NCBI GenBank assembly: GCA_001443495.1
Contig: LDXR01000012.1
Span: forward strand, 37,117 to 101,116
Source: a candidate division NC10 bacterium CSP1-5
GTDB taxonomy: Bacteria; Methylomirabilota; Methylomirabilia; Methylomirabilales; CSP1-5
Reading direction: 5' to 3'
Length of the DNA stretch: 64,000 nucleotides
Shown piece after piece: positions 1-64,000 of the stretch. Made by a program: the position numbers and the translations under genes. Positions within the stretch are counted from its first letter, which is position 1. Every line of letters begins with the position of its first letter. Below the pieces are notes generated by a model, which was not told the DNA's origin, did no database searches, and worked only from the letters and a program-made list of their open reading frames with translations.

Positions 1-2
1 TC

Positions 3-521
3 GGTCCTGTTGTGGGACGGCTTTTGGCACAACTCGCCCGGCTCGTCGGGGCAGAGCGCGTCCTGGAGATGGGGGCGGGCTTTGGCTACTCGGCCTACTG
101 GATTGCGCGGGCGCTTCCGCCCGACGGCCGCCACCTCGCCCTTGAGCGCTCTGCCGAGAATGCCCGGTTGGCGAGGGAGTGGCTCGTACGGGCGCGCCTT
201 GACCACAAGGTGGAGTTTATCGTGGGCGATGCCTTGCAGGTGGTCCATGGGGTGCCAGGACCCTTCGACCTGATCTTCGTGGATGTGGACAAGGAACAAT
301 ACCCGAGATCCCTTCCGCTGACCCTTCCCCGCTTGAGGCAGGGAGGGCTGCTCATCACCGACAACATCCTCTGGGGAGGACGGGTCGTGGCTCCGCATCC
401 TCCCGAGGCCAGCACCCGGGGCATTCAGGAGTACACCCGGCTTCTCTACGAAACTCCCGGCCTGTATACCACCATTCTGCCGGTCCGGGACGGCCTCGCG
501 GTCAGCCTCAAACTCCACTAG
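3..521 (+). CDS. SAM-dependent O-methyltransferase, 5'-truncated by window edge
   Basis: About 172 residues are visible. The frame is open to the window edge, so the N-terminus is missing. The family (class I, catechol/caffeoyl-CoA O-methyltransferase type) transfers methyl from S-adenosylmethionine to a hydroxyl group. The SAM-binding motif I appears as VLEMGAGFGYSAYW, the acidic motif as DLIFVDVDKEQYP, and the metal-site D-N of this family as LLITDNILWGGRV. The motif order and the C-terminal DGLAVSLK ending fit the family well. A GTG at 12 could be read as a start, but the upstream GPVVG matches the usual family lead-in and argues for an upstream start. The substrate cannot be inferred. Confidence 0.88.
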   Translation, partial: GPVVGRLLAQLARLVGAERVLEMGAGFGYSAYWIARALPPDGRHLALERSAENARLAREWLVRARLDHKVEFIVGDALQVVHGVPGPFDLIFVDVDKEQYPRSLPLTLPRLRQGGLLITDNILWGGRVVAPHPPEASTRGIQEYTRLLYETPGLYTTILPVRDGLAVSLKLH

Positions 522-523
522 TG

Positions 524-620
524 CCGATGGCCGACGACCGATGACCGGGGGGTCTACTTGACCTTCGACGTTGGGCTTCGGATGTTAAATCCGTGAACCG
601 TGAACTGCGAACCATGAACC
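524..620. repeat. Two 7-bp-period degenerate tandem repeats
   Basis: CCGATGG, CCGACGA and CCGATGA run head to tail at 524-544. GTGAACC, GTGAACT, GCGAACC and ATGAACC follow at 593-620. The second set belongs to the same GAACC(A/G)T family found at 21.3 kb and 40.0 kb. It lies immediately before the start of the LON-domain gene, and a longer reading from 593 would only translate the repeat. Confidence 0.7.
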
Positions 621-625
621 GTCTC

Positions 626-1273
626 ATGGAGATCCCGATCTTTCCGTTGCCGAACGTCGTCTTCTTCCCTCACACCCTCTTACCGCTGCATATTTTTGAG
701 CCGCGGTACCGACAGATGCTCGCCGACTGTCTCACCGGCGAGCGGCGGTTGGCCGTGGTCCTCCTACGGCCAGGGTGGGAGGCGGAGTACTACGGCCGCC
801 CGGCAGTGTATGCTGTGGCGGGGGCCGGAGAGATCGTGGCGTCGGAGAGGCTCCCCGACGGGCGCTCCAATATCCTGCTCAAGGGGCTTGGACGGATTAT
901 GATCGAGGGTGAGGTGGCTTCACCCAAGCCGTATCGCATCGCGCGGGCCTCCTGGCTTGACGATGTGCATCCAGCCGGAGGAGAGGGAGATCTTGCGCCC
1001 CAGCTCCATCGCTTGCGCCAGATCTGTGGGCGGCTCTTGTCCGCATTGGCCCACCCGGTTCCCAGATTGTTCGAGGTCATGACCCAGCAGGATCGCCCCG
1101 GCGTCTTTGTGGATCGCGTGAGCAGCCTGCTGGTCGAAGAGACTGATCACCGGCAGCGCCTGCTCGAGCTCACCGACGTCCCACAGCGGATGGCGGAAGC
1201 GATCGAGGTCGTCGAGGCGCTCCTGCTTAAGACGCAACGCGCGAGCCCCCAGGGTCGCGCCCGCTGGAACTGA
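626..1273 (+). CDS. LON substrate-binding domain protein (ATP-independent Lon N-domain family)
   Basis: A protein of 215 residues starting MEIPIFPLPNVVFFPHTLLP, the signature of the Lon N-terminal (LAN/PUA-like) domain, followed by LHIFEPRYR. The C-terminal half is helical (LLELTDVPQRMAEAIEVVEALL). There is no AAA+ ATPase and no Ser-Lys protease domain, so this is a stand-alone LON-domain protein of the kind often annotated as peptidase S16; it is not a protease. The role is probably substrate or peptide binding in protein quality control (inference). ATG 626 is preferred to GTG 593 because the upstream codons are a translated heptamer repeat. Confidence 0.85.
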   Translation: MEIPIFPLPNVVFFPHTLLPLHIFEPRYRQMLADCLTGERRLAVVLLRPGWEAEYYGRPAVYAVAGAGEIVASERLPDGRSNILLKGLGRIMIEGEVASPKPYRIARASWLDDVHPAGGEGDLAPQLHRLRQICGRLLSALAHPVPRLFEVMTQQDRPGVFVDRVSSLLVEETDHRQRLLELTDVPQRMAEAIEVVEALLLKTQRASPQGRARWN

Positions 1274-1307
1274 ATCGCTTTGGCGCACTGGCACCGGTGG
1301 AGTGGTG

Positions 1308-2051
1308 ATGGAGAAGGGGTCGCTGCAGCTGACGACGAGAGGCTATCAAGGACAGACCGTGCCCTACGAGGTGCCCTTCATCGCGTTTCCGACAACGTCC
1401 GGCAGGTTCATTGCCCAGGCGCCCGGAACGTCGGAGGTGAAGGAGGGTGCCGAGAATCGCTACGTGCGCCTCGGTGAGTTCCTGCAGGCCCGCGGCTTCG
1501 CCACACTGGTGAGCTTCAACCCACCCCGACCAGACGCCCAGTTCAAGTACCCAAATGAGCCCTACTCTTACCGGGATGCGAGCTGGAACCGCATCTATGT
1601 CGACAGCCTGGCCTACGTGGTGGAACACTGTCTGAAGAATGCGGCGCAGCTCTGCGGCGCCACGGAGCCTGAGGTATACCTGGCCGGATTCTCCTCCGGG
1701 GGTTCCGTGGCAGTGGCAGTGGCACCGTTCTTCCCGGCGATCACAAAGATCCTTCTGGTCTCGGCCTATGACAGCGTGGACCGCTTCTTCTTGGCCGGCC
1801 TGCGGCGCTACACAGGGGAGGTGTACGTTGCCTACGGTGAGGAGGACTTCCCGGCGGCCGTCCTTGCTACGATGATGCCGAGCCTTGCCAGGCGCGCCGG
1901 TGCCGTCCACGCACGGAGCGTGCCGAACTGCGACCACCACTTCGCCGGAGAAGTGAACGGCAGGGTTCTCAGCAAGGCGTACCTTTGGGCTTTTGCCGGG
2001 GACGACACCTTCCCTTCACCGGACGGCGGCATCCCCCTGTACCCCCATTAG
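1308..2051 (+). CDS. Alpha/beta-hydrolase-fold protein
   Basis: A protein of 247 residues. The nucleophile elbow G-F-S-S-G-G at about residue 128 follows a beta strand (EVYLAGFSSGG). A candidate acid lies in YVAYGEEDFP and the candidate His in NCDHHFAGEV near the C-terminus, in the expected Ser-Asp/Glu-His order. No signal peptide is seen. GGTGGAG lies five bases upstream of ATG 1308, which is why that start was chosen over GTG 1302. The substrate is unknown; an esterase or dienelactone-hydrolase-like activity is possible, but nothing in the sequence decides it. Confidence 0.65.
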   Translation: MEKGSLQLTTRGYQGQTVPYEVPFIAFPTTSGRFIAQAPGTSEVKEGAENRYVRLGEFLQARGFATLVSFNPPRPDAQFKYPNEPYSYRDASWNRIYVDSLAYVVEHCLKNAAQLCGATEPEVYLAGFSSGGSVAVAVAPFFPAITKILLVSAYDSVDRFFLAGLRRYTGEVYVAYGEEDFPAAVLATMMPSLARRAGAVHARSVPNCDHHFAGEVNGRVLSKAYLWAFAGDDTFPSPDGGIPLYPH

Positions 2052-2176
2052 TTTGTCCTTTCACAAAGCGATTTTGCCTCTCAAGCAGGAGCCGCTCCGG
2101 TGTATGATAACCGAGGGCGCAGAGCCCCGAAAGCATCCCCGGGAGAAGGCGATCGGTTGCACAGGAGGAGCAGGCG

Positions 2177-2608
2177 ATGACACGAGCGAGCGACTACGGC
2201 ATCACGGTCCTGCGGGTCACGTTAGGGGTGATCTTTTTGATGCACGGCTATCTGGGGTTCTTTGTGTTCACCCCTGGCGGCATGACTGCCTTCAACGCCT
2301 CGAAGGGGATTCCGCTGCCGGCGATCACGGCCTGGTTCGTGATCTTCGGCCATTTCCTCGGTGGGGCATCGCTCGTCTTCGGCTTGCTGACGCGCCTTGG
2401 CGCCCTGGTTCACGTCGTGATCATGGGGGGTGCGGTCTTCTTCGTGCACCTCGCACAGGGCTTTTTCATGCACGGCATCATCGTGGACGCGGCGACCGGC
2501 AAGGCGATTGTGGGTGGATACGAGTACGCTTTGAGCCTCCTGATGGGCTCGATCGCCATTCTCATCAGCGGCAGCGGCCCACTCGGGCTGGATTACTGGA
2601 GGCGCTGA
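2177..2608 (+). CDS. DoxX family integral membrane protein
   Basis: A protein of 143 residues with four hydrophobic segments. The N-terminal ITVLRVTLGVIFLMHGYLGF is the DoxX opening, and the second helix runs into the LGGASLVFGLLTRLGALV turn typical of the family. DoxX proteins are small four-helix membrane proteins linked to redox chemistry and envelope stress; their substrate is mostly unknown. AGGAGGAG lies just upstream of the ATG. The gene ends 19 bp before the antiporter gene on the same strand, suggesting cotranscription. Confidence 0.88.
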   Translation: MTRASDYGITVLRVTLGVIFLMHGYLGFFVFTPGGMTAFNASKGIPLPAITAWFVIFGHFLGGASLVFGLLTRLGALVHVVIMGGAVFFVHLAQGFFMHGIIVDAATGKAIVGGYEYALSLLMGSIAILISGSGPLGLDYWRR

Positions 2609-2627
2609 CCGGACCTGCCCCGCTCCG

Positions 2628-3884
2628 GTGTCTCGGAGGAAGCCTGTCATCGGAACCGACCTGTCGCTCTATGCCGTGCTGCCGTTCGTGGCGATGCTCC
2701 TCGCCGTCGCCGTCTGCCCCCTTTGGGTTCCTCACTGGTGGGCGTCGAACCAAAACAAGCTCGTCGTTTCCTGCGCGCTCGGTTTCCCGATCCTCATCCT
2801 GTATCTGTTCCGCCGCCCCGTGTCCGTCGTGAGGACGGGCGAGGATTATCTCTCGTTCATTATCCTCCTCGGCGGGCTCTACGCGATCGCGGGGGGTATC
2901 CGGCTGAGGGGAGATCTGGAGGCGACGCCGCTCACCAACACGGCCTTCCTGGCCCTGGGCGCGGTCCTCGCCTCGTTCGTCGGGACCACCGGGGCCTCGA
3001 TGCTCCTGATCCGCCCCCTGCTCCAGACCAACAGCGAGCGCACCCGGGTCAAGCATACGGTCATCTTCTTCATCTTTCTCGTCTCGAACATCGGCGGCCT
3101 GCTGACCCCGCTCGGCGATCCGCCGCTGTTCCTCGGGTACCTCCAGGGTGTCCCCTTCGCGTGGACCTTCCGGCTGTGGCTCCCGTGGATCTGCACGAAC
3201 TCGGTCCTGCTCCTGACGTACTTCGTGTGGGACTCGATCCAGCACACCCGCGAGCCCCTCGCAGCGCTGCGGCGGGACAGGAGACGTATCGAACCTCTGC
3301 GGGTCCAGGGCGGGGTGAACGGGCTCTGGCTGGGGGGCGTCGTCTTGGCGGTGGCGTTTGTCCGCGAGCCGTGGCGCGAGGCGGTGATCGTGGCGCTGGT
3401 CGTGCTCTCCTTGTGGAGCACCCCCCGCGGTCTCCGGCGCGCCAATGGCTTCACCCCCCATCCGATCATAGAGGTGGCGGCGATCTTCTTCGGGATATTC
3501 CTCACCATGATTCCGGCCTTGGAACTCTTGCGGGCGCGCGGCGGCGAGCTCGGCGTGCGCGAGCCCTGGCAGTTCTTCTGGGCCACGGGCGGCCTTTCAT
3601 CCTTTCTGGACAATGCGCCGACGTACCTGACCGTCCTCGCGCTCGCGCAGGGGCTCGGCCTGGCTGACGAGGTTGTGGGTGTCTCCCATGCCGTGCTCAC
3701 CGGGATCAGCCTCGGGGCAGTGTTCATGGGGGCCAACACGTACATCGGCAATGCCCCCAACTTCATGGTGAAGGCGATCGCCGAGGAGGCAGGCGTAAGG
3801 ATGCCGAGCTTCTTCGGTTACATGGCGTATAGCGGTGGCATCCTGCTCCCGCTCTTCGTCGCGATGACATTCCTGTTCTTTTAG
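2628..3884 (+). CDS. CitMHS/NhaD-like sodium:proton antiporter or anion permease
   Basis: A protein of 418 residues with 10 to 12 hydrophobic helices. The internal G-D-P-P motif in LLTPLGDPPLFLGYLQGVPF and the later GANTYIGNAPNFMVKAIAEE are paired re-entrant signatures of the ion transporter superfamily; the NAPNFM segment is typical of NhaD/CitMHS-type sodium:proton antiporters. Expected role: ion exchange across the inner membrane for pH or sodium homeostasis, or dicarboxylate-type transport. The start is uncertain: GTG 2628 gives a short basic N-terminus, and GGAGGA lies downstream of it. Confidence 0.8.
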   Translation: MSRRKPVIGTDLSLYAVLPFVAMLLAVAVCPLWVPHWWASNQNKLVVSCALGFPILILYLFRRPVSVVRTGEDYLSFIILLGGLYAIAGGIRLRGDLEATPLTNTAFLALGAVLASFVGTTGASMLLIRPLLQTNSERTRVKHTVIFFIFLVSNIGGLLTPLGDPPLFLGYLQGVPFAWTFRLWLPWICTNSVLLLTYFVWDSIQHTREPLAALRRDRRRIEPLRVQGGVNGLWLGGVVLAVAFVREPWREAVIVALVVLSLWSTPRGLRRANGFTPHPIIEVAAIFFGIFLTMIPALELLRARGGELGVREPWQFFWATGGLSSFLDNAPTYLTVLALAQGLGLADEVVGVSHAVLTGISLGAVFMGANTYIGNAPNFMVKAIAEEAGVRMPSFFGYMAYSGGILLPLFVAMTFLFF

Positions 3885-3958
3885 CCCCCATTCTTAGCCT
3901 TCACAATCAAGTACTTAACGTCATGCGGCAATGTTTCATACCGCGCTGCAAAAAAAGG

Positions 3959-3987
3959 TTGACAGGAATAATGCAGCGCGTTACACT
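3959..3987 (+). promoter_or_regulatory. Sigma70-type promoter of the phasin gene
   Basis: TTGACA at 3959-3964 and TACACT at 3982-3987 are separated by exactly 17 bp. The phasin ATG lies 78 bp downstream of the -10 box. A perfect -35 box with optimal spacing suggests strong expression. Confidence 0.7.
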
Positions 3988-4065
3988 CTCCCACAAGAGC
4001 GTGCGCTCATCGTGGGGCAGCAGATAGGGGAGCCAAAGGAAACGGAACAAAGACGGGGGGGCGCG

Positions 4066-4530
4066 ATGGTCCAGGAGAATGTGGGAGAGGCGAGCAGGGC
4101 GGCGCAGACGTGCAGCGAGACGCTCGAGAAGGCCCGCGAAGTGTTGGGCCTGACCAGTGACGTCAGCCGGGACATCGCGGGCCGAACCGCCGAGCTGAGC
4201 GCCGCCATCGTCCAGGAGGGGGCGCAGTACCTGAACGAGGTCGGGTCGGCCCTTCGCGAAGCCTCCGAGGGGGCCCGGGAGCTGTGGACCCGCGAGTGGA
4301 ATCTGGCGCAGGAGTTTTCACGGGATCCGATGGGCTTTCCGCAAAGGGCCGTCGCCCTCTCGTGGGAGGGGGGAGAAAAGATCACCCGCCTTGGGGATGC
4401 CCAGCGCGAGGCGATCTCCCGGTTTACCGGGAATGTGCACAATCTCGTGGACCGGGCCAACAGGGAGACCCAGGAGACCGTCACGAAGTATGCAGGGAAG
4501 ATCCTCGCCCTCTATGGGCTGAAGAACTGA
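4066..4530 (+). CDS. Phasin-family protein (PHA granule-associated)
   Basis: A protein of 154 residues, almost wholly helical and amphipathic, with no cysteine after the first fifth. It contains the phasin-like segments SAAIVQEGAQYLNEVGSALREA and GEKITRLGDAQREAISRFTGNV. Phasins coat polyhydroxyalkanoate granules. ATG 4066 was chosen because the promoter lies at 3959-3987 and a purine-rich GGGGGG precedes it; a longer reading from 3931 would start upstream of the promoter. A MaoC hydratase follows with its own promoter, consistent with PHA metabolism, but no PHA synthase is present in the window. Confidence 0.72.
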   Translation: MVQENVGEASRAAQTCSETLEKAREVLGLTSDVSRDIAGRTAELSAAIVQEGAQYLNEVGSALREASEGARELWTREWNLAQEFSRDPMGFPQRAVALSWEGGEKITRLGDAQREAISRFTGNVHNLVDRANRETQETVTKYAGKILALYGLKN

Positions 4531-4581
4531 GGTACAGGCGCGGTTTTTGCGACGAGGCGTTTTGGTTTTGGCGCAAGAATG

Positions 4582-4610
4582 TTGACAAATTGGTGGAAAA
4601 AGAATAGAGT
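4582..4610 (+). promoter_or_regulatory. Sigma70-type promoter of the MaoC gene
   Basis: TTGACA at 4582-4587 and TAGAGT at 4605-4610 with a 17-bp spacer, 71 bp upstream of the MaoC GTG. It lies between phasin and MaoC, so the two genes can be expressed independently. Confidence 0.68.
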
Positions 4611-4680
4611 TTCCGGCCGTAGCTTTCATCTCGCGTCGTCCCGTTGGGGGTTAAACTCAACACTTGATGGAGGGACACCG

Positions 4681-5127
4681 GTGGCTCACGACTCCCTGAC
4701 AACGCCAACGCAAGTCGTCCCGCTTGGTATTGCCCTCGGCGATCGGACCGAGGTGACGAAGACCATCAACGATGCTGCGGTCAAGGCTTTTGCCAACCTA
4801 TGCGGCGATGATAACCCGCTTCACGTCGATGCGACCTTCGCCAAAAACACCCGCTTCAAGGGACGCATCGGCCAAGGGATGCTCACGGCCAGTCTCATCT
4901 CCACGACCCTCACCCGCCTTACCCGCGGTCTTTTCGTATATATCTCCCAGGACCTCCTTTTCACCGCCCCGGTACACCTCGGCGACACCATCACCGCCAC
5001 GGCTGAGGTGGTCGAGATTCTCGACCGGGGGAGGGTTCGTTTCCGGACCCTCTGCATCAACCAACGGGGAGAGACCGTTCTCGAGGGTTTCGCCGAGATG
5101 AAGCGGCTCAAGGAGATCCCGGTTTAG
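4681..5127 (+). CDS. MaoC-like (R)-specific enoyl-CoA hydratase
   Basis: A protein of 148 residues with the hot-dog fold. The catalytic segment GDDNPLHVDATFAKNTRFKG contains the Asp and His of the hydratase-2 active site (D-x4-H in D-N-P-L-H), followed by GRIGQGMLTASLIS. Length and motif match PhaJ-type enzymes that hydrate trans-enoyl-CoA to (R)-3-hydroxyacyl-CoA. The start is GTG 4681, with GGAGGG six bases upstream; a longer reading from 4579 would translate the promoter itself. The phasin next door suggests supply of PHA monomers (inference). Confidence 0.85.
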   Translation: MAHDSLTTPTQVVPLGIALGDRTEVTKTINDAAVKAFANLCGDDNPLHVDATFAKNTRFKGRIGQGMLTASLISTTLTRLTRGLFVYISQDLLFTAPVHLGDTITATAEVVEILDRGRVRFRTLCINQRGETVLEGFAEMKRLKEIPV

Positions 5128-5201
5128 AACTGGCCGACCGTCTCTCCGTTCACCCAAGTCGCTTGCCGCCTTCGCAACCCACCACGCCCCCGCCTTCCCT
5201 C

Positions 5202-5230
5202 TTGACATGCTCGTGGATAGTCTATAGCCT
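5202..5230 (+). promoter_or_regulatory. Putative promoter of the peptide ABC importer operon
   Basis: TTGACA at 5202-5207 and TAGCCT at 5225-5230 with a 17-bp spacer, about 108 bp upstream of the substrate-binding-protein ATG. An alternative -10, TATAGC at 5223, has 15-bp spacing. Confidence 0.5.
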
Positions 5231-5337
5231 ACTTTTCCCCCGAAAAGGTCTTTTGGGATCGGCTTGAGGCGCGTCAGGCTCGGGCCTCCGCCTTTCCAGG
5301 GGAACCGCTGTGTGTATTTTTTTCAAGGAGGTGAGGC

Positions 5338-6957
5338 ATGACGATGAAGAGGTTTCCCCCCCGAGGGCGACCGCTCGCTTTGATGTCCGCAGGCATGATC
5401 GTGCTGGCCTGCATGATAATTCCGGCGGCCATGGCCGCGGAGCAGCCCAAGGCTGGCGGCACCCTGACCTTCGCCGTCGCCGCTGAACCCGCCTCGTATG
5501 ATCTGCACCGAGAGACGAGCTTTGCCTCGATCCATCCGGTGGCCCCCCACTACAGCCTTCTCGTGAAGTTCGATCAGTGGAAGTACCCGGAGATTGAAGG
5601 GGACGTGGCGGAGAGCTGGAACATCTCGAAGGATGGCCTCACGTACACATTCAAGATCCGGAAAGGGATCAAGTTTCACGATGGTAGCGTCCTCACTGCC
5701 AAGGACGTCAAGGCGACATACGACAAGATCATCTTTCCGCCGAAGGAGGTGGTCAGCGCTCGGGAGGCCTCCTATGAAATGGTGAAATCAGTGGAGGCGC
5801 CCGACGATCAGACGCTCGTGTTTCGCCTCAAGTGGGCGGCGGCTTCTCTTTTGGCGAATCTGGCTTCCCCCTGGAATCCGATCTACAAGGCGGATATCCT
5901 GGCGAAGGACCCCCACTGGTATGAGAAGAACATCATGGGGACGGGCCCATTCACGTTTGTCGAGCACGTGAAGGGATCCCACTGGGTCGGCAAGAAGAAC
6001 AAGGATTACTTCATGAAAGGCCGTCCCTATCTGGATGGTTTCCAGGCGATCTTTATCCGGGATACGTCGGCCCGCGTCGCGACCATTCGCGGGGGGCGGG
6101 CGCTGATCGAGTTCCGGGGATTTTCGCCGGCGGCGCGGGATGATCTGGTTCGCGCGCTCGGCCCGAAAATCAAAGTCCAGGAGAGCCCCTGGCTCTGCGT
6201 CCTGACCGTGGCCGTCAATACCCAGAAGAAGCCTTTTGACGACGCGCGGGTCCGGCGGGCGCTCAGCTTGGCCGTTGACCGCTGGGGAGGATCCCAACAC
6301 CTGTCGCAGATCTCCATCGTCAAGTCGGTCGGTGGGGTCATGCGACCCGGCTACGAGGCCTATGCGGCGACCGAAGCGGAGATCGTGAAGCTGCCCGGCT
6401 TTGGCAAGGATATTGAAGCGTCCCGCAAGGAAGCCCGGGGGCTGCTCAAAGAGGCGGGCTACCCCCAGGGTTTCGGCTTTACCTTCAAGAACCGCGATGT
6501 GAAAGAGCCCTACGAAATCGTCGGGGTGTGGATGATTGATCAGTGGCGCCAGATCGGACTGACCGCAAACCACGTGGTCCAGGAGACGGCGGCCTTCACG
6601 AAGGACCTGCGGGACGGGAATTACGAGACCGGCATGGACTTTGCCTGTGATTTCATGGACGAGCCGGATCTGCAGCTCTTCAAGTATGTCTCCAGCAGCA
6701 AGAACCCGAGCAACTATTCCAAATATGAAAATCCCAAGCTCGACGAGTTGTACGAAAAGCAGAGCCGAACCCGGGATGCCAAGGCCCGGCGCGCCCTCGT
6801 CCGCGAATTCGAAAAGATCGTGCTGAACGAGGCCTTCACCGTTCCTACACTCTGGTGGCACAAGATCAACCCGCACTGGGCGAAGGTCCGGGGCTGGAAT
6901 GCCCTCCCCAGCCACTACCTGAATCAGGATCTGGCGGACGTCTGGCTGGCGGAATAG
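5338..6957 (+). CDS. ABC transporter substrate-binding protein, family 5 (peptide/nickel type)
   Basis: A protein of 539 residues with a signal peptide (basic start, hydrophobic core, cleavage near AAMAAEQPK). The SBP_bac_5 hallmarks are present: the GGTLTFAVAAEPASYD N-terminus, DGLTYTFKIRKGIKFHDG, and later FDDARVRRALSLAVDR. Length matches the oligopeptide-binding DppA/OppA class. No lipobox cysteine is seen, so it is a soluble periplasmic protein. AAGGAGGTGAGG precedes the ATG. Two permeases follow, giving an SBP-DppB-DppC order, but no ATPase genes follow. Confidence 0.92.
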   Translation: MTMKRFPPRGRPLALMSAGMIVLACMIIPAAMAAEQPKAGGTLTFAVAAEPASYDLHRETSFASIHPVAPHYSLLVKFDQWKYPEIEGDVAESWNISKDGLTYTFKIRKGIKFHDGSVLTAKDVKATYDKIIFPPKEVVSAREASYEMVKSVEAPDDQTLVFRLKWAAASLLANLASPWNPIYKADILAKDPHWYEKNIMGTGPFTFVEHVKGSHWVGKKNKDYFMKGRPYLDGFQAIFIRDTSARVATIRGGRALIEFRGFSPAARDDLVRALGPKIKVQESPWLCVLTVAVNTQKKPFDDARVRRALSLAVDRWGGSQHLSQISIVKSVGGVMRPGYEAYAATEAEIVKLPGFGKDIEASRKEARGLLKEAGYPQGFGFTFKNRDVKEPYEIVGVWMIDQWRQIGLTANHVVQETAAFTKDLRDGNYETGMDFACDFMDEPDLQLFKYVSSSKNPSNYSKYENPKLDELYEKQSRTRDAKARRALVREFEKIVLNEAFTVPTLWWHKINPHWAKVRGWNALPSHYLNQDLADVWLAE

Positions 6958-7049
6958 GGAGTCGACCGAAGAGGCGACCGCGCCCGGAGTGATGTGCATA
7001 GAGGCCCGCCGCGTGTGCCAAGGCGGCGGGCCGCCTCTTTTCCGCGCCG

Positions 7050-8003
7050 ATGCAGCGATACATCGTCAAGCGATTCCTGTTGATGATCCCGACGCTCCTC
7101 GGGGTGGCCGTCCTCGTCTTCCTGCTCATGCGGGTCGTCCCCGGCGATATCGTGCAGCTCAAATTCACGCTCGAGGGGACCGGCGTCTCGGACGAGTTCC
7201 TGGCCAAGGAGCGGGCCCGCCTCGGCCTCGACAAGCCGGTTACCCAACAGTTTGTCGAGTGGATGTGGGGCATCGTCCGGTTGGACTTCGGGAAGTCCAT
7301 GTGGACGGACAATCCGGTCACCGCGGAGATTGCGCTGCGGCTGCATCTGAGCCTGCAGGTGGCCATCATGGCCACGATCGTGGCCACGCTCCTGTCCGTC
7401 CCGCTCGGGGTCCTGGCGGCCCTCAAGCAGGACACCTGGGTCGATTACGCCGTGCGCGTCTTCAGCATCGCCGGATTGGCCATGCCCTCCTTCTGGCTGG
7501 GGATCCTAATCATCCTGTGCCTGCTGATCTTCTTCCAGTGGCTGCCGCCGATGTTCTTCACTCCGATCTGGGTCGATCCCTGGGCGAATCTCTCGCAGCT
7601 CATCTGGCCGGCCCTCGCGGTCGGCTATCGCTACTCCGCCGTCGCTACCCGGATGACCCGCTCCTCGATGCTGGAGGTCCTGCGCGAGGATTACGTCCGG
7701 ACGGCGCGGGCAAAGGGACTGTGGGAACAGGTGGTCGTCGTCCGCCACGCGATGAAGAACGCGATGCTTCCTGTCATCACGGTGCTCGGCCTGGAATTCG
7801 CCTTTCTGATCGGGGGCCTGGTGGTGACCGAGCAGGTCTTCAACCTCAACGGGCTGGGGATGCTCTTCGTCGAGTCGATCGCGCGCCGGGACTACACAAT
7901 GACCCAAGCGTTGGTGCTCTTGACTGGGTTCACCTTTATCTTCGTCAACTTCCTCGTCGATCTCCTGTACGCGTGGTTCGATCCGCGCATCCGGTACGGG
8001 TAG
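7050..8003 (+). CDS. ABC transporter permease, DppB/OppB type
   Basis: A protein of 317 residues. The start MQRYIVKRFLLMIPTLLGVAVLVFLL is the classic DppB/OppB first helix, followed by the periplasmic RVVPGD segment. The EAA loop is seen as EDYVRTARAKGLWEQVVVVRHAMKNAMLP, with six membrane spans in total. It forms the inner-membrane channel with the following DppC-like subunit. It lies 92 bp downstream of the binding protein and 11 bp before the next gene. Confidence 0.92.
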   Translation: MQRYIVKRFLLMIPTLLGVAVLVFLLMRVVPGDIVQLKFTLEGTGVSDEFLAKERARLGLDKPVTQQFVEWMWGIVRLDFGKSMWTDNPVTAEIALRLHLSLQVAIMATIVATLLSVPLGVLAALKQDTWVDYAVRVFSIAGLAMPSFWLGILIILCLLIFFQWLPPMFFTPIWVDPWANLSQLIWPALAVGYRYSAVATRMTRSSMLEVLREDYVRTARAKGLWEQVVVVRHAMKNAMLPVITVLGLEFAFLIGGLVVTEQVFNLNGLGMLFVESIARRDYTMTQALVLLTGFTFIFVNFLVDLLYAWFDPRIRYG

Positions 8004-8014
8004 GAGGAGCCGGG

Positions 8015-8920
8015 ATGGGCGCGCCGCCGCAGGAAACTGTACTCCCCCGGGTCGGGACGGCACCCAGCCGGTTGCCGCGATGGCTGGCTGCGGTCATTTG
8101 GTTCGCGCGGAAGAAACCCCTGGGGACGGCCGGGGCCGTCATCGTGGTTCTGATGGCGGCCGGGGCCATCTTTGCCGACATACTGGCGCCGTACGAGCCC
8201 CTCGCGACCGATTACGCCCACATGCTCCGTCCGCCCAGCGCCGCCCACTGGCTCGGGACCGATACCTTCGGGCGCGATATCCTGAGCCGGATCATTTACG
8301 GGTCGCGGACCGCGCTGTTGGTGGGCTTCGGGGCGTCCATTCTCGGGGCGACCATCGGGGCGGCCATCGGCGTGGCGAGCGCGTATTTTGGGGGACGCGT
8401 CGATCTCATCGTGCAGCGGTTGATCGATATCGTGATGTCCTTTCCGATCATCGTGTTGGCGTTGGCCGTCGTGGCCATCCTCGGCTCGGGGATCGTGAAC
8501 CTCACCCTGGCCATCGCCATCCCCTTCATGCCCCGCATCGCCCGGGTCGTCCGGTCGAGCGCCCTGGCCATCCGCGAAACGCCATACATCGATGCGGCGC
8601 GGGCCATGGGCTTTGGGCACGGGCGGATCATCTTTCGCCACATGCTCCCCAATGTGGTGGCACCCTTCCTGATCATGATCACGGCTTTCGTGGGGCAGGC
8701 GATTCTTCTCGAAGCCTCTCTGAGCTTCCTGGGTCTCGGGGTCGTCGAGCCGACCCCGGCCTGGGGACTCATGCTGCGGGGCGCCGCCGTGGAGTTCGCC
8801 GAGAGGGCCCCCTGGATGGCCATCTTCCCCGGCCTGGCGATCAGCGCCGCCGTCTTTGGGTTCAATCTCTTCGGCGACTCCCTCCGGGATGCGCTCGACC
8901 CCAAGCTCCGCACCGGCTGA
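8015..8920 (+). CDS. ABC transporter permease, DppC/OppC type
   Basis: A protein of 301 residues. It carries the DppC N-terminal RKKPLGTAGAVIVVLMAAGAI helix, the HWLGTDTFGRDILSRIIYG motif diagnostic for OppC/DppC, and the EAA loop ETPYIDAARAMGFGHGRIIFRHMLPN. TAGGAGGAG lies just before ATG 8015, which fixes the start; the frame stays open far upstream, but that region overlaps dppB. The next gene is unrelated, so the ATPase partners must be encoded elsewhere. Confidence 0.92.
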   Translation: MGAPPQETVLPRVGTAPSRLPRWLAAVIWFARKKPLGTAGAVIVVLMAAGAIFADILAPYEPLATDYAHMLRPPSAAHWLGTDTFGRDILSRIIYGSRTALLVGFGASILGATIGAAIGVASAYFGGRVDLIVQRLIDIVMSFPIIVLALAVVAILGSGIVNLTLAIAIPFMPRIARVVRSSALAIRETPYIDAARAMGFGHGRIIFRHMLPNVVAPFLIMITAFVGQAILLEASLSFLGLGVVEPTPAWGLMLRGAAVEFAERAPWMAIFPGLAISAAVFGFNLFGDSLRDALDPKLRTG

Positions 8921-9049
8921 GCCTTCCCATCAGGGAGACGGCCCTCGCCTGCGCCAGTAGCGACCTTGACGCTGCCCCCCTTTTCCGATAGCATACCAAC
9001 GATCCCGATCATTCTGACGTCGCCGATCGGAGAGGGGGAGAGCCCTCCC

Positions 9050-9343
9050 ATGGCCCAATTCTACGTCATTATCGCCCTCCTGCTGGCCACGCTTGTTGCC
9101 ATCTTTGCCGTGCAGAATGCTCAGGAGGTCAATATCCGTTTCCTCGTGTGGACCTTCCAGAGCTCGGTAGTCGTTGTGATCCTGATCTCCCTGGGTGTGG
9201 GGGCGCTGCTGGCTGCCCTCATTAGCCTTCCCCAGACGCTGAAAGCGAGACGGCGGCTCAAGGAGAGCGAGAGGCAGCTCCAGCGTCTGGCCGGGCAGTT
9301 TGGCGAGTCAGAGGCGTGGGAGGTGCCCCGCGAGGAATCATGA
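9050..9343 (+). CDS. LapA-domain membrane protein
   Basis: A protein of 97 residues with two membrane helices (FYVIIALLLATLVAIFAVQNAQ and VVVVILISLGVGALLAALISLP) joined by the conserved EVNIRFLVWTF turn, then a basic cytoplasmic coiled tail (KARRRLKESERQLQRLAG). This is the LapA/DUF1049 family, in enterobacteria linked to LPS assembly through LapB. GGAGAGGGGGAG precedes ATG 9050. It sits just before the Mla cluster, consistent with an envelope role. Confidence 0.82.
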   Translation: MAQFYVIIALLLATLVAIFAVQNAQEVNIRFLVWTFQSSVVVVILISLGVGALLAALISLPQTLKARRRLKESERQLQRLAGQFGESEAWEVPREES

Positions 9344-9392
9344 CGGGGATGCGGGTGAGTCGCGCGTTGACGGACGCCATTGAGATGCCCGG

Positions 9393-9926
9393 ATGATCCG
9401 GTCTCGTCCCGGTTTGAGCGCTGCCGTCACTCGAATGGCTTTCATTGGCGGGCTCCTGACCGGGTGTGCCGCCGCCTCCGGAAGAGTCGTGGATGGTGTG
9501 TACGTGGACGCGGCGAAGGGTATCCGCGTCGACCTCCCTCGAAGCGGGTGGCAGGTTACGCAATCGCCGGGGGCGGACCTGGTCCTTCAGCACACGGGCG
9601 CTGATACCAGCATGGCGGTCTCGGCCAGTTGCCCGGAACAGGAAAGAGGTTCCCTGCCCGCGCTGGCCCGGCACGTGTTCTTCGGGCTCCGCCAGGTCGA
9701 GTGGCTGAGACAGGAACCTATCGTGCTGGACGGGGTGGCAGGGCTCGAGACGGTGGTCAGGGGCAGCTGGGAAGGGGCACCCATCCAGGTGCGGAGTGTC
9801 GTGATCCGCCGAAAGGGGTGTCTCTACGATCTCATCTTCGTTGCGCCACCTGAGACCTTCGAGGCCCGGGACGCGGACTTTGATGCCTTCCTCGCCGGGT
9901 GGCAGTTTTTCTCGGACAAGCCATGA
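9393..9926 (+). CDS. Predicted lipoprotein upstream of the Mla genes
   Basis: A protein of 177 residues with a short signal and the lipobox LLTGC. The mature part is beta-rich (YVDAAKGIRVDLPRSGWQV) with WEGAPIQVRSVVIRRKGCLYDLIFV and a C-terminal FDAFLAGWQFF, reminiscent of PsbP-like or MlaA-neighbour lipoproteins, but I do not recognise a specific family. Its TGA overlaps the ATG of mlaE (ATGA), so it is translationally coupled to the phospholipid transporter and probably works with it at the membrane. Confidence 0.7.
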   Translation: MIRSRPGLSAAVTRMAFIGGLLTGCAAASGRVVDGVYVDAAKGIRVDLPRSGWQVTQSPGADLVLQHTGADTSMAVSASCPEQERGSLPALARHVFFGLRQVEWLRQEPIVLDGVAGLETVVRGSWEGAPIQVRSVVIRRKGCLYDLIFVAPPETFEARDADFDAFLAGWQFFSDKP

Positions 9927-10729
9927 GGGGTGCTGAGTCCACACGGGGGCTCTTCCTGCTGCTCGGCGGCAGGGTCACCGAGCTGCTCCAGCAGCTCGGG
10001 GATGTCGCCTTGCTTTCCGGACGGACCTTCTACCAAGCGGTCAGACCCCCGTACGAGCTTCGGGCCCTGGTCCAGCAGATGGACCAGGTCGGGGTCAAGT
10101 CGATATCGATCTGCGGCATTGCGGCGGTCTTTACCGGGCTCGTCCTGGCCCTGCAGACCAGCTACGGACTGGCCCGGTTCGGCGCCAAGGCCTATGTGGG
10201 GATCGTGGTCTCTCTGTCGATGGTGCGGGAGCTTGGGCCGGTGCTCACCGCCCTCCTCGTGGGAGGACGGGTGGGATCGGGGATCACCGCCGAGCTCGGG
10301 TCCATGAAGGTGACCGAACAGATCGACGCCATGCGGGCCTTGGGGGCCAATCACATCAAGAAGCTGGTGGTCCCCCGCGTCGTGAGCACCATGCTGGTTC
10401 TGCCGTTGCTCACCGTCCTGGCTGATGCGCTGGGGATCCTGGGAGGCATGGTCATCTCCCGGTACGAATTTCATGTGGACTCCCATTTGTATCTCAGCAC
10501 CATCTGGCGCAATCTGCGGTTGGCCGATCTGCTGAGTGGCCTCGGCAAGACGGTCGTCTTCGGATTTCTCATCGGGATCGTCGGTTGTTACAATGGCCTG
10601 GAGGTCTCGGGGGGGACCGAGGGGATCGGGCGGGCCACGACCGCCACGGTGGTGACCTCGGCCATCCTGATCCTGATCTCCGATTTCTTTCTGACGAAGT
10701 TCTTCTGGTGGCTGGAGATACTCGCGTGA
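9923..10729 (+). CDS. mlaE: MlaE-family ABC permease
   Basis: A protein of 268 residues with the MlaE/YrbE topology: the RPPYELRALVQQMDQVGVKSI segment, GLVLALQTSYGLARFGA, the strongly conserved SMVRELGPVLTALLVGGRVGSGITAELG core and the EQIDAMRALG loop. It forms the inner-membrane core of the MlaFEDB-type phospholipid transporter. ATG 9923 is in a four-base overlap with the preceding lipoprotein. It is followed without a gap by mlaF. Confidence 0.95.
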   Translation: MRGAESTRGLFLLLGGRVTELLQQLGDVALLSGRTFYQAVRPPYELRALVQQMDQVGVKSISICGIAAVFTGLVLALQTSYGLARFGAKAYVGIVVSLSMVRELGPVLTALLVGGRVGSGITAELGSMKVTEQIDAMRALGANHIKKLVVPRVVSTMLVLPLLTVLADALGILGGMVISRYEFHVDSHLYLSTIWRNLRLADLLSGLGKTVVFGFLIGIVGCYNGLEVSGGTEGIGRATTATVVTSAILILISDFFLTKFFWWLEILA

Positions 10730-11463
10730 TGGCCAGTGCCATTGATCTTCATAAGCTCTACAAGACCTTCAACAGCAACCAGGTCCTCCGGGGCTTGGAT
10801 CTGACGATCGCGGCAGGCGAGATCCTGACCATCTTGGGGGGGAGCGGGACCGGCAAGAGCGTCCTCTTGAAGCTCATTATCGGACTCCTGAAGCCGGATG
10901 CAGGCCAGATCCTGGTCGAAGGGGAGGGCATCGTCCCGCTGCAAGAGGAGGAGCTCCTGAAGGTGCGGCGGAAGGTCGGCATGCTTTTTCAGGGGGCGGC
11001 CCTCTTCGACTCGATGAGCGTGATGGAGAATGTCGCGTTCCCACTGCGGGAGCACACCCGGATGACAGAGGGCGAGGTGCGGGATCGGGTGCGGGAGGTG
11101 CTGGCGCTCGTGGGAATGGCCGAGGTGGAGGAGAAGCTTCCATCGGAGCTCTCGGGAGGCATGCGGAAACGGGTGGGGTTGGCCCGGGCGATCGCCCTGA
11201 CGCCGCGGATCGTCCTCTACGATGAACCGACGACGGGCCTCGACCCCCGCAACGTGGACAAGATCAATGAATTGATCACCACTCTCCGGGCGAAGCTGCA
11301 GGTCACCTCGGTGGTGGTCACCCACGATATCCAGAGCGCCCTTCGGATTTCGGATCGGGTTGCCCTGCTCTCCGACGGGCGGATCGCCGACACCGGCACG
11401 CCGGCAGAGATCGCACAGGCCGAGCACCCGGTCGTTCAGGAGTTTTTGGCCGGCCACCTCTGA
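10729..11463 (+). CDS. mlaF: MlaF-family ABC ATPase
   Basis: A protein of 244 residues: Walker A GGSGTGKS, Q-loop GMLFQGAALFDSMSV, ABC signature LSGGMRKRVGLARAIA, Walker B IVLYDEPTTGLDP and H-loop VVTHD. The phrase FQGAALFDSMSVMENVAFPL is characteristic of MlaF rather than generic ATPases. The start overlaps the mlaE stop by one base. It energises MCE-protein-dependent lipid transport together with MlaE and the MlaD protein downstream. Confidence 0.95.
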   Translation: MASAIDLHKLYKTFNSNQVLRGLDLTIAAGEILTILGGSGTGKSVLLKLIIGLLKPDAGQILVEGEGIVPLQEEELLKVRRKVGMLFQGAALFDSMSVMENVAFPLREHTRMTEGEVRDRVREVLALVGMAEVEEKLPSELSGGMRKRVGLARAIALTPRIVLYDEPTTGLDPRNVDKINELITTLRAKLQVTSVVVTHDIQSALRISDRVALLSDGRIADTGTPAEIAQAEHPVVQEFLAGHL

Positions 11464-11478
11464 CAGAAGCCGTCAGCG

Positions 11479-11591
11479 GCTGGAATGCTAGTATGCTGGG
11501 ATGCTGGTAAGCTCGAATGCGGAACGCCACAACTCGCAAGATACTGTTGGGCTGCTGGCGTCCTAGCGTCCTAGCCTGCTAGCCTACTAGC
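11479..11591. repeat. 8-bp-period repeat with inverted arms
   Basis: The left arm at 11479-11520 has five GCTNGNAT-like octamers (GCTGGAAT, GCTAGTAT, GCTGGGAT, GCTGGTAA, GCTCGAAT). The right arm at 11552-11591 has five octamers of the reverse-complement type (GTCCTAGC twice, CTGCTAGC, CTACTAGC, CTGCTGGC). The arms could pair into a long imperfect hairpin between mlaF and mlaD. A second copy of this family lies at 22.4 kb. Confidence 0.75.
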
Positions 11592-11603
11592 GGGGACAGA
11601 GTC

Positions 11604-12578
11604 ATGCGGGATCGAGAGCTGCTGATCAAGTTTCGGGTCGGGATCTTCGTCCTGGTGCTCCTCCTGCTCTTTGTGGCCTTCGTCCTGACCATCGGGATTC
11701 AGACCCGCGTCTTCGAGGCGCAGTACCCGCTGCAGGCCGCCTTTCGCGATGTGCAGGGCCTCGTCGTGGGGGCCCCCGTCCGCCTGGCGGGACTCTCCGT
11801 GGGTACGGTGCGGCGGATCAGCTTGAGTCCGGATGTCGCCGACCGGCGCATCCATGTCGAGGTCTCCATCGACCGGAGCTTCCAGGCCCGCATCCGCGAA
11901 GATTCAGTGGCGACCATCGGGACCATCGGACTCGTCGGGGACAAGGTCTTTGATATCACCGTGGGCAGCGAGGGCTCGAAGATCCTCGAGCCGGGGGCGA
12001 TGCTTGATGTTTCGGAGCCGATCGATTTCGCTCGTCTCGTGTCCCGGGGAGGGGAGATCTTGGACGGTCTGGCAGATGCCACCCAATCCCTGAAAAGGAT
12101 CCTGTCCGATGAGGCCGGGGGGGAGCTGGTTCGGGACCTCGGCCAGCTCGCCAAGAGTCTGCGCACGCTCAGCCAGGAGATAGAGAAGGGGGATGGACTT
12201 CTGCACGCCCTGATCTTTGAGGAGGGTGGGAAGGACGTGATCGGGAGGCTCCGGGGAACTGCGGCAGGGCTCGAGCGGGTGGTGGACCGCCTAGAGAACG
12301 GAGAGGGGCTCTTGGGGGCTCTGCTCTCCGATCGCGCCGGTGCCCAGATTCTCCAGGACCTTCGAGCGCTCGTCGCCGATCTCAGGCGGATCGCCGGGGG
12401 CCTTGTAGAGGGCGAAGGGACAGTGGGGGCCCTCCTCAAGGATCCGACTGTCTATGAGGACCTCTCGAGCCTCCTCCGAGGAGCGGAGCGCAGCTGGCTT
12501 CTCCGCGGTCTCATCCGCTCCGGGGTCCGTGGGGGGCAGGATACGATCCAAGGAGGTTCCCCTTCGACCAAGCCATGA
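11604..12578 (+). CDS. mlaD: MlaD/MCE-domain protein
   Basis: A protein of 324 residues: one N-terminal membrane helix (FRVGIFVLVLLLLFVAFVLTIGI), then a single MCE domain (FRDVQGLVVGAPVRLAGLSVGTV and SVATIGTIGLVGDKVFDITVG), then a helical tail with repeated LxxGEGLLGALL-type segments. It is longer than E. coli MlaD (about 180 residues); the extra helical tail resembles the extended tunnel of other MCE proteins. It binds phospholipid in the periplasm for the MlaEF transporter. Confidence 0.93.
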   Translation: MRDRELLIKFRVGIFVLVLLLLFVAFVLTIGIQTRVFEAQYPLQAAFRDVQGLVVGAPVRLAGLSVGTVRRISLSPDVADRRIHVEVSIDRSFQARIREDSVATIGTIGLVGDKVFDITVGSEGSKILEPGAMLDVSEPIDFARLVSRGGEILDGLADATQSLKRILSDEAGGELVRDLGQLAKSLRTLSQEIEKGDGLLHALIFEEGGKDVIGRLRGTAAGLERVVDRLENGEGLLGALLSDRAGAQILQDLRALVADLRRIAGGLVEGEGTVGALLKDPTVYEDLSSLLRGAERSWLLRGLIRSGVRGGQDTIQGGSPSTKP

Positions 12579-12698
12579 TTTCCTCTGATCTACCCACCTG
12601 AAAGACCGACCCACCGTCACGGACCGATTTTTGCACGTTATCCCCCCGGATTGCGATCCCTCAATCCAGTTTGAGTTGAGATACGCGGGAGCACGCAT

Positions 12699-15600
12699 AT
12701 GCGTTTGGGTCAGCGGCGTCATGTGAGAGGTGGACTCCAGATCGCCGCTCGCCTTCTCTTCGGCCTTTTCCTCTCTCTCACGCTCGTGGACGCCGGGCTG
12801 CATCTCGCCCTCTCCACCGAGAGGGTGCAACAGCTCCTTCGGCGCCGAGTCGAGGGGGTCCTCAGCTACGAGCTCGGGCGCCAGGCCCGGGTCGGGACGA
12901 TCGCGCTATCCCCCTTCCTCAACTTTCTCGAGCTGCGTCAGGTCACTGTCACGGGTCCCGGGGGTGCGGCAGACGTTCAAGTTGACCGGGTCCGGTTATA
13001 CCCGGATCTTCGCCGCCTCCTCGGCCGAGAGTTGGTCGTGAGGACCGTGGTCCTGCTGCGCCCCGTGATCGATCTCCCCGAAGGATCTCCGTCAGGGCCA
13101 GGCACGCCTGAGGTCGTCTTGAGGATCCAATACCTCCTTGCTTTGCCGGTGGTTCGTCTCGAGATCCGGCAGGGGCAATTGACCGTGGGGCGCGACGGCC
13201 GAATCGGGAGCGCCGAGGGCCTCCATGTCGATCTCTGGCGCGAGAACGGAGAGGTCCGTGGTGACCTCCGGATCGCCGAGGGGGTGCTCCGTCTTTCCGA
13301 GGAACCGGTGCGATGGGGACCTCTGCAGGCGACCCTGGCCTTGGAGGAGCATGACCTGGTCGTTACCTTAGAGATCAGACTGGAGAGCGGTGCCCTCGGA
13401 GCCATTGGGCGGGTCCGAGACGTCTTCAGGGCGCCGCGCCTGGCACTGGATGTTGGCGGTCAACTCCCCTTCCCGTTGCATTTCCCTTCTCCCGGAACCA
13501 TTCAGCTGGCGGGTCAACTGACCGGGTCACCCCAGGACCCCCGGTTCCACGGCGTCGTCCATCTCGAGGGTGGGCCCTGGCCTGACCTCGGGATCACGCT
13601 TCTTGGCGACCGAGAGGGGATTCGAAGTCAGGGCGTGAGGTTCCTCGCCGTCCCCAGCGACGTGTCGGGGGGGTTTGAGCTCAGGTGGAAGGACTTGAGC
13701 TATGCTGCCGAGATCCAGGGGCGGGGGCTCGATCTCAAGCTGTTCAGGGTGCCTGGTCTGGGACGGCTCCCCGTGGCCGGAAAGGTCACGCTGGAGGGCC
13801 TGGCGGCAGGCCGCGGGCTGACGGCCGCCGGGATGACGGGTCAGGCGACGTTTCGAGTCACATCGCTCAGGCGCCGCGGTCAGCTCGGCGGCGGTGGAAC
13901 GGTCGAGGGGTATGTGAAGGCACGCGGAGGGCGTCTTTCGCTCGAGCGCCTTCAGGTGGATCTTCCCCCCAACCGGTTGATCATGCAGGGATCACTGGGA
14001 AAGGAGTTACATCTTGAGGTGTCGGGAAAGGCCCCCCGCGTGGATCTCATCGGTCATCTCCTCGGGGCGGGGGATGTCGGAGGAAAAGGAGAGGTGGCGG
14101 GGCAGGTGACAGGACCCGCCGGTGCCCCCACCTTTCGAGGGATCCTCACCTGGGACGCACCCCGTCTTCTGGGGGTAGACCTCCACCGGATCCGGGGAGC
14201 GGTCCTCGTGGCGGAGCGGACGATCGCCTCCCCTCAACTCGTCGTGACCCGGGGAAAAAGTACGGGCATCATCCGGCTCCGCATGACGCTGCCCGAGGAA
14301 GAGAAGGCCCTCGACCTCGAGCAGGATCTCCGGATCGAGGCGGAGGGACAGGTGCACGGAGCCCTACAGGATTTCGTGTCCCTCTTTGTGCGAGGGGAGA
14401 TCCCCGCGACAGGCCAGTTGGCCTTCGACGGCAGCATCTCGGGTGTTCCACACCGTCTCGAGGGCCTGGGACGCGTTCTCATCAAGGATGCGGTCCTCTG
14501 GGGGGAGCCTTGGCAGACGGTTGAGACGGATCTGAAGCTTGAGCCGGACCGTCTCCGGTTTGAGGGGGCGCGGCTCCTGCGGGGGGGCGAGCAGGTGAGC
14601 GGGAGCGGTCTTCTCCGCTTTGGGGACCTAGGGGTGAGCTTCCGCCTGGCCACACCGCGCCTGTCGCTGGAGGGGTTTCGCCTCTTCGCGGGCGCGGGCG
14701 TCACTGGCCAGATGCTGCTCGAGGTTGAGGGAGAGGGCAACATTGACCATCCGACGATTCGGGGCGACTACCATCTCACGGCTCTTCGGTACGGCACGGT
14801 CCCCCTCGGGGTCGGTCGGGGTCGCCTTCTGCTGCAGGATCAAAAGATGACAGCTCGTCTGGCGCTCCCGAATCAGGGTTACTCCATCTTGGGAAGATTG
14901 CAGGCCATCTCCCCCTACTCTTACGAGGTGCAGGCCAGCATGAAAGAGGCGGAGCTGGCTTTGCTTTTTGCGCTCACCGGCTCCCCGCTCCTTCAGGGGG
15001 GGACAGGCACCGGGTCGGGGACAGCCGCAGTGGGCGGGGATCTCGCGCCACAGCGTCTTACGAAGCTCGCCCTCGACCTTCACGCCCCCTCCCTCCGGAT
15101 CCGGGGCCACACCTTTCACACGGCCGAGCCGCTCCGCATCGACCTCCGCGAGGAGGCCTTGACGATCTCTTCCGTCGCTGTGACCGGGAAGACGGGATGG
15201 CTGAACGCGCGGGGCCGCGTCGCGTTTGGAGGAGCGGTGGATGTCGGTGTGCACGGCAAGATTCCTTTGGCCCTCGCCCTGTACTACCCGGGGATCATCG
15301 GGGGCGGGACGGGAACCGGAGAGTTCGACGTGAAGGCCTCGGGGTTGTGGAAAGCGCCCCGATATACCGGGTGGATCAAGATGGCAGGAGGTGGTTTCCG
15401 TCTGCTCGACCATCCGGAGCCCTTTCAGGGAATGGCGGGGCAGGTGAACTTCGAAGACCAAAAGATTCACATGCCGGCCCTTGTGGGGAGCTGGGCCGGG
15501 GGAAAGGTCAACGTCTCGGGGATCGCATCGCGAGGGCAAGAGACGGGGTGGCGGTGGGCCTTCGATCTCCTTCTCGATGAGGCCAGGGGAGAGCGGGTAT

Positions 15601-16214
15601 TTGTCCGAAGCGAGACGGACAAGCGGAGCGTCACCGGGGAGACGAGCCTTTGGGGAACCGTGACGGCCGGAGGGAGCCGCTGGGAAGAGCTCAAGCAGTC
15701 CCTCGGGGGGAAGCTCAAGCTGGCCTTGAAGGATGGGAAGATGCGGGGTTTCACCGTCGTGGCCAACATTTTGCGGATCCTCAATCTGACCCCGGACCCC
15801 GTGAAAGGGGTTCCCTACGATTCCCTCAGGGCGAGCTTCGAGCTGAAGCAGGGGGTTTTGGAGACCCAAAATCTCACGTTCGTCTCGGACACGATCAAGA
15901 TCGGCGGCGTCGGCACCATCGACCTGGGGCGCAAAGAAGTCGATATGCTCCTCGCGGTGCAGCCGCTGCGCACAGTGGATAAGGTGATCAATGCCATGAA
16001 GCTGAGCAGGATCCCGGTCCTCGGCCGCCTCCTCTTCGGGAAGGAGCGGAGTGTGCTCGTGGTCGCCATCAAGGTCGAGGGGCCGCTGGATAAGCCCGAG
16101 GTCGCTCCCGTGGCCGAGGAGTCCCTCGGACGGGGGATATTCGGCATCTTCCGTCGCCTGTTCGAACTGCCGGGGGAGCTGGCCCCCGACCGCAAGTCCA
16201 GCACTTCGAAGTGA
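12699..16214 (+). CDS. Large AsmA/TamB-like periplasm-spanning protein
   Basis: A protein of 1171 residues with an N-terminal signal-anchor (LLFGLFLSLTLVDAGLHLAL), the AsmA-type start (LRRRVEGVLSYELGRQARVGTIAL) and very long repetitive beta-strand sequence. The C-terminal module (LKLALKDGKMRGFTVVANILRILNLTP through RIPVLGRLLFGKER) is the AsmA_2/YhdP-like ending. In E. coli, YhdP, TamB and YdbH move phospholipid between membranes. Its place directly after the Mla genes strongly suggests a lipid-transport role (inference). Confidence 0.8.
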   Translation: MRLGQRRHVRGGLQIAARLLFGLFLSLTLVDAGLHLALSTERVQQLLRRRVEGVLSYELGRQARVGTIALSPFLNFLELRQVTVTGPGGAADVQVDRVRLYPDLRRLLGRELVVRTVVLLRPVIDLPEGSPSGPGTPEVVLRIQYLLALPVVRLEIRQGQLTVGRDGRIGSAEGLHVDLWRENGEVRGDLRIAEGVLRLSEEPVRWGPLQATLALEEHDLVVTLEIRLESGALGAIGRVRDVFRAPRLALDVGGQLPFPLHFPSPGTIQLAGQLTGSPQDPRFHGVVHLEGGPWPDLGITLLGDREGIRSQGVRFLAVPSDVSGGFELRWKDLSYAAEIQGRGLDLKLFRVPGLGRLPVAGKVTLEGLAAGRGLTAAGMTGQATFRVTSLRRRGQLGGGGTVEGYVKARGGRLSLERLQVDLPPNRLIMQGSLGKELHLEVSGKAPRVDLIGHLLGAGDVGGKGEVAGQVTGPAGAPTFRGILTWDAPRLLGVDLHRIRGAVLVAERTIASPQLVVTRGKSTGIIRLRMTLPEEEKALDLEQDLRIEAEGQVHGALQDFVSLFVRGEIPATGQLAFDGSISGVPHRLEGLGRVLIKDAVLWGEPWQTVETDLKLEPDRLRFEGARLLRGGEQVSGSGLLRFGDLGVSFRLATPRLSLEGFRLFAGAGVTGQMLLEVEGEGNIDHPTIRGDYHLTALRYGTVPLGVGRGRLLLQDQKMTARLALPNQGYSILGRLQAISPYSYEVQASMKEAELALLFALTGSPLLQGGTGTGSGTAAVGGDLAPQRLTKLALDLHAPSLRIRGHTFHTAEPLRIDLREEALTISSVAVTGKTGWLNARGRVAFGGAVDVGVHGKIPLALALYYPGIIGGGTGTGEFDVKASGLWKAPRYTGWIKMAGGGFRLLDHPEPFQGMAGQVNFEDQKIHMPALVGSWAGGKVNVSGIASRGQETGWRWAFDLLLDEARGERVFVRSETDKRSVTGETSLWGTVTAGGSRWEELKQSLGGKLKLALKDGKMRGFTVVANILRILNLTPDPVKGVPYDSLRASFELKQGVLETQNLTFVSDTIKIGGVGTIDLGRKEVDMLLAVQPLRTVDKVINAMKLSRIPVLGRLLFGKERSVLVVAIKVEGPLDKPEVAPVAEESLGRGIFGIFRRLFELPGELAPDRKSSTSK

Positions 16215-16342
16215 CTCGGTCGCCGAGATTGACCCGCCCAAGGTTTTTTGGTACCTTCATCCCTCCCGCGCTCTGGTAAACTAGCTACAGGCGACGTGCG
16301 TCCGTGCTTCTTTCGGGGTGCATCGGATTCTTGGAGCGTGCG

Positions 16343-16849
16343 GTGACCGAGGGCGAAATGCCGGCGGGGTATGCGGGAAAGCTCAAGGCGCTCGAGGAGC
16401 TCGTGCCCATCGTACGCGACCTCCGGCGGCAGGGGAAGCGGGTGGTCTTCACCAACGGGTGCTTTGACCTGCTGCACCACGGTCACGTCCGGTACCTGGA
16501 TCAGGCCAAGGGCTTGGGGGACGTGCTCGTCGTGGCCATCAACAGTGATGCCTCGGTCCGCGCGCTGAAAGGACCCGATCGACCCGTGATGTCTCACGCC
16601 GAGCGATCCGAGGTGATCGCCGCCCTGGCCGCGGTCGATTATGTCTTGATCTTCGAAGAGCTCGACCCGGAGAAGCTGATTCGGGCGCTCGAGCCGGACC
16701 TCCTGGTGAAGGGGGGGGATTGGCCGGTGGATCAGGTGGTCGGCCGACAGATTGTCGAAGGTCGGGGGGGGCGAGTCTGTACCCTCCCCCTTGTGGAGGG
16801 GGCATCGAGCAGCCGGCTCCTCCGCCGTATCCGGGAAGGTAAGGGATGA
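16343..16849 (+). CDS. rfaE2: D-glycero-beta-D-manno-heptose 1-phosphate adenylyltransferase (RfaE domain II)
   Basis: A protein of about 168 residues. The nucleotidyltransferase motif VVFTNGCFDLLHHGHVRYLDQA carries the HxGH signature, with LVKGGDWPVDQVVGR and a C-terminal SSSRLLRRI, all typical of the HldE C-terminal (RfaE2) half. It makes ADP-heptose for the LPS core, confirming an outer membrane. The kinase half is absent here, so a separate HldA is expected. Start choice: GTG 16343 has GGAG six bases upstream; ATG 16358 and GTG 16304 are alternatives. Its end overlaps the mfd ATG by four bases. Confidence 0.92.
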   Translation: MTEGEMPAGYAGKLKALEELVPIVRDLRRQGKRVVFTNGCFDLLHHGHVRYLDQAKGLGDVLVVAINSDASVRALKGPDRPVMSHAERSEVIAALAAVDYVLIFEELDPEKLIRALEPDLLVKGGDWPVDQVVGRQIVEGRGGRVCTLPLVEGASSSRLLRRIREGKG

Positions 16850-19800
16850 TCACGGGACGACTTGCCGATGTTCAGGTGCCCGGGCTTCAGGAGGGGCTGC
16901 CGGATCTGATCGGAGACGGTGGCGCGCTCAGCCTGTGCGGCCTCTGGGGGGGTGCCCGCGCGCTGGTGGTGGCGGAGGTGGCTCGGGCACTGCGGCGTCC
17001 ACTGGTGGTGGTGAGCACGACGCTCAGGGAGGCCGAGGAGCTCACGGCGGATCTTCGCTTCTTCCTCGATCGAGACCGCGTGCACCTCTTTCCGGAGCCC
17101 GAGGTCCCCCCATTTCAACCGGTCTCGCCCCCCCTCGAAGTCCGCGCAGAGCGGATGCAGCGTCTCCGCGAACTGCGGGACGAGGCGCTGAAGGCGCTCG
17201 TCCTACCTCTCCATGCCCTCTTTCGTCGCCTCCTTCCCCCCGACGCGCTCGATGGAGCCACCCTGCACCTCTATCCCCACCGAATCGTCCCTCCCGAGCA
17301 GGTGGTCGAGGTGCTCGAGATCGGCGGCTATCGGTCGGTCCCCCAAGTTGAGGAGGCGGGCGAGTACAGCCGCCGGGGAGGGATCCTGGATATCGGCCTT
17401 CCCCATCTCTCGCATCCGGTCCGCATTGAGTTCTTTGGGGATGAGATCGAGTCGATCCGGACCTTTGCTGTCGCGACACAACGCTCGCTGTCTGGGCCTG
17501 AGCGCGTCGGGGGGTCGGACCCCCGACGACCTGACGGGGTGACCGTCCTTCCCCTTTCGGAGATTCTCTTGAGCCAGGAGGCTCGAGGGCTCGCGCGAGA
17601 GCGAACGATGGAGAAGGACACTCCGCTCCTGCGGGAGGCGGTCGAGGCGGGGCGGCTCGGGCCGGGGCTCGAGCGGTATCTCCCCTACTTCTATCGACGG
17701 ACCGTGCCCCTGTGGGAGTATTTTGCCCATGGGACGATTCTCGTCTGGGACGATCCGGATCAGCTCACGGCTGCGGGTGGGATGATGGGCGGGTTGCTCA
17801 CAGAGGAGTACGCACGACAACAGTCGGAAGACCTTCCGTCGCTCACGGCGACCCACGTGCAGTGGACCGAGATTCACGCGGCGCTGGGGTCCGGGCCCCG
17901 GATCAATCTGCATCCGTTCGGACCGGCCCCGGGGCACGAGGGTGCACCGCTCGTCTTTGAGACCGCACAGATCCCGTCCTACCAGGGCCGGTTCGGCCCC
18001 CTGGTGCGTGATCTCGACATCTGGCGGCGGGAGGGCCGCGCCATCACCCTCGTGGCCAAGGGATGGGCCCAGGCCGAGCGACTCTCAGAGGTCCTCCGCC
18101 AGCACGACCTCGGGGCGAGCCTCAGCGAGGGGCCGCCCGTCGCCGGAGGGATCCAGATCCGGGAAGGTGGACTCAGCGCCGGCTTTCACTTTGCACCGCT
18201 CAGACAGACATATCTCACGGAGGCCGAGATCTTCGGCCCGCGCCGGGCGGTGGCGGTCCGCCGGACGAAGATCCGCGAGGCCCGACCCTTCGCGGGATTC
18301 GAAGATGTGAAGCTGGGTGAGGTGGTGGTGCACATGGATCACGGCATTGGCCGGTTTCATGGCCTGCGGCGGCTGACCACGGGCGAGATGGAGGGGGATT
18401 ACCTTCTCTTGGAATATGCGGGCGGCGATAAGCTGTACGTGCCGGTGGACAAGCTACGCCTCGTTCAGCGCTACGTCGGCGCCGACGGCGCCGCAGGCGG
18501 CCCCCCCCTCGATCGTTTGGGATCGACGTCGTGGGCGCGGGCGAAGGAGCGGGTGCGGGCCTCCGTTCGCGAGATGGCGGGAGAGCTGCTCCGGCTCTAC
18601 GCCGCCCGGCAGGTAGCCGCAGGTTATGCCTTTGCTGCCGATACCCCTTGGCAGCGGGAGTTCGAAGCGGCCTTTCCCTTCGACGAGACACCGGATCAAG
18701 TCACGGCCATCCAGGCCATCAAAGCCGATATGGAGCGGCCACAGCCCATGGACCGCCTCATTTGCGGCGATGTCGGCTACGGAAAGACCGAGGTGGCCAT
18801 GCGGGCCGCGTTCAAGGCGGTGATGGACGGCACGCAGGTCGCCGTTCTCGTTCCCACGACCGTGTTAGCGCTGCAGCACTTCCAGTCGTTCTCGGATCGC
18901 TTTGCTCCCTTTCCGATCGTGGTGGAGATGCTCTCCCGGTTCCGCACGCGGGGAGAACAGCAGAAGGTCCTGCGCGGGCTGCGGGACGGGACCGTCGATG
19001 TGGTCATCGGCACCCACCGGCTCTTGCAGACGGACGTCCGGTTCCGCGAGCTGGGGCTCCTCGTCGTGGACGAAGAGCAGCGCTTTGGGGTGGGCGCCAA
19101 GGAGCGGCTGAAACAGTTCCGCACCGAAGTCGACGTGCTCACCCTCACCGCCACCCCGATTCCCCGGACCCTCCACATGGCGATGCTGGGGGTCCGGGAT
19201 ATCTCGACCATTGAGACCCCGCCCGAGGATCGGCTGAGCATTCGCACCACCGTCACCCGCTTCGACGCCGAGGTGATCCGCCGGGCCGTCGAGGAAGAGA
19301 TCGGCCGAGGCGGGCAGGTCTTCTTCGTCCACAACCGGGTGGAGAGCATTCATACGGTGGCGCGATTCCTGAAGCGCCTCCTCCCCCACGTGAAGATCGC
19401 CGTGGCCCATGGTCAGATGACCGAGGAGGCGCTGGAGCGGGTCATGTGCGACTTTTACGCCAGGCGGTACCAACTCCTCTGCTCGACGGCCATCATCGAG
19501 TCGGGCCTCGACATCCCGACGGCCAATACCATCATCATCAATCGGGCGGATCGCTTTGGCCTGGCCCAGCTCTATCAACTCCGGGGCCGGGTCGGTCGGG
19601 ACCGGTTCCGCGCGCATGCCTACCTCCTCATCCCGCGAGAGGAAGCCCTGAATGAAAGCGCCCGGAAGCGGCTGCAGGTCATCGCCGAGTTGACGGAACT
19701 CGGATCCGGCTTCAAGATTGCCGCGAGGGACCTGGAGATCCGGGGGACCGGCAATCTCCTCGGGCCCGAGCAGCACGGGCACATCAATGCGGTGGGGTTT

Positions 19801-20331
19801 GACCTCTACTGTCAGCTGATCCAGGAGACGGTCCGGGAACTCAAGGGGGCGGAGCAGGAAGAACTCGTGGATCCGGTCCTGCGGCTTCCCATCGCGGCAT
19901 CCATTCCCGAAACGTACGTGTCGGATGCCGCGGTCCGGCTGTCCCTGTACCGGCGCCTCTCGGTCGTCACCGCGTCCGCCGAGCGCGAGGAGTTCGCGGG
20001 GGAGCTCCAGGACCGGTTTGGCCCGCTCCCACCCCCGGTGGAGCATCTGTTGGCCGTCGTCAGACTGAAGGCGGCGGCCCGGTCTCTGCGCATCAGGGAG
20101 ATCGATGCCCGCCGCGAGGTCGTGCGGATCGCCTTCAGTGGAGCGGCTGTCGTCCCCCCGGAGCGGGTCGTCGTCCTGCTCCGGGCGATGGGGGGCGCGC
20201 TCCGGTATGTGCCGGAGGATGCCTTGGAGCTTTCCTGTGAGGGGGCCCCGGCGCTCGACCGCCTTGTTAAAATCCAGGCCCTGCTGGACCAGTTGGGGGA
20301 GCCATGCGGACGGACTGCGGGAGGGTCGTGA
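16846..20331 (+). CDS. mfd: Transcription-repair coupling factor Mfd
   Basis: A protein of 1161 residues. Domain order matches Mfd: UvrB-homology N-terminus (FPEPEVPPFQPVSPP), RNA-polymerase-interacting CarD-like domain (VVHMDHGIGRFHGLRRL), then a superfamily 2 translocase with Walker A GDVGYGKTEVAMRAAF, DEEQRFGV as motif II, TLTATPIPRTLHMAM as motif III and LRGRVGRDRFRAHAYLL as motif VI, ending in the TRCF domain. It removes stalled RNA polymerase and recruits UvrA. It is four-base coupled to rfaE2 and overlaps the next ATG (TGATG). Confidence 0.98.
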   Translation: MITGRLADVQVPGLQEGLPDLIGDGGALSLCGLWGGARALVVAEVARALRRPLVVVSTTLREAEELTADLRFFLDRDRVHLFPEPEVPPFQPVSPPLEVRAERMQRLRELRDEALKALVLPLHALFRRLLPPDALDGATLHLYPHRIVPPEQVVEVLEIGGYRSVPQVEEAGEYSRRGGILDIGLPHLSHPVRIEFFGDEIESIRTFAVATQRSLSGPERVGGSDPRRPDGVTVLPLSEILLSQEARGLARERTMEKDTPLLREAVEAGRLGPGLERYLPYFYRRTVPLWEYFAHGTILVWDDPDQLTAAGGMMGGLLTEEYARQQSEDLPSLTATHVQWTEIHAALGSGPRINLHPFGPAPGHEGAPLVFETAQIPSYQGRFGPLVRDLDIWRREGRAITLVAKGWAQAERLSEVLRQHDLGASLSEGPPVAGGIQIREGGLSAGFHFAPLRQTYLTEAEIFGPRRAVAVRRTKIREARPFAGFEDVKLGEVVVHMDHGIGRFHGLRRLTTGEMEGDYLLLEYAGGDKLYVPVDKLRLVQRYVGADGAAGGPPLDRLGSTSWARAKERVRASVREMAGELLRLYAARQVAAGYAFAADTPWQREFEAAFPFDETPDQVTAIQAIKADMERPQPMDRLICGDVGYGKTEVAMRAAFKAVMDGTQVAVLVPTTVLALQHFQSFSDRFAPFPIVVEMLSRFRTRGEQQKVLRGLRDGTVDVVIGTHRLLQTDVRFRELGLLVVDEEQRFGVGAKERLKQFRTEVDVLTLTATPIPRTLHMAMLGVRDISTIETPPEDRLSIRTTVTRFDAEVIRRAVEEEIGRGGQVFFVHNRVESIHTVARFLKRLLPHVKIAVAHGQMTEEALERVMCDFYARRYQLLCSTAIIESGLDIPTANTIIINRADRFGLAQLYQLRGRVGRDRFRAHAYLLIPREEALNESARKRLQVIAELTELGSGFKIAARDLEIRGTGNLLGPEQHGHINAVGFDLYCQLIQETVRELKGAEQEELVDPVLRLPIAASIPETYVSDAAVRLSLYRRLSVVTASAEREEFAGELQDRFGPLPPPVEHLLAVVRLKAAARSLRIREIDARREVVRIAFSGAAVVPPERVVVLLRAMGGALRYVPEDALELSCEGAPALDRLVKIQALLDQLGEPCGRTAGGS

Positions 20332-21308
20332 TGCGTCGATACCGAATGATACTGCTCCCTGCACTCCTCCTCGGGGGACAGGTGGCCGCGGCGGGGCAGA
20401 CGGTCCTCGTCGATAGGGTGGTGGCCTTGGTGAACGACGAGGTGATTACCCTGAGCGAGATTCAGAAGGAGGGGAAGCCTTTCATTCAGCGGATCCGCGA
20501 GGAGCTGGGCGAGGACACCCGCGCGAGACAGATGCAGATTACTCAGCGACAGATCCTCGATGCCCTGATCCTTCGCCGGTTACAGCTCCAAGAGGCGAAG
20601 AAGGAAAAGGTCGTCGTGGAGCAGTCCGAGGTGACGGCGGCCGTAGAACAGATCAAGAAGGAGAATGGACTCACCACCAGTGCCCAGTTCACCGAGGCCC
20701 TCGCGCGGGAGAATCTCACCCCGGAGGAGTTCAGAACCAGGGTGTGGGAACAGCTCGCGGTGGATCGCCTGATCACCCGGAAGGTGCGCACCAGCGTCGT
20801 CGTGTCCGACGAGGAGGTGGCGCGGTATTCCCAGACGCGGGCCGGGGGGTCTCAGCAGCCCCCGTCTGTGCGGATCCGGCATATCCTCATCGGGATCCCC
20901 GAGGAGCCTTCCTCCGAGGACGTGGCGCGCGCCCGGACACGGGCCGCGGAGGCGTCGGAACGGATCAGGGGTGGGGAGGACTTTGGGAGAGTCGCCGCGG
21001 AGTACTCCGACGGCGCGGCGGCCTCAGAAGGTGGTCACGTGGGGATCATCCGACAGGGAGACATGGATTCCGCTCTGGAGACGGTCGCCTTCTCGCTCAA
21101 GCCAGGGGGCGTCAGCGACATTATCCAGACCGCGGGTGGCTTCCATATCATCAAGGTCGAGGAGCGGATGGCCGGCGATACCCCGAGCGCCGAAGCCCGT
21201 GAGCAGATCCGCCAGCGCGTGTTCCTCGAAAAGCTCAGGCAACGCCTGGATGCATATCTGGCTGAGCTCAAACAGAAGGCCTATATCCAGGTCCGCTTCG
21301 ACCAGTAG
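20331..21308 (+). CDS. SurA-like periplasmic peptidylprolyl isomerase
   Basis: A protein of 325 residues with a signal peptide (MILLPALLLGGQVAAAGQ). The SurA N-domain opens with VDRVVALVNDEVITLSEI. A single parvulin domain follows (RIRHILI, then GGEDFGRVAAEYSDG, then GGHVGIIRQGDM) and a C-terminal helix. It is a chaperone and isomerase for outer-membrane protein assembly. One parvulin domain instead of two is common outside enterobacteria. ATG 20331 overlaps the mfd stop, with GGGAGGG upstream. Confidence 0.9.
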   Translation: MRRYRMILLPALLLGGQVAAAGQTVLVDRVVALVNDEVITLSEIQKEGKPFIQRIREELGEDTRARQMQITQRQILDALILRRLQLQEAKKEKVVVEQSEVTAAVEQIKKENGLTTSAQFTEALARENLTPEEFRTRVWEQLAVDRLITRKVRTSVVVSDEEVARYSQTRAGGSQQPPSVRIRHILIGIPEEPSSEDVARARTRAAEASERIRGGEDFGRVAAEYSDGAAASEGGHVGIIRQGDMDSALETVAFSLKPGGVSDIIQTAGGFHIIKVEERMAGDTPSAEAREQIRQRVFLEKLRQRLDAYLAELKQKAYIQVRFDQ

Positions 21309-21311
21309 TTC

Positions 21312-21407
21312 AGTTCAGGGTTGATAGTTCATGGTTCATGGTGGGGAGAGGGTCTTTCAGGCCTTGATCCGTCGACTCTGAACTATGAACTCTGAACCAT
21401 GAACTTC
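21312..21407. repeat. 7-bp-period repeat with inverted arms
   Basis: The left arm at 21312-21345 has AGTTCAG, GGTTGAT, AGTTCAT and GGTTCAT. The right arm at 21380-21407 has GAACTAT, GAACTCT, GAACCAT and GAACTTC. The arms are complementary and lie between the convergent surA-like and tsaD genes, a natural place for a bidirectional terminator. The family recurs at 593-620 and 40015-40132. Confidence 0.75.
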
Positions 21408-22412
21408 TTAGCAGAGGGGGAGGTCGGCAGCGGCATTGAGGTCAAGCGGTGCCACCTCGCCTCGGCCGAGGCGGTAGGACCCGGCGGCGGCGATCATGGC
21501 GGCGTTGTCGGTGCAGAGCTCGGGCCGGGGCCAGTACACTTCCAGGTTTTCGCGGTTCGCCCTTCTCGCCAGGTGTTGTCTGAGCGTTTGGTTGCATGCC
21601 ACCCCGCCCGTCAAGAGGATCCGCGATGCCCCGACACGTTGCGCGGCCTTGATGGCGTTGCGCGTGAGGACGTCCACGACCGCCTGCTGGAAGCTGGCCG
21701 CGATGTCCGCCACGAGCTGGGGGCTCAGGGAAGAGGAGTCAAGATAGTGAATCACCGCGGTCTTGAGGCCGCTGAAGCTGAAGTCTAGCGATCCATGGCG
21801 GAGGATCGGCCGCGGAAGGGGGACCGCTCTCGGATCTCCACGCAGCGCCGCCTGCTCGATGTGGGGGCCCCCGGGGTAGGGGAGACCGAGAATCTTCGCG
21901 ACCTTGTCAAAGGCCTCTCCGGCCGCGTCATCTCGTGTACAGCCCAACAGGTGGTAGGTCCCGGGGCTTTCGGTGTGGTAGAGGTGCGTGTGGCCCCCCG
22001 ACGCCACCAGGGCCACATAGGGGGGCTCGAGGTGCGGGTGGTCGAGGAGACCCGCGTACAGATGTCCCTCAATGTGATTGACCGCCACCAGCGGCTTTCC
22101 GAGGGTGTAGGCCAACGCCTTGGCCGCGGAGACCCCCACGAGGAGAGACCCGACCAGGCCGGGGCCGACCGTGACGGCGAGCCCGGTAAGGTCACCGAAC
22201 TCTATGCCGGCCTCGTGGACCGCCAGTCGGATGACCGGGCCGATCGTCTCCAGATGGCGACGGGAGGCCAGCTCTGGCACGATCCCACCGTAGGGGGCAT
22301 GCACCTTTGCCTGGGATGCCACGATGCTGGACCGGATCTTGTGCCCGCCTTCCAGCACCGCCGCCGCGGTCTCATCACACGATGTCTCGATGCCCAGAAC
22401 CAGCTCACCCAT
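21408..22412 (-). CDS. tsaD: tRNA N6-adenosine threonylcarbamoyltransferase TsaD
   Basis: A protein of 334 residues. The N-terminal LGIETSCDETAAAVLE, the metal-binding HIEGHLYA (H-x3-H), the nucleotide loop LVASGGHTHLY and the C-terminal DNAAMIAAAG are all diagnostic of Kae1/TsaD. It transfers threonylcarbamoyl to A37 of ANN-decoding tRNAs. It is the last gene of the ftsEX-envC-ctpA-tsaD minus-strand run, separated from ctpA by an octamer hairpin repeat that may uncouple transcription. Confidence 0.97.
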   Translation of the reverse strand: MGELVLGIETSCDETAAAVLEGGHKIRSSIVASQAKVHAPYGGIVPELASRRHLETIGPVIRLAVHEAGIEFGDLTGLAVTVGPGLVGSLLVGVSAAKALAYTLGKPLVAVNHIEGHLYAGLLDHPHLEPPYVALVASGGHTHLYHTESPGTYHLLGCTRDDAAGEAFDKVAKILGLPYPGGPHIEQAALRGDPRAVPLPRPILRHGSLDFSFSGLKTAVIHYLDSSSLSPQLVADIAASFQQAVVDVLTRNAIKAAQRVGASRILLTGGVACNQTLRQHLARRANRENLEVYWPRPELCTDNAAMIAAAGSYRLGRGEVAPLDLNAAADLPLC

Positions 22413-22419
22413 AGACGAC

Positions 22420-22527
22420 GCTAGGAGGCTGGAATGCTAGGATGCTAGTAGGCTAGGACGCGCTGAGCAGGGTGCTACCATCCTGGTTTCTGGGCATACT
22501 AGCCTCATAGCGTTCCAGCATTCTAGC
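22420..22527. repeat. 8-bp-period repeat with inverted arms, second locus
   Basis: The left arm at 22420-22459 has GCTAGGAG, GCTGGAAT, GCTAGGAT, GCTAGTAG and GCTAGGAC. The right arm at 22496-22527 has ATACTAGC, CTCATAGC, GTTCCAGC and ATTCTAGC. It is the same family and architecture as 11479-11591. It fills the gap between ctpA and tsaD on the minus strand. Confidence 0.75.
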
Positions 22528-22532
22528 AGGGG

Positions 22533-23831
22533 TTAGCCGGACGCCATCTTTCCTCCCGGGACCCGTTCGTAGATCAGGATCGCCTTGAGGACCTCCACGG
22601 CGCGGCCGAGTTGCGGGTCGTTCTTGGGGTCGGGGGCGCTCCGGCCTAACGGCCGGGACGGATCCCCTTCCTGTTCGCCGATGGTCTCCTGCCGCCGGTC
22701 CTTTGTTGGGCCCTCGGTCTTGGTGGGCGTCGGTGGTTTGGGAGGCTCGACGACGATGTCCGGAGTGAGGCCGGCGCCATCGATGGCACGCTTATTGGGG
22801 GTGAAGTATTTGGCGGTGGTGAGCCTGAGCCCGGAGCCATCGTTCAGCGGAATCACGGTCTGCACCGTCCCCTTGCCAAAGGTCTGGGTCCCCACCACGA
22901 CCGCCCGCTGGTGGTCCTGGAGCGCTCCCGCGACGATCTCGGAGGCGCTGGCGGAGCCTTTGTTCACCAGCACCACCATGGGGAAGTCCTGGGGATTGTC
23001 ATGTTGGTCCACAAAACTCAGATTCTGACTCTTCGCCCGCCCCTCCGTATAGACGATGGGCTTGCCCTTCTCCAGGAAGAGATCCGTGATCTGCACCGCC
23101 TGCGTCAGGAGCCCTCCGGGGTTGTTCCTCAGATCGAGGATGAGGCCGCGCATCCCCTTCTCCTTGAGGGCCTTAAGCTCGTCCTGCAGATCCCGGCCGG
23201 TCCGTTCCTGGAAGGAGATCAGTCGGACGTACCCGATCCCCTCCCCGAGGACCGACGTGCGCACGCTGTGCACTTCGATGATGTCGCGGGTGACGGCGAC
23301 GTCAAAGGGGTCCTGCCCCTCGCGGAGGATCGTGATGGTCACCGGGGTTCCCTTGGGTCCCCGGAGCTTGCGCACCGCATCGACGAGCGTCATGTCCTTG
23401 GTCGGGGCGGCGTCGATGCGGATGATGCGATCGCCGGCGACGATCCCGGCCCGGTCCGCCGGGGTCCCCTCGATGGGGGCGACCACGGTGAGATACCGCT
23501 CTCGGACCGTAATCTCAATCCCGAGCCCGCCGAAGCTCCCCTGGGTCTCGATCTGCATCTCCCTGTAGAGCTCGGGCGGCATGAAAGAGCTGTGGGGGTC
23601 TAACGACTCCAGCATGCCCCGAATCGCCCCGAAGATCAGCTCCCTGGAGTTGGTCGATTCGACGTAGTTTTGCCGCACCAGCGTGAGGACCTCGGAGAAG
23701 ACCTTGAGCGTGTCGTAGGTGTCATCCGTCGCCACGACCCGGTGGTGAACACCGCTGGTGACGATCACCACCGTCAACAATGCCAGTACCAGCACAACCC
23801 TGATCCGCCGTGTCAACTTCCCGGAGACCAT
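22533..23831 (-). CDS. ctpA: C-terminal processing peptidase, S41 family
   Basis: A protein of 432 residues: an N-terminal signal-anchor (RIRVVLVLALLTVVIVTSGV), a PDZ domain (GSFGGLGIEITVRERYLTVVAP through AGDRIIRID), and the S41 core. The catalytic Ser is in VNKGSASASEIVAGAL and the Lys in GTQTFGKGTVQT. It is a periplasmic tail-specific protease. The C-terminus has a proline- and acid-rich linker (EPPKPPTPTKTEG). ATG 23831 is preferred to the ATG at 23855, because GAGGAGGT lies just upstream of it. CtpA downstream of an EnvC-like gene is a common arrangement. Confidence 0.94.
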   Translation of the reverse strand: MVSGKLTRRIRVVLVLALLTVVIVTSGVHHRVVATDDTYDTLKVFSEVLTLVRQNYVESTNSRELIFGAIRGMLESLDPHSSFMPPELYREMQIETQGSFGGLGIEITVRERYLTVVAPIEGTPADRAGIVAGDRIIRIDAAPTKDMTLVDAVRKLRGPKGTPVTITILREGQDPFDVAVTRDIIEVHSVRTSVLGEGIGYVRLISFQERTGRDLQDELKALKEKGMRGLILDLRNNPGGLLTQAVQITDLFLEKGKPIVYTEGRAKSQNLSFVDQHDNPQDFPMVVLVNKGSASASEIVAGALQDHQRAVVVGTQTFGKGTVQTVIPLNDGSGLRLTTAKYFTPNKRAIDGAGLTPDIVVEPPKPPTPTKTEGPTKDRRQETIGEQEGDPSRPLGRSAPDPKNDPQLGRAVEVLKAILIYERVPGGKMASG

Positions 23832-23949
23832 CGTTGGGACCTCCTCTGCGCCCATGTCGCTCTGTACCTGGGTTTAGCCCTCGGAAAGACAAAGATCGGA
23901 AAGACACAGAGCAGTATACCACAGGAGTATGGCCCCTCAGGGGAAAATT

Positions 23950-25128
23950 TCAGTGGCGGGGGGAGAGCCAGGCGAGGGGGTCCTGCGGCTCGCCCCGGTA
24001 GCGGACCTCAAAATAGAGCTGGGGACCCTCGAGGGAGCCAGTCTCTCCAACCCGTCCGATCAGCTGGCCAACCCGCACCGCATCCCCCACCTCGACCAGC
24101 AGGTCCGACGCGTGGGCATAGAGGGAGTAGAACTCCTCTCCGTGATCCACGATGATCAGCTTGCCGTAGCCCCGGAACCAGTCGGCGTAGAGGACCGTGC
24201 CGTCATGAACCGCCTGGATCTGCTGGCCCATGGGGGCACGAATGCCAACCCCCTTGTTGAAGGTCGCCGTGTTGAACTTGGCGTTCTGGTTCCGGCCAAA
24301 GCGGGAGGCCACGTCTCCGGTGGTGGGCCAGGGGAGCTTGCCCTTGACGGCGGCAAAGGCGCCACTCGGCAGGGCGGGCGACGGCTTCGGGGCCGCCTTC
24401 GCCCGCTTGCTCAGTTGGTTGATCAGTTCCTGCAGGCGGGTCGAAACGGTCTCGAGCTCCCGGACGGAGGTGAGGTAGCCCTCCTTCTCCTCGCGGAGTC
24501 TGGCCAGCAGGATCCGCTGCCGCCACTTCTCATCAGCGATCGCCGCCTCGGTCGCCCGGATGCGGTTCCGACTCTTTTCCAGGGCAGCCCGGCGGGACTC
24601 GAGGGTCGTCTGCTTCTTGCCGAGGTCCGTGACCGTCACGGCGTAGCGGTCGCTCAGGGTCCGATCCTGGGCCGTGATGATCTTGAGATACTTCATCCGG
24701 CGCACCATGTCGGTGACGCTCTCGGCAGAGAAGAGGAGGCGGAAGATACCGTACTGCCCCTGCTTATACAAGGCCCGCAGCCGGCCGGCCCACCGCTCCG
24801 TAATCTCATCCAGCTGGCGTTCGGTGCGCGTGGTCTCCTGCCTGAGTTCGCGCAGCGCCCGCTCCTCGGCCCGCAGGTTCGTTTCCAGCGTGGTCAGCTC
24901 CTGCGTCTTCTTGTCCAGTTGCTCTTGGATTCTTTTCAGGGTGGCCTCGACAGCCGCCTCCTTGGCGGCGGTCTCATGGGCCTTCTTCCGCTCCTCCGCG
25001 ATCTCCTTCTTCAGCCTCTCCAGGCTCTGTTTCTTCTCGCGTAACGTTCCGTGCTCATTGGCCTGGAGGCCCCCGGTGAGGAGCAGGATCGCGAGCGCGA
25101 TCGGCACGGCAACGCGGCTGTGTCTCAT
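23950..25128 (-). CDS. EnvC-like murein hydrolase activator with degenerate LytM domain
   Basis: A protein of 392 residues: signal peptide, about 210 residues of coiled coil (REKKQSLERLKKEIAEERKK onward), then an M23/LytM domain. The first zinc motif HxxxD is replaced by F-N-K-G-V-G-I, and the final HxH is reduced to a tyrosine form (QLYFEV), so the metal site is not complete. This matches E. coli EnvC, which is catalytically dead and activates cell-division amidases under FtsEX control. It lies 10 bp downstream of ftsX. Confidence 0.9.
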   Translation of the reverse strand: MRHSRVAVPIALAILLLTGGLQANEHGTLREKKQSLERLKKEIAEERKKAHETAAKEAAVEATLKRIQEQLDKKTQELTTLETNLRAEERALRELRQETTRTERQLDEITERWAGRLRALYKQGQYGIFRLLFSAESVTDMVRRMKYLKIITAQDRTLSDRYAVTVTDLGKKQTTLESRRAALEKSRNRIRATEAAIADEKWRQRILLARLREEKEGYLTSVRELETVSTRLQELINQLSKRAKAAPKPSPALPSGAFAAVKGKLPWPTTGDVASRFGRNQNAKFNTATFNKGVGIRAPMGQQIQAVHDGTVLYADWFRGYGKLIIVDHGEEFYSLYAHASDLLVEVGDAVRVGQLIGRVGETGSLEGPQLYFEVRYRGEPQDPLAWLSPRH

Positions 25129-25138
25129 CTCCCCCTTC

Positions 25139-26041
25139 TTACGCCCTGAGAAATCGCCGAACCGCCACCAGGCTCCCCACGGCCCCCAGGAGTGCCCCGA
25201 CGCCGACTATGCCCATCCGATACTCGACATCGAGGAACCGGCCCAGTTCCGCTCCCGAGAAGATGAGCGGGGCCGACGCCCCTAGTTGCCACAGGGTAGC
25301 CCTGAACAAGACGTAGAGCATCCCCAGGGCGAGCGCGGCCCCCAGCCCGCCTTGGAGTGTCCCATCGAGGATGAGGGGGATCTGGATGTAGCTTCGACTC
25401 GCCCCGACCAGGCGCATGATCTCGATTTCTTGCGCCCGCGCATAGACGGCCAACCGGATGGTGTTGGCCACGATAAAGAGCGAAGCGATGCCCAACACGG
25501 CACCGATCACGATCCCGAGGATCTTCATCACCTGAACAAGGCTGGTCAGCCGGTCCACCCACTCCTGACCGTAGAGGACGTCTTCGACGCCTTCCATCCG
25601 CCTGAGCGAGACGGCGAGTTGGCCCAAGGCGGTGGCCGTCTGGTGCTGTTTCTGAATCCGGAGCTGAAAAGAGGCCGGCAGCGGATTGGTCTTCAGCCCC
25701 TCCAACAGGCTTTCCTGGCCTCGGATCTGTTTCCGAAAGTCGGCCAGGGCCTCCTCCCGTGAGACGTACGTCACCTCCCGAACCGCCAGCTCGCCCTCCA
25801 GGCGTTTTCGGAGAAGCGTCACCTGCTCGGGCGTGATCGCATCGGTGAGAAAGACGATGACCTGGAAGTCCTCCGCCCACTGCGCCACCACGGTGCCCAA
25901 GTTCAGGGTGAGCAGGAGGAAGGTTCCGGTCACCAGGAAGGCCACGGTGATCGCTCCGATGGAGGCGACCACGCCCCAGCCTCCCCGCCGAAAGTTCAGG
26001 AGGGTCTCATCCAGGAGATGCCGCAACCGCTCCCAGACCAT
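25139..26041 (-). CDS. ftsX: Cell division protein FtsX
   Basis: A protein of 300 residues with four membrane helices and a large periplasmic loop after helix 1 (VIVFLTDAITPEQVTLLRKRLE, then VTYVSREEALADFRKQI). The conserved EIEIMRLVGASRSYIQIPLILDG cytoplasmic loop is typical. FtsX transmits FtsE ATPase state to EnvC-like activators outside the membrane. It is three bases downstream of ftsE and ten upstream of the envC-like gene. Confidence 0.95.
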   Translation of the reverse strand: MVWERLRHLLDETLLNFRRGGWGVVASIGAITVAFLVTGTFLLLTLNLGTVVAQWAEDFQVIVFLTDAITPEQVTLLRKRLEGELAVREVTYVSREEALADFRKQIRGQESLLEGLKTNPLPASFQLRIQKQHQTATALGQLAVSLRRMEGVEDVLYGQEWVDRLTSLVQVMKILGIVIGAVLGIASLFIVANTIRLAVYARAQEIEIMRLVGASRSYIQIPLILDGTLQGGLGAALALGMLYVLFRATLWQLGASAPLIFSGAELGRFLDVEYRMGIVGVGALLGAVGSLVAVRRFLRA

Positions 26042-26044
26042 CGG

Positions 26045-26707
26045 TCAGTGAGTCTCCTCCATCAAGCGGCCCTGCTTCAGGATGAGAGCGCGCTGGCCCA
26101 TCTCGGAGACGAGTCTGCGGTTGTGGGTCGCCACCACGACCGTGGTTCCGCGGATGTTCACCTCGATCAAGAGGCGCATGACGTCCAGGGCCAGGTCCGG
26201 GTCGAGGTTGCCGGTCGGCTCGTCCGCCAGCAGGATGGCGGGGTCGCTCATCAGGGCCCTCGCGATGGCGACCCGCTGCTGTTCCCCTCCCGAGAGCTTG
26301 TAGGGGATCTCGTCGGCCTTCTGCAGGAGGCCAACCTCTTTCAAGAGGCGGCCGATCTTGCGCCGGCTGACGGCCTCGGGGACGCCCAGCACCCGGGCGA
26401 CGAGGTGAAGATTGTCGTACACGGTCCGGTCCATGAGGAGTTTAAAGTCCTGGAAGATGACGCCGATGCTGCGGCGGAGCGCGGGCAGCTTGCTCTCCCG
26501 GAGCCGGACGACATTGCGGCCGTTGACGAGAATCTGGCCCGAGGTCGGCAACTCATCCCGGAAGATGAGGCGGAGCAGCGTGGTCTTTCCGGCGCCACTC
26601 GGGCCGGAGAGAAAGACGAATTCCCCCCGCTGGATGTGGAGCGTGATGTCCGAGACGGCCACGACCTCCTTGGGGTAGATCTTGGAGACATGGAACATCT
26701 GAATCAT
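26045..26707 (-). CDS. ftsE: Cell division ATP-binding protein FtsE
   Basis: A protein of 220 residues. Walker [18 protein letters not shown]-loop [18 protein letters not shown] (a hallmark of FtsE), signature [15 protein letters not shown], Walker [15 protein letters not shown] and H-loop VVVATHN. ATG 26707 is preceded by GGGGAGA; a longer reading to 26893 runs through unconserved sequence and into the divergent promoter region. Confidence 0.96.
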
Positions 26708-26849
26708 CGCGTCTCCCCGATGCGCCCGCGCGGCGTCTTCGCCTGAAGCTAACGCGTTCCCCGCCAATTTGCAACCCGAATCTGGCCGGGCGCCCCGCGC
26801 AAGATGATCGTCGCACGCCGACTGTGGGCGACTCTCCGGGTTGACGTCA

Positions 26850-26878
26850 TTGACAAGGCCTGTTCGCTTCTCTAGCAT
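26850..26878 (+). promoter_or_regulatory. Promoter of the TPR gene
   Basis: TTGACA at 26850-26855 and TAGCAT at 26873-26878 with a 17-bp spacer, 36 bp upstream of ATG 26914. It lies in the divergent gap opposite ftsE. Confidence 0.55.
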
Positions 26879-26913
26879 GGGAAAGTCACGCATCGATGGG
26901 AAGAGGCCTGACT

Positions 26914-27348
26914 ATGGCGAACGTCCCCAAATCGCCGGTACCGCGCGGACGCCGGATCCCTCTCTCGCAGTTCTGGCTCGATTGGCGGATCAGTTTCTTT
27001 CTGCTGGGGGTCTGTGTGCTCGTCCTTGGGGTCGCGCTCGTGGCCCTCACGGCTAGGCCGACCGTCGTTCCATCGGTGGCGGGGTCCTCCCCCGCGATAC
27101 ACCGCGAGCGGGCCCAGTTTTATGAGGGGCTCGGCAGAATCGAGGACGCGATTCGCGCATACGAGGCCGCGATCCGGCAGGATCCGACAGACCCTGCGCT
27201 CTACCGGGCGCTCGCCCTCCTTTTCGACAGGGAGGGCAGGTTCGCCGAGGCGATCGTCGCGTACGAGCGGTTCCTTCAGCTCGAGCCAGCGTCGCCAGAG
27301 GACTCGGCCATCCGGAGGCGGATTGCAGAGCTTCGTCAAGGGCGCTGA
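26914..27348 (+). CDS. Membrane-anchored tetratricopeptide repeat protein
   Basis: A protein of 144 residues: a basic cytoplasmic start, one helix (ISFFLLGVCVLVLGVALVALTA), then two TPR units (AQFYEGLGRIEDAIRAYEAA and PALYRALALLFDREGRFAEA followed by IVAYERFLQLEP). It probably acts as a small scaffold outside the membrane; the partner is unknown. ATG 26914 was chosen over ATG 26896 because of a better-placed AGAGG and because both starts follow the promoter closely; the choice is not firm. Confidence 0.75.
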   Translation: MANVPKSPVPRGRRIPLSQFWLDWRISFFLLGVCVLVLGVALVALTARPTVVPSVAGSSPAIHRERAQFYEGLGRIEDAIRAYEAAIRQDPTDPALYRALALLFDREGRFAEAIVAYERFLQLEPASPEDSAIRRRIAELRQGR

Positions 27349-27433
27349 CTCGATTCGCCTTTCTGGTTCTCGGGCCCGATCTCACCTGAGCACCTCGACC
27401 TGTTCCGTGTAGCGCAGGAGGCGACCCTACCCC

Positions 27434-28099
27434 ATGCCACGGCATGTGAACCGCAGGACGTTTCTGTCCATCGTGGGGCTTGGAAGCCTTTCCGTCCTCC
27501 TCGCCCCGTCTCGCGCACGCGGAGGGGAAAAACCGGCGGTCCCGGGGGCGCTGCTCATCGCCAAGATCCGGACCCCGCCGTTCAGGGACTCGGTCGTGCT
27601 CCTGTTCGACCACGGGCAGCAGGGTTCCGCGGGCCTGATGGTCAACAAGCCGGACCATCAGAGTCTGGGCCGCCTCATGGCCCAGATGAATCTCTCCTTC
27701 CGCGACCGCGGCACGTTCGAGCGGTACGCCGAGTCTGAGGTGCTGTACGGGGGCCCCGTCGGCCGGGACAGCGAAATCTCCTTTATCCACACCCCCCCGG
27801 GGAGGTGGACTCCTTCCTGGAGCCTGGGCAAGGTAGGCGTGACGCGGACCCCTGACCTGCTGCGGGACCTCGCGGCCGGGACGGCACGCCTCGAGCAGGT
27901 GGTGGCGTGTCTCGGAGTCTCGGGGTGGGCGCCCGGCCAGCTCCAGGGCGAGATCGCCGGGGGGTACTGGGAGGTCCTCTACCCCGACCCCGACACCTTG
28001 CCCGGGTTACTGTTCCACACGCCACCGTGCGACCGCTTTGACAAGGCGCGCACGCTGCCCGAGGGCCGGCCGGTCAGCACCCCTCGGCATGCGATTTGA
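27434..28099 (+). CDS. AlgH/YqgE (DUF179) family protein with Tat-like signal
   Basis: A protein of 221 residues. The core matches AlgH: GALLIAKIRTPPFRDSVVLLFDHG, GSAGLMVNKP, then VLYGGPVGRD and GYWEVLYPDPD. The N-terminus MPRHVNRRTFLSIVGLGSLSVLLAP has an RR-x-F-L motif and a hydrophobic stretch ending near ARG, which looks like a Tat signal. AlgH proteins are normally cytosolic and lack this, so export would be unusual. The gene is convergent with the downstream histidine kinase and ends at its stop. Confidence 0.8.
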   Translation: MPRHVNRRTFLSIVGLGSLSVLLAPSRARGGEKPAVPGALLIAKIRTPPFRDSVVLLFDHGQQGSAGLMVNKPDHQSLGRLMAQMNLSFRDRGTFERYAESEVLYGGPVGRDSEISFIHTPPGRWTPSWSLGKVGVTRTPDLLRDLAAGTARLEQVVACLGVSGWAPGQLQGEIAGGYWEVLYPDPDTLPGLLFHTPPCDRFDKARTLPEGRPVSTPRHAI

Positions 28100-30292
28100 C
28101 TACTCTCCCATCACCTTGGCCAGCGCCTGCCGCATCGCGCTCACCGTCACGGGTTTGGTCAGGATGGTGTCGACATCCACGGGCTGGTCACCGGCAGCTT
28201 TCATGATGTCGCCGAATCCGGTCAGCAGGATGACGGATGTATTTGGGGCAACCCGTTTGATGGCAGCTGCCAGTTGGTCGCCGGACATTTCGGGCATCCC
28301 CTGATCCGTCACGACCACGTCGAACCGGCCTGCAAGGAACTTCTCGAGCCCTTCGCGTCCGTTCGTCGCGGTCTCGACGTGATGCCCGTCGGCGGCCAGA
28401 TACTCGGTCACGACCTCGCGCAGCGCCGGTTCGTCATCGACGACGAGGAGGTGCCACCGACGGGAGGCGGTTTTCGCCTCGTGTGTCCTAGCTCTTGCCC
28501 CTTGTTCCAGATGGACCGGCAGGCGGATGATGACAGTCGTCCCCCGGCCTGGCTCGCTCTCAATGGAAAGCGTCCCCTGGTGCCGGCGGATGATGCCGTA
28601 CACCATCGCCAGCCCCAGGCCGGTCCCGCGTTTGCCCTTCGTGGTGAAGAAAGGTTCCAGGCATCGCTGGCGAACCTCTTCGGTCATTCCGGTCCCGGTG
28701 TCGGTGACCTCCAGGACGACATGGGTACCGTCAGAACGGGTACGAAGGGTGATCGTTCCGCTCTCGGCCATGGCGTCCGCCGCGTTCAAGATCAGGTTGG
28801 TCAACACTTCCCGTAGTTCGCTTTCGTTGCCGGTGACACGGGCCACATTCTGCAGGTCCGTTTCAACGCGGAGAGTGACGCCGCTCGCCAACGCCTGGTC
28901 TTTCCACCGGGGCTGGGTCAGCATGATCACTTGTTCAACCAAATCGTTGAGGTTGATGGGCAGAAGGAGCTCTTCCTCATCGCGGTTGCGGTAAAACTCG
29001 CGCAGGCGGCGGACAACGTTGGCGGCGTCTTGCGCGGAGGTGTTGACCATTTTCAAATAGCGCGTCACCTTTTCCTTGTTGTCGAGATATTCGGGGCGAT
29101 CGAGCAGCACCTCGGTGAACCCCACGACCGGAGACAGCGCGTTGTTGAAGTCGTGGGCAATGCCGCTTGCCATCTCGCCCAGGGCACGGAGGCGCTCCTG
29201 CTGCAGGACTTGCTGTTGCGTCGCCTTGAGCTCGGCAAGCGCCTCCTCCAGGCGACGGTTGCTCTCCCGAAGGGATTCCTCCGCTCGTTTCCGCTCGGTG
29301 ATGTCCCGGGATATGCCCATCCCCCCCACAATGTTGCCGTTCGCGTCGCGGACCACCGAGGCCGAGAGGTACGAGTAAAAGATCTCTCCGTTATTCCGCC
29401 TGTTGCCGATCTCTCCGCTAAATCGCCCCTGTGTCAAGATGGCGCTGGACACCTGGGAGCCCTCGGATGGGTCGGCGTACAGGAGGTCCACGGGCTCGCC
29501 CAACACCTCCGCCTTGCTGTACCCAAAAGCCTCTTCGGCCGCCCGGTTGAACTCGACGATGTTCCGGTTCGCGTCCACGGAGACGATCATGTTCAGGGAA
29601 CTGTGGATAAGGGTTTCCGCATATTCCTTCGCCGCCTGCAGGGCCGCCTCTGCCCGCTTGCGCTCGACAATTTCGTTTGCCAGCTCCTGATTGGCTCGTT
29701 CCATTTCTCGGGCCCGCTCAGCGAGGTGCCCCTGGATTTCCTGAAGGCGCTCCACGGTCTGCGCCTCCTCACGGGCGCGCTGCCGCTCGCGACGCACGCG
29801 CTCAACGAGGTAGCCGTAGAATGCCGCTGCGGTGAAGAGGAACGGGACGCGAATTAGCAACCGCGGAGTCCAGAGCGATGGGAAATCGCCGGTCGCCGAG
29901 AGGATGTAGGCATACGACGCGCACACCACGACGGTGCCGATGGCGATCAGTGCGAGATTCTCGCCAATCGCTGCCAAGAGCAGCACAAAGAAGTACAGGT
30001 AAAAGAATTCGGCCCGAAAAAGCCCACTGATCAGGAGCGCCGCCGTGATCCAGAGGGTGTCGGCCAGGACAATCCCTGCGTAGAAGGCCGTGGAGTCGGT
30101 GATCCGCGCCGGCAACCGCTTCATCATCACATTCGATGCGAGGGCGGCGAGGATCAGCAGGAAGACGCCGGTCGGGAGGGAGGAGAATTCGTGCTCGACC
30201 AGCAGCAGGTAGGCCGTGGCGATGATCAGCGTGTAGCGGAGGAGGGCAAGGGCCCGACTTTTTGACAGCTTTTCTTTTTCTACGACCTGCAC
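28100..30292 (-). CDS. Hybrid sensor histidine kinase with C-terminal receiver
   Basis: A protein of 730 residues. About five N-terminal membrane helices (residues 15-165) are followed by a coiled coil, a PAS domain (IHSSLNMIVSVDANRNIVEFN), then HisKA with the phospho-acceptor in MASGIAHDFNNALSPVVG. HATPase_c follows (N-box LTNLILNAADAM, G-boxes DTGTGM and GTGLGLAMVYGI). A receiver domain closes the protein (LLVVDDEPALREV, phospho-Asp in VVVTDQGMPEMSGD, Lys in ILTKPV). The stimulus is unknown. No separate response regulator lies beside it. Confidence 0.93.
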   Translation of the reverse strand: MQVVEKEKLSKSRALALLRYTLIIATAYLLLVEHEFSSLPTGVFLLILAALASNVMMKRLPARITDSTAFYAGIVLADTLWITAALLISGLFRAEFFYLYFFVLLLAAIGENLALIAIGTVVVCASYAYILSATGDFPSLWTPRLLIRVPFLFTAAAFYGYLVERVRRERQRAREEAQTVERLQEIQGHLAERAREMERANQELANEIVERKRAEAALQAAKEYAETLIHSSLNMIVSVDANRNIVEFNRAAEEAFGYSKAEVLGEPVDLLYADPSEGSQVSSAILTQGRFSGEIGNRRNNGEIFYSYLSASVVRDANGNIVGGMGISRDITERKRAEESLRESNRRLEEALAELKATQQQVLQQERLRALGEMASGIAHDFNNALSPVVGFTEVLLDRPEYLDNKEKVTRYLKMVNTSAQDAANVVRRLREFYRNRDEEELLLPINLNDLVEQVIMLTQPRWKDQALASGVTLRVETDLQNVARVTGNESELREVLTNLILNAADAMAESGTITLRTRSDGTHVVLEVTDTGTGMTEEVRQRCLEPFFTTKGKRGTGLGLAMVYGIIRRHQGTLSIESEPGRGTTVIIRLPVHLEQGARARTHEAKTASRRWHLLVVDDEPALREVVTEYLAADGHHVETATNGREGLEKFLAGRFDVVVTDQGMPEMSGDQLAAAIKRVAPNTSVILLTGFGDIMKAAGDQPVDVDTILTKPVTVSAMRQALAKVMGE

Positions 30293-30580
30293 GGTCCTTA
30301 CCCCTCCCCGACAGCGGTTCGTCTGAGCACTTCCCCCTCCCGTGGACCCGCCGCCCGTTCTCGCCCTCGGCCACAGGGAGGTTCACCGTTCTCACCCGGC
30401 TCAGTAGCAAGACGGGTGCCATAGTAAAGATGCTTCCTCGCCTTCATGCCTTTGTTTGCAAATGCATAGGCACGGAGGCCTTCTGCACCCCCCTCCCGGT
30501 TGTCCTGCCGTGAAGGCGGCCACCCCAGGTGGCGGTTCTCGAACATTGCAGGGAACCCTTAGCGATTCAAGGCATTCCAC
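30293..30580. other. Intergenic region with unexplained hairpin potential
   Basis: No convincing gene. Read on the minus strand, as the leader of the hybrid kinase gene, it holds CACCCG and CGGGTG arms around a 14-base loop (about 30388-30413), followed by further GC-rich complementary stretches such as CCCTGTGGCCGAGGG. It is too long and structured to be plain spacer, but I cannot match it to a known riboswitch class. Confidence 0.3.
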
Positions 30581-30583
30581 GGC

Positions 30584-30612
30584 TGGCAGAAAATTTGCAT
30601 GAAATTTGCATG
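30584..30612 (+). promoter_or_regulatory. Sigma54-type promoter plus 11-bp tandem repeat upstream of PilZ gene
   Basis: TGGCAG-AAAAT-TTGCA at 30584-30599 fits the sigma54 pattern: the -24 GG and -12 GC are separated by ten bases. The -12 element is also the start of a perfect 11-bp tandem duplication AAATTTGCATG (30591-30601, 30602-30612). The PilZ ATG is 126 bp downstream of the -12. Confidence 0.5.
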
Positions 30613-30724
30613 AGGCGATAGGCTGCCGCTCGTAGACCGCGGTCGCACGCCTTCTCAGCAGTAATCGTGGACGGCCGAGGGAACAACACGCGAAGGCCGA
30701 TCAGCACATGCGTGGAGGGGACAG

Positions 30725-31090
30725 ATGAGCAACGGGCCTCAAAGGCGGCGGGTTGTCCGCTTTCGCATTCGTGGTGTCTCAGGGGCTATCACGACCCCCC
30801 AGGAGGCGGACGTGCTCGATCTCAGCGTGACGGGAGCCCTTGTCGAGCACCAGGGCATGCTCCGGGTCGATGCCATCTGCTTCCTTGATCTGCCCACCTC
30901 CGCCGCGGAGCCCATGACCATCCGGTGTCGCGTGGTCCACAGCCGGGTAAGTCGACGCGAACCGGAAGGGTCTCTGTACTATCAGACCGGGGTGGAATTC
31001 CTCGATCTCACCCCGGCAACGGAGCAAGCCCTGGGGGCGCTGATTCGCTCCTATGGGGCCCCCGGGGGCAGAGAGGGGGAAGGCGCCTGA
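30725..31090 (+). CDS. PilZ domain protein
   Basis: A protein of 121 residues. The c-di-GMP-binding loop is RRRVVRFRIR (R-x3-R form) and the second motif is DLSVTGALVEH (D-x-S-x2-G), both intact, so c-di-GMP binding is plausible. No other domain is present. A sigma54-like promoter lies upstream, suggesting conditional expression. It is convergent with the second PilZ gene 28 bp away. Confidence 0.78.
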   Translation: MSNGPQRRRVVRFRIRGVSGAITTPQEADVLDLSVTGALVEHQGMLRVDAICFLDLPTSAAEPMTIRCRVVHSRVSRREPEGSLYYQTGVEFLDLTPATEQALGALIRSYGAPGGREGEGA

Positions 31091-31118
31091 CAGCCAGCCG
31101 GCCACGTCCCCGGACGGA

Positions 31119-31520
31119 TCACTGGATCTCTTCAGGCTCGCTCTCGGGTGGTTCCGATCGCTTTATCACCTCACGCCAGGCATCGTGGGTCCGGTGCAGT
31201 GCCGACTCTCTCGCGTAGTACCTCCAGATCTCGTCCTTTTCCTGAAGGCCCAGATGAAGAAACTCCATCCCGGCGTTCCCTGGGGTTGCCCACTTCACTT
31301 TGCCGAGGGTCTGGACGGGGCGGTGGCTGAGAGGGAGGTGGAAGCGGAGGAGCACGTCGGCACCGACGGGGGGAATGGGCCCCTGAGTCGTGAGCAGCGT
31401 TCCGTGAGTCCCGATGTTCGTTATCCGCCCCTGATGGGTGCGGGCACCTCTGACCGCGTACTCCACCGCCAGGTCACAGGCAGCACGCGGTGAGCGACGC
31501 TTATCGGTTCGCTCAGTCAT
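31119..31520 (-). CDS. PilZ domain protein, coupled to radC
   Basis: A protein of 133 residues. The first motif is KRRSPRAACDLAVEY (RxxxR intact). The second is ITNIGTHGTLL, where the usual serine of (D/N)xSxxG is glycine. The C-terminal part KEKDEIWRYYARES-like segment is shared almost exactly with the PilZ protein at 57791-58156, so the two are close paralogs. Its start overlaps the radC stop by eight bases, implying translational coupling. c-di-GMP affinity is uncertain. Confidence 0.78.
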   Translation of the reverse strand: MTERTDKRRSPRAACDLAVEYAVRGARTHQGRITNIGTHGTLLTTQGPIPPVGADVLLRFHLPLSHRPVQTLGKVKWATPGNAGMEFLHLGLQEKDEIWRYYARESALHRTHDAWREVIKRSEPPESEPEEIQ

Positions 31521-32256
31521 GGCGGACTCCTCGGCGGCGGTCGTAGGCGCGCTCGTACTCGGCGATCAGCCCGGCATCCGCAAAGCTGAAGTAGCGATCG
31601 TCCCCGATGATAACATGGTCCAGGACCTTGACCCGCATGATCCTCCCGGCGAAGACCAGTTCTTCGGTGATTGCCTTGTCGGTGGCACTCGGTTTGGGAT
31701 TGCCCGACGGGTGGTTGTGGGCAACGATGAGGGCCGCGGCATGGTGGCGATTCGCCAGCTGCATGATCTCGCGAGGATAGACCGGACTTTCCGTGAGCGA
31801 GCCTTCACTCGCCGTGCGAACGTCGACGATCTCATTCTGGCCGTTGAGGAGCAGCACCCGAAAGACTTCCCGCTTGAGATCGCGCATCTGGGGCAAGAGA
31901 AAGGCATGGACATCCTCTGAGGACTCCACCTTTCCCTTGATCTGCTTGGCCTCGCTGAGGGAGCGGCGGCCGAGTTCGAGGGCCGCCTGCAGTTCAGCGA
32001 TCTTGGCACTCCCCAAACCCTTGATCGCGCGCAGGTCGTGTGCATCGGCGGCGGAGAGGCCCCGCAAGCCCCCAAAGGTGTGCAAGAGTTCTCGCCCGAG
32101 ATCGACGGCGCTTTGCCCTCTGACGCCGGTGCGACACAGGATGCCGAGGAGTTCGGCCGTCGTCAGCTGCTGAGGGCCATACTTGAGCAGGCGTTCGCGA
32201 GGTCTCTCCTCTTCCGGCCACTCTTTGATCGCCCGCGGATATCGCTTCCGCTTCAT
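31513..32256 (-). CDS. radC: RadC/JAB-domain DNA repair-family protein
   Basis: A protein of 247 residues. N-terminal helix-hairpin-helix region (YGPQQLTTAELLGILCRTG and LRAIKGLGSAKIAELQAALELG) followed by the RadC JAB metalloprotease-like domain with the zinc motif HNHPSGNPKPSATD. Length and architecture are standard. Despite the name, a direct repair role is not established for the family. It is the first gene of a two-gene unit with a PilZ protein. Confidence 0.94.
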   Translation of the reverse strand: MKRKRYPRAIKEWPEEERPRERLLKYGPQQLTTAELLGILCRTGVRGQSAVDLGRELLHTFGGLRGLSAADAHDLRAIKGLGSAKIAELQAALELGRRSLSEAKQIKGKVESSEDVHAFLLPQMRDLKREVFRVLLLNGQNEIVDVRTASEGSLTESPVYPREIMQLANRHHAAALIVAHNHPSGNPKPSATDKAITEELVFAGRIMRVKVLDHVIIGDDRYFSFADAGLIAEYERAYDRRRGVRHD

Positions 32257-32382
32257 TATTCCCTCACGTCCGGCTGAGTCCTCACGGAGACCAGACCGTC
32301 AAGGACCGGTGCTGCTGCTAGACCGCGAGTAAGGTTTCGGTGCCGTCCTCAGCGTGGCGGAAGGAGATAGTTGAATCCATCG

Positions 32383-33573
32383 TCAGGAATGGTCCTTTTT
32401 CCGCCGGCTCGTCTTCGGCGATGCTGGTTTTCCCTCGATAGCACGCAGGAGCTCCTCGGAGCAATAGATGCGGTTTCGCTGTCGCCCCGTAATCTCCCGC
32501 AGCACGCCGGCCTTGACCAACCAGTCAATAGTTGACTGGACCGCAGGGAACGAGACTTTCAAGCGCTTTGACAGACGTGTCGCGGTGACATACGGGTTAA
32601 GAAACAGCTCTTCCATAGTGGCGATAGCCGTGGGACTTGCCTTGCGCTGCTGGAGGAGTTCCCGATAGCGCCTTTGCAAGGCGATGATGCGCCGGGAATC
32701 ATCTGCCGCGGCGGAGGCCTGTGTTGCAATCCCTTGCAGGAAGAACTTGATCCAGCCCATCCAATCCCCGAACCTGCTCACCCCAAGAAGCCGTCCATAG
32801 TATTCAGCCCGGTGTTGCTCAAAGAAAGCGCTGAGATAAAGCAGGGGCTGGGGCAGGTGCCCCCGCTCGCACAGGAAAAAGGTTATCAAGAGCCGTCCAA
32901 CACGTCCGTTCCCGTCAACAAACGGGTGAATCGCCTCGAACTGGTAATGCATGAGAGCGCACTGAACCAGCGGGGGCATATCCTTTGCGTCGTGCAGGAA
33001 CTTCTCCCATTCACCAAGGGCCGCTTCCATTTCACTGACGGGGGGCGGAACGAAGGTTGCCTCGGCTAGACTACAGCCGGGTGGACCGATCCAGTTTTGA
33101 ACCTGTCTGAGCTCACCCGGCCTCCTCTCTGCGCCTCGGACACCTGCCATCAGTTGCGCGTGAATCTCACGAACGAGTCGAAGACTGAGCGGCAGCTTCT
33201 CCAGCCGTTTCAGCCCGTATTCCATTGCCCGAACATAATTTCGGACCTCTTGAACGTCGGGTGCGCTCGGGGGTTCCTCTTCAGCCGCCTCAAAATACAG
33301 TAAGTCCGAAAGTGATGCTCGCGTGCCTTCAATTCGGGAACTCAGCACAGCTTCCCGCCGGATGTACGGTGTAATGAGGAGGTGCGGGTTAGGGAGTAGC
33401 TGTCCGATCCCGGCGAGCCTTCCAAGCCCCCGGTCGGCATCGGAAAGTAGTTCTACCGTTTCACGATCGTATGCGATAGGGGGAGGCAAGGGATGAGGCA
33501 CAAATGCCCAGTACCCCTCTATAGTTCGAATCACCTTTCCGCTCGTGCTGGCCCTGAATTCTTCTGGGTTCAT
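32383..33573 (-). CDS. Fic-domain protein with N-terminal inhibitory helix and C-terminal winged helix
   Basis: A protein of 396 residues. The inhibitory motif SSRIEGT (S/T-x3-E-G) lies at about residue 78 and the catalytic Fic motif HPFVDGNGRVGR at about residue 216, so this is a class II (intramolecularly inhibited) Fic protein. It probably AMPylates hydroxyls of a target protein. The C-terminal 90 residues form a winged-helix region (NPYVTATRLSKRLKVSFPAV). Upstream DNA carries an inverted repeat that could be its operator. Confidence 0.92.
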   Translation of the reverse strand: MNPEEFRASTSGKVIRTIEGYWAFVPHPLPPPIAYDRETVELLSDADRGLGRLAGIGQLLPNPHLLITPYIRREAVLSSRIEGTRASLSDLLYFEAAEEEPPSAPDVQEVRNYVRAMEYGLKRLEKLPLSLRLVREIHAQLMAGVRGAERRPGELRQVQNWIGPPGCSLAEATFVPPPVSEMEAALGEWEKFLHDAKDMPPLVQCALMHYQFEAIHPFVDGNGRVGRLLITFFLCERGHLPQPLLYLSAFFEQHRAEYYGRLLGVSRFGDWMGWIKFFLQGIATQASAAADDSRRIIALQRRYRELLQQRKASPTAIATMEELFLNPYVTATRLSKRLKVSFPAVQSTIDWLVKAGVLREITGRQRNRIYCSEELLRAIEGKPASPKTSRRKKDHS

Positions 33574-33590
33574 GGCTGTCCTCGAAAAGG

Positions 33591-33669
33591 CTATTAACGA
33601 GGCCTTGAATTCCTTAAATGGCTATTAAAGTTTTAGCCCGACAACTTTAATAAGTCAAGCCCCTATTAA
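33591..33669. promoter_or_regulatory. Operator-like repeats upstream of the Fic gene
   Basis: A perfect inverted repeat ATTAAAGTT (33624-33632) and AACTTTAAT (33643-33651) is separated by 10 bp. The heptamer CTATTAA occurs three times (33591, 33622, 33663). The whole AT-rich block stands out from the GC-rich surroundings and sits 18-96 bp upstream of the Fic start. Confidence 0.55.
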
Positions 33670-33773
33670 AGGAGTCATTAATGGCAGCCTATCCCAGGAA
33701 TGGCAATGACTTAGAGCACCATCCCCAAGAACGGCTTGCGGCCAACGGGCCATCAGAGCCTAGGGGTGGCCTG

Positions 33774-35009
33774 TCAAATGATCGAGGTGATGAGGAGCAA
33801 GATCGTGAGGACCGACATCAGGAAGGCCGTGCCCCAGCCGATCAGGTTCACGAGGGGGGAATTGACGGCCGCCCCCATGACCTCGCGGTCGTTGACGAGC
33901 TGGAGCACGATGACCAGGATGAACGGGAGGAGGATGCCGTTCAGGGTCTGGGAGAAGAACATGATCGGGATGAGGGGAAGGCCGGGCCAGAGGATGGTCG
34001 CGGCGCCCATCCCGATCATGACCAGATAGATGGCAAAAAATCCTGGTGCCTCAGCGGGCCGCCGATCGACGCCGGTGGTCCAGCCTAACGCCTCGCAGGC
34101 GGCATAGGCGGTGCTCAGGGGGAGTACGGCGGCCGAGAAGATCGAGGCATTGAGGAGGCCCAGGGCGAAGAGGAGGCTGGCGTAGCGTCCCCCGAAGGGC
34201 TCCAGGGCCCGGGCCGCATCCGCGGCGGTTTCGATCCGGACGCCGTGCGCGTGAAGCGTGGCCGCACACGCCACGATGATAAAGTAAGCCACACCCGTGG
34301 CCACGCAGGCCCCCAGGATCACATCGAGGCGGGCGTACTTGTACTCTTTCCATCGGAGTCCTTTGTCCACGGTAGAGGACTGCACGTAAAATTGCATCCA
34401 GGGCGTGATGGTGGTTCCGACGAGGGTGATCACCATGAGGAGATAGTCCTGGTCCATGTGGAAGGAGGGGCGGATCGTCTGCAACAACACCTCGCCCCAG
34501 GGAGGCGTGGCGAGGAAGGCAGAGATGACATAGAGCAGGTACAGCGCGCTCGCGATCAGGAACACGCGCTCGACTCTAGCGTAGGTGCCTTGGATCACGA
34601 GCCAGGCGACGAAGCAGGCAGTCAGGGGAACGGAGAGGAGCCGGGGGATGCCGAAGATCTCAAAGGCCGCCGCCGCGCCCGCAAATTCGGCAATGGTATT
34701 GGCCAGGTTGGCAAGGACGACGGTAGCAAGAATCAGGACGGCTGCGCGGACGCCGTAGCGCTCCCGAATCAGCTCCCCCAGGCCCTTGCCGGTCACCACG
34801 CCCATGCGACTCCCCATCTCCTGCACCACGGCGAGACTGATCGTGGTGAAGAAGAGGGTCCAGAGCAGGCTGTAGCCGTAGTGGGCGCCCGCCAGGGAAT
34901 AGGTGGCAATGCCACCGGCGTCCTGGTCCACGCTGGCCGTGATGATCCCCGGCCCCATGATCGACAAAAAGACGAGGAGCCGACGCTTGTGCCGGTAGGG
35001 CATTCGCAT
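33774..35009 (-). CDS. Nramp-family transporter with non-canonical metal site (NRMT-like)
   Basis: A protein of 411 residues with about 11 membrane helices. The helix-1 motif, DPGN in manganese/iron Nramps, here reads GIITASVDQDAGGIATYS, i.e. D-Q-D-A-G-G. In helix 6 the usual MPHN becomes ITPWMQFYVQSS, so the metal-selecting Met is replaced by Thr. Nramp-related magnesium transporters (NRMTs) also depart from these motifs. The gene upstream encodes a free MgtE-type magnesium sensor module, which supports magnesium or a related divalent ion as substrate (inference). Confidence 0.85.
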   Translation of the reverse strand: MRMPYRHKRRLLVFLSIMGPGIITASVDQDAGGIATYSLAGAHYGYSLLWTLFFTTISLAVVQEMGSRMGVVTGKGLGELIRERYGVRAAVLILATVVLANLANTIAEFAGAAAAFEIFGIPRLLSVPLTACFVAWLVIQGTYARVERVFLIASALYLLYVISAFLATPPWGEVLLQTIRPSFHMDQDYLLMVITLVGTTITPWMQFYVQSSTVDKGLRWKEYKYARLDVILGACVATGVAYFIIVACAATLHAHGVRIETAADAARALEPFGGRYASLLFALGLLNASIFSAAVLPLSTAYAACEALGWTTGVDRRPAEAPGFFAIYLVMIGMGAATILWPGLPLIPIMFFSQTLNGILLPFILVIVLQLVNDREVMGAAVNSPLVNLIGWGTAFLMSVLTILLLITSII

Positions 35010-35102
35010 GAAGCGCCTTGTTCCGCCCGGACCGCGGCGCTGGGGAGCGATCGTGCCCGTCGCCTTCCGAGCGGTCTGGAGGATCCTCCGGTTGAGAGCG
35101 CC

Positions 35103-36395
35103 CTAAATGTACTTTTTCGCCGCCCGCCGCTTCCATATCATTGGGATTAGATCGTTGAGCACGTCATCAACGGTCACGATCCCCTCAAGCCTCCCTTCCG
35201 CGTCCACCACCGGCAGGGCCATGAGGTTGTATTTCGAGAGGGTCTCGGCCACCTCTTGGATGGTAGCCTCGGATCTGACGGTGGCGAACTGGGTGACCAT
35301 GATCTCGTCCAGCCGCTGGTCTGCTTTGGCCACCAATAGCTCTCGCAGGCTCAGGACTCCCACGAGCCGCTCTGAGGGGTCGGTCACGTAGAAATAGTAG
35401 ATCGTCTCCGCCTCGTCCGCCACGGTCCGGAGCACCTCCAGGGCCTGGCTCACGGTGGGTTCAGGGCGCAGGGTCACGTATCCGGTGGTCATGAGTCCAC
35501 CGGCAGTGTCTTCTTCATGCTCCAGGAGTTCTGCCACATCCTCCGCCTCGGCCGGCTGCATCTCTTGGAGAAGCTCCTGAGCCTTGGCCTGCGAGAGGTC
35601 TCCCAGGACATCCGCGGCTTCATCCGGCTCCATCATCTCCAGGATGTCCGACGCCCGCTCTGGCTCGAGCATCTGGATGATTCCCGCCTGGACCTCGGGC
35701 TCGGTCTCTGTCAGGGCCTCGACCGCCGTCTCGGCGTCCAGGGCGTCGAGGATGACCGCTCGCTCGCTGGGGTTCAGTTCCTCCACGATATCGGCGATGT
35801 CCGCCGGGTGCAGCTGAGCCAGCTTGGTGTAGACGGCCTGCTTTCGGGCCCGGGTGAGTTCGGTCTCGATGGGCTCCACATGCTCCCAGGAGACGACATC
35901 CCTAGGAATCGTGATGCCAAAGGTGGAGACGATCGACCGGACGAGACCTTCGGCGAAGAGGCGGCGAAGCAAGCTGCGCATGCCGGCGAGCACCGCCAGC
36001 ACGTGGTAGCCCCCCTCTCGCCACTCGAGCTGCACATCGTTGACCCGGACGACACGCCAGCGATGGGTATCCATCACCTTCTTGTCCAGGATGTTTCTCC
36101 CGAGCGCCATCTCGTTTGCCTTGAGATCGCTCGGGATGAGTTCTTCGGTGGGCCGATCCAAGATCATGGTGGTCCCACCTGGGGTCACCGCTATCTCGGC
36201 GACGGCTTCCCAGGGGACGAGCAAGTCGCCCCCACTCGCCCGGGCGATGCTCAGCTTGCTCACCCGGGGATACATCCCTCGAAAGAGCACCACCAGGTCC
36301 TTCAGCGTTCCCACCTCTGCCCCGCGGCTATCCAGGACCGGCCGCCCTTGCACACGGGTCAGAATGGTGATCCGTTCCGCGGGTTCCTGAACCAT
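35103..36395 (-). CDS. Soluble MgtE-like sensor: PRC-barrel repeats, MgtE N domain, CBS pair
   Basis: A protein of 430 residues with no membrane helix. Residues 1-180 are two PRC-barrel-like units (GRPVLDSRGAEVGTLKDLVV and ILDKKVMDTHRWRVVRVNDV). Residues 195-310 are the acidic MgtE N-terminal superhelix (LAQLHPADIADIVEELNPSE and further E-rich repeats). Residues 310-430 are tandem CBS domains (MTTGYVTLRPEPTVSQALEV and MVTQFATVRSEATIQEV). The MgtE channel domain is missing. An Nramp-like transporter follows 93 bp downstream on the same strand, so the pair may be a split sensor and transporter. Confidence 0.88.
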   Translation of the reverse strand: MVQEPAERITILTRVQGRPVLDSRGAEVGTLKDLVVLFRGMYPRVSKLSIARASGGDLLVPWEAVAEIAVTPGGTTMILDRPTEELIPSDLKANEMALGRNILDKKVMDTHRWRVVRVNDVQLEWREGGYHVLAVLAGMRSLLRRLFAEGLVRSIVSTFGITIPRDVVSWEHVEPIETELTRARKQAVYTKLAQLHPADIADIVEELNPSERAVILDALDAETAVEALTETEPEVQAGIIQMLEPERASDILEMMEPDEAADVLGDLSQAKAQELLQEMQPAEAEDVAELLEHEEDTAGGLMTTGYVTLRPEPTVSQALEVLRTVADEAETIYYFYVTDPSERLVGVLSLRELLVAKADQRLDEIMVTQFATVRSEATIQEVAETLSKYNLMALPVVDAEGRLEGIVTVDDVLNDLIPMIWKRRAAKKYI

Positions 36396-36469
36396 ACTGA
36401 TTGCTCCTACCTGGGCTTACATAGTACCGAAGAGAGGGACGGTGTCAACGCGAATCCACGCCCACGACC

Positions 36470-36504
36470 GGGTGTTGGGTGTTCGGTATTGGGTGTTAGG
36501 ATGG
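36470..36504. repeat. 7-bp-period tandem repeat
   Basis: GGGTGTT, GGGTGTT, CGGTATT, GGGTGTT and AGGATGG run head to tail, upstream of the Mut7-C gene. No inverted arm is seen nearby. Confidence 0.65.
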
Positions 36505-36568
36505 CAAGACCCCCTGTTCAGGACCGGGGTGGTGTGCTATGGTGATGGCTTGGTGAGGGGGTTCGGCC

Positions 36569-37036
36569 ATGGATGCGGGGGATGCACGCTTCATCGCGGA
36601 CAGCATGCTGGGCAGGCTGGCCACGTGGCTCCGCATCCTGGGGTACGACACCCTGTATTTCCGGGATGCCCAGGACGGTCGGCTCGTCGCCCTTGCGCGG
36701 CGCGAGGGGCGGATCCTCCTGACGCGGGATACGCGACTCCTCATGCGGCGGCGTCTCTGCCCGATGCTCTTTGTCCGCCATGATCGGGTGTGGGAGCAGC
36801 TGAGACAGGTGGCCGGCGAGCTCGGGCTCAGCATGGGACCGCGGCTGGGGAGCCGGTGTCTGCGCTGTAATCGATCCCTCGCCCCCCTCGCGAAGGCCCG
36901 TGCCGCGGGACGGGTCCCGGAGTACATCTTTCGCCATCATGACGTCTTCCTTCATTGTGAGGGGTGCGGCCGGGTCTTTTGGGGCGGGACGCACCTCACG
37001 CACATGGAGGAGACGGTGCGGGCCCTATGCGGGTGA
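36569..37036 (+). CDS. Mut7-C RNase domain protein
   Basis: A protein of 155 residues. The N-terminal PIN-like Mut7-C fold shows ARFIADSMLGRLATWLRILGYDT and RILLTRDTRLL, with conserved acidic residues. A C-terminal zinc ribbon has CLRC and CEGC cysteine pairs. This is a predicted ribonuclease. GAGGGGG precedes the ATG, and the 3' end overlaps the fmt start by ten bases, suggesting an operon with fmt and rsmB. Confidence 0.88.
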   Translation: MDAGDARFIADSMLGRLATWLRILGYDTLYFRDAQDGRLVALARREGRILLTRDTRLLMRRRLCPMLFVRHDRVWEQLRQVAGELGLSMGPRLGSRCLRCNRSLAPLAKARAAGRVPEYIFRHHDVFLHCEGCGRVFWGGTHLTHMEETVRALCG

Positions 37037-38019
37037 TCTTCATGGGGACGCCGGCATTCGCCGTCTCCTCGCTCACCCGCCTCCTTCAGGCGGGGCACGA
37101 GGTAATGCTGGTCGTGACCCAGCCGGACCGCCCTGCCGGCCGGGGGAAAGTGCTCCGCACGCCGGCCGTCAAGCGGGCGGCCGAGGCGGCGGGCCTTTCC
37201 GTGATCCAGCCGGTGAAGATCAGAGACGCAGAGGTGGCGGGCCGCCTCCGACGGGTGAGACCCGAAGTGCTGGTGGTGGTCGCCTTTGGCCAGCTCCTCC
37301 CCCGAGCGATCCTCGACATTCCCCCACAGGGATGCCTCAATGTCCATGCATCCCTGCTCCCGAAGTACCGCGGGCCGGCCCCCATCCCCTGGGCGCTGAT
37401 TCGGGGGGAGACGGTGACGGGCGTGACGATCATGGAGATCGTCGAGGCCCTGGACGCCGGACCGATCCTGCTCCAGCGGACGATCCCGATCGCCGCAGAG
37501 GATACCGCGGGAACCCTGGAGGATCGTCTGGCACCTCTGGGGGCCGAGGCACTCATCGAGACGTTACGCGCCGTGGAGCGCGGGGAAGTGACGAAGAGTC
37601 CACAGAACGAAGCCGAGGCCACCTACGCGCCGAGGCTTCCTCCGGACATCGGGCGTCTCGAGTGGTCCCGAAGCGCAGGTGATCTCTGGAACCTGGTCCG
37701 GGGCCTCGCGCCCCAGCCCGGGGCCCACACCTTCTACCGTGGCCGACTGGTGCGGGTTCTCGGGGCGGAGCCGCTGCCCGGCGACCATCCACCGCGTGCG
37801 GGCACCATCGTTTCAGTGCGCAAGGGGATGGGGGTCGAGGTGGCGACGGGCCAGGGGACGCTTCTCCTCACCCGGCTGCAGCCGGAGGGGAGGCGGGTCA
37901 TGACGGCCGAGGAGTTTTCCCGTGGCTATCGCGCGGAGGTGGGGAGTGCCTTCGTCTCCACCCGGGAGGAATCCACGACGCCTCGCCCTGGAAATTCTCG
38001 TCCGGGTCGAGCGGGATAA
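37027..38019 (+). CDS. fmt: Methionyl-tRNA formyltransferase
   Basis: A protein of 330 residues. It starts MRVIFMGTPAFAVSSLTRLL, and the catalytic region reads LNVHASLLPKYRGPAPIPWALI with the essential Asn-His. The C-terminal OB-like domain includes GTIVSVRKGMGVEV. It formylates initiator Met-tRNA. The last 74 bases overlap the proposed rsmB start; the final 20 residues (STTPRPGNSRPGRAG) are unconserved and may be an extension produced by the overlap. Confidence 0.95.
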   Translation: MRVIFMGTPAFAVSSLTRLLQAGHEVMLVVTQPDRPAGRGKVLRTPAVKRAAEAAGLSVIQPVKIRDAEVAGRLRRVRPEVLVVVAFGQLLPRAILDIPPQGCLNVHASLLPKYRGPAPIPWALIRGETVTGVTIMEIVEALDAGPILLQRTIPIAAEDTAGTLEDRLAPLGAEALIETLRAVERGEVTKSPQNEAEATYAPRLPPDIGRLEWSRSAGDLWNLVRGLAPQPGAHTFYRGRLVRVLGAEPLPGDHPPRAGTIVSVRKGMGVEVATGQGTLLLTRLQPEGRRVMTAEEFSRGYRAEVGSAFVSTREESTTPRPGNSRPGRAG

Positions 38020-39289
38020 GGCGTACGCGAATGTCCTTCTGGACGCCCGGCTCAGGCGGCAGAGGCTGGCACCTCGCGACCGGGGTCTGGCGACGGAGCT
38101 CACCTACGGGGTCCTGCGCCATCGCGGGACGATTGACTTTCTCCTGTCACGCGTCCTGGATCGGCCGCTGCAGGCGGTCGATCTCGACGTGAGGAATCTC
38201 CTGAGGCTCGGGGCCTACCAGCTCTTTTATCTGACCAAGGTCCCGGGATACGCGGCGGTCCACGAGACGGTCCGGCTGGCCCGGCGCGGGACGGAGACCT
38301 TCGTCAACGCCATTCTGCGGGCCTCGACGCGACGCGGTCCGCTCAGGGAAGAGGAGCTGCCCGAAGACCCGGTCCTGCGATACTCGGTCCGGCATTCCCA
38401 CCCCGCCTGGCTGGTGGAGCGATGGCTGAAACAATTGGGGGAAGAGGCGCGGCAGCTCATGGAGGCCAACAACCGGACTCCCCATGTCGCAATCGGGTGG
38501 AACCCCCTCCGGGGAAGTGTGGCGGAGGTCGAGCGCCTTCTCACCAGGGCGGGGGCGGAGTGGGAGGCGAGTCCCTGGGTGCCGAATGCGTATCGGGTCC
38601 GGAATGCGGGAAATCTGCTCGCCGGTGGGGGAAGGGAACGAGGGGTGTTCTGGGTGATGGATGAGGCGGCCGCGCTGGTCGTGCAGGTCTTGGATCCGCA
38701 ACCGGGGGAGCGGGTCCTCGACGTCTGCGCGGGAGGTGGCGGCAAGGCGACGCTGGCCGCCATGCTGATGCAGAACCGAGGCGAGGTGGCAGCCCTCGAT
38801 CTGAGCCCCCGCGCGCTCCGACGCCTGCAGGATGGGGTGCGGCGCCTCGGCACGACCATCGTGAGTCCGGTGCGAGGAGACGCCCGCGAGGCGGCGGGGC
38901 ATTTCCGGAAATGGGCAGACCGGGTCCTGGTCGATGCCCCGTGTACAGGCCTGGGCACGGTCCGGCGGCGCCCGGAGATCCGGTGGCATCGGGAGCCGGC
39001 GGATATCACCCGGCTTGCCGAGCTTCAGAGCGCGATCATGGATGGGGTGGCGGACTGCGTCCGCACTGGCGGTGCGCTGGTATATGCGGTGTGCAGCCAT
39101 GAGCCGGAGGAGGGAGCGGACGTCGTCGCACAGTTCTTGACCCGGCATCCGGACTTCTCCCACGAGGACAACCTGCCGGCTTTCTTCCGAGGGGCGAGAA
39201 GCACGCTGGTGACCGGGGGGCATGTCGCCACCTGGCCGCATCGGCATGAGACCGACGGGTTCTTTGTCGGCCGGCTCCGTCGGCACTGA
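37946..39289 (+). CDS. rsmB: 16S rRNA (cytosine-967-C5)-methyltransferase
   Basis: A protein of 447 residues. N-terminal NusB-like domain (RRLALEILVRVERDKAYANVLLD), then the Rossmann methyltransferase: GERVLDVCAGGGGKATLAA as SAM site, catalytic motif IV VDAPCTGLGTVRRRPEIRW and motif VI VYAVCSHEPEEG, the two RsmB cysteines. GTG 37946 was chosen because GGAGGT lies five bases before it and the conserved N-terminus begins soon after; GTG 37922 is the alternative. It overlaps fmt. Confidence 0.93.
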   Translation: MPSSPPGRNPRRLALEILVRVERDKAYANVLLDARLRRQRLAPRDRGLATELTYGVLRHRGTIDFLLSRVLDRPLQAVDLDVRNLLRLGAYQLFYLTKVPGYAAVHETVRLARRGTETFVNAILRASTRRGPLREEELPEDPVLRYSVRHSHPAWLVERWLKQLGEEARQLMEANNRTPHVAIGWNPLRGSVAEVERLLTRAGAEWEASPWVPNAYRVRNAGNLLAGGGRERGVFWVMDEAAALVVQVLDPQPGERVLDVCAGGGGKATLAAMLMQNRGEVAALDLSPRALRRLQDGVRRLGTTIVSPVRGDAREAAGHFRKWADRVLVDAPCTGLGTVRRRPEIRWHREPADITRLAELQSAIMDGVADCVRTGGALVYAVCSHEPEEGADVVAQFLTRHPDFSHEDNLPAFFRGARSTLVTGGHVATWPHRHETDGFFVGRLRRH

Positions 39290-39306
39290 GGGTCGAGGGA
39301 ATCACC

Positions 39307-40014
39307 ATGTGGTCGAAGACCGTCCTGCGGATCTCCGGGATCGGGGTCGGGCTCTTCCTGTTGTCCGTCCTCTCCGGCTACATCGCCATGAATCTCTCCA
39401 TGGAGCGGGACCGGATCGAGGTCCCGGTCGTGATCGGCTTGGAGCTGAAGGAGGCGGCCCGCCAGCTCCGGATCGTGGGGCTGCAGCCCCGGATGGCCGG
39501 TGAGGAGTACCATGGGGCCTTCCCGAAGGGTGCGGTGGTCCGCCAGATCCCGTCCGGCGGATCGCGTGTCCGCAGGAACGTCGAGGTCCGCCTCGCTATC
39601 AGTAAGGGAAGCGATGAGACGCTCGCCCCGGACATTACGGGCCAGCCCCTCCCGCAGGCGCAGCGGCTCTTGGCGGAGCAGGGTCTGCTCCTCGGGCCTA
39701 CCGCCAAGGTGCACACGAGCCTGCCGACGGGCGTGGTGATCGCGCAGGATCCGTCGGCCGGTTTCCCGACGCGGCGGGGGAGTGCGGTGAGCGTGCTGAT
39801 CAGCCTGGGGGAGGAAGACCGCTTCTATGTGATGCCCAACCTGGTCGGGCAGGGGGAGGAAGAGGCCGTCGCCATCCTGAAGGAGATGGGCATTGAGCCT
39901 CGGGTGACCTACCAGTCCTTCCCCGCTCAGGCCCGACGGGTGGTGCTCCAAGAGCCCTTGTTCGGGACGCGGATCAAAGAAAAAGAGGAGGTGTCGCTCG
40001 TCGTCGCCGAGTAG
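39307..40014 (+). CDS. PASTA-domain membrane protein
   Basis: A protein of 235 residues: one N-terminal helix (ISGIGVGLFLLSVLSGYIAM), then three PASTA repeats, each with a P-x-x-x-G pattern (VPVVIGLELKEAARQLRIVG, APDITGQPLPQAQRLLAEQG, MPNLVGQGEEEAVAILKEMG). PASTA domains bind muropeptides or beta-lactams. There is no kinase or penicillin-binding domain, so it is a stand-alone sensor or scaffold at the cell wall. It sits in a gene run that also holds rpe and an M23 peptidase. Confidence 0.87.
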   Translation: MWSKTVLRISGIGVGLFLLSVLSGYIAMNLSMERDRIEVPVVIGLELKEAARQLRIVGLQPRMAGEEYHGAFPKGAVVRQIPSGGSRVRRNVEVRLAISKGSDETLAPDITGQPLPQAQRLLAEQGLLLGPTAKVHTSLPTGVVIAQDPSAGFPTRRGSAVSVLISLGEEDRFYVMPNLVGQGEEEAVAILKEMGIEPRVTYQSFPAQARRVVLQEPLFGTRIKEKEEVSLVVAE

Positions 40015-40132
40015 GGTTCATAGTTCACGGTTCATGGTTCATAGTCGGAGAGAACAAGTTCATGGTTGACGGTTCATGGTTCATCGTCCCAGATTCCGAC
40101 CCTACCATGAACCCTGAACTCTGAACGACGAA
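40015..40132. repeat. 7-bp-period repeat with inverted arms, two left arms
   Basis: Left arms at 40015-40042 (GGTTCAT, AGTTCAC, GGTTCAT, GGTTCAT) and 40057-40084 (AGTTCAT, GGTTGAC, GGTTCAT, GGTTCAT). The right arm at 40105-40132 has CCATGAA, CCCTGAA, CTCTGAA and CGACGAA. It is the largest of the GGTTCAT family loci and could form alternative hairpins. It lies between the PASTA gene and rpe. Confidence 0.75.
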
Positions 40133-40148
40133 CGCCCCGGAGGGGAAC

Positions 40149-40808
40149 ATGGCCAAGATCGCACCGGCAGTCCTCCTGGTAGACTATGGCCGCCTGGCGG
40201 AGGAGATCCTCGCGGTCGAGCAGGAGGCTGACCTGTTCCACTTCGACGTGATGGACGGCCACTTCGTCCCCGTGATCAGCTACGGGGCGGACGTGATTCG
40301 GTCCCTGCGCCCCCGGACGGCGGTTCCCTTCGATGTGCACCTGATGGTGGAGTACCCCGAGCGGTACATCGCGGAGTTCGCCAAGGCCGGGAGTGACTGT
40401 CTGACGGTCCATGCCGAGGTCTGTCCGCACCTCGACCGAACCATCCGGCAGATCAAGGCAACGGGCACCAGGGCCGGGGTGGCTCTCAATCCCTCCACCC
40501 CCCTCGACACCCTCGATCCCGTGATCCGCGATCTCGATCTCGTCGTCTTGATGTCCGTGAACCCCGGCTTCGGGGGTCAGGGGTTCATCCCCCACGTGGA
40601 ACAAAAGGTGGAAGAGATGCGGCGACGGCTCGATGCGCTCAAGCTCCGCTGCGAGCTCGAGGTGGATGGGGGGATCAAGGCCGAGAACTGCGCCAGGATC
40701 GCCAAGGCAGGGGCATCCATCCTCGTGGCGGGCTCGGCTGTCTTTCAAAGTCCCGATCCGGTCGCGGCCATTCGACAGATGAAACGCCTGGCGAATCCAT
40801 CCGCCTGA
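40149..40808 (+). CDS. rpe: Ribulose-phosphate 3-epimerase
   Basis: A protein of 219 residues, a TIM barrel. APAVLLVDYGRLAEEI opens it. Metal and catalytic residues appear in FHFDVMDGHFVP (the His and Asp), DVHLMVEYP and LEVDGGIKAENC. The VNPGFGGQGFIPH loop is diagnostic. It links the pentose phosphate pathway and the Calvin cycle by interconverting ribulose 5-phosphate and xylulose 5-phosphate. GGAGGGG lies upstream of the ATG. Confidence 0.96.
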   Translation: MAKIAPAVLLVDYGRLAEEILAVEQEADLFHFDVMDGHFVPVISYGADVIRSLRPRTAVPFDVHLMVEYPERYIAEFAKAGSDCLTVHAEVCPHLDRTIRQIKATGTRAGVALNPSTPLDTLDPVIRDLDLVVLMSVNPGFGGQGFIPHVEQKVEEMRRRLDALKLRCELEVDGGIKAENCARIAKAGASILVAGSAVFQSPDPVAAIRQMKRLANPSA

Positions 40809-40827
40809 GCGGGGCAGGGAGGACGTA

Positions 40828-41736
40828 GTGGAAGGAGGCATCCCGACGCGGTCCCGAGGGACCGTGACGAGGCAACTGCGGGTGAGTCTCCCCCTCGGCC
40901 TCCTGGTTCTGGTGCACCCCCTGGGGGTGGGGGCGGATCTCCAGGTGAAGCTCCCCGAGAAGCCGGTCGTGCAGGGCGACCTTCGGGGTCTCCGGGTCAC
41001 GGCGGCCGAGCCGCTCATCGGGCTCGAGGCGCGCTTCCGGGGCCTGAGCCTCCCCGCGCCTCCGGGAGGAGGAGCGTACACCATCCTCCTCGCGGTGGAC
41101 CTCGAAACCCCACCCGGCCCTCATCCGGTCGAGGTGAAGGCCCAGGGAAGGTCTGGACAGCGGTATCACCGCCGGGTCCAGATCACGGTGGCGGACGGTC
41201 GATTTCCGCTGCAGCATCTCACACTCCCCAAGGCGCTGGTCGATCTCGATGCGGAAACCCTCGAACGGGTTCGCCGGGAGGAGGCGGTGCTGACGTCGGT
41301 CTGGGAGACGTGGAAAGGGGAACCGTACTGGTCGCACGCCTTCATCGCGCCCCTCGAGGGGATGCTGCAAGTCAGTAGCGTATTCGGGCTCCGGCGGATC
41401 ATCAACGGTCAGTCCCGCAGCCCCCATACCGGCGTCGATTTCGAGGCAGCAGCCGGCACACCGGTCCGGGCGAGTAACCGCGGCGTGGTGGCCTATGCCG
41501 GTGAGCTGTTCTTCAGCGGCAACTCGGTGATCGTCCACCATGGGGGCGGGCTCTTCACCATGTACTATCACCTGCAGGGATATCGGGTGGCGGTTGGGCA
41601 AGAGCTCGCCAGGGGAGACATCCTCGGTTGGGTCGGGGCGACCGGGCGGGTCACCGGCCCCCACCTGCACTGGGGGGGGCGCCTTCAGGGGGCGCGTTTC
41701 AATCCAGAGCGCTTGCTCCAGCTTGCTCTCCCCTGA
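40828..41736 (+). CDS. Catalytically complete M23-family peptidase
   Basis: A protein of 302 residues with a signal-like N-terminus, a beta-rich middle region and a C-terminal LytM domain. The zinc motifs are intact: HTGVDFEAAAGTPV (HxxxD) and GPHLHWGG (HxH), with YYHLQG between. In contrast to the EnvC-like protein in this window, it should hydrolyse peptidoglycan cross-links. The gene is convergent with murE. Confidence 0.92.
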   Translation: MEGGIPTRSRGTVTRQLRVSLPLGLLVLVHPLGVGADLQVKLPEKPVVQGDLRGLRVTAAEPLIGLEARFRGLSLPAPPGGGAYTILLAVDLETPPGPHPVEVKAQGRSGQRYHRRVQITVADGRFPLQHLTLPKALVDLDAETLERVRREEAVLTSVWETWKGEPYWSHAFIAPLEGMLQVSSVFGLRRIINGQSRSPHTGVDFEAAAGTPVRASNRGVVAYAGELFFSGNSVIVHHGGGLFTMYYHLQGYRVAVGQELARGDILGWVGATGRVTGPHLHWGGRLQGARFNPERLLQLALP

Positions 41737-41785
41737 ACCTCCCCATCACTGGAGATCTCTCCGCCCTGCCGCTCTGTGTCCAAAT

Positions 41786-43276
41786 CTAGACGGCCGCCTT
41801 TTTCGCTGCCTGGAGCGCCCCTCGGGCGACCTCCCGATCGCTGAAGGGGACGAGACCGGTCTGCATAATCTGATACTCCTCGTGCCCCTTGCCTGCCAGG
41901 ATCACCGCGTCGCCGCCGCGGGCGAGACTCACGGCCCTGGCGATGGCCTCCGCCCGATCCAAGATGATCTCGTGCGGGCACCCGCGCCGGGCCCTGCGCA
42001 TTCCCGCCTCGATCTGCTCCGCGATCTGGCGGGGGTCCTCGCTGGCCGGATTATCGGTTGTGAGGATGGCGTAGTCACTGAGTCGGGCGACGGCCTGGCC
42101 GATGACCGGACGCTTGGTCTTGTCTCGCTCTCCCGGACAGCCGAACACGGTGATGATCCTGCCCTCGGTGAAGGGCCGCGTGGTTGTCAGGAGCTGCTCC
42201 ATGGCGGCTGCCGTGTGGGCGAAGTCCACGATCACGAGGAAATCCTGCCCGAGCTCGATGAGTTCGAACCGCCCCGGGACAGAGGCCACGCCTTCTAACC
42301 CTCGGGTGATCGTCTCGAGATCGAGGTCGAGACAGAGGCCCACCCCCGTAGCGGCCAGGGCGTTGTACACATTGAAAGCCCCCGTGAGTCCCATGTGGAT
42401 GGGCGTCTGCCCGCGGGGCGTATAGGCGACAAAATCCAGGGCCCGAAGGCCCGCCGTGAGGTGGCCGGCCGTCAGGGCGGCCTCCCGATGGATGCCGTAC
42501 GTCAAGATGCGGCATCGGGTGGCATCGAGGATCCGCCCGCTCTGGCGGTCGTCCACGTTCACGATGGCGCACTTGGCCGGATCCGCGCCGAGCTGGCCGA
42601 AGAGGGTGGCCTTGATGTCCAGATACTTTTGCCGCGTCCCATGCAGGTCCATGTGGTCGGACGAGACATTCGTGAACGCGGCGATATCGAAATCACACCC
42701 GGTGACCCGATGCAGCGCAAGGGCGTGCGAGGAGACCTCCATGACCACATGCGTGATCCCGGCGCGAACCGACTGGTCGAGGAGGCGCTGAATTTCGAGG
42801 GATTCCGGGGTGGTCACGGTGGACCGCTCTTCCCGCTCTCCGACGCGTTGGACCACCGTGCCGATCAGCCCCGTCCGGAGACCGGCTTCGCGTAGGATCG
42901 CCTCGATGAGATAGGTCGTGGTCGTCTTGCCCTGGGTCCCTGTCACCCCGATGAGAGTGAGACGGGCGGAGGGGTGATCGTAGAATCGCGCCGAGAGCAG
43001 GGCGAGGGCCTTTCGGGCATCCGCCACACGGATCACAGGAACGTTGACCGGTCGGGAGAGGGGTCTCTCCACGACCAGCGCCGCCGCTCCCCGCTCTAAC
43101 GCCTCCGGAACGTAGCGGTGCCCGTCATCTTTGAATCCCTGGATGCAGACGAAGAGGAACCCAGGTCGGATGTGCCGGGAATCGTTGCTGAGGCCTCGGA
43201 TCGGGATATTCCAGCCCCCCGGGGCATCGAGGGGTGCCAGGCCCTCCACGAGCTCTCCAAGCGTCTTTGCTGTCAT
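41786..43276 (-). CDS. murE: UDP-MurNAc-tripeptide synthetase (MurE)
   Basis: A protein of 496 residues. ATP loop GVTGTQGKTTTTYLIEAIL, VMEVSSHALALHRV and SDHMDLHGT are standard. The diamino acid selectivity motif reads TDNPASEDP: Ala where meso-diaminopimelate enzymes have Arg (DNPR), and identical in those four residues to the DNPA of lysine-adding S. aureus MurE. The third residue of the stem peptide may therefore not be meso-DAP. ATG 43276 was chosen; upstream codons are unconserved. Confidence 0.95.
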   Translation of the reverse strand: MTAKTLGELVEGLAPLDAPGGWNIPIRGLSNDSRHIRPGFLFVCIQGFKDDGHRYVPEALERGAAALVVERPLSRPVNVPVIRVADARKALALLSARFYDHPSARLTLIGVTGTQGKTTTTYLIEAILREAGLRTGLIGTVVQRVGEREERSTVTTPESLEIQRLLDQSVRAGITHVVMEVSSHALALHRVTGCDFDIAAFTNVSSDHMDLHGTRQKYLDIKATLFGQLGADPAKCAIVNVDDRQSGRILDATRCRILTYGIHREAALTAGHLTAGLRALDFVAYTPRGQTPIHMGLTGAFNVYNALAATGVGLCLDLDLETITRGLEGVASVPGRFELIELGQDFLVIVDFAHTAAAMEQLLTTTRPFTEGRIITVFGCPGERDKTKRPVIGQAVARLSDYAILTTDNPASEDPRQIAEQIEAGMRRARRGCPHEIILDRAEAIARAVSLARGGDAVILAGKGHEEYQIMQTGLVPFSDREVARGALQAAKKAAV

Positions 43277-43303
43277 CCGGCTCCTTCCGGTCCGCAGAGC
43301 AAA

Positions 43304-43330
43304 GGCCCTCCCGGCTTTGCCGGAAGGGCC
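43304..43330 (-). terminator. Hairpin between cytochrome c gene and murE
   Basis: Twelve-base arms 43304-43315 and 43319-43330 with a three-base loop and one mismatch. On the minus strand it is followed by TTTGCTCT, a weak U-run. It probably ends or attenuates transcription of the cytochrome gene before murE. Confidence 0.5.
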
Positions 43331-43369
43331 CCAAGGCTGCCGCAACTGCCGTTGGATCCGTTGCCACTA

Positions 43370-44218
43370 TCATTGTTGCTTTCGTTGGTTTTTGTCAAGG
43401 CCTTCCTGAAGAGGCCTGTGGGGACTTCCGCGCATCATCGGCCCCCGTCGTGGCCGGTGCATCTCCTCGACGTGTCGGCCGATCCGCTCCTCTTCCGTCA
43501 CCGTCTCCCGGCCGCCGAGCGAGTCGATGAAGAAGACCAGGGCCCAGACCTCCTTCTCTTCCAGGGCGTCTTGGTAGGAGGGCATCGGTGTGCCATCGAG
43601 GCCAGTCATCATGCTCCGATACAGGTCTTGAGGCGTCGCACCGCCCTTGAGTGGCCGTTGCGTGAGGTCCGCCGGCTTGATCCGCAGGTCCGGGGCCGAC
43701 GGGCCGTCGCCCTTCCCCCCCTCACCGTGGCACTCCGGGCACCCCGCCTTCTTGTAGATCACCCTCCCGCTGGCAACGAGCTTTGGGGTCTTCGGCGGTG
43801 GGACGGGGATCGGAAGCGGGGCCTGCGCCTTCTCGAGGGCGAATCGCTCTGAGAAGGACTTGATGTATGCGACGACGGCCCCGATCTCGTCATCCGAGAG
43901 GTGGTCCTGGGGGACCATGGCGGTCCCCCGCACCCCGGATTTCACCGAGCGGAAGAGGTCGCTGTCCAGAGGCAGGGAGCCGGACGGCGTCGATCGGAAC
44001 TTGTACTTGCCCTCCCGAAAATCTCTGGGGGGTGTCTGGAACATGTGGGCCGCCATCCCCTGCCCGTCTCCCAAGAGCCCGTGGCAGACCCCGCAATGCT
44101 CCTCGTACAGGCGTTTGCCGGTGTCCAGGGTCTGCTTCCCATCGGTCGCGAGGCCCATGGAGGCGAGGAACATCCCCAAGATTATCGCCAGAGAAGGGGC
44201 CACTAATCTCATCCTCAT
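43370..44218 (-). CDS. Exported diheme cytochrome c
   Basis: A protein of 282 residues with a signal peptide (RLVAPSLAIILGMFLASMGLA). Two class I cytochrome domains carry CGVCH (about residue 43) and CPECH (about residue 163). Distal methionines are likely GTAMVPQDHL and GTPMPSYQDAL. The C-terminus is basic and Arg/Pro-rich (EEMHRPRRGPMMRGS). It is an electron carrier in the periplasm. ATG 44218 follows GGAGGA. It diverges from the cupredoxin gene, sharing a regulatory gap. Confidence 0.9.
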   Translation of the reverse strand: MRMRLVAPSLAIILGMFLASMGLATDGKQTLDTGKRLYEEHCGVCHGLLGDGQGMAAHMFQTPPRDFREGKYKFRSTPSGSLPLDSDLFRSVKSGVRGTAMVPQDHLSDDEIGAVVAYIKSFSERFALEKAQAPLPIPVPPPKTPKLVASGRVIYKKAGCPECHGEGGKGDGPSAPDLRIKPADLTQRPLKGGATPQDLYRSMMTGLDGTPMPSYQDALEEKEVWALVFFIDSLGGRETVTEEERIGRHVEEMHRPRRGPMMRGSPHRPLQEGLDKNQRKQQ

Positions 44219-44241
44219 CTCGGTTCCTCCGCCGGGATCCC

Positions 44242-44271
44242 TTGACAATACACTGGGGAGCTTGGTATAAA
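44242..44271 (+). promoter_or_regulatory. Promoter of the first cupredoxin gene
   Basis: TTGACA at 44242-44247 and TATAAA at 44266-44271 with an 18-bp spacer, in the divergent gap between the diheme cytochrome and the cupredoxin. Confidence 0.65.
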
Positions 44272-44337
44272 CATCACACGCCGACACGAACCTTCGCGTT
44301 GCTCCCTAACCATCCGTCATTGCGAGGAGGTGGTGCG

Positions 44338-44706
44338 ATGCACAGACTATGGATCGGCTGCGGCATTGTCGCCCTTGGCGTCGTCCTGGCCGTGGGATCG
44401 CCACCCGATGCGGCCGCAGCGGATTTCACCCTGGTGAACATCGAGTTCGAGGGGTCCAAGGTCTGGGTTCCCGGACCGATCGTCGTCAAGAAAGGGGACA
44501 CCGTCAAGATCAAAGCCATCAACAACGTCAAGTCGGATCCGGCCGAGCACGGCATCGCCATCGAGGCCTTCGGGGTCAAACAGGTGGTGAACCGCGGGAA
44601 GCCGGAGACCGTGGAGTTCCAGGCCGACAAGGCCGGGATCTTCCCGATCACCTGTCATCTCCACCCCGCCCACATCGGGACACAGCTGATCGTCCAGGAG
44701 CAATAG
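44338..44706 (+). CDS. Periplasmic cupredoxin
   Basis: A protein of 122 residues with a signal peptide (ALGVVLAVGSPPDAAAA). The copper site is formed by AEHGIAIE (His) and the C-terminal loop ITCHLHPAHIGTQL, where Cys and His ligands are close. No axial Met follows in the usual place; the His-Pro-Ala-His arrangement recalls nitrosocyanin or Cox2-like loops. GAGGAGGTG precedes the ATG and a strong terminator follows, so it is monocistronic. Confidence 0.85.
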   Translation: MHRLWIGCGIVALGVVLAVGSPPDAAAADFTLVNIEFEGSKVWVPGPIVVKKGDTVKIKAINNVKSDPAEHGIAIEAFGVKQVVNRGKPETVEFQADKAGIFPITCHLHPAHIGTQLIVQEQ

Positions 44707-44723
44707 GGATCTATTTCCACACC

Positions 44724-44765
44724 GAGAAGAGCCGGGGGAGTTCCTCCGGCTCTTCTCTTTTCTTT
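44724..44765 (+). terminator. Intrinsic terminator after the cupredoxin gene
   Basis: GAGAAGAGCCGG (44724-44735) pairs perfectly with CCGGCTCTTCTC (44746-44757), with further pairing inside the loop, and is followed by TTTTCTTTC. Confidence 0.85.
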
Positions 44766-45005
44766 CTTGTCAGTGCCGCCCCTCCCCCGGAGATACCCCG
44801 CGAGCGTCGCCCCGATCAGGGCCAGGCAGGGGAGCGGCCAATTCGGGACCCCTCTCTCTGGCATCTGCTGGGAGGCCTCTTTGCCCGTGGACCTCTTCTT
44901 TTGCGTCGCTCCATGGCCCATGGGGGGAGAGTATATGATGGTACCTCGGGCGGGTCAATGCGGCGGGCATCGTGGGAGTGTGGGCTTGAGGGTAGCGGGA
45001 CAGAA

Positions 45006-45386
45006 TCAAGAATTTTTTTTGAGCGCGAGGGTGATGAGAGTGATCCCCCATCCCGGAAGGACCGCCGCGATCCCGAGGAACCAGGATCCTATAGGGCCGG
45101 GGGCGCGGCCCCCCGCGCGCCAGTGTCTGAGGAGCGCGTCGGTCACGATAATCCCGAGAAGGGGAAGCGCCGAGGTGATGATGAAAAGAGGTTTGTTCGG
45201 TCCCTCTCCTCCCGGGGGGCCAGTGGTCGCCAAAAAGGCCATGAGCCAGGCGGGTAAGAGAGCCGCCAGGCCGAGGACCCAGTACCGCTCTGGACCCCAC
45301 GCGGGCCACCGACTCTTGAGGCGAGCGACCAGAGCGGCCGTGCCCGCTAGCCCAACCACGCTCAGCACTACCGACCACGTGATCAT
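45006..45386 (-). CDS. Small membrane protein of unknown function
   Basis: A protein of 126 residues with about four hydrophobic helices (ITWSVVLSVVGLAGTAALVA, VLGLAALLPAWLMAFLATTG, FIITSALPLLGIIVTDALL, FLGIAAVLPGWGITLITLAL). Repeats of GLAALLPAW and GIAAVLPGW suggest internal duplication of a two-helix unit. I do not recognise a family. ATG 45386 is preceded by GAGG. It diverges from the multicopper oxidase operon. Confidence 0.6.
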   Translation of the reverse strand: MITWSVVLSVVGLAGTAALVARLKSRWPAWGPERYWVLGLAALLPAWLMAFLATTGPPGGEGPNKPLFIITSALPLLGIIVTDALLRHWRAGGRAPGPIGSWFLGIAAVLPGWGITLITLALKKNS

Positions 45387-45564
45387 CGTGAACCTCGACG
45401 ACTCGAATGCACCTGTCAACCCTTGCGGAGAATCCTCAGGGCCACCCCGGTCCGAAAGAAGGTCAGGTGGCCTCCCGCTTGCATCCTGGAAGTCCACGCT
45501 TCACCCGTGGGAAAAATACCAATCGCCACAGCGTCGGTCAAGCGGGAGTTTTCCGGAAAATTGG

Positions 45565-45597
45565 TTGACAAATTGTTTATTTAGACTAGCCTAAATA
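45565..45597 (+). promoter_or_regulatory. Promoter and DtxR-like operator of the multicopper oxidase operon
   Basis: TTGACA at 45565-45570 and a -10 TAGCCT at 45587-45592. The palindrome TATTTAG-N6-CTAAATA (45578-45597) overlaps the -10 and resembles operators of the DtxR/MntR family. A DtxR-type regulator is encoded in the operon. TTTTCCGGAAAA, a separate 12-bp palindrome, lies at 45549-45560. Confidence 0.7.
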
Positions 45598-45646
45598 TCG
45601 TTTTCATGGCGCCAATACCAGGTCTTGCCTGATGGAGGTCCCAGGT

Positions 45647-46738
45647 ATGGATGAGCAACGGCACATGGGAAGACAGTCATCTCTGTTGACCGCAGGCCTG
45701 AACCGTCGCCAGTTCCTCGGCGGCCTCGTGGGGCTGGGCTTTCTCGGCACGGGGACGTCGGCCCTGGCAGATTCCCCGAAGGCGCCGCCGGCCAAGGGGG
45801 GAGGGCATGGGATGCACCCGGGGGCGCCGGCGCCCTATCCCACCCATCCCGCCGAAGCACCGAAGGGTCTCCCCGCCGATCTTCCTTCCCCTCTGCGGGT
45901 CTCGGATCCGATGACGTTCCTCACCAGCTTTGACACCGGCCGAGTGACGCGGCTCCCCGACGGCCGGGTCCAGCGAGAGTATGGCGTCATCGCGCTGGAC
46001 GGCGAGGCCGAGGTGGCCCCGGGGGTCAAGTTCCCCGCCTGGACCTTCAACGGCTATGTGCCGGGCCCGACGCTGCGCTGCACCGAGGGAGACTTTGTTA
46101 AGCTCCACTTCCTGAACCAGTCCAGCATGCCCCACACGATGCACTTCCACGGCTTTCATCCGGCCAACATGGACGGAGTGTTCGAGGTCGTCCCCCCGGG
46201 AGGGCATTTCACCTATGAGTTCACGGCGGACCCTTTCGGTCTCCACCTGTACCACTGCCATGTGATGCCGATCAAGAAACATATCCACAAGGGGATGTAC
46301 GGGGCCTTCATCATCGATCCCCCGAAGCCCAGGCCGGCCGCGAAAGAGATGGTGATGGTCATGAACGGCTTCGACACCGATTTCGACAATGAGAATGAGT
46401 TCTACACCGTCAACGGTGTGGCCAACTACTATGTCGAGCACCCCATCGAGATCCGGCAGCACGAACCGCTCCGCATCTATGTGGTCAATCTCCTGGAGTT
46501 CGATCTCATCAACTCTATCCACACCCACGCGACCTTCTTCAAGTACTTCCGGACGGGGACCCGCCTGGACCAGTACGAGTATACCGACACGGTGATGCTC
46601 TGCCAGGGCGAGCGGGGGATCATGGAGTTCAGCTACCGGTTCCCGGGGATGTTCATGTTTCACGCCCACCAGAGTGAGTTTGCGGAACTCGGATGGATGG
46701 GGTTCTTCAAGGTGCTGCCGGCGGAGGGCAAGGCATGA
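45647..46738 (+). CDS. Two-domain multicopper oxidase, Tat-exported
   Basis: A protein of 363 residues. The Tat signal is LNRRQFLGGLVGLGFLGTG, followed by a His/Pro-rich linker. Domain 1 has HTMHFHG and LYHCHVMPIKKHIHKGMYG; domain 2 has HTHATFF and FHAHQSEFAELGWMG. The Cys of the type 1 site is present only in domain 1, while the four HxH pairs for the trinuclear site are complete. This is a laccase-like two-domain enzyme and not a nitrite reductase (which lacks HCH). It probably oxidises metal ions or small reductants; the neighbours favour a metal. GGAGGT precedes ATG 45647. Confidence 0.93.
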   Translation: MDEQRHMGRQSSLLTAGLNRRQFLGGLVGLGFLGTGTSALADSPKAPPAKGGGHGMHPGAPAPYPTHPAEAPKGLPADLPSPLRVSDPMTFLTSFDTGRVTRLPDGRVQREYGVIALDGEAEVAPGVKFPAWTFNGYVPGPTLRCTEGDFVKLHFLNQSSMPHTMHFHGFHPANMDGVFEVVPPGGHFTYEFTADPFGLHLYHCHVMPIKKHIHKGMYGAFIIDPPKPRPAAKEMVMVMNGFDTDFDNENEFYTVNGVANYYVEHPIEIRQHEPLRIYVVNLLEFDLINSIHTHATFFKYFRTGTRLDQYEYTDTVMLCQGERGIMEFSYRFPGMFMFHAHQSEFAELGWMGFFKVLPAEGKA

Positions 46739-47913
46739 ACCGCATCCGTCTCATCCTCTTTGCCCTGCTGCCCCTGGTGCTCCTCGGGGCCATGATCGGC
46801 CTCTTGCTGTCGTCAGAGACGCTGCTCCTGGGCCCCTCGCCGGTCCCCCCCGAGGCGCTCCAGCGCCTCACGCTCGAGCGGATGGCCTTTTACCCCGGCG
46901 AGATCGTCGTGTGGGTCCGCAATACCGGGCCGGGCCCGGCACGGATCGGGCAGGTCTTGGTCAACGAAGCCATCTGGAGCTTTGACGTGACGCCCGGGCC
47001 GGAGCTCAGCCGTCTCGCCCGGGCCACGGTGACGATTCCCTACGACTGGGTCGAGGGCGAGCCGCATGAGGTCAGGCTGATCACCGACGCGGGACTCGTC
47101 TTTAAGAAGCAGGTCGACGTCACCACCGCAACGCCGGTCCCCGGCTGGCGCTACTTCGGCCTCTTTGCCCTCCTCGGCATCTATGTCGGGGTCATCCCGG
47201 TCTTCCTCGGTCTGCTCTGGTTTCCGTTTCTCACCGCCGTGAGGGGGCGGTGGATGGAGGGCCTCCTGAGCTTTACCGTCGGCCTCCTCGCCTTTCTCGG
47301 CCTGGATGCCCTCAAAGAGGCCTTCGAGGCGGTGGGGCAATTGGGGCCGGTCTTCAAGGGCGAGGCCCTGGTCGTGCTCGGCCTCTTCGGGACCTTCTTC
47401 GGCCTCGTCGCGCTCGGGCAGCGGAGGAAAGGGGAGGAACAGGAGGTCGCGCCGAGTGGCTTGCGGCTGGCGTATCTCATCGCGCTCGGCATCGGGCTCC
47501 ATAATCTCGGGGAGGGGTTGGCCATCGGGGCCGCCTACCAGCTCGGCGAGGTGGCGCTGGGGGCCTTTCTGGTCCTCGGCTTTACCATCCACAATACGAC
47601 CGAGGGCCTGGCGATCGTCTCGCCGATCCTGCGGGCTCCACCACGCCGATATCATTTCCTGCTCCTGGGGCTCGTGGCGGGGGCGCCGACCATCGCGGGG
47701 ACGTGGATCGGGGGTCTCACGTATTCGGTGCTCATGGCGATCCTCTTTCTAGCGATCGGCGCTGGGGCGATCTTCCAAGTCATCTATGAGATCGTAAGGT
47801 TCCAGGCGCGACGGAGACCGGTCCTGCAGGTCCTGACCGTCCCGCATAATCTGGTGGGGCTCGTGCTGGGCTTCCTCGTCATGTATGTCACGGGACTGTG
47901 GGTCGCGGTCTAG
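46735..47913 (+). CDS. ZIP-family metal permease with extracytoplasmic N-terminal domain
   Basis: A protein of 392 residues. One N-terminal helix is followed by about 110 residues outside the membrane with an Ig-like beta pattern (YPGEIVVWVRNTGPGPARIG). The rest is a ZIP core with two signatures, HNLGEGLAIG and HNTTEGLAI, the metal-site motifs of helices 4 and 5. The extra domain is not part of standard ZIP proteins. ATGA overlap couples it to the multicopper oxidase. It likely imports iron, manganese or zinc. Confidence 0.88.
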   Translation: MNRIRLILFALLPLVLLGAMIGLLLSSETLLLGPSPVPPEALQRLTLERMAFYPGEIVVWVRNTGPGPARIGQVLVNEAIWSFDVTPGPELSRLARATVTIPYDWVEGEPHEVRLITDAGLVFKKQVDVTTATPVPGWRYFGLFALLGIYVGVIPVFLGLLWFPFLTAVRGRWMEGLLSFTVGLLAFLGLDALKEAFEAVGQLGPVFKGEALVVLGLFGTFFGLVALGQRRKGEEQEVAPSGLRLAYLIALGIGLHNLGEGLAIGAAYQLGEVALGAFLVLGFTIHNTTEGLAIVSPILRAPPRRYHFLLLGLVAGAPTIAGTWIGGLTYSVLMAILFLAIGAGAIFQVIYEIVRFQARRRPVLQVLTVPHNLVGLVLGFLVMYVTGLWVAV

Positions 47914-47931
47914 GTTGACCGGAAAGGATGG

Positions 47932-48426
47932 ATGAGCATGACCAGAGAAAGGGAAAAACGATTGGCCGCCCTGGTTCTCGGGGTTCTCGTTTTCGTGGCC
48001 TTCTGGCCGGCGGCATCGGCCGCTCCGCCCCCGGCCACCCGGACCTTCACCATGGCCGCCGTCGAGCCGAAAGGGGGGACGACCGTCGATAAGGAGCCCT
48101 TCCCGCGCGATCCCCTGCCGGAGGGGAAGGGGTATGTGCTGAAGGAGCCCGATCCCAAGACCGGGCGATGGGAGGTGTCCACCTACCGGTGGGAGCCATC
48201 CCAGATCGTGGTGTATCAGGGGGACACGGTTGTGCTCGAGATCCTGGGGGTGAACGGCGACGTCCACCCCGCTCGGATCGAGGGGTACGTCCCCGGCTTC
48301 GTGGTGCGGCGCGGCACCCTTACGCGGCTCACCTTCACGGCCGACAAGGCCGGGTTCTTCACGATCGAGTGCACAACCCACCAGCCTTCCATGGTGGGCA
48401 CCCTGGTCGTCCTGCCGCGCCAGTGA
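47932..48426 (+). CDS. Periplasmic cupredoxin of the multicopper oxidase operon
   Basis: A protein of 164 residues with a signal peptide (LAALVLGVLVFVAFWPAASA). Copper ligands are predicted in NGDVHPARIEGY (His) and FFTIECTTHQPSMVG (Cys, His, Met). It is distinct from the upstream cupredoxin and about 40 residues longer at the N-terminus. It may shuttle electrons from the oxidase to the cytochrome encoded at the operon end. GGAAAGG precedes ATG 47932. Confidence 0.85.
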   Translation: MSMTREREKRLAALVLGVLVFVAFWPAASAAPPPATRTFTMAAVEPKGGTTVDKEPFPRDPLPEGKGYVLKEPDPKTGRWEVSTYRWEPSQIVVYQGDTVVLEILGVNGDVHPARIEGYVPGFVVRRGTLTRLTFTADKAGFFTIECTTHQPSMVGTLVVLPRQ

Positions 48427-48440
48427 TGATGGGAGGCACA

Positions 48441-49118
48441 GTGACGGAGTTTCGACCGGTCAGCCAGGCGGTCGAGGATTATCTCAAGGCGATCTACCGC
48501 CTCGAGCAGCGCGAGGGCAAGGTGACGACCACAGCGCTGGCGCTCGCGCTGCATGTGGCGGCCCCATCGGTCACGGCGATGGTCAAGCGGCTGCATGCGA
48601 TGCGCCTCGTCCGCTACATCCGGTATCGGGGGGTGGTCCTGACGGCCGCCGGCAGGCGCATGGCCCTCGAGGTGATCCGCCACCATCGCCTGCTCGAGCT
48701 GTATCTGGTCGAGGCGCTGGGCCTGCCGTGGGACCAGGTGCACGCGGAGGCCGATCGACTCGAACATGTGATCTCGGAAGAGCTGGAGGAGCGGATCGCC
48801 GAGCGCCTCGGTCACCCCGTAGCCGATCCGCACGGGGACCCGATCCCCACCAAGGCGGGGCAGGTCAAAGAGCCTCCAGGCTTCCCCCTGAGCGAGCTCA
48901 ATCCGGGAACGGCGGCCGTGATTCAACGGGTCGCGGATCAGGACCCGGCCAAGCTTCGGTATCTCGCTACGCTCGGTCTGTTTCCCCAGGTTCGGGTGAC
49001 GCTTCTCGAGAAGGCTCCCTTTGGCGGGCCCATGTCATTGGCAGTGGGTGAGACCCGCTGTACCCTGGGCGGAGAGCTCGCCCGTCAGATCCTGGTTGTT
49101 CCCGTTGAAGCGGCGTGA
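48441..49118 (+). CDS. DtxR/MntR-family metal-dependent repressor
   Basis: A protein of about 225 residues. Winged helix: VEDYLKAIYRLEQREGKVTTTALALALHVAAPSVTAM and LVRYIRYRGVVLTAAG. Metal-binding and dimerisation domain: HHRLLELYLVEALGLPWDQV then HAEADRLEHVISEEL. A C-terminal SH3/FeoA-like domain (RYLATLGLFPQVRVTLLEKA) completes the DtxR/IdeR architecture. GTG 48441 has GGGAGG four bases upstream; ATG 48426, overlapping the previous stop, is the alternative. It probably senses iron or manganese and binds the palindrome at 45578-45597. Confidence 0.93.
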   Translation: MTEFRPVSQAVEDYLKAIYRLEQREGKVTTTALALALHVAAPSVTAMVKRLHAMRLVRYIRYRGVVLTAAGRRMALEVIRHHRLLELYLVEALGLPWDQVHAEADRLEHVISEELEERIAERLGHPVADPHGDPIPTKAGQVKEPPGFPLSELNPGTAAVIQRVADQDPAKLRYLATLGLFPQVRVTLLEKAPFGGPMSLAVGETRCTLGGELARQILVVPVEAA

Positions 49119-49122
49119 GCCG

Positions 49123-49560
49123 ATGGAGCGCCACCGTGACCGGATGGGCCGGAGCGCGACCGGGGGCGCCTTGCTTGCGCTCCTCCTGGTTGTTTCCGGG
49201 TGTGGAGGCGGCGGAAATCCGCAAGACGGAGAGCGGATCTACGCCGAGCGCTGTGGCTCGTGTCACGGGGAGACGGGGTCAGGGGATGGTCCCACGGCCA
49301 GACTTACGGGGATCAAACCGGCGAACCTGGCGGTGGCGATTCGGGAGAAGTCCCGGGCCGAGATCCTCGGAACGATCAGCAAGGGTAGGCAGGCCATGCC
49401 CGCCTTTGGCCGTATCCTGACGGACGCGGAGCGCGAGGCGGTGTATCAGTACCTCCGGACACTGGCGGAGAAACGCGCGGCCGTCTCGCCAGGGCTCGAT
49501 CCCACAGGAGACCGGGGACTCAGGCAGGAGCAGCAGATACGGGGGGCGCCGAGGAGGTGA
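49123..49560 (+). CDS. Lipoprotein monoheme cytochrome c
   Basis: A protein of 145 residues. The signal ends in LLVVSGC (lipobox) followed by a Gly-rich tether. Heme site CGSCH with upstream DGERIYAERCGSCHG, and an axial Met in RQAMPAFGRILTD. It begins four bases after the DtxR stop and is the last gene of the operon, so it is likely a membrane-tethered electron acceptor for the cupredoxin or oxidase. Confidence 0.87.
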   Translation: MERHRDRMGRSATGGALLALLLVVSGCGGGGNPQDGERIYAERCGSCHGETGSGDGPTARLTGIKPANLAVAIREKSRAEILGTISKGRQAMPAFGRILTDAEREAVYQYLRTLAEKRAAVSPGLDPTGDRGLRQEQQIRGAPRR

Positions 49561-49565
49561 CGAAG

Positions 49566-49596
49566 CAAAAAGCCCGGAAGGTCCGGGCTTTTTTGT
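49566..49596. terminator. Bidirectional intrinsic terminator
   Basis: AAAAAGCCCGGA and TCCGGGCTTTTTT arms around AGG. The A-run and U-run make it functional in both directions: for the cytochrome operon on the plus strand and for the tRNA gene on the minus strand. Confidence 0.85.
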
Positions 49597-49600
49597 TGCC

Positions 49601-49676
49601 TGGTGGAGCTGAGGGGATTCGAACCCCCGACCTCGTGACTGCCAGTCACGCGCGCTCCCAACTGCGCCACAGCCCC
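49601..49676 (-). tRNA. tRNA-Ala (anticodon GGC)
   Basis: A 76-base cloverleaf on the minus strand. The acceptor stem GGGGCTG pairs with CAGCTCC and contains the G3-U70 wobble that identifies alanine tRNAs. The anticodon stem-loop CGTGA-CTGGCAG-TCACG gives anticodon GGC. The TTCGAAT T-loop is present and the 3' CCA is encoded. A terminator follows immediately. Confidence 0.96.
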
Positions 49677-49760
49677 GTAACGAGAGATGGAAATTGTTCA
49701 TACCGCTCGCCCCCGTCTTCTGTCAAGGGAAAAGCAAATATCTTGCCCTGAGCCTTGCCG

Positions 49761-49854
49761 TGAGCCTGTCGAACGGCTGTCGAAAGGACCTGTGGTGAGC
49801 TACGGCCTGAGCGTGTCGAATCCCTGTCGAACCACCTGCCTTGAGCCCGTCGAA
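49761..49854. repeat. TGAGC-N2-GTCGAA intergenic repeats
   Basis: Three copies of TGAGC(C/G)(T/C)GTCGAA at 49761, 49808 and 49842, with extra CTGTCGAA fragments between. The family is frequent between genes in many unrelated bacterial genomes. Nothing else coding is seen from 49677 to about 49990. Confidence 0.6.
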
Positions 49855-49989
49855 AGGTTGACACCCTCCCCCAACCCCTCTAGAGTATTGGCCACTTTTG
49901 GCCCGCGATGCTTTTGGGTTTTGCTGATCAGGACCGGGCAGTTATAATCGCCCCACGGAGGATGCCTTCACGGAGCACGGGGTGGCGAT

Positions 49990-50090
49990 GCTTTCTAGTG
50001 TTCTCCGCAGCAAGCGCGCGAAACGTGCAGATCTTCGGGTCAGTTGCACGCGGCGAGGCGGACGAAGCTTCCAGCAGGCCCACTTCTTAG
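49990..50090 (+). pseudogene. Remnant of a MNT-type nucleotidyltransferase
   Basis: A short open stretch encodes ARNVQIFGSVARGEADEASS, an almost perfect copy of the nucleotidyltransferase signature (GSxARGEADxxSD) of MntA-type antitoxins. Neither a full N-terminus nor any sequence after the motif survives; the frame ends in a stop 10 bp before the PhoD gene. It is best read as a decayed toxin-antitoxin gene. Confidence 0.55.
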
Positions 50091-50100
50091 GAGAAGCCAC

Positions 50101-51567
50101 ATGGGCTTGAAGCTCGGTCCTATTGTCGGAGAGGTGACCCATTCGAGTGCGAAGATATGGTTTCGCACCGATGCCGAAGGGAGGCACACCTGTCATGTCT
50201 TCACCGACTCTACCCCCCCCACAGAGGTTCCGGGTTCCCCCTGGGAAGTGGTGATCTCGCGGCAGGCGGGGCACGCGGCGACGGTTCAGGTCGCCCTTCC
50301 CGATGCGGACCAGGTCTACTATTACGACATCCGAGGGCCCGGGGGCAGCACCATCCTACCTGGAGGGCGGCTCGCTTTCAAAAATGCCCCTGCCCCCGGA
50401 ACGTCAGCCGGTTTCACCCTTGCCTTCGTCTCGTGTCACAAACCTTTTGAGTATGACGAGGCGCAGCGGTTCTTGATGTGGGACCAGATGTCCGCAGTCT
50501 TCCCTGCGAAGAATGTCCGCTTCCTCCTGATGATCGGGGACCAGGTCTACGCGGACAGGGCTTACGAGAAGGCATCCCAGGGGGAGCCGGCTGTAGAAGC
50601 CTACCGAGACGTCTACCAGGAATACTGGAAACACGAGTCGGTGATGAAGATTCTCGGCAGGTACCCCACCTATATGATCTGGGACGACCACGAAATCCGC
50701 GACGGCTGGGGGTCAGGGGAGGACGACCACAAAATGGCCCCACAAAAAATCTTCACTGTTGCGCGTCAAGTCTACCGTGAGTTTCAGCACAGTCACAACC
50801 CGATGAGCTTTGGGCCGGAAGCCCAGCACTACGCCTTTGAATTTGGCCAGGCCGGGTTCCTGGTCCTAGATCTCAGGGGTCATCGGAACCTGTCCCGCAG
50901 CACGGACGAGCGTCCCCTCCTGGGCACCAAGCAGTGGGACGATATCACGGAATGGCTTACAAAAAAGGCCCAGAACTACCGGGTTCTGTTTATTGTATGC
51001 AGCGTCCCCATGATCTACATCCCGCTGACCGCGGCAGATGACTTGGGAAGGTTCTTTGGGTCCCCCAGGGACCATTGGTCGTATGAGAAGAACAGGCCTG
51101 AGTGGCGGGACTTGGTTGGGCTACTCTTCGACGTACTGAATAAGAGGGTGGAAGAGAATGGGAATCCCCAGAAAATCATCATTCTGGGGGGCAACGTGCA
51201 TGAGGGGACCGTAGCAGAGATCCAGTCCTATTCCCCGCGCCACAAGGGCCGCCGCGACGTGATCTACCAGTTCACCTCATCTCCCATCGCTAATAGACCG
51301 GTATCCTGGCAAAGGCTTTATGGCCTCTACGGCAGTAATATCGAGTTCGGTGACACGTTCGAATACACCGGCACCGTCCGGGGTCGTTTCCCGGAGAGGA
51401 ATCTTGGCTTGGTCCATGTGAACTACGATTCCAATAAGACTAAGGTTGACTTCGAACTCCATCGAGAGGGGGAGGACCCTCTTCATTTTTCCACTGATGA
51501 AAAGCGTACTGACCCCCGTCCGAATGAGGACCTCTTGCCACCGTGGCGGTGGGGCGGCCCGGGGTAA
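50101..51567 (+). CDS. PhoD-like metallophosphatase
   Basis: A protein of 488 residues. N-terminal fibronectin-like domain (VGEVTHSSAKIWFRT) followed by the PhoD metallophosphatase core: LAFVSCHKPFEY, LMIGDQVYADRAYE, MIWDDHEIRDGWGSGE and IILGGNVHEGT, which supply the metal ligands. There is no Tat or Sec signal, so unlike classic PhoD it may be cytoplasmic. AGGAG precedes ATG 50101. The upstream region holds a nucleotidyltransferase remnant. Confidence 0.88.
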   Translation: MGLKLGPIVGEVTHSSAKIWFRTDAEGRHTCHVFTDSTPPTEVPGSPWEVVISRQAGHAATVQVALPDADQVYYYDIRGPGGSTILPGGRLAFKNAPAPGTSAGFTLAFVSCHKPFEYDEAQRFLMWDQMSAVFPAKNVRFLLMIGDQVYADRAYEKASQGEPAVEAYRDVYQEYWKHESVMKILGRYPTYMIWDDHEIRDGWGSGEDDHKMAPQKIFTVARQVYREFQHSHNPMSFGPEAQHYAFEFGQAGFLVLDLRGHRNLSRSTDERPLLGTKQWDDITEWLTKKAQNYRVLFIVCSVPMIYIPLTAADDLGRFFGSPRDHWSYEKNRPEWRDLVGLLFDVLNKRVEENGNPQKIIILGGNVHEGTVAEIQSYSPRHKGRRDVIYQFTSSPIANRPVSWQRLYGLYGSNIEFGDTFEYTGTVRGRFPERNLGLVHVNYDSNKTKVDFELHREGEDPLHFSTDEKRTDPRPNEDLLPPWRWGGPG

Positions 51568-51616
51568 GAAGGTCATGCGTTTGCCTACCACAGGCGGGGT
51601 GTCAACAAAATACCCC

Positions 51617-51806
51617 TTGACAGGACCCGGGGGAAAAGGGTAGCGTCAGCGCAGCTTTCGTGATTGGCTTGTTGTGGAAACGGGAACCGCAAGGGCTTCA
51701 TGAAACGCCCTTGCGGTTTTTGTATGCCGTCGGGTCCCGCCGCGGTGGGGCCTCGCCTCCCGGGCGGTCCCCGGGGATCCTTACACGAAGGGAGGGAGAA
51801 CAGCAC
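51617..51806 (+). promoter_or_regulatory. csp1 promoter and attenuator-like leader
   Basis: TTGACA 51617-51622 and TAGCGT 51641-51646, then a leader of about 155 bases. A perfect 12-bp stem (51685-51696 with 51707-51718) is followed by TTTTT at 51717-51721, a terminator-like hairpin ahead of the gene. A second GC-rich hairpin and a CCCGGG stem precede the SD GGGAGGGAG. Shared with the csp2 and csp3 leaders. Confidence 0.75.
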
Positions 51807-52010
51807 ATGCGAAGCACTGGCTCCGTGAAGTGGTTCAACGACGCCAAGGGCTACGGATTCATCTCGCGACCGGACGGCGACGATGTTTTCGTGCACCATA
51901 CGGCGATCCAGGGCGAAGGATTCAAAAGCCTGAGCGAAGGCCAGGAGGTTGAGTTCGACGTCGTGGACGGACCAAAGGGCAAGCAGGCGGCGAACGTCGT
52001 CAAGCGCTAA
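51807..52010 (+). CDS. Cold-shock protein 1
   Basis: A protein of 67 residues, a single CSD beta-barrel. RNA-binding motifs RNP1 (KGYGFISR) and RNP2 (DVFVHHTAI) are intact. It binds single-stranded RNA and DNA and acts as an RNA chaperone and antiterminator. The sequence differs from csp2 by only a few residues. It has its own leader and terminator. I leave the symbol blank because the csp letter cannot be assigned. Confidence 0.95.
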
Positions 52011-52033
52011 CCGATCCGATCCCGTTGTGGATA

Positions 52034-52071
52034 GCAAGGGCCCCGAGATCCTCGGGGCCCTTGCGCTTTTT
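52034..52071 (+). terminator. csp1 terminator
   Basis: GCAAGGGCCCCGAG (52034-52047) pairs perfectly with CTCGGGGCCCTTGC (52051-52064) around ATC, followed by GCTTTTT. Confidence 0.9.
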
Positions 52072-52137
52072 CCCGGGCCTCGCTGGGACCGCTGTCAAGG
52101 CCAGGCGCGACGGGCGCCCGTCCTGACAAAATACCCC

Positions 52138-52326
52138 TTGACAGGACCCGGGGGAAAAGAGTAGCGTCGGCAGAGCTTTCGTGATCCGCTCGTTGTGATC
52201 GTCAAGACCGCAAGGGCTTCATAGAAAGCCCCTGCGGTTTTTTTATGCCGTCGGGCCCCGCTGCGGCGGGACCGCGCCCCCCGGAGAGACCCGGGGATCC
52301 TTACACGAAGGGAGGGAGAAGAGCAG
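52138..52326 (+). promoter_or_regulatory. csp2 promoter and attenuator-like leader
   Basis: TTGACA 52138-52143 and TAGCGT 52162-52167; the promoter block is nearly identical to that of csp1. Terminator-like stem 52207-52217 with 52228-52238 (one mismatch) followed by seven T at 52238-52244, then two GC-rich stems and GGGAGGGAG before the ATG. Confidence 0.75.
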
Positions 52327-52530
52327 ATGCGAAGCACTGGCACCGTGAAGTGGTTCAACGACGCCAAGGGCTACGGATTCATCGCGCGACCGGAAGGTCC
52401 CGATGTTTTCGTGCACCATACGGCGATCCAGGGCGACGGATTCAAGACCCTGACCGAAGGCCAGGAGGTTGAGTTCGACGTCGTGGACGGACCAAAGGGC
52501 AAGCAGGCGGCGAACGTCGTCAAGCGCTAA
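52327..52530 (+). CDS. Cold-shock protein 2
   Basis: A protein of 67 residues with the RNP1 motif KGYGFIAR and RNP2 DVFVHHTAI. It is almost identical to csp1, and the whole transcription unit (promoter, leader, gene, terminator) repeats with about 520-bp spacing, so this is a recent tandem duplication. Differences from csp1 are concentrated in a few loop residues (PEGPD for PDGDD, TLTE for SLSE). Confidence 0.95.
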
Positions 52531-52553
52531 CCGATCCGATCCCATTCTAAATA

Positions 52554-52591
52554 GCAAGGGCCCCGAGATCCTCGGGGCCCTTGCGCTTTTT
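52554..52591 (+). terminator. csp2 terminator
   Basis: The same 14-bp perfect stem as csp1, 52554-52567 with 52571-52584, then GCTTTTT. On the minus strand the adjoining membrane-protein gene ends close by. Confidence 0.9.
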
Positions 52592-52598
52592 CCCCAGC

Positions 52599-53048
52599 CT
52601 ACCGGGACCGAAAGTACGGCCCGAGGTCGTAGACGAAGATCCCGACAAAATACATGATCGCCCCAACCACGGAAGCCGCGATGACGGCGAACACGAGCTG
52701 TCCCAAGAGGGGCAAGGTATTCTGGCGCACCTGCCGGGGCAGAAGGAAAAAGAGCAATGGCAGGATGATTCCCATGCCGATCAGGACTTCCGTACCGAGC
52801 CCGGTGGTTACGCGACCCCAGAAAGTCCAGGGAAGGCTTTTCCACGAGTTCAACACGGCTTTCGCGGCCCACGTGCCACGAGAGGCCCGGATTTGCGCGA
52901 GGTAGATTCCGGCCGAGGCCCCCAGGATGACTGCGGCCATCCACAGCAATCGAACGAACCAACTGGGATGATCTGCAGACGAAGTTCTGTACTCGGTCAC
53001 CGCTCTTGCCCTCCCGTCCGCCCGAAAAGCGGAACGGCACCCCGTCAT
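52599..53048 (-). CDS. Predicted membrane protein, unknown function
   Basis: A protein of 149 residues with three hydrophobic helices (FVRLLWMAAVILGASAGIYL, LIGMGIILPLLFFLLP and LVFAVIAASVVGAIMYFVGI). The N-terminal 30 residues are polar and may belong to a shorter gene starting at a later codon. I see no family signature. It is convergent with csp2. Confidence 0.6.
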   Translation of the reverse strand: MTGCRSAFRADGRARAVTEYRTSSADHPSWFVRLLWMAAVILGASAGIYLAQIRASRGTWAAKAVLNSWKSLPWTFWGRVTTGLGTEVLIGMGIILPLLFFLLPRQVRQNTLPLLGQLVFAVIAASVVGAIMYFVGIFVYDLGPYFRSR

Positions 53049-53175
53049 CCGAAGAGCATTGCAACGATTGTGCCGGAAGTATCGCGTTCACCGGCCATTA
53101 TCATCTTGACACGGGCACGGAAGAAAGGTTAAGCAAAGGGTAGTTTGTGGAGACACTGGGTCAGGGGGGTAGACA

Positions 53176-53538
53176 ATGAAAAACCGCATCGGCTCCATTG
53201 CGTTCCTGAAACGCGGGTTTCCGGTTCTCGTGCTCGTGGCGGGTCTGGCGTGGGCTCAAGGCTGCGCGACCTACCGAGTTACACCCCCCGATTCGTTCCC
53301 AGCGGACCCCACTTACCGCAAAGCGACGATGCATGCATTTTTCTGGGGAACCTGGAATGACCCCGAAGTCCTGCCTGCAGATTGCGGGCGAGAAGCGATT
53401 AACGATGTCAGAATCCAACGGAACTATCTCCATGACCTGGCGAGCGTCCTCACCCTTGGGATCTGGATGCCAATCGAGGTCGAATTTCGCTGCGCGTCGG
53501 CGCGTATCCGTGAAGGGGCACCAATCAAGCCGAGGTAG
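53176..53538 (+). CDS. Bor-like outer-membrane lipoprotein
   Basis: A protein of 120 residues. A signal ending in WAQGC gives a lipobox. The mature part matches the Bor/lambda lipoprotein pattern: MHAFFWGTWNDPEVLPADCGREA then LHDLASVLTLGIWMPIEVEFRC, including the two conserved cysteines. In phage lambda, Bor confers serum resistance; in free-living bacteria the role is unknown. It precedes an FAD oxidase gene by 46 bp. Confidence 0.72.
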   Translation: MKNRIGSIAFLKRGFPVLVLVAGLAWAQGCATYRVTPPDSFPADPTYRKATMHAFFWGTWNDPEVLPADCGREAINDVRIQRNYLHDLASVLTLGIWMPIEVEFRCASARIREGAPIKPR

Positions 53539-53584
53539 CCAAGAGCACAGGCCGCGGGCGCTGACGAATCAAAGGAGACATGCC

Positions 53585-55114
53585 ATGCCGAGATCTTCGT
53601 TTCGCGGCGACATACATTCGTGGGAAGGCCGGCACCAAGCGTACACGCAGACGATCGAAGGATACTATAATTTCTCTGTAGCCCCACCTGGCGACGCGTT
53701 GGAGGAATACAACCGAGTCACAAAGGAACTTCAAGACATGATCGCCGAGGCGATTCAGACGGGAAAAACTTTGCGTGCAATGGGCGCCTCCTGGTCATTG
53801 AGCAAGGTCGGGGTGACGGAGCATAGGCTGATCAACACGAAGAATCTGAGCCTTGCATTTCCTCTCGACAATGCGTCTATCTCCCCGGAATATGCCGGTG
53901 ATCGTGCTAAGCTGCGGTTCATGGAGGCTGGCGGCGAGATTGGTCGGATCAATCAGTATCTCTTCGATCACAGGTTGTCCCTCAAAGCCTCGGGATCGAA
54001 CAATGGGCAGACATTGGCCGGCGCTGTGTCCACCGGAACGCACGGTGCGGCGTTCAAGTTCGGAGCCACTCCGGACTTTGTCGTGGGCATACACCTCATT
54101 ACCGGGCCGTCCACACAGGTGTATTTGCAGCGCGCATCCTATCCGGTCGTCAATCCAGGTTTTGCTGCAGCGCTGGGCGCGGAGTTGAAGAATGACGACA
54201 CATTGTTCAATGCGGCATTGGTCAGTTTCGGCTCCTTTGGCATCATCCATGGGATGTTGATCGAAGCCCGGGAACTCTTCCTCCTGCATGCGTACCGATC
54301 CTTCCAGCCATTCAATTCGGCACTGAAGACCGCGATGTCCACGCTGAATTTCTCGGAGCTCAATCTGCCCAAACCAGCCGCTGACCTGTATCACTTCCAG
54401 GTGTACTTCAATCCGAACGAAGGTACTCCTCCGGAGGAGGCCGCAGTCTTGTTGATGTTCGAAGCTCCTTGGACAGAGGGGTATCAACCCCCACCCTGGG
54501 ACGATGCTGAGCCAGGTCCCGGCGCTTCGGGGCTGGAGATCATCGCAGCACTCATAGGTGCGATCCCCGATCCTCTGACCGGGTTAGCGAGGCCGGCCGT
54601 GAGTGCGCGGATACGGGCCCACCTCAGGCCCTATGCCATCACAGGGACCTTCAAAGATCTCTTCCGCAACGAGAAAGCCGAGGGCAAGCTCTTTGTGTCT
54701 GACATCGGTGTTCCCTTGTCGAGATCGCTCGAGGCACTTTCTATCGCGTTCGATACCTACGCGAATTTCGACACGGTGCTCCCGATGACCTGTATGATGC
54801 GCTTTGTGGCAAAGACGAAGGCGCTCTTGGGCTTTACGAAATTCGATCCCACCTGCACCCTGGAAATTGACGCACCAAACACGCCAAAGGTGCGGGAATA
54901 CGCCAATGCGGTGTGGACCAGGCTCGAGCAAGCCGGCATACCCTTTACGATGCACTGGGGCAAGTTCAACTGGTTTCTGACGCCGGCCCGTGTACAGAGC
55001 ATGTACGGGGAGAACGTTCAAAAGTGGATAGACAGCCGGGAGACCTTGTTGAGCCCAGAGGTGAGAAGCGTGTTTACGAATGACTTTCTGAGATCGGTGG
55101 GGCTCGCCACCTGA
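53585..55114 (+). CDS. FAD-linked oxidase, aldonolactone-oxidase-like
   Basis: A protein of 509 residues with the vanillyl-alcohol-oxidase (PCMH) FAD domain: GKTLRAMGASWSLSKVGVTE, then SLKASGSNNGQTLAGAVSTGTHG. The C-terminus ends with the aldonolactone-oxidase-type MHWGKFNWFLTP and FLRSVGL. The usual covalent-FAD His of GHS is not obvious (GASWS). It probably oxidises a sugar lactone or alcohol. GGAGAC precedes ATG 53585. Codon use and lower GC suggest a different history from neighbours. Confidence 0.82.
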   Translation: MPRSSFRGDIHSWEGRHQAYTQTIEGYYNFSVAPPGDALEEYNRVTKELQDMIAEAIQTGKTLRAMGASWSLSKVGVTEHRLINTKNLSLAFPLDNASISPEYAGDRAKLRFMEAGGEIGRINQYLFDHRLSLKASGSNNGQTLAGAVSTGTHGAAFKFGATPDFVVGIHLITGPSTQVYLQRASYPVVNPGFAAALGAELKNDDTLFNAALVSFGSFGIIHGMLIEARELFLLHAYRSFQPFNSALKTAMSTLNFSELNLPKPAADLYHFQVYFNPNEGTPPEEAAVLLMFEAPWTEGYQPPPWDDAEPGPGASGLEIIAALIGAIPDPLTGLARPAVSARIRAHLRPYAITGTFKDLFRNEKAEGKLFVSDIGVPLSRSLEALSIAFDTYANFDTVLPMTCMMRFVAKTKALLGFTKFDPTCTLEIDAPNTPKVREYANAVWTRLEQAGIPFTMHWGKFNWFLTPARVQSMYGENVQKWIDSRETLLSPEVRSVFTNDFLRSVGLAT

Positions 55115-55156
55115 ATCCCCGGCGATTCAAATGGGCCGCCGCGCGAGTCTCGCAGT

Positions 55157-55531
55157 TTACCCCGGAAGGACAGGCTGCTTACGCTGTTCAGCCTCATGCT
55201 TCTTGATGTCCTTGACGTTCTTGACATACATGAGTATCGCATTCCAGAAGCCTGAGCCGCCACTGGCCAGGAAGCCGAGGGCGAGAGTCCCGGTCAGAGT
55301 GTCCCATTTCTCCATGCCCTGGATTGCCGGACGGGCAAGTAGTGCAGTGATAATACCAGCGAGGACCGCCAGCGCCTGGAGGCCGGCCCTCCTCCACCCC
55401 TCCTTCTTTGGATCGCTGTTCTCCTGATTGAGACTGGGGAATACCCCCTTGATGATCTCTACCAGCCGCTCGGAGGCCACGCTGAGAGACACCAACAGCG
55501 CAACTAAGGCGTACAGAGTGGAAGTCTCCAT
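55157..55531 (-). CDS. Small membrane protein, unknown function
   Basis: A protein of 124 residues: N-terminal helix LYALVALLVSLSVASERLVEIIKG, a second helical pair AGLQALAVLAGIITALLAR and LTGTLALGFLASGGSGFWNA, and a charged C-terminal tail. The layout resembles phage-holin-like or small envelope proteins, but I cannot assign a family. AGGAGAAAC lies upstream of the start. Confidence 0.6.
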   Translation of the reverse strand: METSTLYALVALLVSLSVASERLVEIIKGVFPSLNQENSDPKKEGWRRAGLQALAVLAGIITALLARPAIQGMEKWDTLTGTLALGFLASGGSGFWNAILMYVKNVKDIKKHEAEQRKQPVLPG

Positions 55532-55638
55532 CTGTTTCTCCTTTCGTGGGTATTGCCGTTGCCGCAGAGTCTCGGGTTCATGAAAAAGTCGCGTGAGCAG
55601 CTCATGAGTGGAACCCGTGCGGGGGTCCGGCCCGTGCC

Positions 55639-55890
55639 CTACTTCTTCTCGACGATGACCCGGCCTTTCTCGTTGACGTACACCCGATAGGTATCGCCGG
55701 AGGAGCAGCGGGCGAGGTAGTCGTTGTCACCGAGCTTCGTGAAATTGACGACCTGGCCGCAGGGCTTCCCCTGCAGGGCGATCACCGCGGTCAGATCCTG
55801 CGCCGTATCGATCGGTTTGGCCTGCGCCGTCAGGACCGTGGTGAGGAGCACGGCGCCGAGCCAGCATCCTGCGTTCTCCCTGACACCCAT
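55639..55890 (-). CDS. Small secreted protein, unknown function
   Basis: A protein of 83 residues with a signal peptide (WLGAVLLTTVLTAQA) and two cysteines (PCGQVVNF and ARCSSGD) likely to form a disulfide. A beta-rich C-terminus (DTYRVYVNEKGRVIVEKK). No family recognised. It lies 24 bp downstream of the next minus-strand secreted protein and may be cotranscribed. Confidence 0.6.
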   Translation of the reverse strand: MGVRENAGCWLGAVLLTTVLTAQAKPIDTAQDLTAVIALQGKPCGQVVNFTKLGDNDYLARCSSGDTYRVYVNEKGRVIVEKK

Positions 55891-55914
55891 GGACCCCTCC
55901 TTTGCGATGGCCGG

Positions 55915-56367
55915 TTAGAGCCGGACAAACTCCCTGGGATCGGCGAGCTTGCCCCAGAGGATCTCCCGGCCCCTGGCAATTTCCTGACCCAGCGCGGGAT
56001 CCCCATCCTGCAACAATGTGATGACCTTCATGAAGAGGAGGTTGAACTGGTCGCGCAACCGGTCTAACGGCGTCTCCTCTTCGCGGGCATGAAGGCGGCG
56101 GAACCTGTCCATCAGGTCGTCAATCTGGTTTTTCAGCGCCAGCTTTGTGAAAAACCCGATCGCGCTGGTGTCCCGAAGGCGCGCCACGAGCGCTTTGATG
56201 TCGTACTGCTCCGCGACCGTGTCGGGGGGCGCCTCGGTCTCCGCTGGCTTTTTCCCGGTGTCCTCGGCAGGCGGGACACCGCCATTCCCTCCGGCGACGT
56301 GCGTGGCCGCCGTCAGGGCCATCACGAGGGTGGCAAGCGTTAACACGGTCAGATGGCGTATCCTCAT
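55915..56367 (-). CDS. Secreted helical protein, unknown function
   Basis: A protein of 150 residues with a signal peptide (LTLATLVMALTAATHVAGG), a proline- and acid-rich linker, and a helical domain (IDDLMDRFRRLHAREEETPL). No motif is recognised. It is followed closely by a small secreted protein on the same strand. Confidence 0.6.
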   Translation of the reverse strand: MRIRHLTVLTLATLVMALTAATHVAGGNGGVPPAEDTGKKPAETEAPPDTVAEQYDIKALVARLRDTSAIGFFTKLALKNQIDDLMDRFRRLHAREEETPLDRLRDQFNLLFMKVITLLQDGDPALGQEIARGREILWGKLADPREFVRL

Positions 56368-56489
56368 GATGCGATGTCCGCCTCATCACCTGACGACGGT
56401 GGATGGGCAAAAATTCTCCGCGAAGGGCGCCGACGGCACGAGCGTTCACCCTGGTGTTGGATGAGGGGATCTCCGACTCGCTGACCTGC

Positions 56490-56702
56490 TTATGGGGGCC
56501 GCCGCAAGACGCCCTTCGGGAATGGGCCCGCCGGTCCGCGGTCGGTCTTGGAGCCGACGGAATTGCCGCAGCCCTGGCAGAGGTAGTCGTACAGCTCGCC
56601 GTCGGGAAGGATCAAGAGCAGCCGTTGCCGCACCGGCATCGACTGGCGACAGGTATTGCAATAGAGGTGCGACGCCTGCAATTGCTCGAATTGTTTGTGC
56701 AT
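56490..56702 (-). CDS. Zinc-ribbon protein
   Basis: A protein of 70 residues starting MHKQFEQLQ. It has two CxxC pairs, YCNTCRQ and LCQGCGN, forming a zinc ribbon around a conserved LLILPDGELYDY strand. ATG 56702 was chosen because the sequence before it is unconserved. Function unknown; similar small zinc proteins accompany regulators. Confidence 0.62.
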   Translation of the reverse strand: MHKQFEQLQASHLYCNTCRQSMPVRQRLLLILPDGELYDYLCQGCGNSVGSKTDRGPAGPFPKGVLRRPP

Positions 56703-56787
56703 GGACCCCACCGGAACGATCCGCCTGATTATGGCCCGCCCGACAGGGGGTGTCAAGGGTGAGGCGGGGGTGGTGACATGTCCTGGC

Positions 56788-56868
56788 GGTGCAGCGGGTA
56801 CAGGGGATACGGAAGGTGCAGAAGGTACAGACGGTACAGCATGTGCAGGGGGTGTGGGCGGTGGCGAG
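56788..56868. repeat. 9-bp-period degenerate tandem repeat
   Basis: Nine units beginning GGTGCAGCG, GGTACAGGG, GATACGGAA, GGTGCAGAA, GGTACAGAC, GGTACAGCA. The third-codon rhythm would encode Gly-X-Y if read on the plus strand, but no surrounding gene supports translation. Confidence 0.6.
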
Positions 56869-56898
56869 AAGGGTGAGAGCGCGACCCCCAGCCGGACC

Positions 56899-57570
56899 TT
56901 AGGCTCCGTCCGGCGTCACAGCGCGGATCACCTTTTCCAAGGCAACCTCGGACTGGGGTGTGAGGCCGAGCCAACGCAGGCCGTGTTCATAGCGGCCGTC
57001 CTCCGGTTGCACCTCGGCGCGGACGACCTCCGCCCGGCCGCGGAAGTTCACGTCTGCGAACCGCGCAAAGAGTTCCACGCGGCTAAAGAGGGTCAGTCGC
57101 TGGGCGAGCCAGAGCTGCAGGCCCCCGATGCTGATATTCTTGATGGCGCCAATCAAGGGTTGGGGGGGATTGGACTCGCTCATGAGCCGACACGCCACCT
57201 GAATGTTCAGGGAAACTCGGGCCGTCCTGCGGAAGTCGCCCCGGCGGCTGAAAGGGACGTTCAGATCCAGGGCGGTCGCCTCGCCCCGTTCCATGGAAAT
57301 TGCCAACGGGGGCGACGAGGGGTGTGACGACCGCTCGTTCATGGAGCGATCCTCGGTCTGTCCGAGGATCTGTCCGAGGAGACGGCGAAGCTCCAGGAGA
57401 AAATCCAGCGGCACCGCGATCCCCTCGCCCTGAGGCTCGCACGCGTCCCCGGATTGTGACGAGGGGTAACACACCCGCAGCTCGATAGAACGGCCCCCAT
57501 CAGCGTGATGGAGCGACAGGCAGATCTTCCCCAACTGATTATTCCTGCTCTGCTTGGGTGTCTTCGTCAT
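56899..57570 (-). CDS. PilZ domain protein with N-terminal extension
   Basis: A protein of about 223 residues. A 110-residue N-terminal region of unknown fold is followed by a PilZ domain with RRTARVSLNIQVACRL and KNISIGGLQLW (N-x-S-x2-G), both motifs intact. The extension carries a helix FLLELRRLLGQILGQTED. ATG 57570 has GGAG six bases upstream; ATG 57582 is the alternative. Output partner unknown. Confidence 0.75.
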   Translation of the reverse strand: MTKTPKQSRNNQLGKICLSLHHADGGRSIELRVCYPSSQSGDACEPQGEGIAVPLDFLLELRRLLGQILGQTEDRSMNERSSHPSSPPLAISMERGEATALDLNVPFSRRGDFRRTARVSLNIQVACRLMSESNPPQPLIGAIKNISIGGLQLWLAQRLTLFSRVELFARFADVNFRGRAEVVRAEVQPEDGRYEHGLRWLGLTPQSEVALEKVIRAVTPDGA

Positions 57571-57590
57571 GCTATTCTCCATCTTCCTTC

Positions 57591-57628
57591 CCGGACTGAT
57601 GGAAGCGCCCCGGACTGATGGAAGCGCC
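57591..57628. repeat. Perfect 19-bp tandem duplication
   Basis: The 19-bp unit beginning CCGGACTGATGG is repeated exactly at 57591-57609 and 57610-57628, immediately upstream of the PilZ start. It looks recent. Confidence 0.8.
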
Positions 57629-57754
57629 CATGGAGGGCTCTTGTAACGTAAGCAAGAAATGTGCCGCGAGCAGCGAGGAGTCTTGGGCGTTTGGGCGTCA
57701 GGCAGGCAAAGGGTGCGGCCGGCCGGTTCGGGCACTGCTGGACCCGAATAGAGC

Positions 57755-58296
57755 GTCAAGGGAGCAGCGAGGAGTGCAATGCGTGCGTTTTCATTCGCGG
57801 ATGGACCGGGGCCAGGAGTCCGGGCTTCGCTGCCGTCCCGACTCCCTCGCGTAGTATCGCCAGATCTCCTCTCTCTCTTGGGCGCTCAGATGAACGAACT
57901 CGACACCGGCGGTCTCTTGATGTGCCCACCGGACTTTGCCGAGCGTACGGACTGGGCGTTGACTGAGGGGGAGATGGAACGAAACGATCACCTCCATCTC
58001 CACAGGCGGAACCGCGCCCGGCGTCGTGAGGAGTGCCCCGGTGGGCCCGATGTTTTTCATCCGTCCCTGCCGCGTGGGGGCACCTTTGACCGCGTACTCC
58101 ACCGAGAGATCGCAGGGGACTCGGAGTGAACGACGCTCATCAGCCAGGTAAGGCATGGGTAGTCACTCGTCCGGGTCGTGTTTCGCCCGCGAGGGCGTCT
58201 CGCTATTGGGTGCGCCGTCGATTGGGCTTATTGGGGGACTGGAGAGGACCTCAGTATGCCCTACCGGCTCGGGGCTGTCAAGGGCGCAGCGAGGAG
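57755..58296. repeat. Direct repeats bracketing a PilZ gene
   Basis: GTCAAGGG(A/C)GCAGCGAGGAG at 57755-57774 and 58277-58296, 19 of 20 bases identical, on either side of the PilZ gene at 57791-58156. A partial third copy (GAGCAGCGAGGAG) lies at about 57668. Confidence 0.5.
57791..58156 (-). CDS. PilZ domain protein, paralog of the radC-linked one
   Basis: A protein of 121 residues. RRSLRVPCDLSVEY supplies RxxxR; the second motif is MKNIGPTGALL, with glycine in place of serine. Much of the sequence, including EIWRYYARESG, matches the PilZ protein at 31119-31520. It is bracketed by direct repeats and followed by the csp3 unit. Confidence 0.75.
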   Translation of the reverse strand: MPYLADERRSLRVPCDLSVEYAVKGAPTRQGRMKNIGPTGALLTTPGAVPPVEMEVIVSFHLPLSQRPVRTLGKVRWAHQETAGVEFVHLSAQEREEIWRYYARESGRQRSPDSWPRSIRE

Positions 58297-58316
58297 GTGA
58301 GGAGAAAGAATAAGGC

Positions 58317-58504
58317 TTGACAAGAAGAGAGGGAAGGGCTACGCTACATGCAGCTTTCGTGATCGGCTTGTTGTGGAAACGGGAACCGCAAGGGCGTGAT
58401 AGAGAGCCCTCGCGGTTTTTTTATGCTGTCAGGTTCCGTTCCGACGGGACCTCACCCCCGGGCGGTCCCCGGGGATCCTACACAGAAAGGAGGGAGAAAA
58501 GCAC
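58317..58504 (+). promoter_or_regulatory. csp3 promoter and attenuator-like leader
   Basis: TTGACA 58317-58322 and TACGCT 58340-58345 with a 17-bp spacer. The leader carries the same stem (58384-58395 with 58406-58417, one mismatch) followed by seven T at 58416-58422. The second hairpin AGGTTCCGT-TCCG-ACGGGACCT differs in sequence from csp1 and csp2 but keeps pairing. Confidence 0.75.
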
Positions 58505-58708
58505 ATGCGATACACGGGTACCGTGAAGTGGTTCAACGATGCCAAGGGCTACGGATTCATCGCGCGACCGGAAGGCGACGATGTTTTTGTGCACTATTCG
58601 GCGATCCAGGGCAACGGATTCAAGACCCTGTCCGAAGGACAGTCACTTGAGTTTGATATCGTGGACGGACCGAAGGGTAAGCAGGCGGCCAACGTCACCA
58701 CGCGATAG
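58505..58708 (+). CDS. Cold-shock protein 3
   Basis: A protein of 67 residues with RNP1 KGYGFIAR and RNP2 DVFVHYSAI. It is about six kilobases from the tandem csp1/csp2 pair and is more diverged from them than they are from each other, especially at the C-terminus (ANVTTR). Leader and terminator are conserved, so the three genes are probably regulated alike. Confidence 0.95.
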
Positions 58709-58730
58709 TCGGCCACTGCAGCTCTAGGCA

Positions 58731-58768
58731 GAAAGGGCCCCGAGGATCTCGGGGCCCTTTCGCTTTTT
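58731..58768 (+). terminator. csp3 terminator
   Basis: GAAAGGGCCCCGAG (58731-58744) pairs perfectly with CTCGGGGCCCTTTC (58748-58761), then GCTTTTT. Two outer pairs differ from csp1/csp2 in a compensated way. Confidence 0.9.
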
Positions 58769-58819
58769 GCTTTCGGACTTGGGGGGTGCGGTCGATCGTG
58801 CTTGCTTATTTCTTGCTCA

Positions 58820-59119
58820 TCACGCGCGGTCCTCGAAACTCCGGCCGACTCCCTCGCTCCATCCCCTACGCCCGGCCGCCGCCCGGATCCGGTCCGGGTG
58901 GATGTTGAGCCAGCGGCACCAAAGCTGTAGCAGCCAGGTGTCACCAGATAGGAACCTCCGCGCAGCCATGGACTCGGCCGCCGAGCATGTCTTCAGCTCT
59001 GCATCATGAAAGGCGAGCTCGATCACGGATGACGCGAGGTGTTTGTACGGCTTGAGGCGCTTATCATCGGGCACGCCAGCGGGAATGCGGCCGCGCGCTG
59101 TCAGGATCTCGGTCCACAT
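58820..59119 (-). CDS. Small protein of unknown function
   Basis: A protein of 99 residues starting MWTEILTARG. It contains ARRFLSGDTWLLQLWCRWLNIHPDRIRA, a pattern I associate with a family of small proteins common in phages and proteobacteria, but without a known function. It lies five bases downstream of another small gene, likely an operon. Confidence 0.5.
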   Translation of the reverse strand: MWTEILTARGRIPAGVPDDKRLKPYKHLASSVIELAFHDAELKTCSAAESMAARRFLSGDTWLLQLWCRWLNIHPDRIRAAAGRRGWSEGVGRSFEDRA

Positions 59120-59124
59120 AAAAC

Positions 59125-59409
59125 TCAAATGCCCTCGGCGGCCGTGCCCCACCCGGGAGGGCGTCTGAGTGATTGGTTCGACGGCGTCCGTGAAGCGGTG
59201 GTATTGGATTGCAAGACCTGACCCTGAGCCTGTGCAAGCCCCCGCCCGTTCCTACGGGCTCCGGCGAGGATGTCCCGAACACGGGCGAGCAAGAAGAGGG
59301 CGTGATAAAAGGGATCCCCAGGCTCATCCTCGTCGTGCGTGTCCCTGAGGGCCTCCAGGTGGCCCCTGATGCTGTAGAGCTCAAGTTCCATTTTGGAGAG
59401 TCCGTGCAT
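59125..59409 (-). CDS. Small helical protein, unknown function
   Basis: A protein of 94 residues starting MHGLSKMELELYSIRGHL, with a helical DPFYHALFLLARVRDILAGAR segment. No family recognised. Its stop lies just before the start of the preceding small gene, supporting a two-gene unit. Confidence 0.45.
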   Translation of the reverse strand: MHGLSKMELELYSIRGHLEALRDTHDEDEPGDPFYHALFLLARVRDILAGARRNGRGLAQAQGQVLQSNTTASRTPSNQSLRRPPGWGTAAEGI

Positions 59410-59526
59410 AATCCACACTCCATGTAGCGGTGCGGTTGCCAAGCGAAGTCTGTTGGATCGACCCACGCAAGCCATGGAGGGGCGAACGTGTCCGCCCCCC
59501 CCCATGGCCTGTCGGCTTCAGACAGC

Positions 59527-59838
59527 TTACTGCGCGGCGATTTTGTGCCAGGTGGAGTTGGAAACCTGTGAGGTTTGCACCTGAGGAGTTCCTTCAACCA
59601 CCTTCGCCATGGCCTTGAGCACGTCTGGATAGGCGCCGCGGCTATACGCGTCCGCGTTCTCCTTCTGCTCCCACAGGCTGATGGCGACCGCTTCCGTTCC
59701 CCCGGAGGGGACGAAGGTGATTTCGTCCTTGAAGCCTTGCTGCTTTCGAAGCAGGGGAATGACTTCCTTCTCAAGCAGTCGGGTAAACTCCGTGGCGCTA
59801 TTGGGCTTTAGCTGCATGCGAACGGTACGAGCAAACAT
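59527..59838 (-). CDS. Antibiotic-biosynthesis-monooxygenase-fold (ABM) protein
   Basis: A protein of 103 residues. MFARTVRMQLKPNSATEFTRLLEKEVIPLLRKQQGF and EAVAISLWEQKENADAYS are typical of the dimeric ABM alpha/beta-barrel fold. Members range from cofactor-free oxygenases to heme-degrading enzymes. The start is followed upstream by tandem palindromes shared with a divergent XRE-type regulator gene. Confidence 0.82.
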   Translation of the reverse strand: MFARTVRMQLKPNSATEFTRLLEKEVIPLLRKQQGFKDEITFVPSGGTEAVAISLWEQKENADAYSRGAYPDVLKAMAKVVEGTPQVQTSQVSNSTWHKIAAQ

Positions 59839-59873
59839 ATTGGACCCCCTTCGTGGCTAAGATGAGAGTGATA

Positions 59874-59906
59874 TTCAGATAACCTGACTTAGTTCAGATA
59901 ACCTGA
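59874..59906. promoter_or_regulatory. Tandem TTCAGATAACCTGA operator-like sites
   Basis: TTCAGATAACCTGA occurs at 59874-59887 and 59893-59906, 19 bp start to start. Each is an imperfect palindrome (TCAG-N5-CTGA). They lie in the divergent gap between the ABM gene and the XRE-family regulator. Confidence 0.6.
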
Positions 59907-60039
59907 AGAGATGAGCAGAGATGCTCAAATCCTTAACCATACTAGGTTGATTTACTTTACTTGTCAAGGAAAATCTGGTATATGTTAGTAATTGGGGTAA
60001 GTACTTAATCAGACAGCGTTAATTACAGAGGACGCTCAG

Positions 60040-60897
60040 GTGGACGTTCCCTTCGTGATCAGGCAGCGGCTCGAAGAATTGGGGGCTGACCAGAGAGACC
60101 TGGCAACCGCCACGCAAGTGACGGAGTCCTACATTTCGCAGTTGCTGACGCGCAAGAAGGCGCCCCCCGCGCCAACCCGGACCGACATTTACGACAAGAT
60201 GGAGAAATTTTTGAAGCTCCCGAGCGGTGAGCTGTCGAAGCTGGCCGACCTTCAGCGCAAGGAGGAATTGAAGAGACGATTGGGGGAGCCGCTCGCACCC
60301 TTGTTCAAAGACGTGCGAGAATTGATTCTCCGCAAATGCAACCCCGACAGCGCGAAGGACATAGGGGCGATTCTTGAAAAGCAGCCCTTCGGCGAACTCG
60401 AACGCCTCGTCACCCACAAGCTTCTCGACGTGGTCAAGGGCGTTGCCAAAGAAGAATTGGCGAGCGAACACTGGCTCTACATGGTGGCGCAACTCAGCGG
60501 CCGAAGCTACGAACAGATACGGGTCATGGTGCTCGAGTTCCTGGATACGGATATCTTCAACCTGTCGATTGAACACTGCGTCGCCTTCTTGGATCCGCTG
60601 ATTGAATCCTGGGACATCGACCTCGCGACGTTTGACATGGAAATTGTCTTGAACCGTAGACTGGCCCCGGGGCCCCTGAAGAAATTTGAGTTTGTTGAGC
60701 GGACACCCGAGCCACCGTTTGACGAAGAGCCGGGGCTCGCAGCATTCCTGCAGGATCCTGCTCTGGGCGGCGATGCGACCGAGGAGGAAATCGAGTTTCT
60801 CAAGAACCTCAGATTCACGCGAAAACGGCCGACGCCCCTCTATTACTACCGGGAGTTGCAAAACCTCAGGGACCGTCTCCATTTTCGCACGCCGTAA
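60040..60897 (+). CDS. XRE-family regulator with long C-terminal domain
   Basis: A protein of 285 residues. N-terminal helix-turn-helix (VIRQRLEELGADQRDLATATQVTESYISQLLTRKK) followed by about 200 residues of mostly helical sequence with no recognised ligand-binding domain. Upstream AT-rich DNA has a possible -35/-10 (TTTACT, TATATG). Start is GTG 60040 with AGAGG upstream. Probably an autoregulator acting through the tandem TTCAGATAACCTGA sites. Confidence 0.82.
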   Translation: MDVPFVIRQRLEELGADQRDLATATQVTESYISQLLTRKKAPPAPTRTDIYDKMEKFLKLPSGELSKLADLQRKEELKRRLGEPLAPLFKDVRELILRKCNPDSAKDIGAILEKQPFGELERLVTHKLLDVVKGVAKEELASEHWLYMVAQLSGRSYEQIRVMVLEFLDTDIFNLSIEHCVAFLDPLIESWDIDLATFDMEIVLNRRLAPGPLKKFEFVERTPEPPFDEEPGLAAFLQDPALGGDATEEEIEFLKNLRFTRKRPTPLYYYRELQNLRDRLHFRTP

Positions 60898-60942
60898 ACC
60901 GACATGACCGAAGATGGGTCAATTCGAGCGGAGGGTATCACC

Positions 60943-61131
60943 ATGCGACGGAATTTGTGCCCAAACATGAATCACAGACGTTCCGATGCCCCAGTCCGGT
61001 ACTGCCCGAACTGTGGCGAAGCGGTCAACGCGAACATTCTCGTCAAGAAATGCAGCGACAAGGAACATGCGAACAGCCGGATGGACATGTACAAGTATTG
61101 CGTGCATTGTGGATTGCAGTTGGTGATGTAG
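60943..61131 (+). CDS. Small Cys-rich zinc-ribbon protein
   Basis: A protein of 62 residues with the cysteine pairs YCPNCGEA and YCVHCGLQ, plus single cysteines in NLCPNMNH and KKCSDKEH, so two zinc knuckles are possible. GGAGGG precedes ATG 60943. It lies 45 bp after the XRE gene. Function unknown. Confidence 0.7.
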   Translation: MRRNLCPNMNHRRSDAPVRYCPNCGEAVNANILVKKCSDKEHANSRMDMYKYCVHCGLQLVM

Positions 61132-61152
61132 GCGACGTCGATCTCAGTCTGA

Positions 61153-61183
61153 CCCCACGGCTTCCCTGTGGGGCTTCTTCTTT
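61153..61183 (+). terminator. Terminator after the zinc-ribbon gene
   Basis: CCCCAC (61153-61158) and GTGGGG (61168-61173) arms followed by CTTCTTCTTTC. Confidence 0.6.
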
Positions 61184-61300
61184 CGGGTATCCTTCATCGT
61201 GTCCCGGGGCACCGGCCTGCCTGGTGCCCGGGGCAACCGCACCCGCCAGATCTTCTTTCTCGGCTTCTGGAGCTTTCCCACGAGAACCGTCCGCCTCTCT

Positions 61301-62008
61301 CTAATGGGGTGGAGTCTCGGCCGTCAGGACAATGCTGACGTGGTTCGCCTGATGCACGCGCTCGTACCCGAGGAGGAACTGGCGCATGACCTCACCGCGC
61401 CCGTCGGTGCCGCCGATCGTTATCGGCTGCCCGGTGTGCACCACCACCTCGGTCGAGGCCTCCACCAGCGCAATCGTCCCCTCGCCCTGGTCGCTCTGAT
61501 AGCTGATCTGGGGGGTGATCTTCACGCGGATCCGCTTATCGGGAAGGAGTGTGGGACGGACGGCCAGGAACGTCCCCACCTGCCGGAACACGACAGCCGC
61601 GGTGATGTAGCGGTGCCGGTGCGCGTACTGCTGGAACCAGACGATCTCCGGAACCTGTTCGACCACCGTGAGGCGGGCCTCTCCGCCGTCCTGGACGAGC
61701 AAGAACGATTCGACATGCTGGCGGATCGTCCGTTGCGACTCCTGGACCTGCACGCGGGCCGAGCCGGTGACGCCCTTGGGATCGACCTGGACGACGGTCC
61801 CGCCCGGTCCCGTTCCCTTCACGTCGATCCCACGCTGGGCGCGCTGGCCCGCCTGGCGGAATTCCACCCGCACTTTCACATGGCCCGGCGGGACCGGGAT
61901 CAGGCTGGTCTGGGCATTCGCCCCCGGCCCCAGGAGGACGAGCCATCCGAGCATCAGACCCAGTGTCACCTTCGGATTGATCTCGATCCGGTCCGTCATT
62001 CTCATCAC
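61301..62008 (-). CDS. Exported protein with a single secretin-like beta domain
   Basis: A protein of 235 residues with a signal peptide (VTLGLMLGWLVLLGPGANAQ). The second half shows the secretin pattern: VGTFLAVRPTLLPDKRIRVKITPQISYQ, then STEVVVHTGQPITIGGTDG. The N-domains and full gate of GspD are missing, so it cannot by itself be a normal secretin. It could be a partner or a decayed relative. A copy of its signal sequence appears at 62616-62694. Confidence 0.62.
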   Translation of the reverse strand: MMRMTDRIEINPKVTLGLMLGWLVLLGPGANAQTSLIPVPPGHVKVRVEFRQAGQRAQRGIDVKGTGPGGTVVQVDPKGVTGSARVQVQESQRTIRQHVESFLLVQDGGEARLTVVEQVPEIVWFQQYAHRHRYITAAVVFRQVGTFLAVRPTLLPDKRIRVKITPQISYQSDQGEGTIALVEASTEVVVHTGQPITIGGTDGRGEVMRQFLLGYERVHQANHVSIVLTAETPPH

Positions 62009-62145
62009 AACGCCCCCCTGTATCCAGGTCCTTTGGGACGGTCCTTAGCATACACGAGAACGGAGGTGTGACAAGAGTGGACCGTATCCCCTTCTCCTTG
62101 CTCGGCCTGATTTTCCGGCCCTCAGCTCACCGCCATACTTTCCCA

Positions 62146-62163
62146 TTTTCGCAATTGCGAAAA
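62146..62163. promoter_or_regulatory. 18-bp palindrome upstream of the winged-helix gene
   Basis: TTTTCGCAATTGCGAAAA, a perfect palindrome, ends 17 bp before the GTG of the winged-helix regulator, at a position expected for autorepression. Confidence 0.7.
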
Positions 62164-62180
62164 CGTGGTATGCAGGGTCC

Positions 62181-62483
62181 GTGGAAGAGCAGGTGTATCG
62201 ACAGTCGCGATTGTGCCGGGTCTTGGGGAATCCCCTGACCTTCGCGGTGGTCCAGATCCTAGCGAAGAACGGCGAGATGAGTCCGAGCCAGATCGCTGCA
62301 GTGGTGGGCCGGAGCGTCTCGCGGGTGAGCAACGTTCTGGCGGCGTTGCGGCTGGCGGAGGTAGTGCGCTATCAGACCGAGGGGCGCAAGGCGCGCTACC
62401 GTCTCAAGCACCCGCGCGAGACCCGAAAGCTGCTGGCCGTCCTCTGCACCTTCGTCAAGTCCGCTTCCGCTGTCCGTCGGTGA
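62181..62483 (+). CDS. ArsR-like winged-helix regulator
   Basis: A protein of 100 residues. CRVLGNPLTFAVVQILAKNGEMSPSQIAAVVGRSVSRVSNVLAALRLAEVVRYQTEGRKARY is an ArsR-type winged helix without the metal-binding cysteines of classical ArsR. Three copies of an 18-bp palindrome lie around it, so it is likely self-regulating. GTG start. Target genes unknown; such regulators often accompany nucleotidyltransferase toxin-antitoxin genes. Confidence 0.75.
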   Translation: MEEQVYRQSRLCRVLGNPLTFAVVQILAKNGEMSPSQIAAVVGRSVSRVSNVLAALRLAEVVRYQTEGRKARYRLKHPRETRKLLAVLCTFVKSASAVRR

Positions 62484-62512
62484 TTGCCTCGGTCTGGATT
62501 CGTTTTTTCTCA

Positions 62513-62606
62513 TTTTCGCTATCGCGAAAACTCCCTCCCCATCCGGTGCTGAGAGCCTGACGGGGAAAGACATCCTCAAGATTTCGCATTTTCGCAATTG
62601 CGAAAA
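62513..62606. promoter_or_regulatory. Two downstream 18-bp palindromes
   Basis: TTTTCGCTATCGCGAAAA at 62513-62530 and TTTTCGCAATTGCGAAAA at 62589-62606, the second identical to the upstream site and sharing the flanking CGTGG. Confidence 0.65.
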
Positions 62607-62615
62607 CGTGGGGGG

Positions 62616-62694
62616 AACGCCCCAGGAGAACGAGCCAACCCAGCATCAGACTCGCTGCCGCTCGCCGCATTCCACTGGCCATGTCACACTTCAA
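62616..62694 (-). pseudogene. Truncated copy of the secretin-like gene signal sequence
   Basis: Encodes SLMLGWLVLLG, the same signal peptide core as the gene at 61301-62008, with about 30 bases nearly identical in DNA. It stops at the palindrome and lacks the mature domain, suggesting a partial duplication. Confidence 0.5.
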
Positions 62695-62749
62695 GACCCG
62701 ACCCCCAACCCCAACCTTTCATGGATCCCTCCGCGCTGGGATCTAGATT

Positions 62750-63244
62750 TCACTGAGGCAGAAAGGGCGGCTGGGGCTCGTAATCGTAACGAAATAACAG
62801 CCACTTACCCTCGCGCCGGAGAAACATCCACACGTCCCGGTAATAGTGGTCCCGCCTCCAGCCATGAAACCTCTGGTTTATTTCGACGGCAGCCGTGTTA
62901 TTGGCAATATAGATGCGGTGAATCCAGTCATCAAAGCGCACCCCTCCGAGGTCAGGGTCCCGAAAGGCGCCCAGGGCCTCGTTTCTGATGCCTTGATAAT
63001 CGCGCATCACGTCGGGGTTGTCCCATGCGCGCTGGGTCGCATCCGGGGCATAGGCGGACATGATCTGATCCACGTCCTTGCGTTCCCAACATTCACCTAC
63101 GGTCCGGATAAGCCGGACAATCGCTGCCTCATCTTCATTCCGCGGGACATACTCGGAAGCCAGCACGCCGATGCCGTGATCGGCCCCTGCGGGATTCACG
63201 AACAGGAGACTCGCCGCCAAAAAAACGGCCCGCGCCGATACCAT
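62750..63244 (-). CDS. SnoaL/NTF2-like secreted protein
   Basis: A protein of 164 residues with a signal peptide (VSARAVFLAASLLFVNPAGA). The body is an NTF2-like fold: AIVRLIRTVGECWERKDVDQIMSAYAPDA and EGKWLLFRYDYEPQP. A DUF4440-type enzyme or ligand-binding fold is likely. Start ATG 63244 was chosen because the signal peptide begins there; upstream codons are unconserved. Confidence 0.72.
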   Translation of the reverse strand: MVSARAVFLAASLLFVNPAGADHGIGVLASEYVPRNEDEAAIVRLIRTVGECWERKDVDQIMSAYAPDATQRAWDNPDVMRDYQGIRNEALGAFRDPDLGGVRFDDWIHRIYIANNTAAVEINQRFHGWRRDHYYRDVWMFLRREGKWLLFRYDYEPQPPFLPQ

Positions 63245-63389
63245 GACGAAAGTTCCAGGACACGACCACCCGGACGTCGTTGACGCTGGCAATGGCGACA
63301 TGTCGCGCATCGTCCCGGGCAGGACTAGCAGATGAGGAGGCGGCGGGCGATGACGGGTCGGGGCGGGCCAGCGGCCGGGTTTATGGGCG

Positions 63390-63758
63390 CTATGGAAACA
63401 GAGCCATGAGAACGCCGGGAACGGGAATGAGGCGCCGATTGACCGGATCCACACCCAGGCGTAACTCTTCGAGTGTGACCACTCCAAGCAGGCACTGCGC
63501 CCCATCCTCTCCAAATACGACAACGGTGTATCGCCTGCGCCCGTCCAGTCGTACCTGGATCTGGGCGACATCGTATTCGACTGTCCGTCCATCAGCCAGG
63601 GTAAAGGGCCACCGCTCTTCGGGCACCACGCCCAGACCTTGCAGCACGGCCCGCGGCACCATGGTGTAAGTCGCGCCGGTGTCGACGAGCGCCTCTACCG
63701 CTTCAAACCTCTGACCCTGGACGTTCGCAATCTCGATGGGAACCCGAAAAGCGCCCAT
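63390..63758 (-). CDS. Retropepsin-like aspartic protease domain protein
   Basis: A protein of 122 residues with the active-site triad region ALVDTGATYTMVP (D-T-G) and the flap-like ILGVVTLEELRL-type segment at the C-terminus (LLGVVTLEEL). The single D-T-G implies a homodimer, as in retroviral proteases. No signal peptide is seen, so it is probably cytoplasmic. Function unknown. Confidence 0.8.
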   Translation of the reverse strand: MGAFRVPIEIANVQGQRFEAVEALVDTGATYTMVPRAVLQGLGVVPEERWPFTLADGRTVEYDVAQIQVRLDGRRRYTVVVFGEDGAQCLLGVVTLEELRLGVDPVNRRLIPVPGVLMALFP

Positions 63759-64000
63759 GCCTTGTCCGTCTCCCTTGGCTTACCATATGGGAGTTTCCGG
63801 GAGGTGTCAAGGTGGCGCGGAGGGGGAGGATGGGCGAGGCGGTCCGGCGAACGCGGGCGAGGAGGGCAGCCGGGATGTCCGATAAGAGCTGCAGCGCCGC
63901 GGTAGGGCAATGTCAAGATTCAAGACCCGACTCCCGATCCTTTATTTGCGGCTGTCAGTTCTGCCAGACGGCGAGGCCATCAGCACGCAGTTGACGAGCC

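Follow-up and report, generated by a model that had tools for sequence, protein, structure and literature searches.

The coupling of a multicopper oxidase (MCO) with a membrane permease, the two being encoded or acting together, is known from the Fet3-Ftr1 system of fungi, which is also found in Nitrosococcus (PMC9723733). In ammonia-oxidizing archaea (AOA), a pair formed by MCO1 and a ZIP permease has already been named (PMC5817080, PMC5767755, PMC7785015), with the nomenclature of Kerou 2016. AOA MCO1 has been described as exclusive to AOA, and it is carried even by soil AOA viruses and was called functionally elusive (PMC11849493).

The locus analysed here lies in a 64-kb stretch of DNA (hereafter the window) from an NC10 bacterium. 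Direct reading of positions 45565-49560 gives five + strand genes encoding a MCO, a ZIP permease, a cupredoxin, a DtxR-family regulator and a lipoprotein cytochrome c, in this order, with junctions of −4, +18, −1 and +4 bp from the MCO to the cytochrome c. This confirms the five tightly packed genes on one strand announced by the original prediction, and family profiles bear out its five family assignments, the cupredoxin being the weakest call. The features of the locus are the following:

45565..45570, + strand: possible −35 element TTGACA, weak, picked out by eye; the scan gave no matching −10
45580..45595, + strand: predicted operator of the DtxR/MntR family, palindrome TTTAGaCTAGcCTAAA (TTTAGACTAGCCTAAA), motif match
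45632..46738, + strand: MCO, Tat-exported, two-domain; probable true start at 45647; best PDB matches 7rab and 3gdc
46735..47913, + strand: ZIP-family permease with an extra N-terminal transmembrane helix and an extracytoplasmic beta-sandwich; 4-bp overlap with the MCO gene
46837..47148, + strand: beta-sandwich domain of the ZIP, FlaF/FlaG-like by fold match, candidate oxidase-docking domain
47932..48426, + strand: cupredoxin, exported, weakly nitrosocyanin-like, accessory; 18-bp gap after the ZIP gene
48426..49118, + strand: DtxR/MntR-family regulator with HTH, metal/dimerisation and FeoA/SH3 domains; 1-bp overlap with the cupredoxin gene
49123..49560, + strand: cytochrome c, lipoprotein, monohaem, accessory; 4-bp gap after the regulator gene
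about 49564..49597, + strand: intrinsic terminator hairpin GCCCGGA-AGG-TCCGGGC with a T run, strong (z −3.6)

A tRNA gene on the opposite strand (49604-49676) closes the unit, and a consensus promoter scan detected no + strand promoter at the operon start.

The oxidase matches the Pfam families Cu-oxidase_3 and Cu-oxidase_2 and is a two-domain MCO, with two cupredoxin domains, all trinuclear-copper histidines (8/8) and the Cys and His ligands of the T1 site, which is located in domain 1. These eight histidines and the T1 His/Cys are invariant among its homologues. The axial T1 residue is Met in the window protein versus Leu in 58/61 homologues, most of which thus share the axial Leu of Fet3-Ftr1. 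In contrast to that system, the oxidase has two domains instead of three, and the permease is a ZIP and not FTR1, with no FTR1 Pfam match and no REXLE motif. A NirK identity of the MCO was ruled out (TIGR02376, 94 bits for a cut-off of 296). The nearest solved structures are the two-domain MCOs 7rab and 3gdc (E about 1e-104), whose database records give no function; we assume that 3gdc is possibly an Arthrobacter protein.

The permease is recognized by the Pfam Zip profile (40.2 bits, cut-off 35.1) and shares the 8-helix fold of BbZIP (Z 19.3 over 224 residues). It retains the M1-site His and Glu residues of BbZIP and the ZupT-GufA ZIPs (H256, E260 and E290), whereas their usual HNxPEG motif is replaced by HNLGEG/HNTTEG, their second-site acids are substituted (N287, T319 or A), and an N-terminal transmembrane helix and a FlaF/FlaG-like beta-sandwich have been added. 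In the predicted structure, the helix precedes the extracytoplasmic beta-sandwich (pLDDT 90), whose fold matches FlaF/FlaG (Z 12.1 to 4p94/5tuh); the N-domain has no Pfam match.

Using the ZIP alone, we fetched 80 relatives from many bacterial and archaeal phyla, and a MCO gene is present directly upstream of about 75 of them, with a median gap of 54 bp. The exceptions correspond to truncated contigs (L051 and L089), larger gaps (L054 and L060), a locus with two ZIPs (L052) and one real exception (L068). In the reverse direction, a ZIP follows in 20/20 AOA MCO loci; one AOA genome carries the ZIP but no MCO. Both proteins are present in the same 11 genomes of NC10 (11/11 concordant, Fisher 1e-14) and in the same 36 genomes of Gemmatimonadota (36/36 concordant, Fisher 6e-39); no MCO lies alongside the other ZIPs of the phylum. 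MCO and ZIP distances are correlated in a mirror-tree analysis (r 0.74, permuted values at most 0.09), and in one ORF of a Deinococcus plasmid, a ZIP and a two-domain MCO are fused. The near-invariant adjacency in both directions, the mirror-tree correlation and the fusion argue for a joint action of the two proteins. The conserved unit is smaller than the operon, a two-domain MCO followed by a ZIP with an extra beta-sandwich. The original prediction looked to the five families in their order; MCO-ZIP is the constant part, recurring in this order in very many phyla, with DtxR frequent, and the five-gene order was rejected as a conserved unit. Neighbours of the pair include NRAMP genes (directly downstream in 7 loci) as well as FeoA/B and VIT genes. 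Several plasmid copies sit among copper/heavy-metal genes, and the module has probably often moved horizontally. Arthrobacter sp. FB24 and Rhodococcus erythropolis PR4 are among the plasmid carriers of the pair.

The cupredoxin and the cytochrome c of the window operon are less constant. The cupredoxin gives a match to Pfam Cupredoxin_1 that falls below the cut-off (E 6e-4) and contains the His...CxxHxxxM type-1 pattern; the cytochrome c matches Pfam Cytochrome_CBB3 and has a VSGC lipobox and a single CxxCH. A profile HMM of the window cupredoxin detected no homologue among the fetched MCO-ZIP loci, and cupredoxin and cytochrome c genes recur in a minority of these loci. We consider both proteins as local, lineage-specific redox accessories of the operon in this genome. 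The exit of electrons through them, as originally predicted, is not needed, since the trinuclear O2-reducing site of the MCO is complete.

The AOA MCO1 and ZIP genes form the same pair in the same order as here, and AOA MCO1 is nested in this mostly bacterial MCO lineage (20/20 AOA loci), the clade that unites it with actinobacterial plasmid copies having a support of 0.91 and the one that unites it with Chloroflexi a support of 0.99. In contrast to the description from AOA, which involves copper or hydroxylamine, the lineage occurs widely among bacteria and among archaea other than AOA, is plasmid-borne and has a DtxR/MntR operator. The original suggestion that such a system had not been described therefore holds in part: the pair is named in AOA papers, and its breadth and control are in no paper that we found. 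The breadth, control and fusion of the MCO-ZIP pair appear to be new.

The predicted operator TTTAGACTAGCCTAAA has one match in the 64-kb window for 0.01 expected, and the exact site TTAGNNTAGNCTAA (TTAG-N6-CTAA) occurs once in the 2.77-Mb genome, at this operon. The original prediction had not mentioned it. We rejected a wide operator regulon, since one-mismatch sites are no commoner than those of a reversed-pattern control and the exact site is unique in the genome. Among homologous operons, 47/91 upstream regions contain an operator with a score of at least 11 (2.7 expected), and the operator precedes 20/20 AOA copies; about half of the operons, and most plasmid copies, have no recognizable operator. 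A DtxR-family gene is present within 4.5 kb in 37/80 loci. The window regulator combines the Pfam families Fe_dep_repress, Fe_dep_repr_C and FeoA, and exhibits the MntR-type primary ligands D, D, E and H. Positions 10 and 102 are both occupied by D in this protein, and almost all linked homologues have D at the first and E/D/H at the second; the M10/C102 primary ligands of a DtxR/IdeR iron sensor are not present. The window regulator scores 218 bits against an NCBI MntR model (cut-off 350), and the pair-adjacent, plasmid-borne regulators of Shinella and Pseudosulfitobacter pass the cut-off for manganese MntR. Like the window regulator, 5zr4 is a three-domain member of the DtxR family. Its first-shell ligand pattern and that of 8pvt are identical to that of the window protein, except for D instead of E at position 102; unlike these two, which we take to be the MntR of M. 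tuberculosis and a Deinococcus DtxR-type protein, respectively, the window regulator is linked to a MCO-ZIP operon. No manganese riboswitch was detected near the pair in 11 loci or in the window. The operator and the MntR-type ligands fit the link to iron or manganese made by the original prediction.

We propose that the pair is the obligate core of an uptake module repressed by manganese or iron, with the oxidase acting at the mouth of the ZIP (probability about 0.6). At low intracellular Mn(II) (or Fe(II)), the repressor would leave the TTAG-N6-CTAA operator and the MCO and ZIP would be made. The Tat-exported oxidase, probably docked on the added beta-sandwich of the ZIP, would act outside the membrane with O2 as electron acceptor, and the ZIP would import the metal. 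The sequences themselves show that MCO and ZIP are paired and in which order, and likewise the operator, the ligand set of the regulator, the completeness of the copper sites and a natural fusion of ZIP with MCO; from these we infer the direction of uptake, the identity of the metal, the docking and the coupling chemistry. The metal oxidation and uptake system of the original prediction is to this extent retained, the MCO-ZIP order being found across very many phyla. As for the coupling, the leading possibility, which we put forward tentatively by analogy, is that the oxidase oxidizes Fe(II) and the ZIP receives the product from it, in the manner of Ftr1 with Fet3. Such a hand-over of oxidized metal would be unusual, because ZIPs are established carriers of divalent metals. 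It is also possible, although rather doubtful, that the oxidase clears the ZIP mouth of Fe(II) or Cu(I), allowing the ZIP to take Mn(II) cleanly. The operons with no recognizable operator and the AOA genome with a ZIP alone weigh against the proposed module, as do the observations below that would suit a role in copper handling.

Copper acquisition, in which the MCO oxidizes Cu(I) to Cu(II) and the ZIP imports the latter, as proposed for AOA, seems unlikely. Some plasmid copies do adjoin genes for PCuAC, SCO and P-type ATPases, copper limitation modestly raises MCO1 and the neighbouring permease in N. viennensis (log2FC 0.81 and 1.33; PMC7785015), and an increase of N. maritimus MCO1 under copper limitation is cited in PMC12448741 and PMC11849493. 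However, the operator and the linked regulators are those of the DtxR/MntR family, which is linked to Fe/Mn, and the regulators have ligands of the MntR type; moreover, a copper-starved cell whose copper oxidase is dead would undergo secondary Fe/Mn starvation, predicting an equally modest induction. Metal-resistance neighbours on plasmids, together with the known periplasmic role of CueO-type oxidases, would also suit a MCO limited to clearing toxic Fe(II)/Cu(I) from the surroundings of the cell, as redox protection or efflux-side detoxification, beside a separate, co-regulated ZIP importing another metal. The two-way adjacency, mirror-tree correlation and fusion favour joint action instead, and a metal-repressor-type operator implies induction by starvation and not by excess, making this explanation improbable.

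An operator of this type also weighs against a manganese oxidase converting Mn(II) to Mn(III)/(IV), be it to detoxify the metal or to gain energy: a metal-repressed promoter would turn the oxidase off when manganese is plentiful, and we hold this to be very unlikely even though the linked regulators are of MntR type and some MCOs oxidize Mn(II). Finally, the cupredoxin and cytochrome genes of the window operon, and the cupredoxin, cytochrome or Rieske genes that follow in a minority of other loci, could point to respiratory electron input, or to hydroxylamine oxidation with electrons leaving through these carriers; a role of MCO in hydroxylamine oxidation was proposed for AOA (Kerou 2016, as cited in PMC5767755). 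Most loci lack such carriers, however, the trinuclear O2 site is intact, the lineage is present in many organisms not known to oxidize ammonia, and 20/20 AOA copies are preceded by a metal-regulator-type operator, so that we give this function hardly any credence.

The uptake module favoured here could belong to a very widespread, hitherto uncharacterized prokaryotic type of oxidase-coupled metal importer, following a Fet3-Ftr1-like principle with a two-domain MCO, a ZIP and a dedicated MntR-type repressor, and AOA MCO1 would then be re-assigned to Fe/Mn uptake, a generalization to which we grant somewhat less than even odds. The finding bears on the role of AOA MCO1, and on whether it is under Fe/Mn or Cu control. 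A marine AOA has been described as lacking any diagnostic system for inorganic iron uptake (PMC9723733), and the MCO-ZIP pair is a candidate for this function. If this generalization is correct, bacteria and archaea would have an additional, general aerobic route of iron or manganese uptake through a ZIP with a coupled oxidase, and AOA MCO1 would move from copper or hydroxylamine metabolism to the uptake of iron or manganese.

The window operon comprises five genes on a single strand, read from the sequence as follows:

45632-46738, +, multicopper oxidase (MCO)
46735-47913, +, ZIP permease
47932-48426, +, cupredoxin
48426-49118, +, DtxR-family regulator
49123-49560, +, cytochrome c

The tight packing described in the original prediction is borne out by the coordinates and by the start/stop overlaps (ATGA between MCO and ZIP, TGATG between cupredoxin and regulator). 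A terminator hairpin lies 3′ of the cytochrome c gene, the last of the operon, followed by a tRNA on the opposite strand. Domain searches agree with all five family assignments, that of the cupredoxin alone being weak. The source genome (2.77 Mb) is 99.7% complete. Upstream of the operon, a second exported cupredoxin (44335-44706, +) with a CHLHPAH motif resembles nitrosocyanin (TIGR03096, E 1e-16, under the cut-off) and may be a red-copper-type protein; a dihaem cytochrome c is encoded nearby (43370-44287, -). Two adjacent, near-identical cold-shock-protein-like ORFs, noticed through their common antisense text, occupy 51660-53091.

Scanning the ZIP alignment against one genome per species yielded at least 445 relatives, L032-L034 being loci from NC10/Methylomirabilota. 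Neighbourhoods were counted for the best 80, those most like the window ZIP, so that this sample is biased to close relatives; it spans NC10, Chloroflexi, Gemmatimonadota, Planctomycetota, Acidobacteria, Armatimonadota, Firmicutes, Woesearchaeota, Thaumarchaeota and others. Within the limit set by our script, 74 of these 80 loci have an MCO gene directly 5′ of ZIP and in the same orientation (median gap 54 bp). The exceptions are two truncated contigs (L051, L089), two loci with the MCO slightly farther away (L054, L060), one with the pair plus a second ZIP (L052) and L068, from a marine ammonia-oxidising archaeon (AOA), with ZIP alone; a search of the latter genome found no MCO of this lineage. 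Among 95 NC10 genomes, the MCO lineage (>580 bits) and ZIP occur in the identical 11, the remaining MCO/NirK proteins scoring below 166 bits in the same search, and no MCO was found alongside unrelated NC10 ZIPs. Both proteins are present in 36 of 200 Gemmatimonadota genomes, adjacent every time; one further, more distant MCO (1e-96) lacks a ZIP. Pairwise identities of MCO and ZIP are correlated (r = 0.74; permutations ≤0.09), in part because both share the history of the species. Gene order is conserved for MCO-ZIP and not for the five genes: the pair is a genuine conserved system, wider in scope and simpler in make-up than originally supposed.

Some loci come close to the window gene set. 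Candidatus Methylomirabilis sp. MAG-BB-18 (L058) has the window layout minus the cupredoxin (MCO, ZIP, DtxR, cytochrome c), its ZIP being in two pieces owing to an apparent frame break, and two haloarchaeal plasmids (L172, L178) present the row DtxR, MCO, ZIP, plastocyanin. A Rieske 2Fe-2S gene is found 3′ of MCO-ZIP on Rubrobacter, Nocardia and Rhodococcus plasmids (L167, L168, L171), immediately 3′ of ZIP in two of the three; elsewhere a cupredoxin or cytochrome c holds its place.

In the phylum of L068, ZIP is immediately 3′ in all 20 fetched MCO loci of the lineage. Archaeal AmoA was detected in 22/22 genomes (these 20 and two others), which identifies the archaeal pair as the MCO1 and ZIP of the AOA literature. 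In our tree, AOA MCO1 forms a single clade within a mostly bacterial lineage, neighbouring actinobacterial plasmid (support 0.91) and Chloroflexi (0.99) copies. MCO1 has been described as exclusive to AOA and of elusive role (PMC11849493); hydroxylamine oxidation was proposed for it (Kerou 2016, as cited by PMC5767755). The original prediction was not aware of a described ZIP-multicopper-oxidase system with this layout. The adjacency in AOA was already known (PMC5767755, PMC5817080); for the bacterial distribution, DtxR/MntR control and ZIP-MCO fusion, our full-text searches, confined to papers outside subscription, found no description.

A near-perfect DtxR-family palindrome overlooked in that prediction, TTTAGACTAGCCTAAA, is located 37-52 bp 5′ of the annotated MCO start. 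The classical DtxR iron box is TTAGGTTAGSCTAACCTAA, one half of which it matches at 12/14 positions. It occurs once in the window (0.01 expected), and the exact TTAGNNTAGNCTAA is found only at this operon in the whole genome, where near-matches are no commoner than in the control. With a consensus set in advance from DtxR boxes and the window site, 47 of 91 upstream regions scored at least 11/14 (~2.7 expected from shuffles), and high scores are frequent even at loci without an adjacent dtxR. The operator also precedes MCO by 38-77 bp in 20/20 AOA copies, which, coming from related genomes, are not 20 independent cases. Of four AOA genomes searched, three contain the exact site a single time, at MCO1; the fourth, with two MCO1-type copies, contains the symmetric site twice, plus two non-symmetric matches.

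In 37/80 loci, a gene of the DtxR family is present within 4.5 kb. The linked regulators carry D (one N) at position 10, while position 102 is occupied by E, D or H (one N), and the M and C pair of IdeR is never seen; their first-shell ligand pattern is that of Mtb MntR and of 8pvt, a DtxR-type structure from Deinococcus. The Shinella and Pseudosulfitobacter regulators adjoining the pair exceed the NCBI manganese-MntR cut-off. NRAMP is directly 3′ of ZIP in seven loci, and FeoA/FeoB and VIT genes are neighbours in others. Together, these sequence features point to manganese or iron as the metal, manganese being the likelier signal. DtxR-MCO-ZIP clusters are also present in DPANN archaea with putative reduced genomes (L075, L088, L098, L087, L107, L094, L096), with NRAMP immediately 3′ in 6/7, forming a three-part metal cassette.

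The eight trinuclear histidines and the type-1 (T1) copper ligands H168, C209 and H217 are invariant in 61 MCO sequences. At the axial position, 222, 58 of them have Leu, and the window MCO has Met. These intact copper sites suggest that the MCO can reduce O2 alone, and the cupredoxin and cytochrome, through which electrons had been predicted to leave, would not be required sinks. The confident ZIP model (pLDDT 90) has the BbZIP fold (Z 19.3), with H256, N257, E260, N287 and E290 invariant and H286 nearly so, but lacks the HNxPEG kink prolines and second-site acids usual in ZIPs. Its extra domain is a beta-sandwich closest to FlaF/FlaG (Z 12.1, rmsd 1.6-2.2), archaellum stator proteins in which this fold serves extracytoplasmic contacts; the MCO may dock on it.

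The ZIP is encoded by 150 plasmids, 74 of them typed as conjugative, and plasmid MCO-ZIP pairs are annotated in Arthrobacter, Rhodococcus, Nocardia, Rubrobacter, Shinella, Microvirga, Pseudosulfitobacter, Peribacillus, Pseudanabaena, Deinococcus and haloarchaea. On a Deinococcus sp. KNUC1210 plasmid, one ORF (L173:3680-5491) fuses a ZIP without beta-sandwich to a two-domain MCO. The latter has its T1 Cys in domain 2 and belongs to another class than the window MCO, so ZIP-MCO coupling seems, from this single fusion, to have arisen more than once.

Copper uptake, proposed for the AOA pair (PMC7785015, PMC12448741), is a possible alternative. The modest induction at copper starvation would also be expected of a copper-dependent ferroxidase, via secondary iron or manganese starvation. 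Under manganese or iron uptake, metal starvation would induce MCO-ZIP, and the oxidase would work at the mouth of the ZIP, either passing oxidised iron to it on the Fet3-Ftr1 principle or acting as a redox gatekeeper favouring Mn(II). We propose that MCO-ZIP is a form of oxidase-permease metal uptake, a kind already known.
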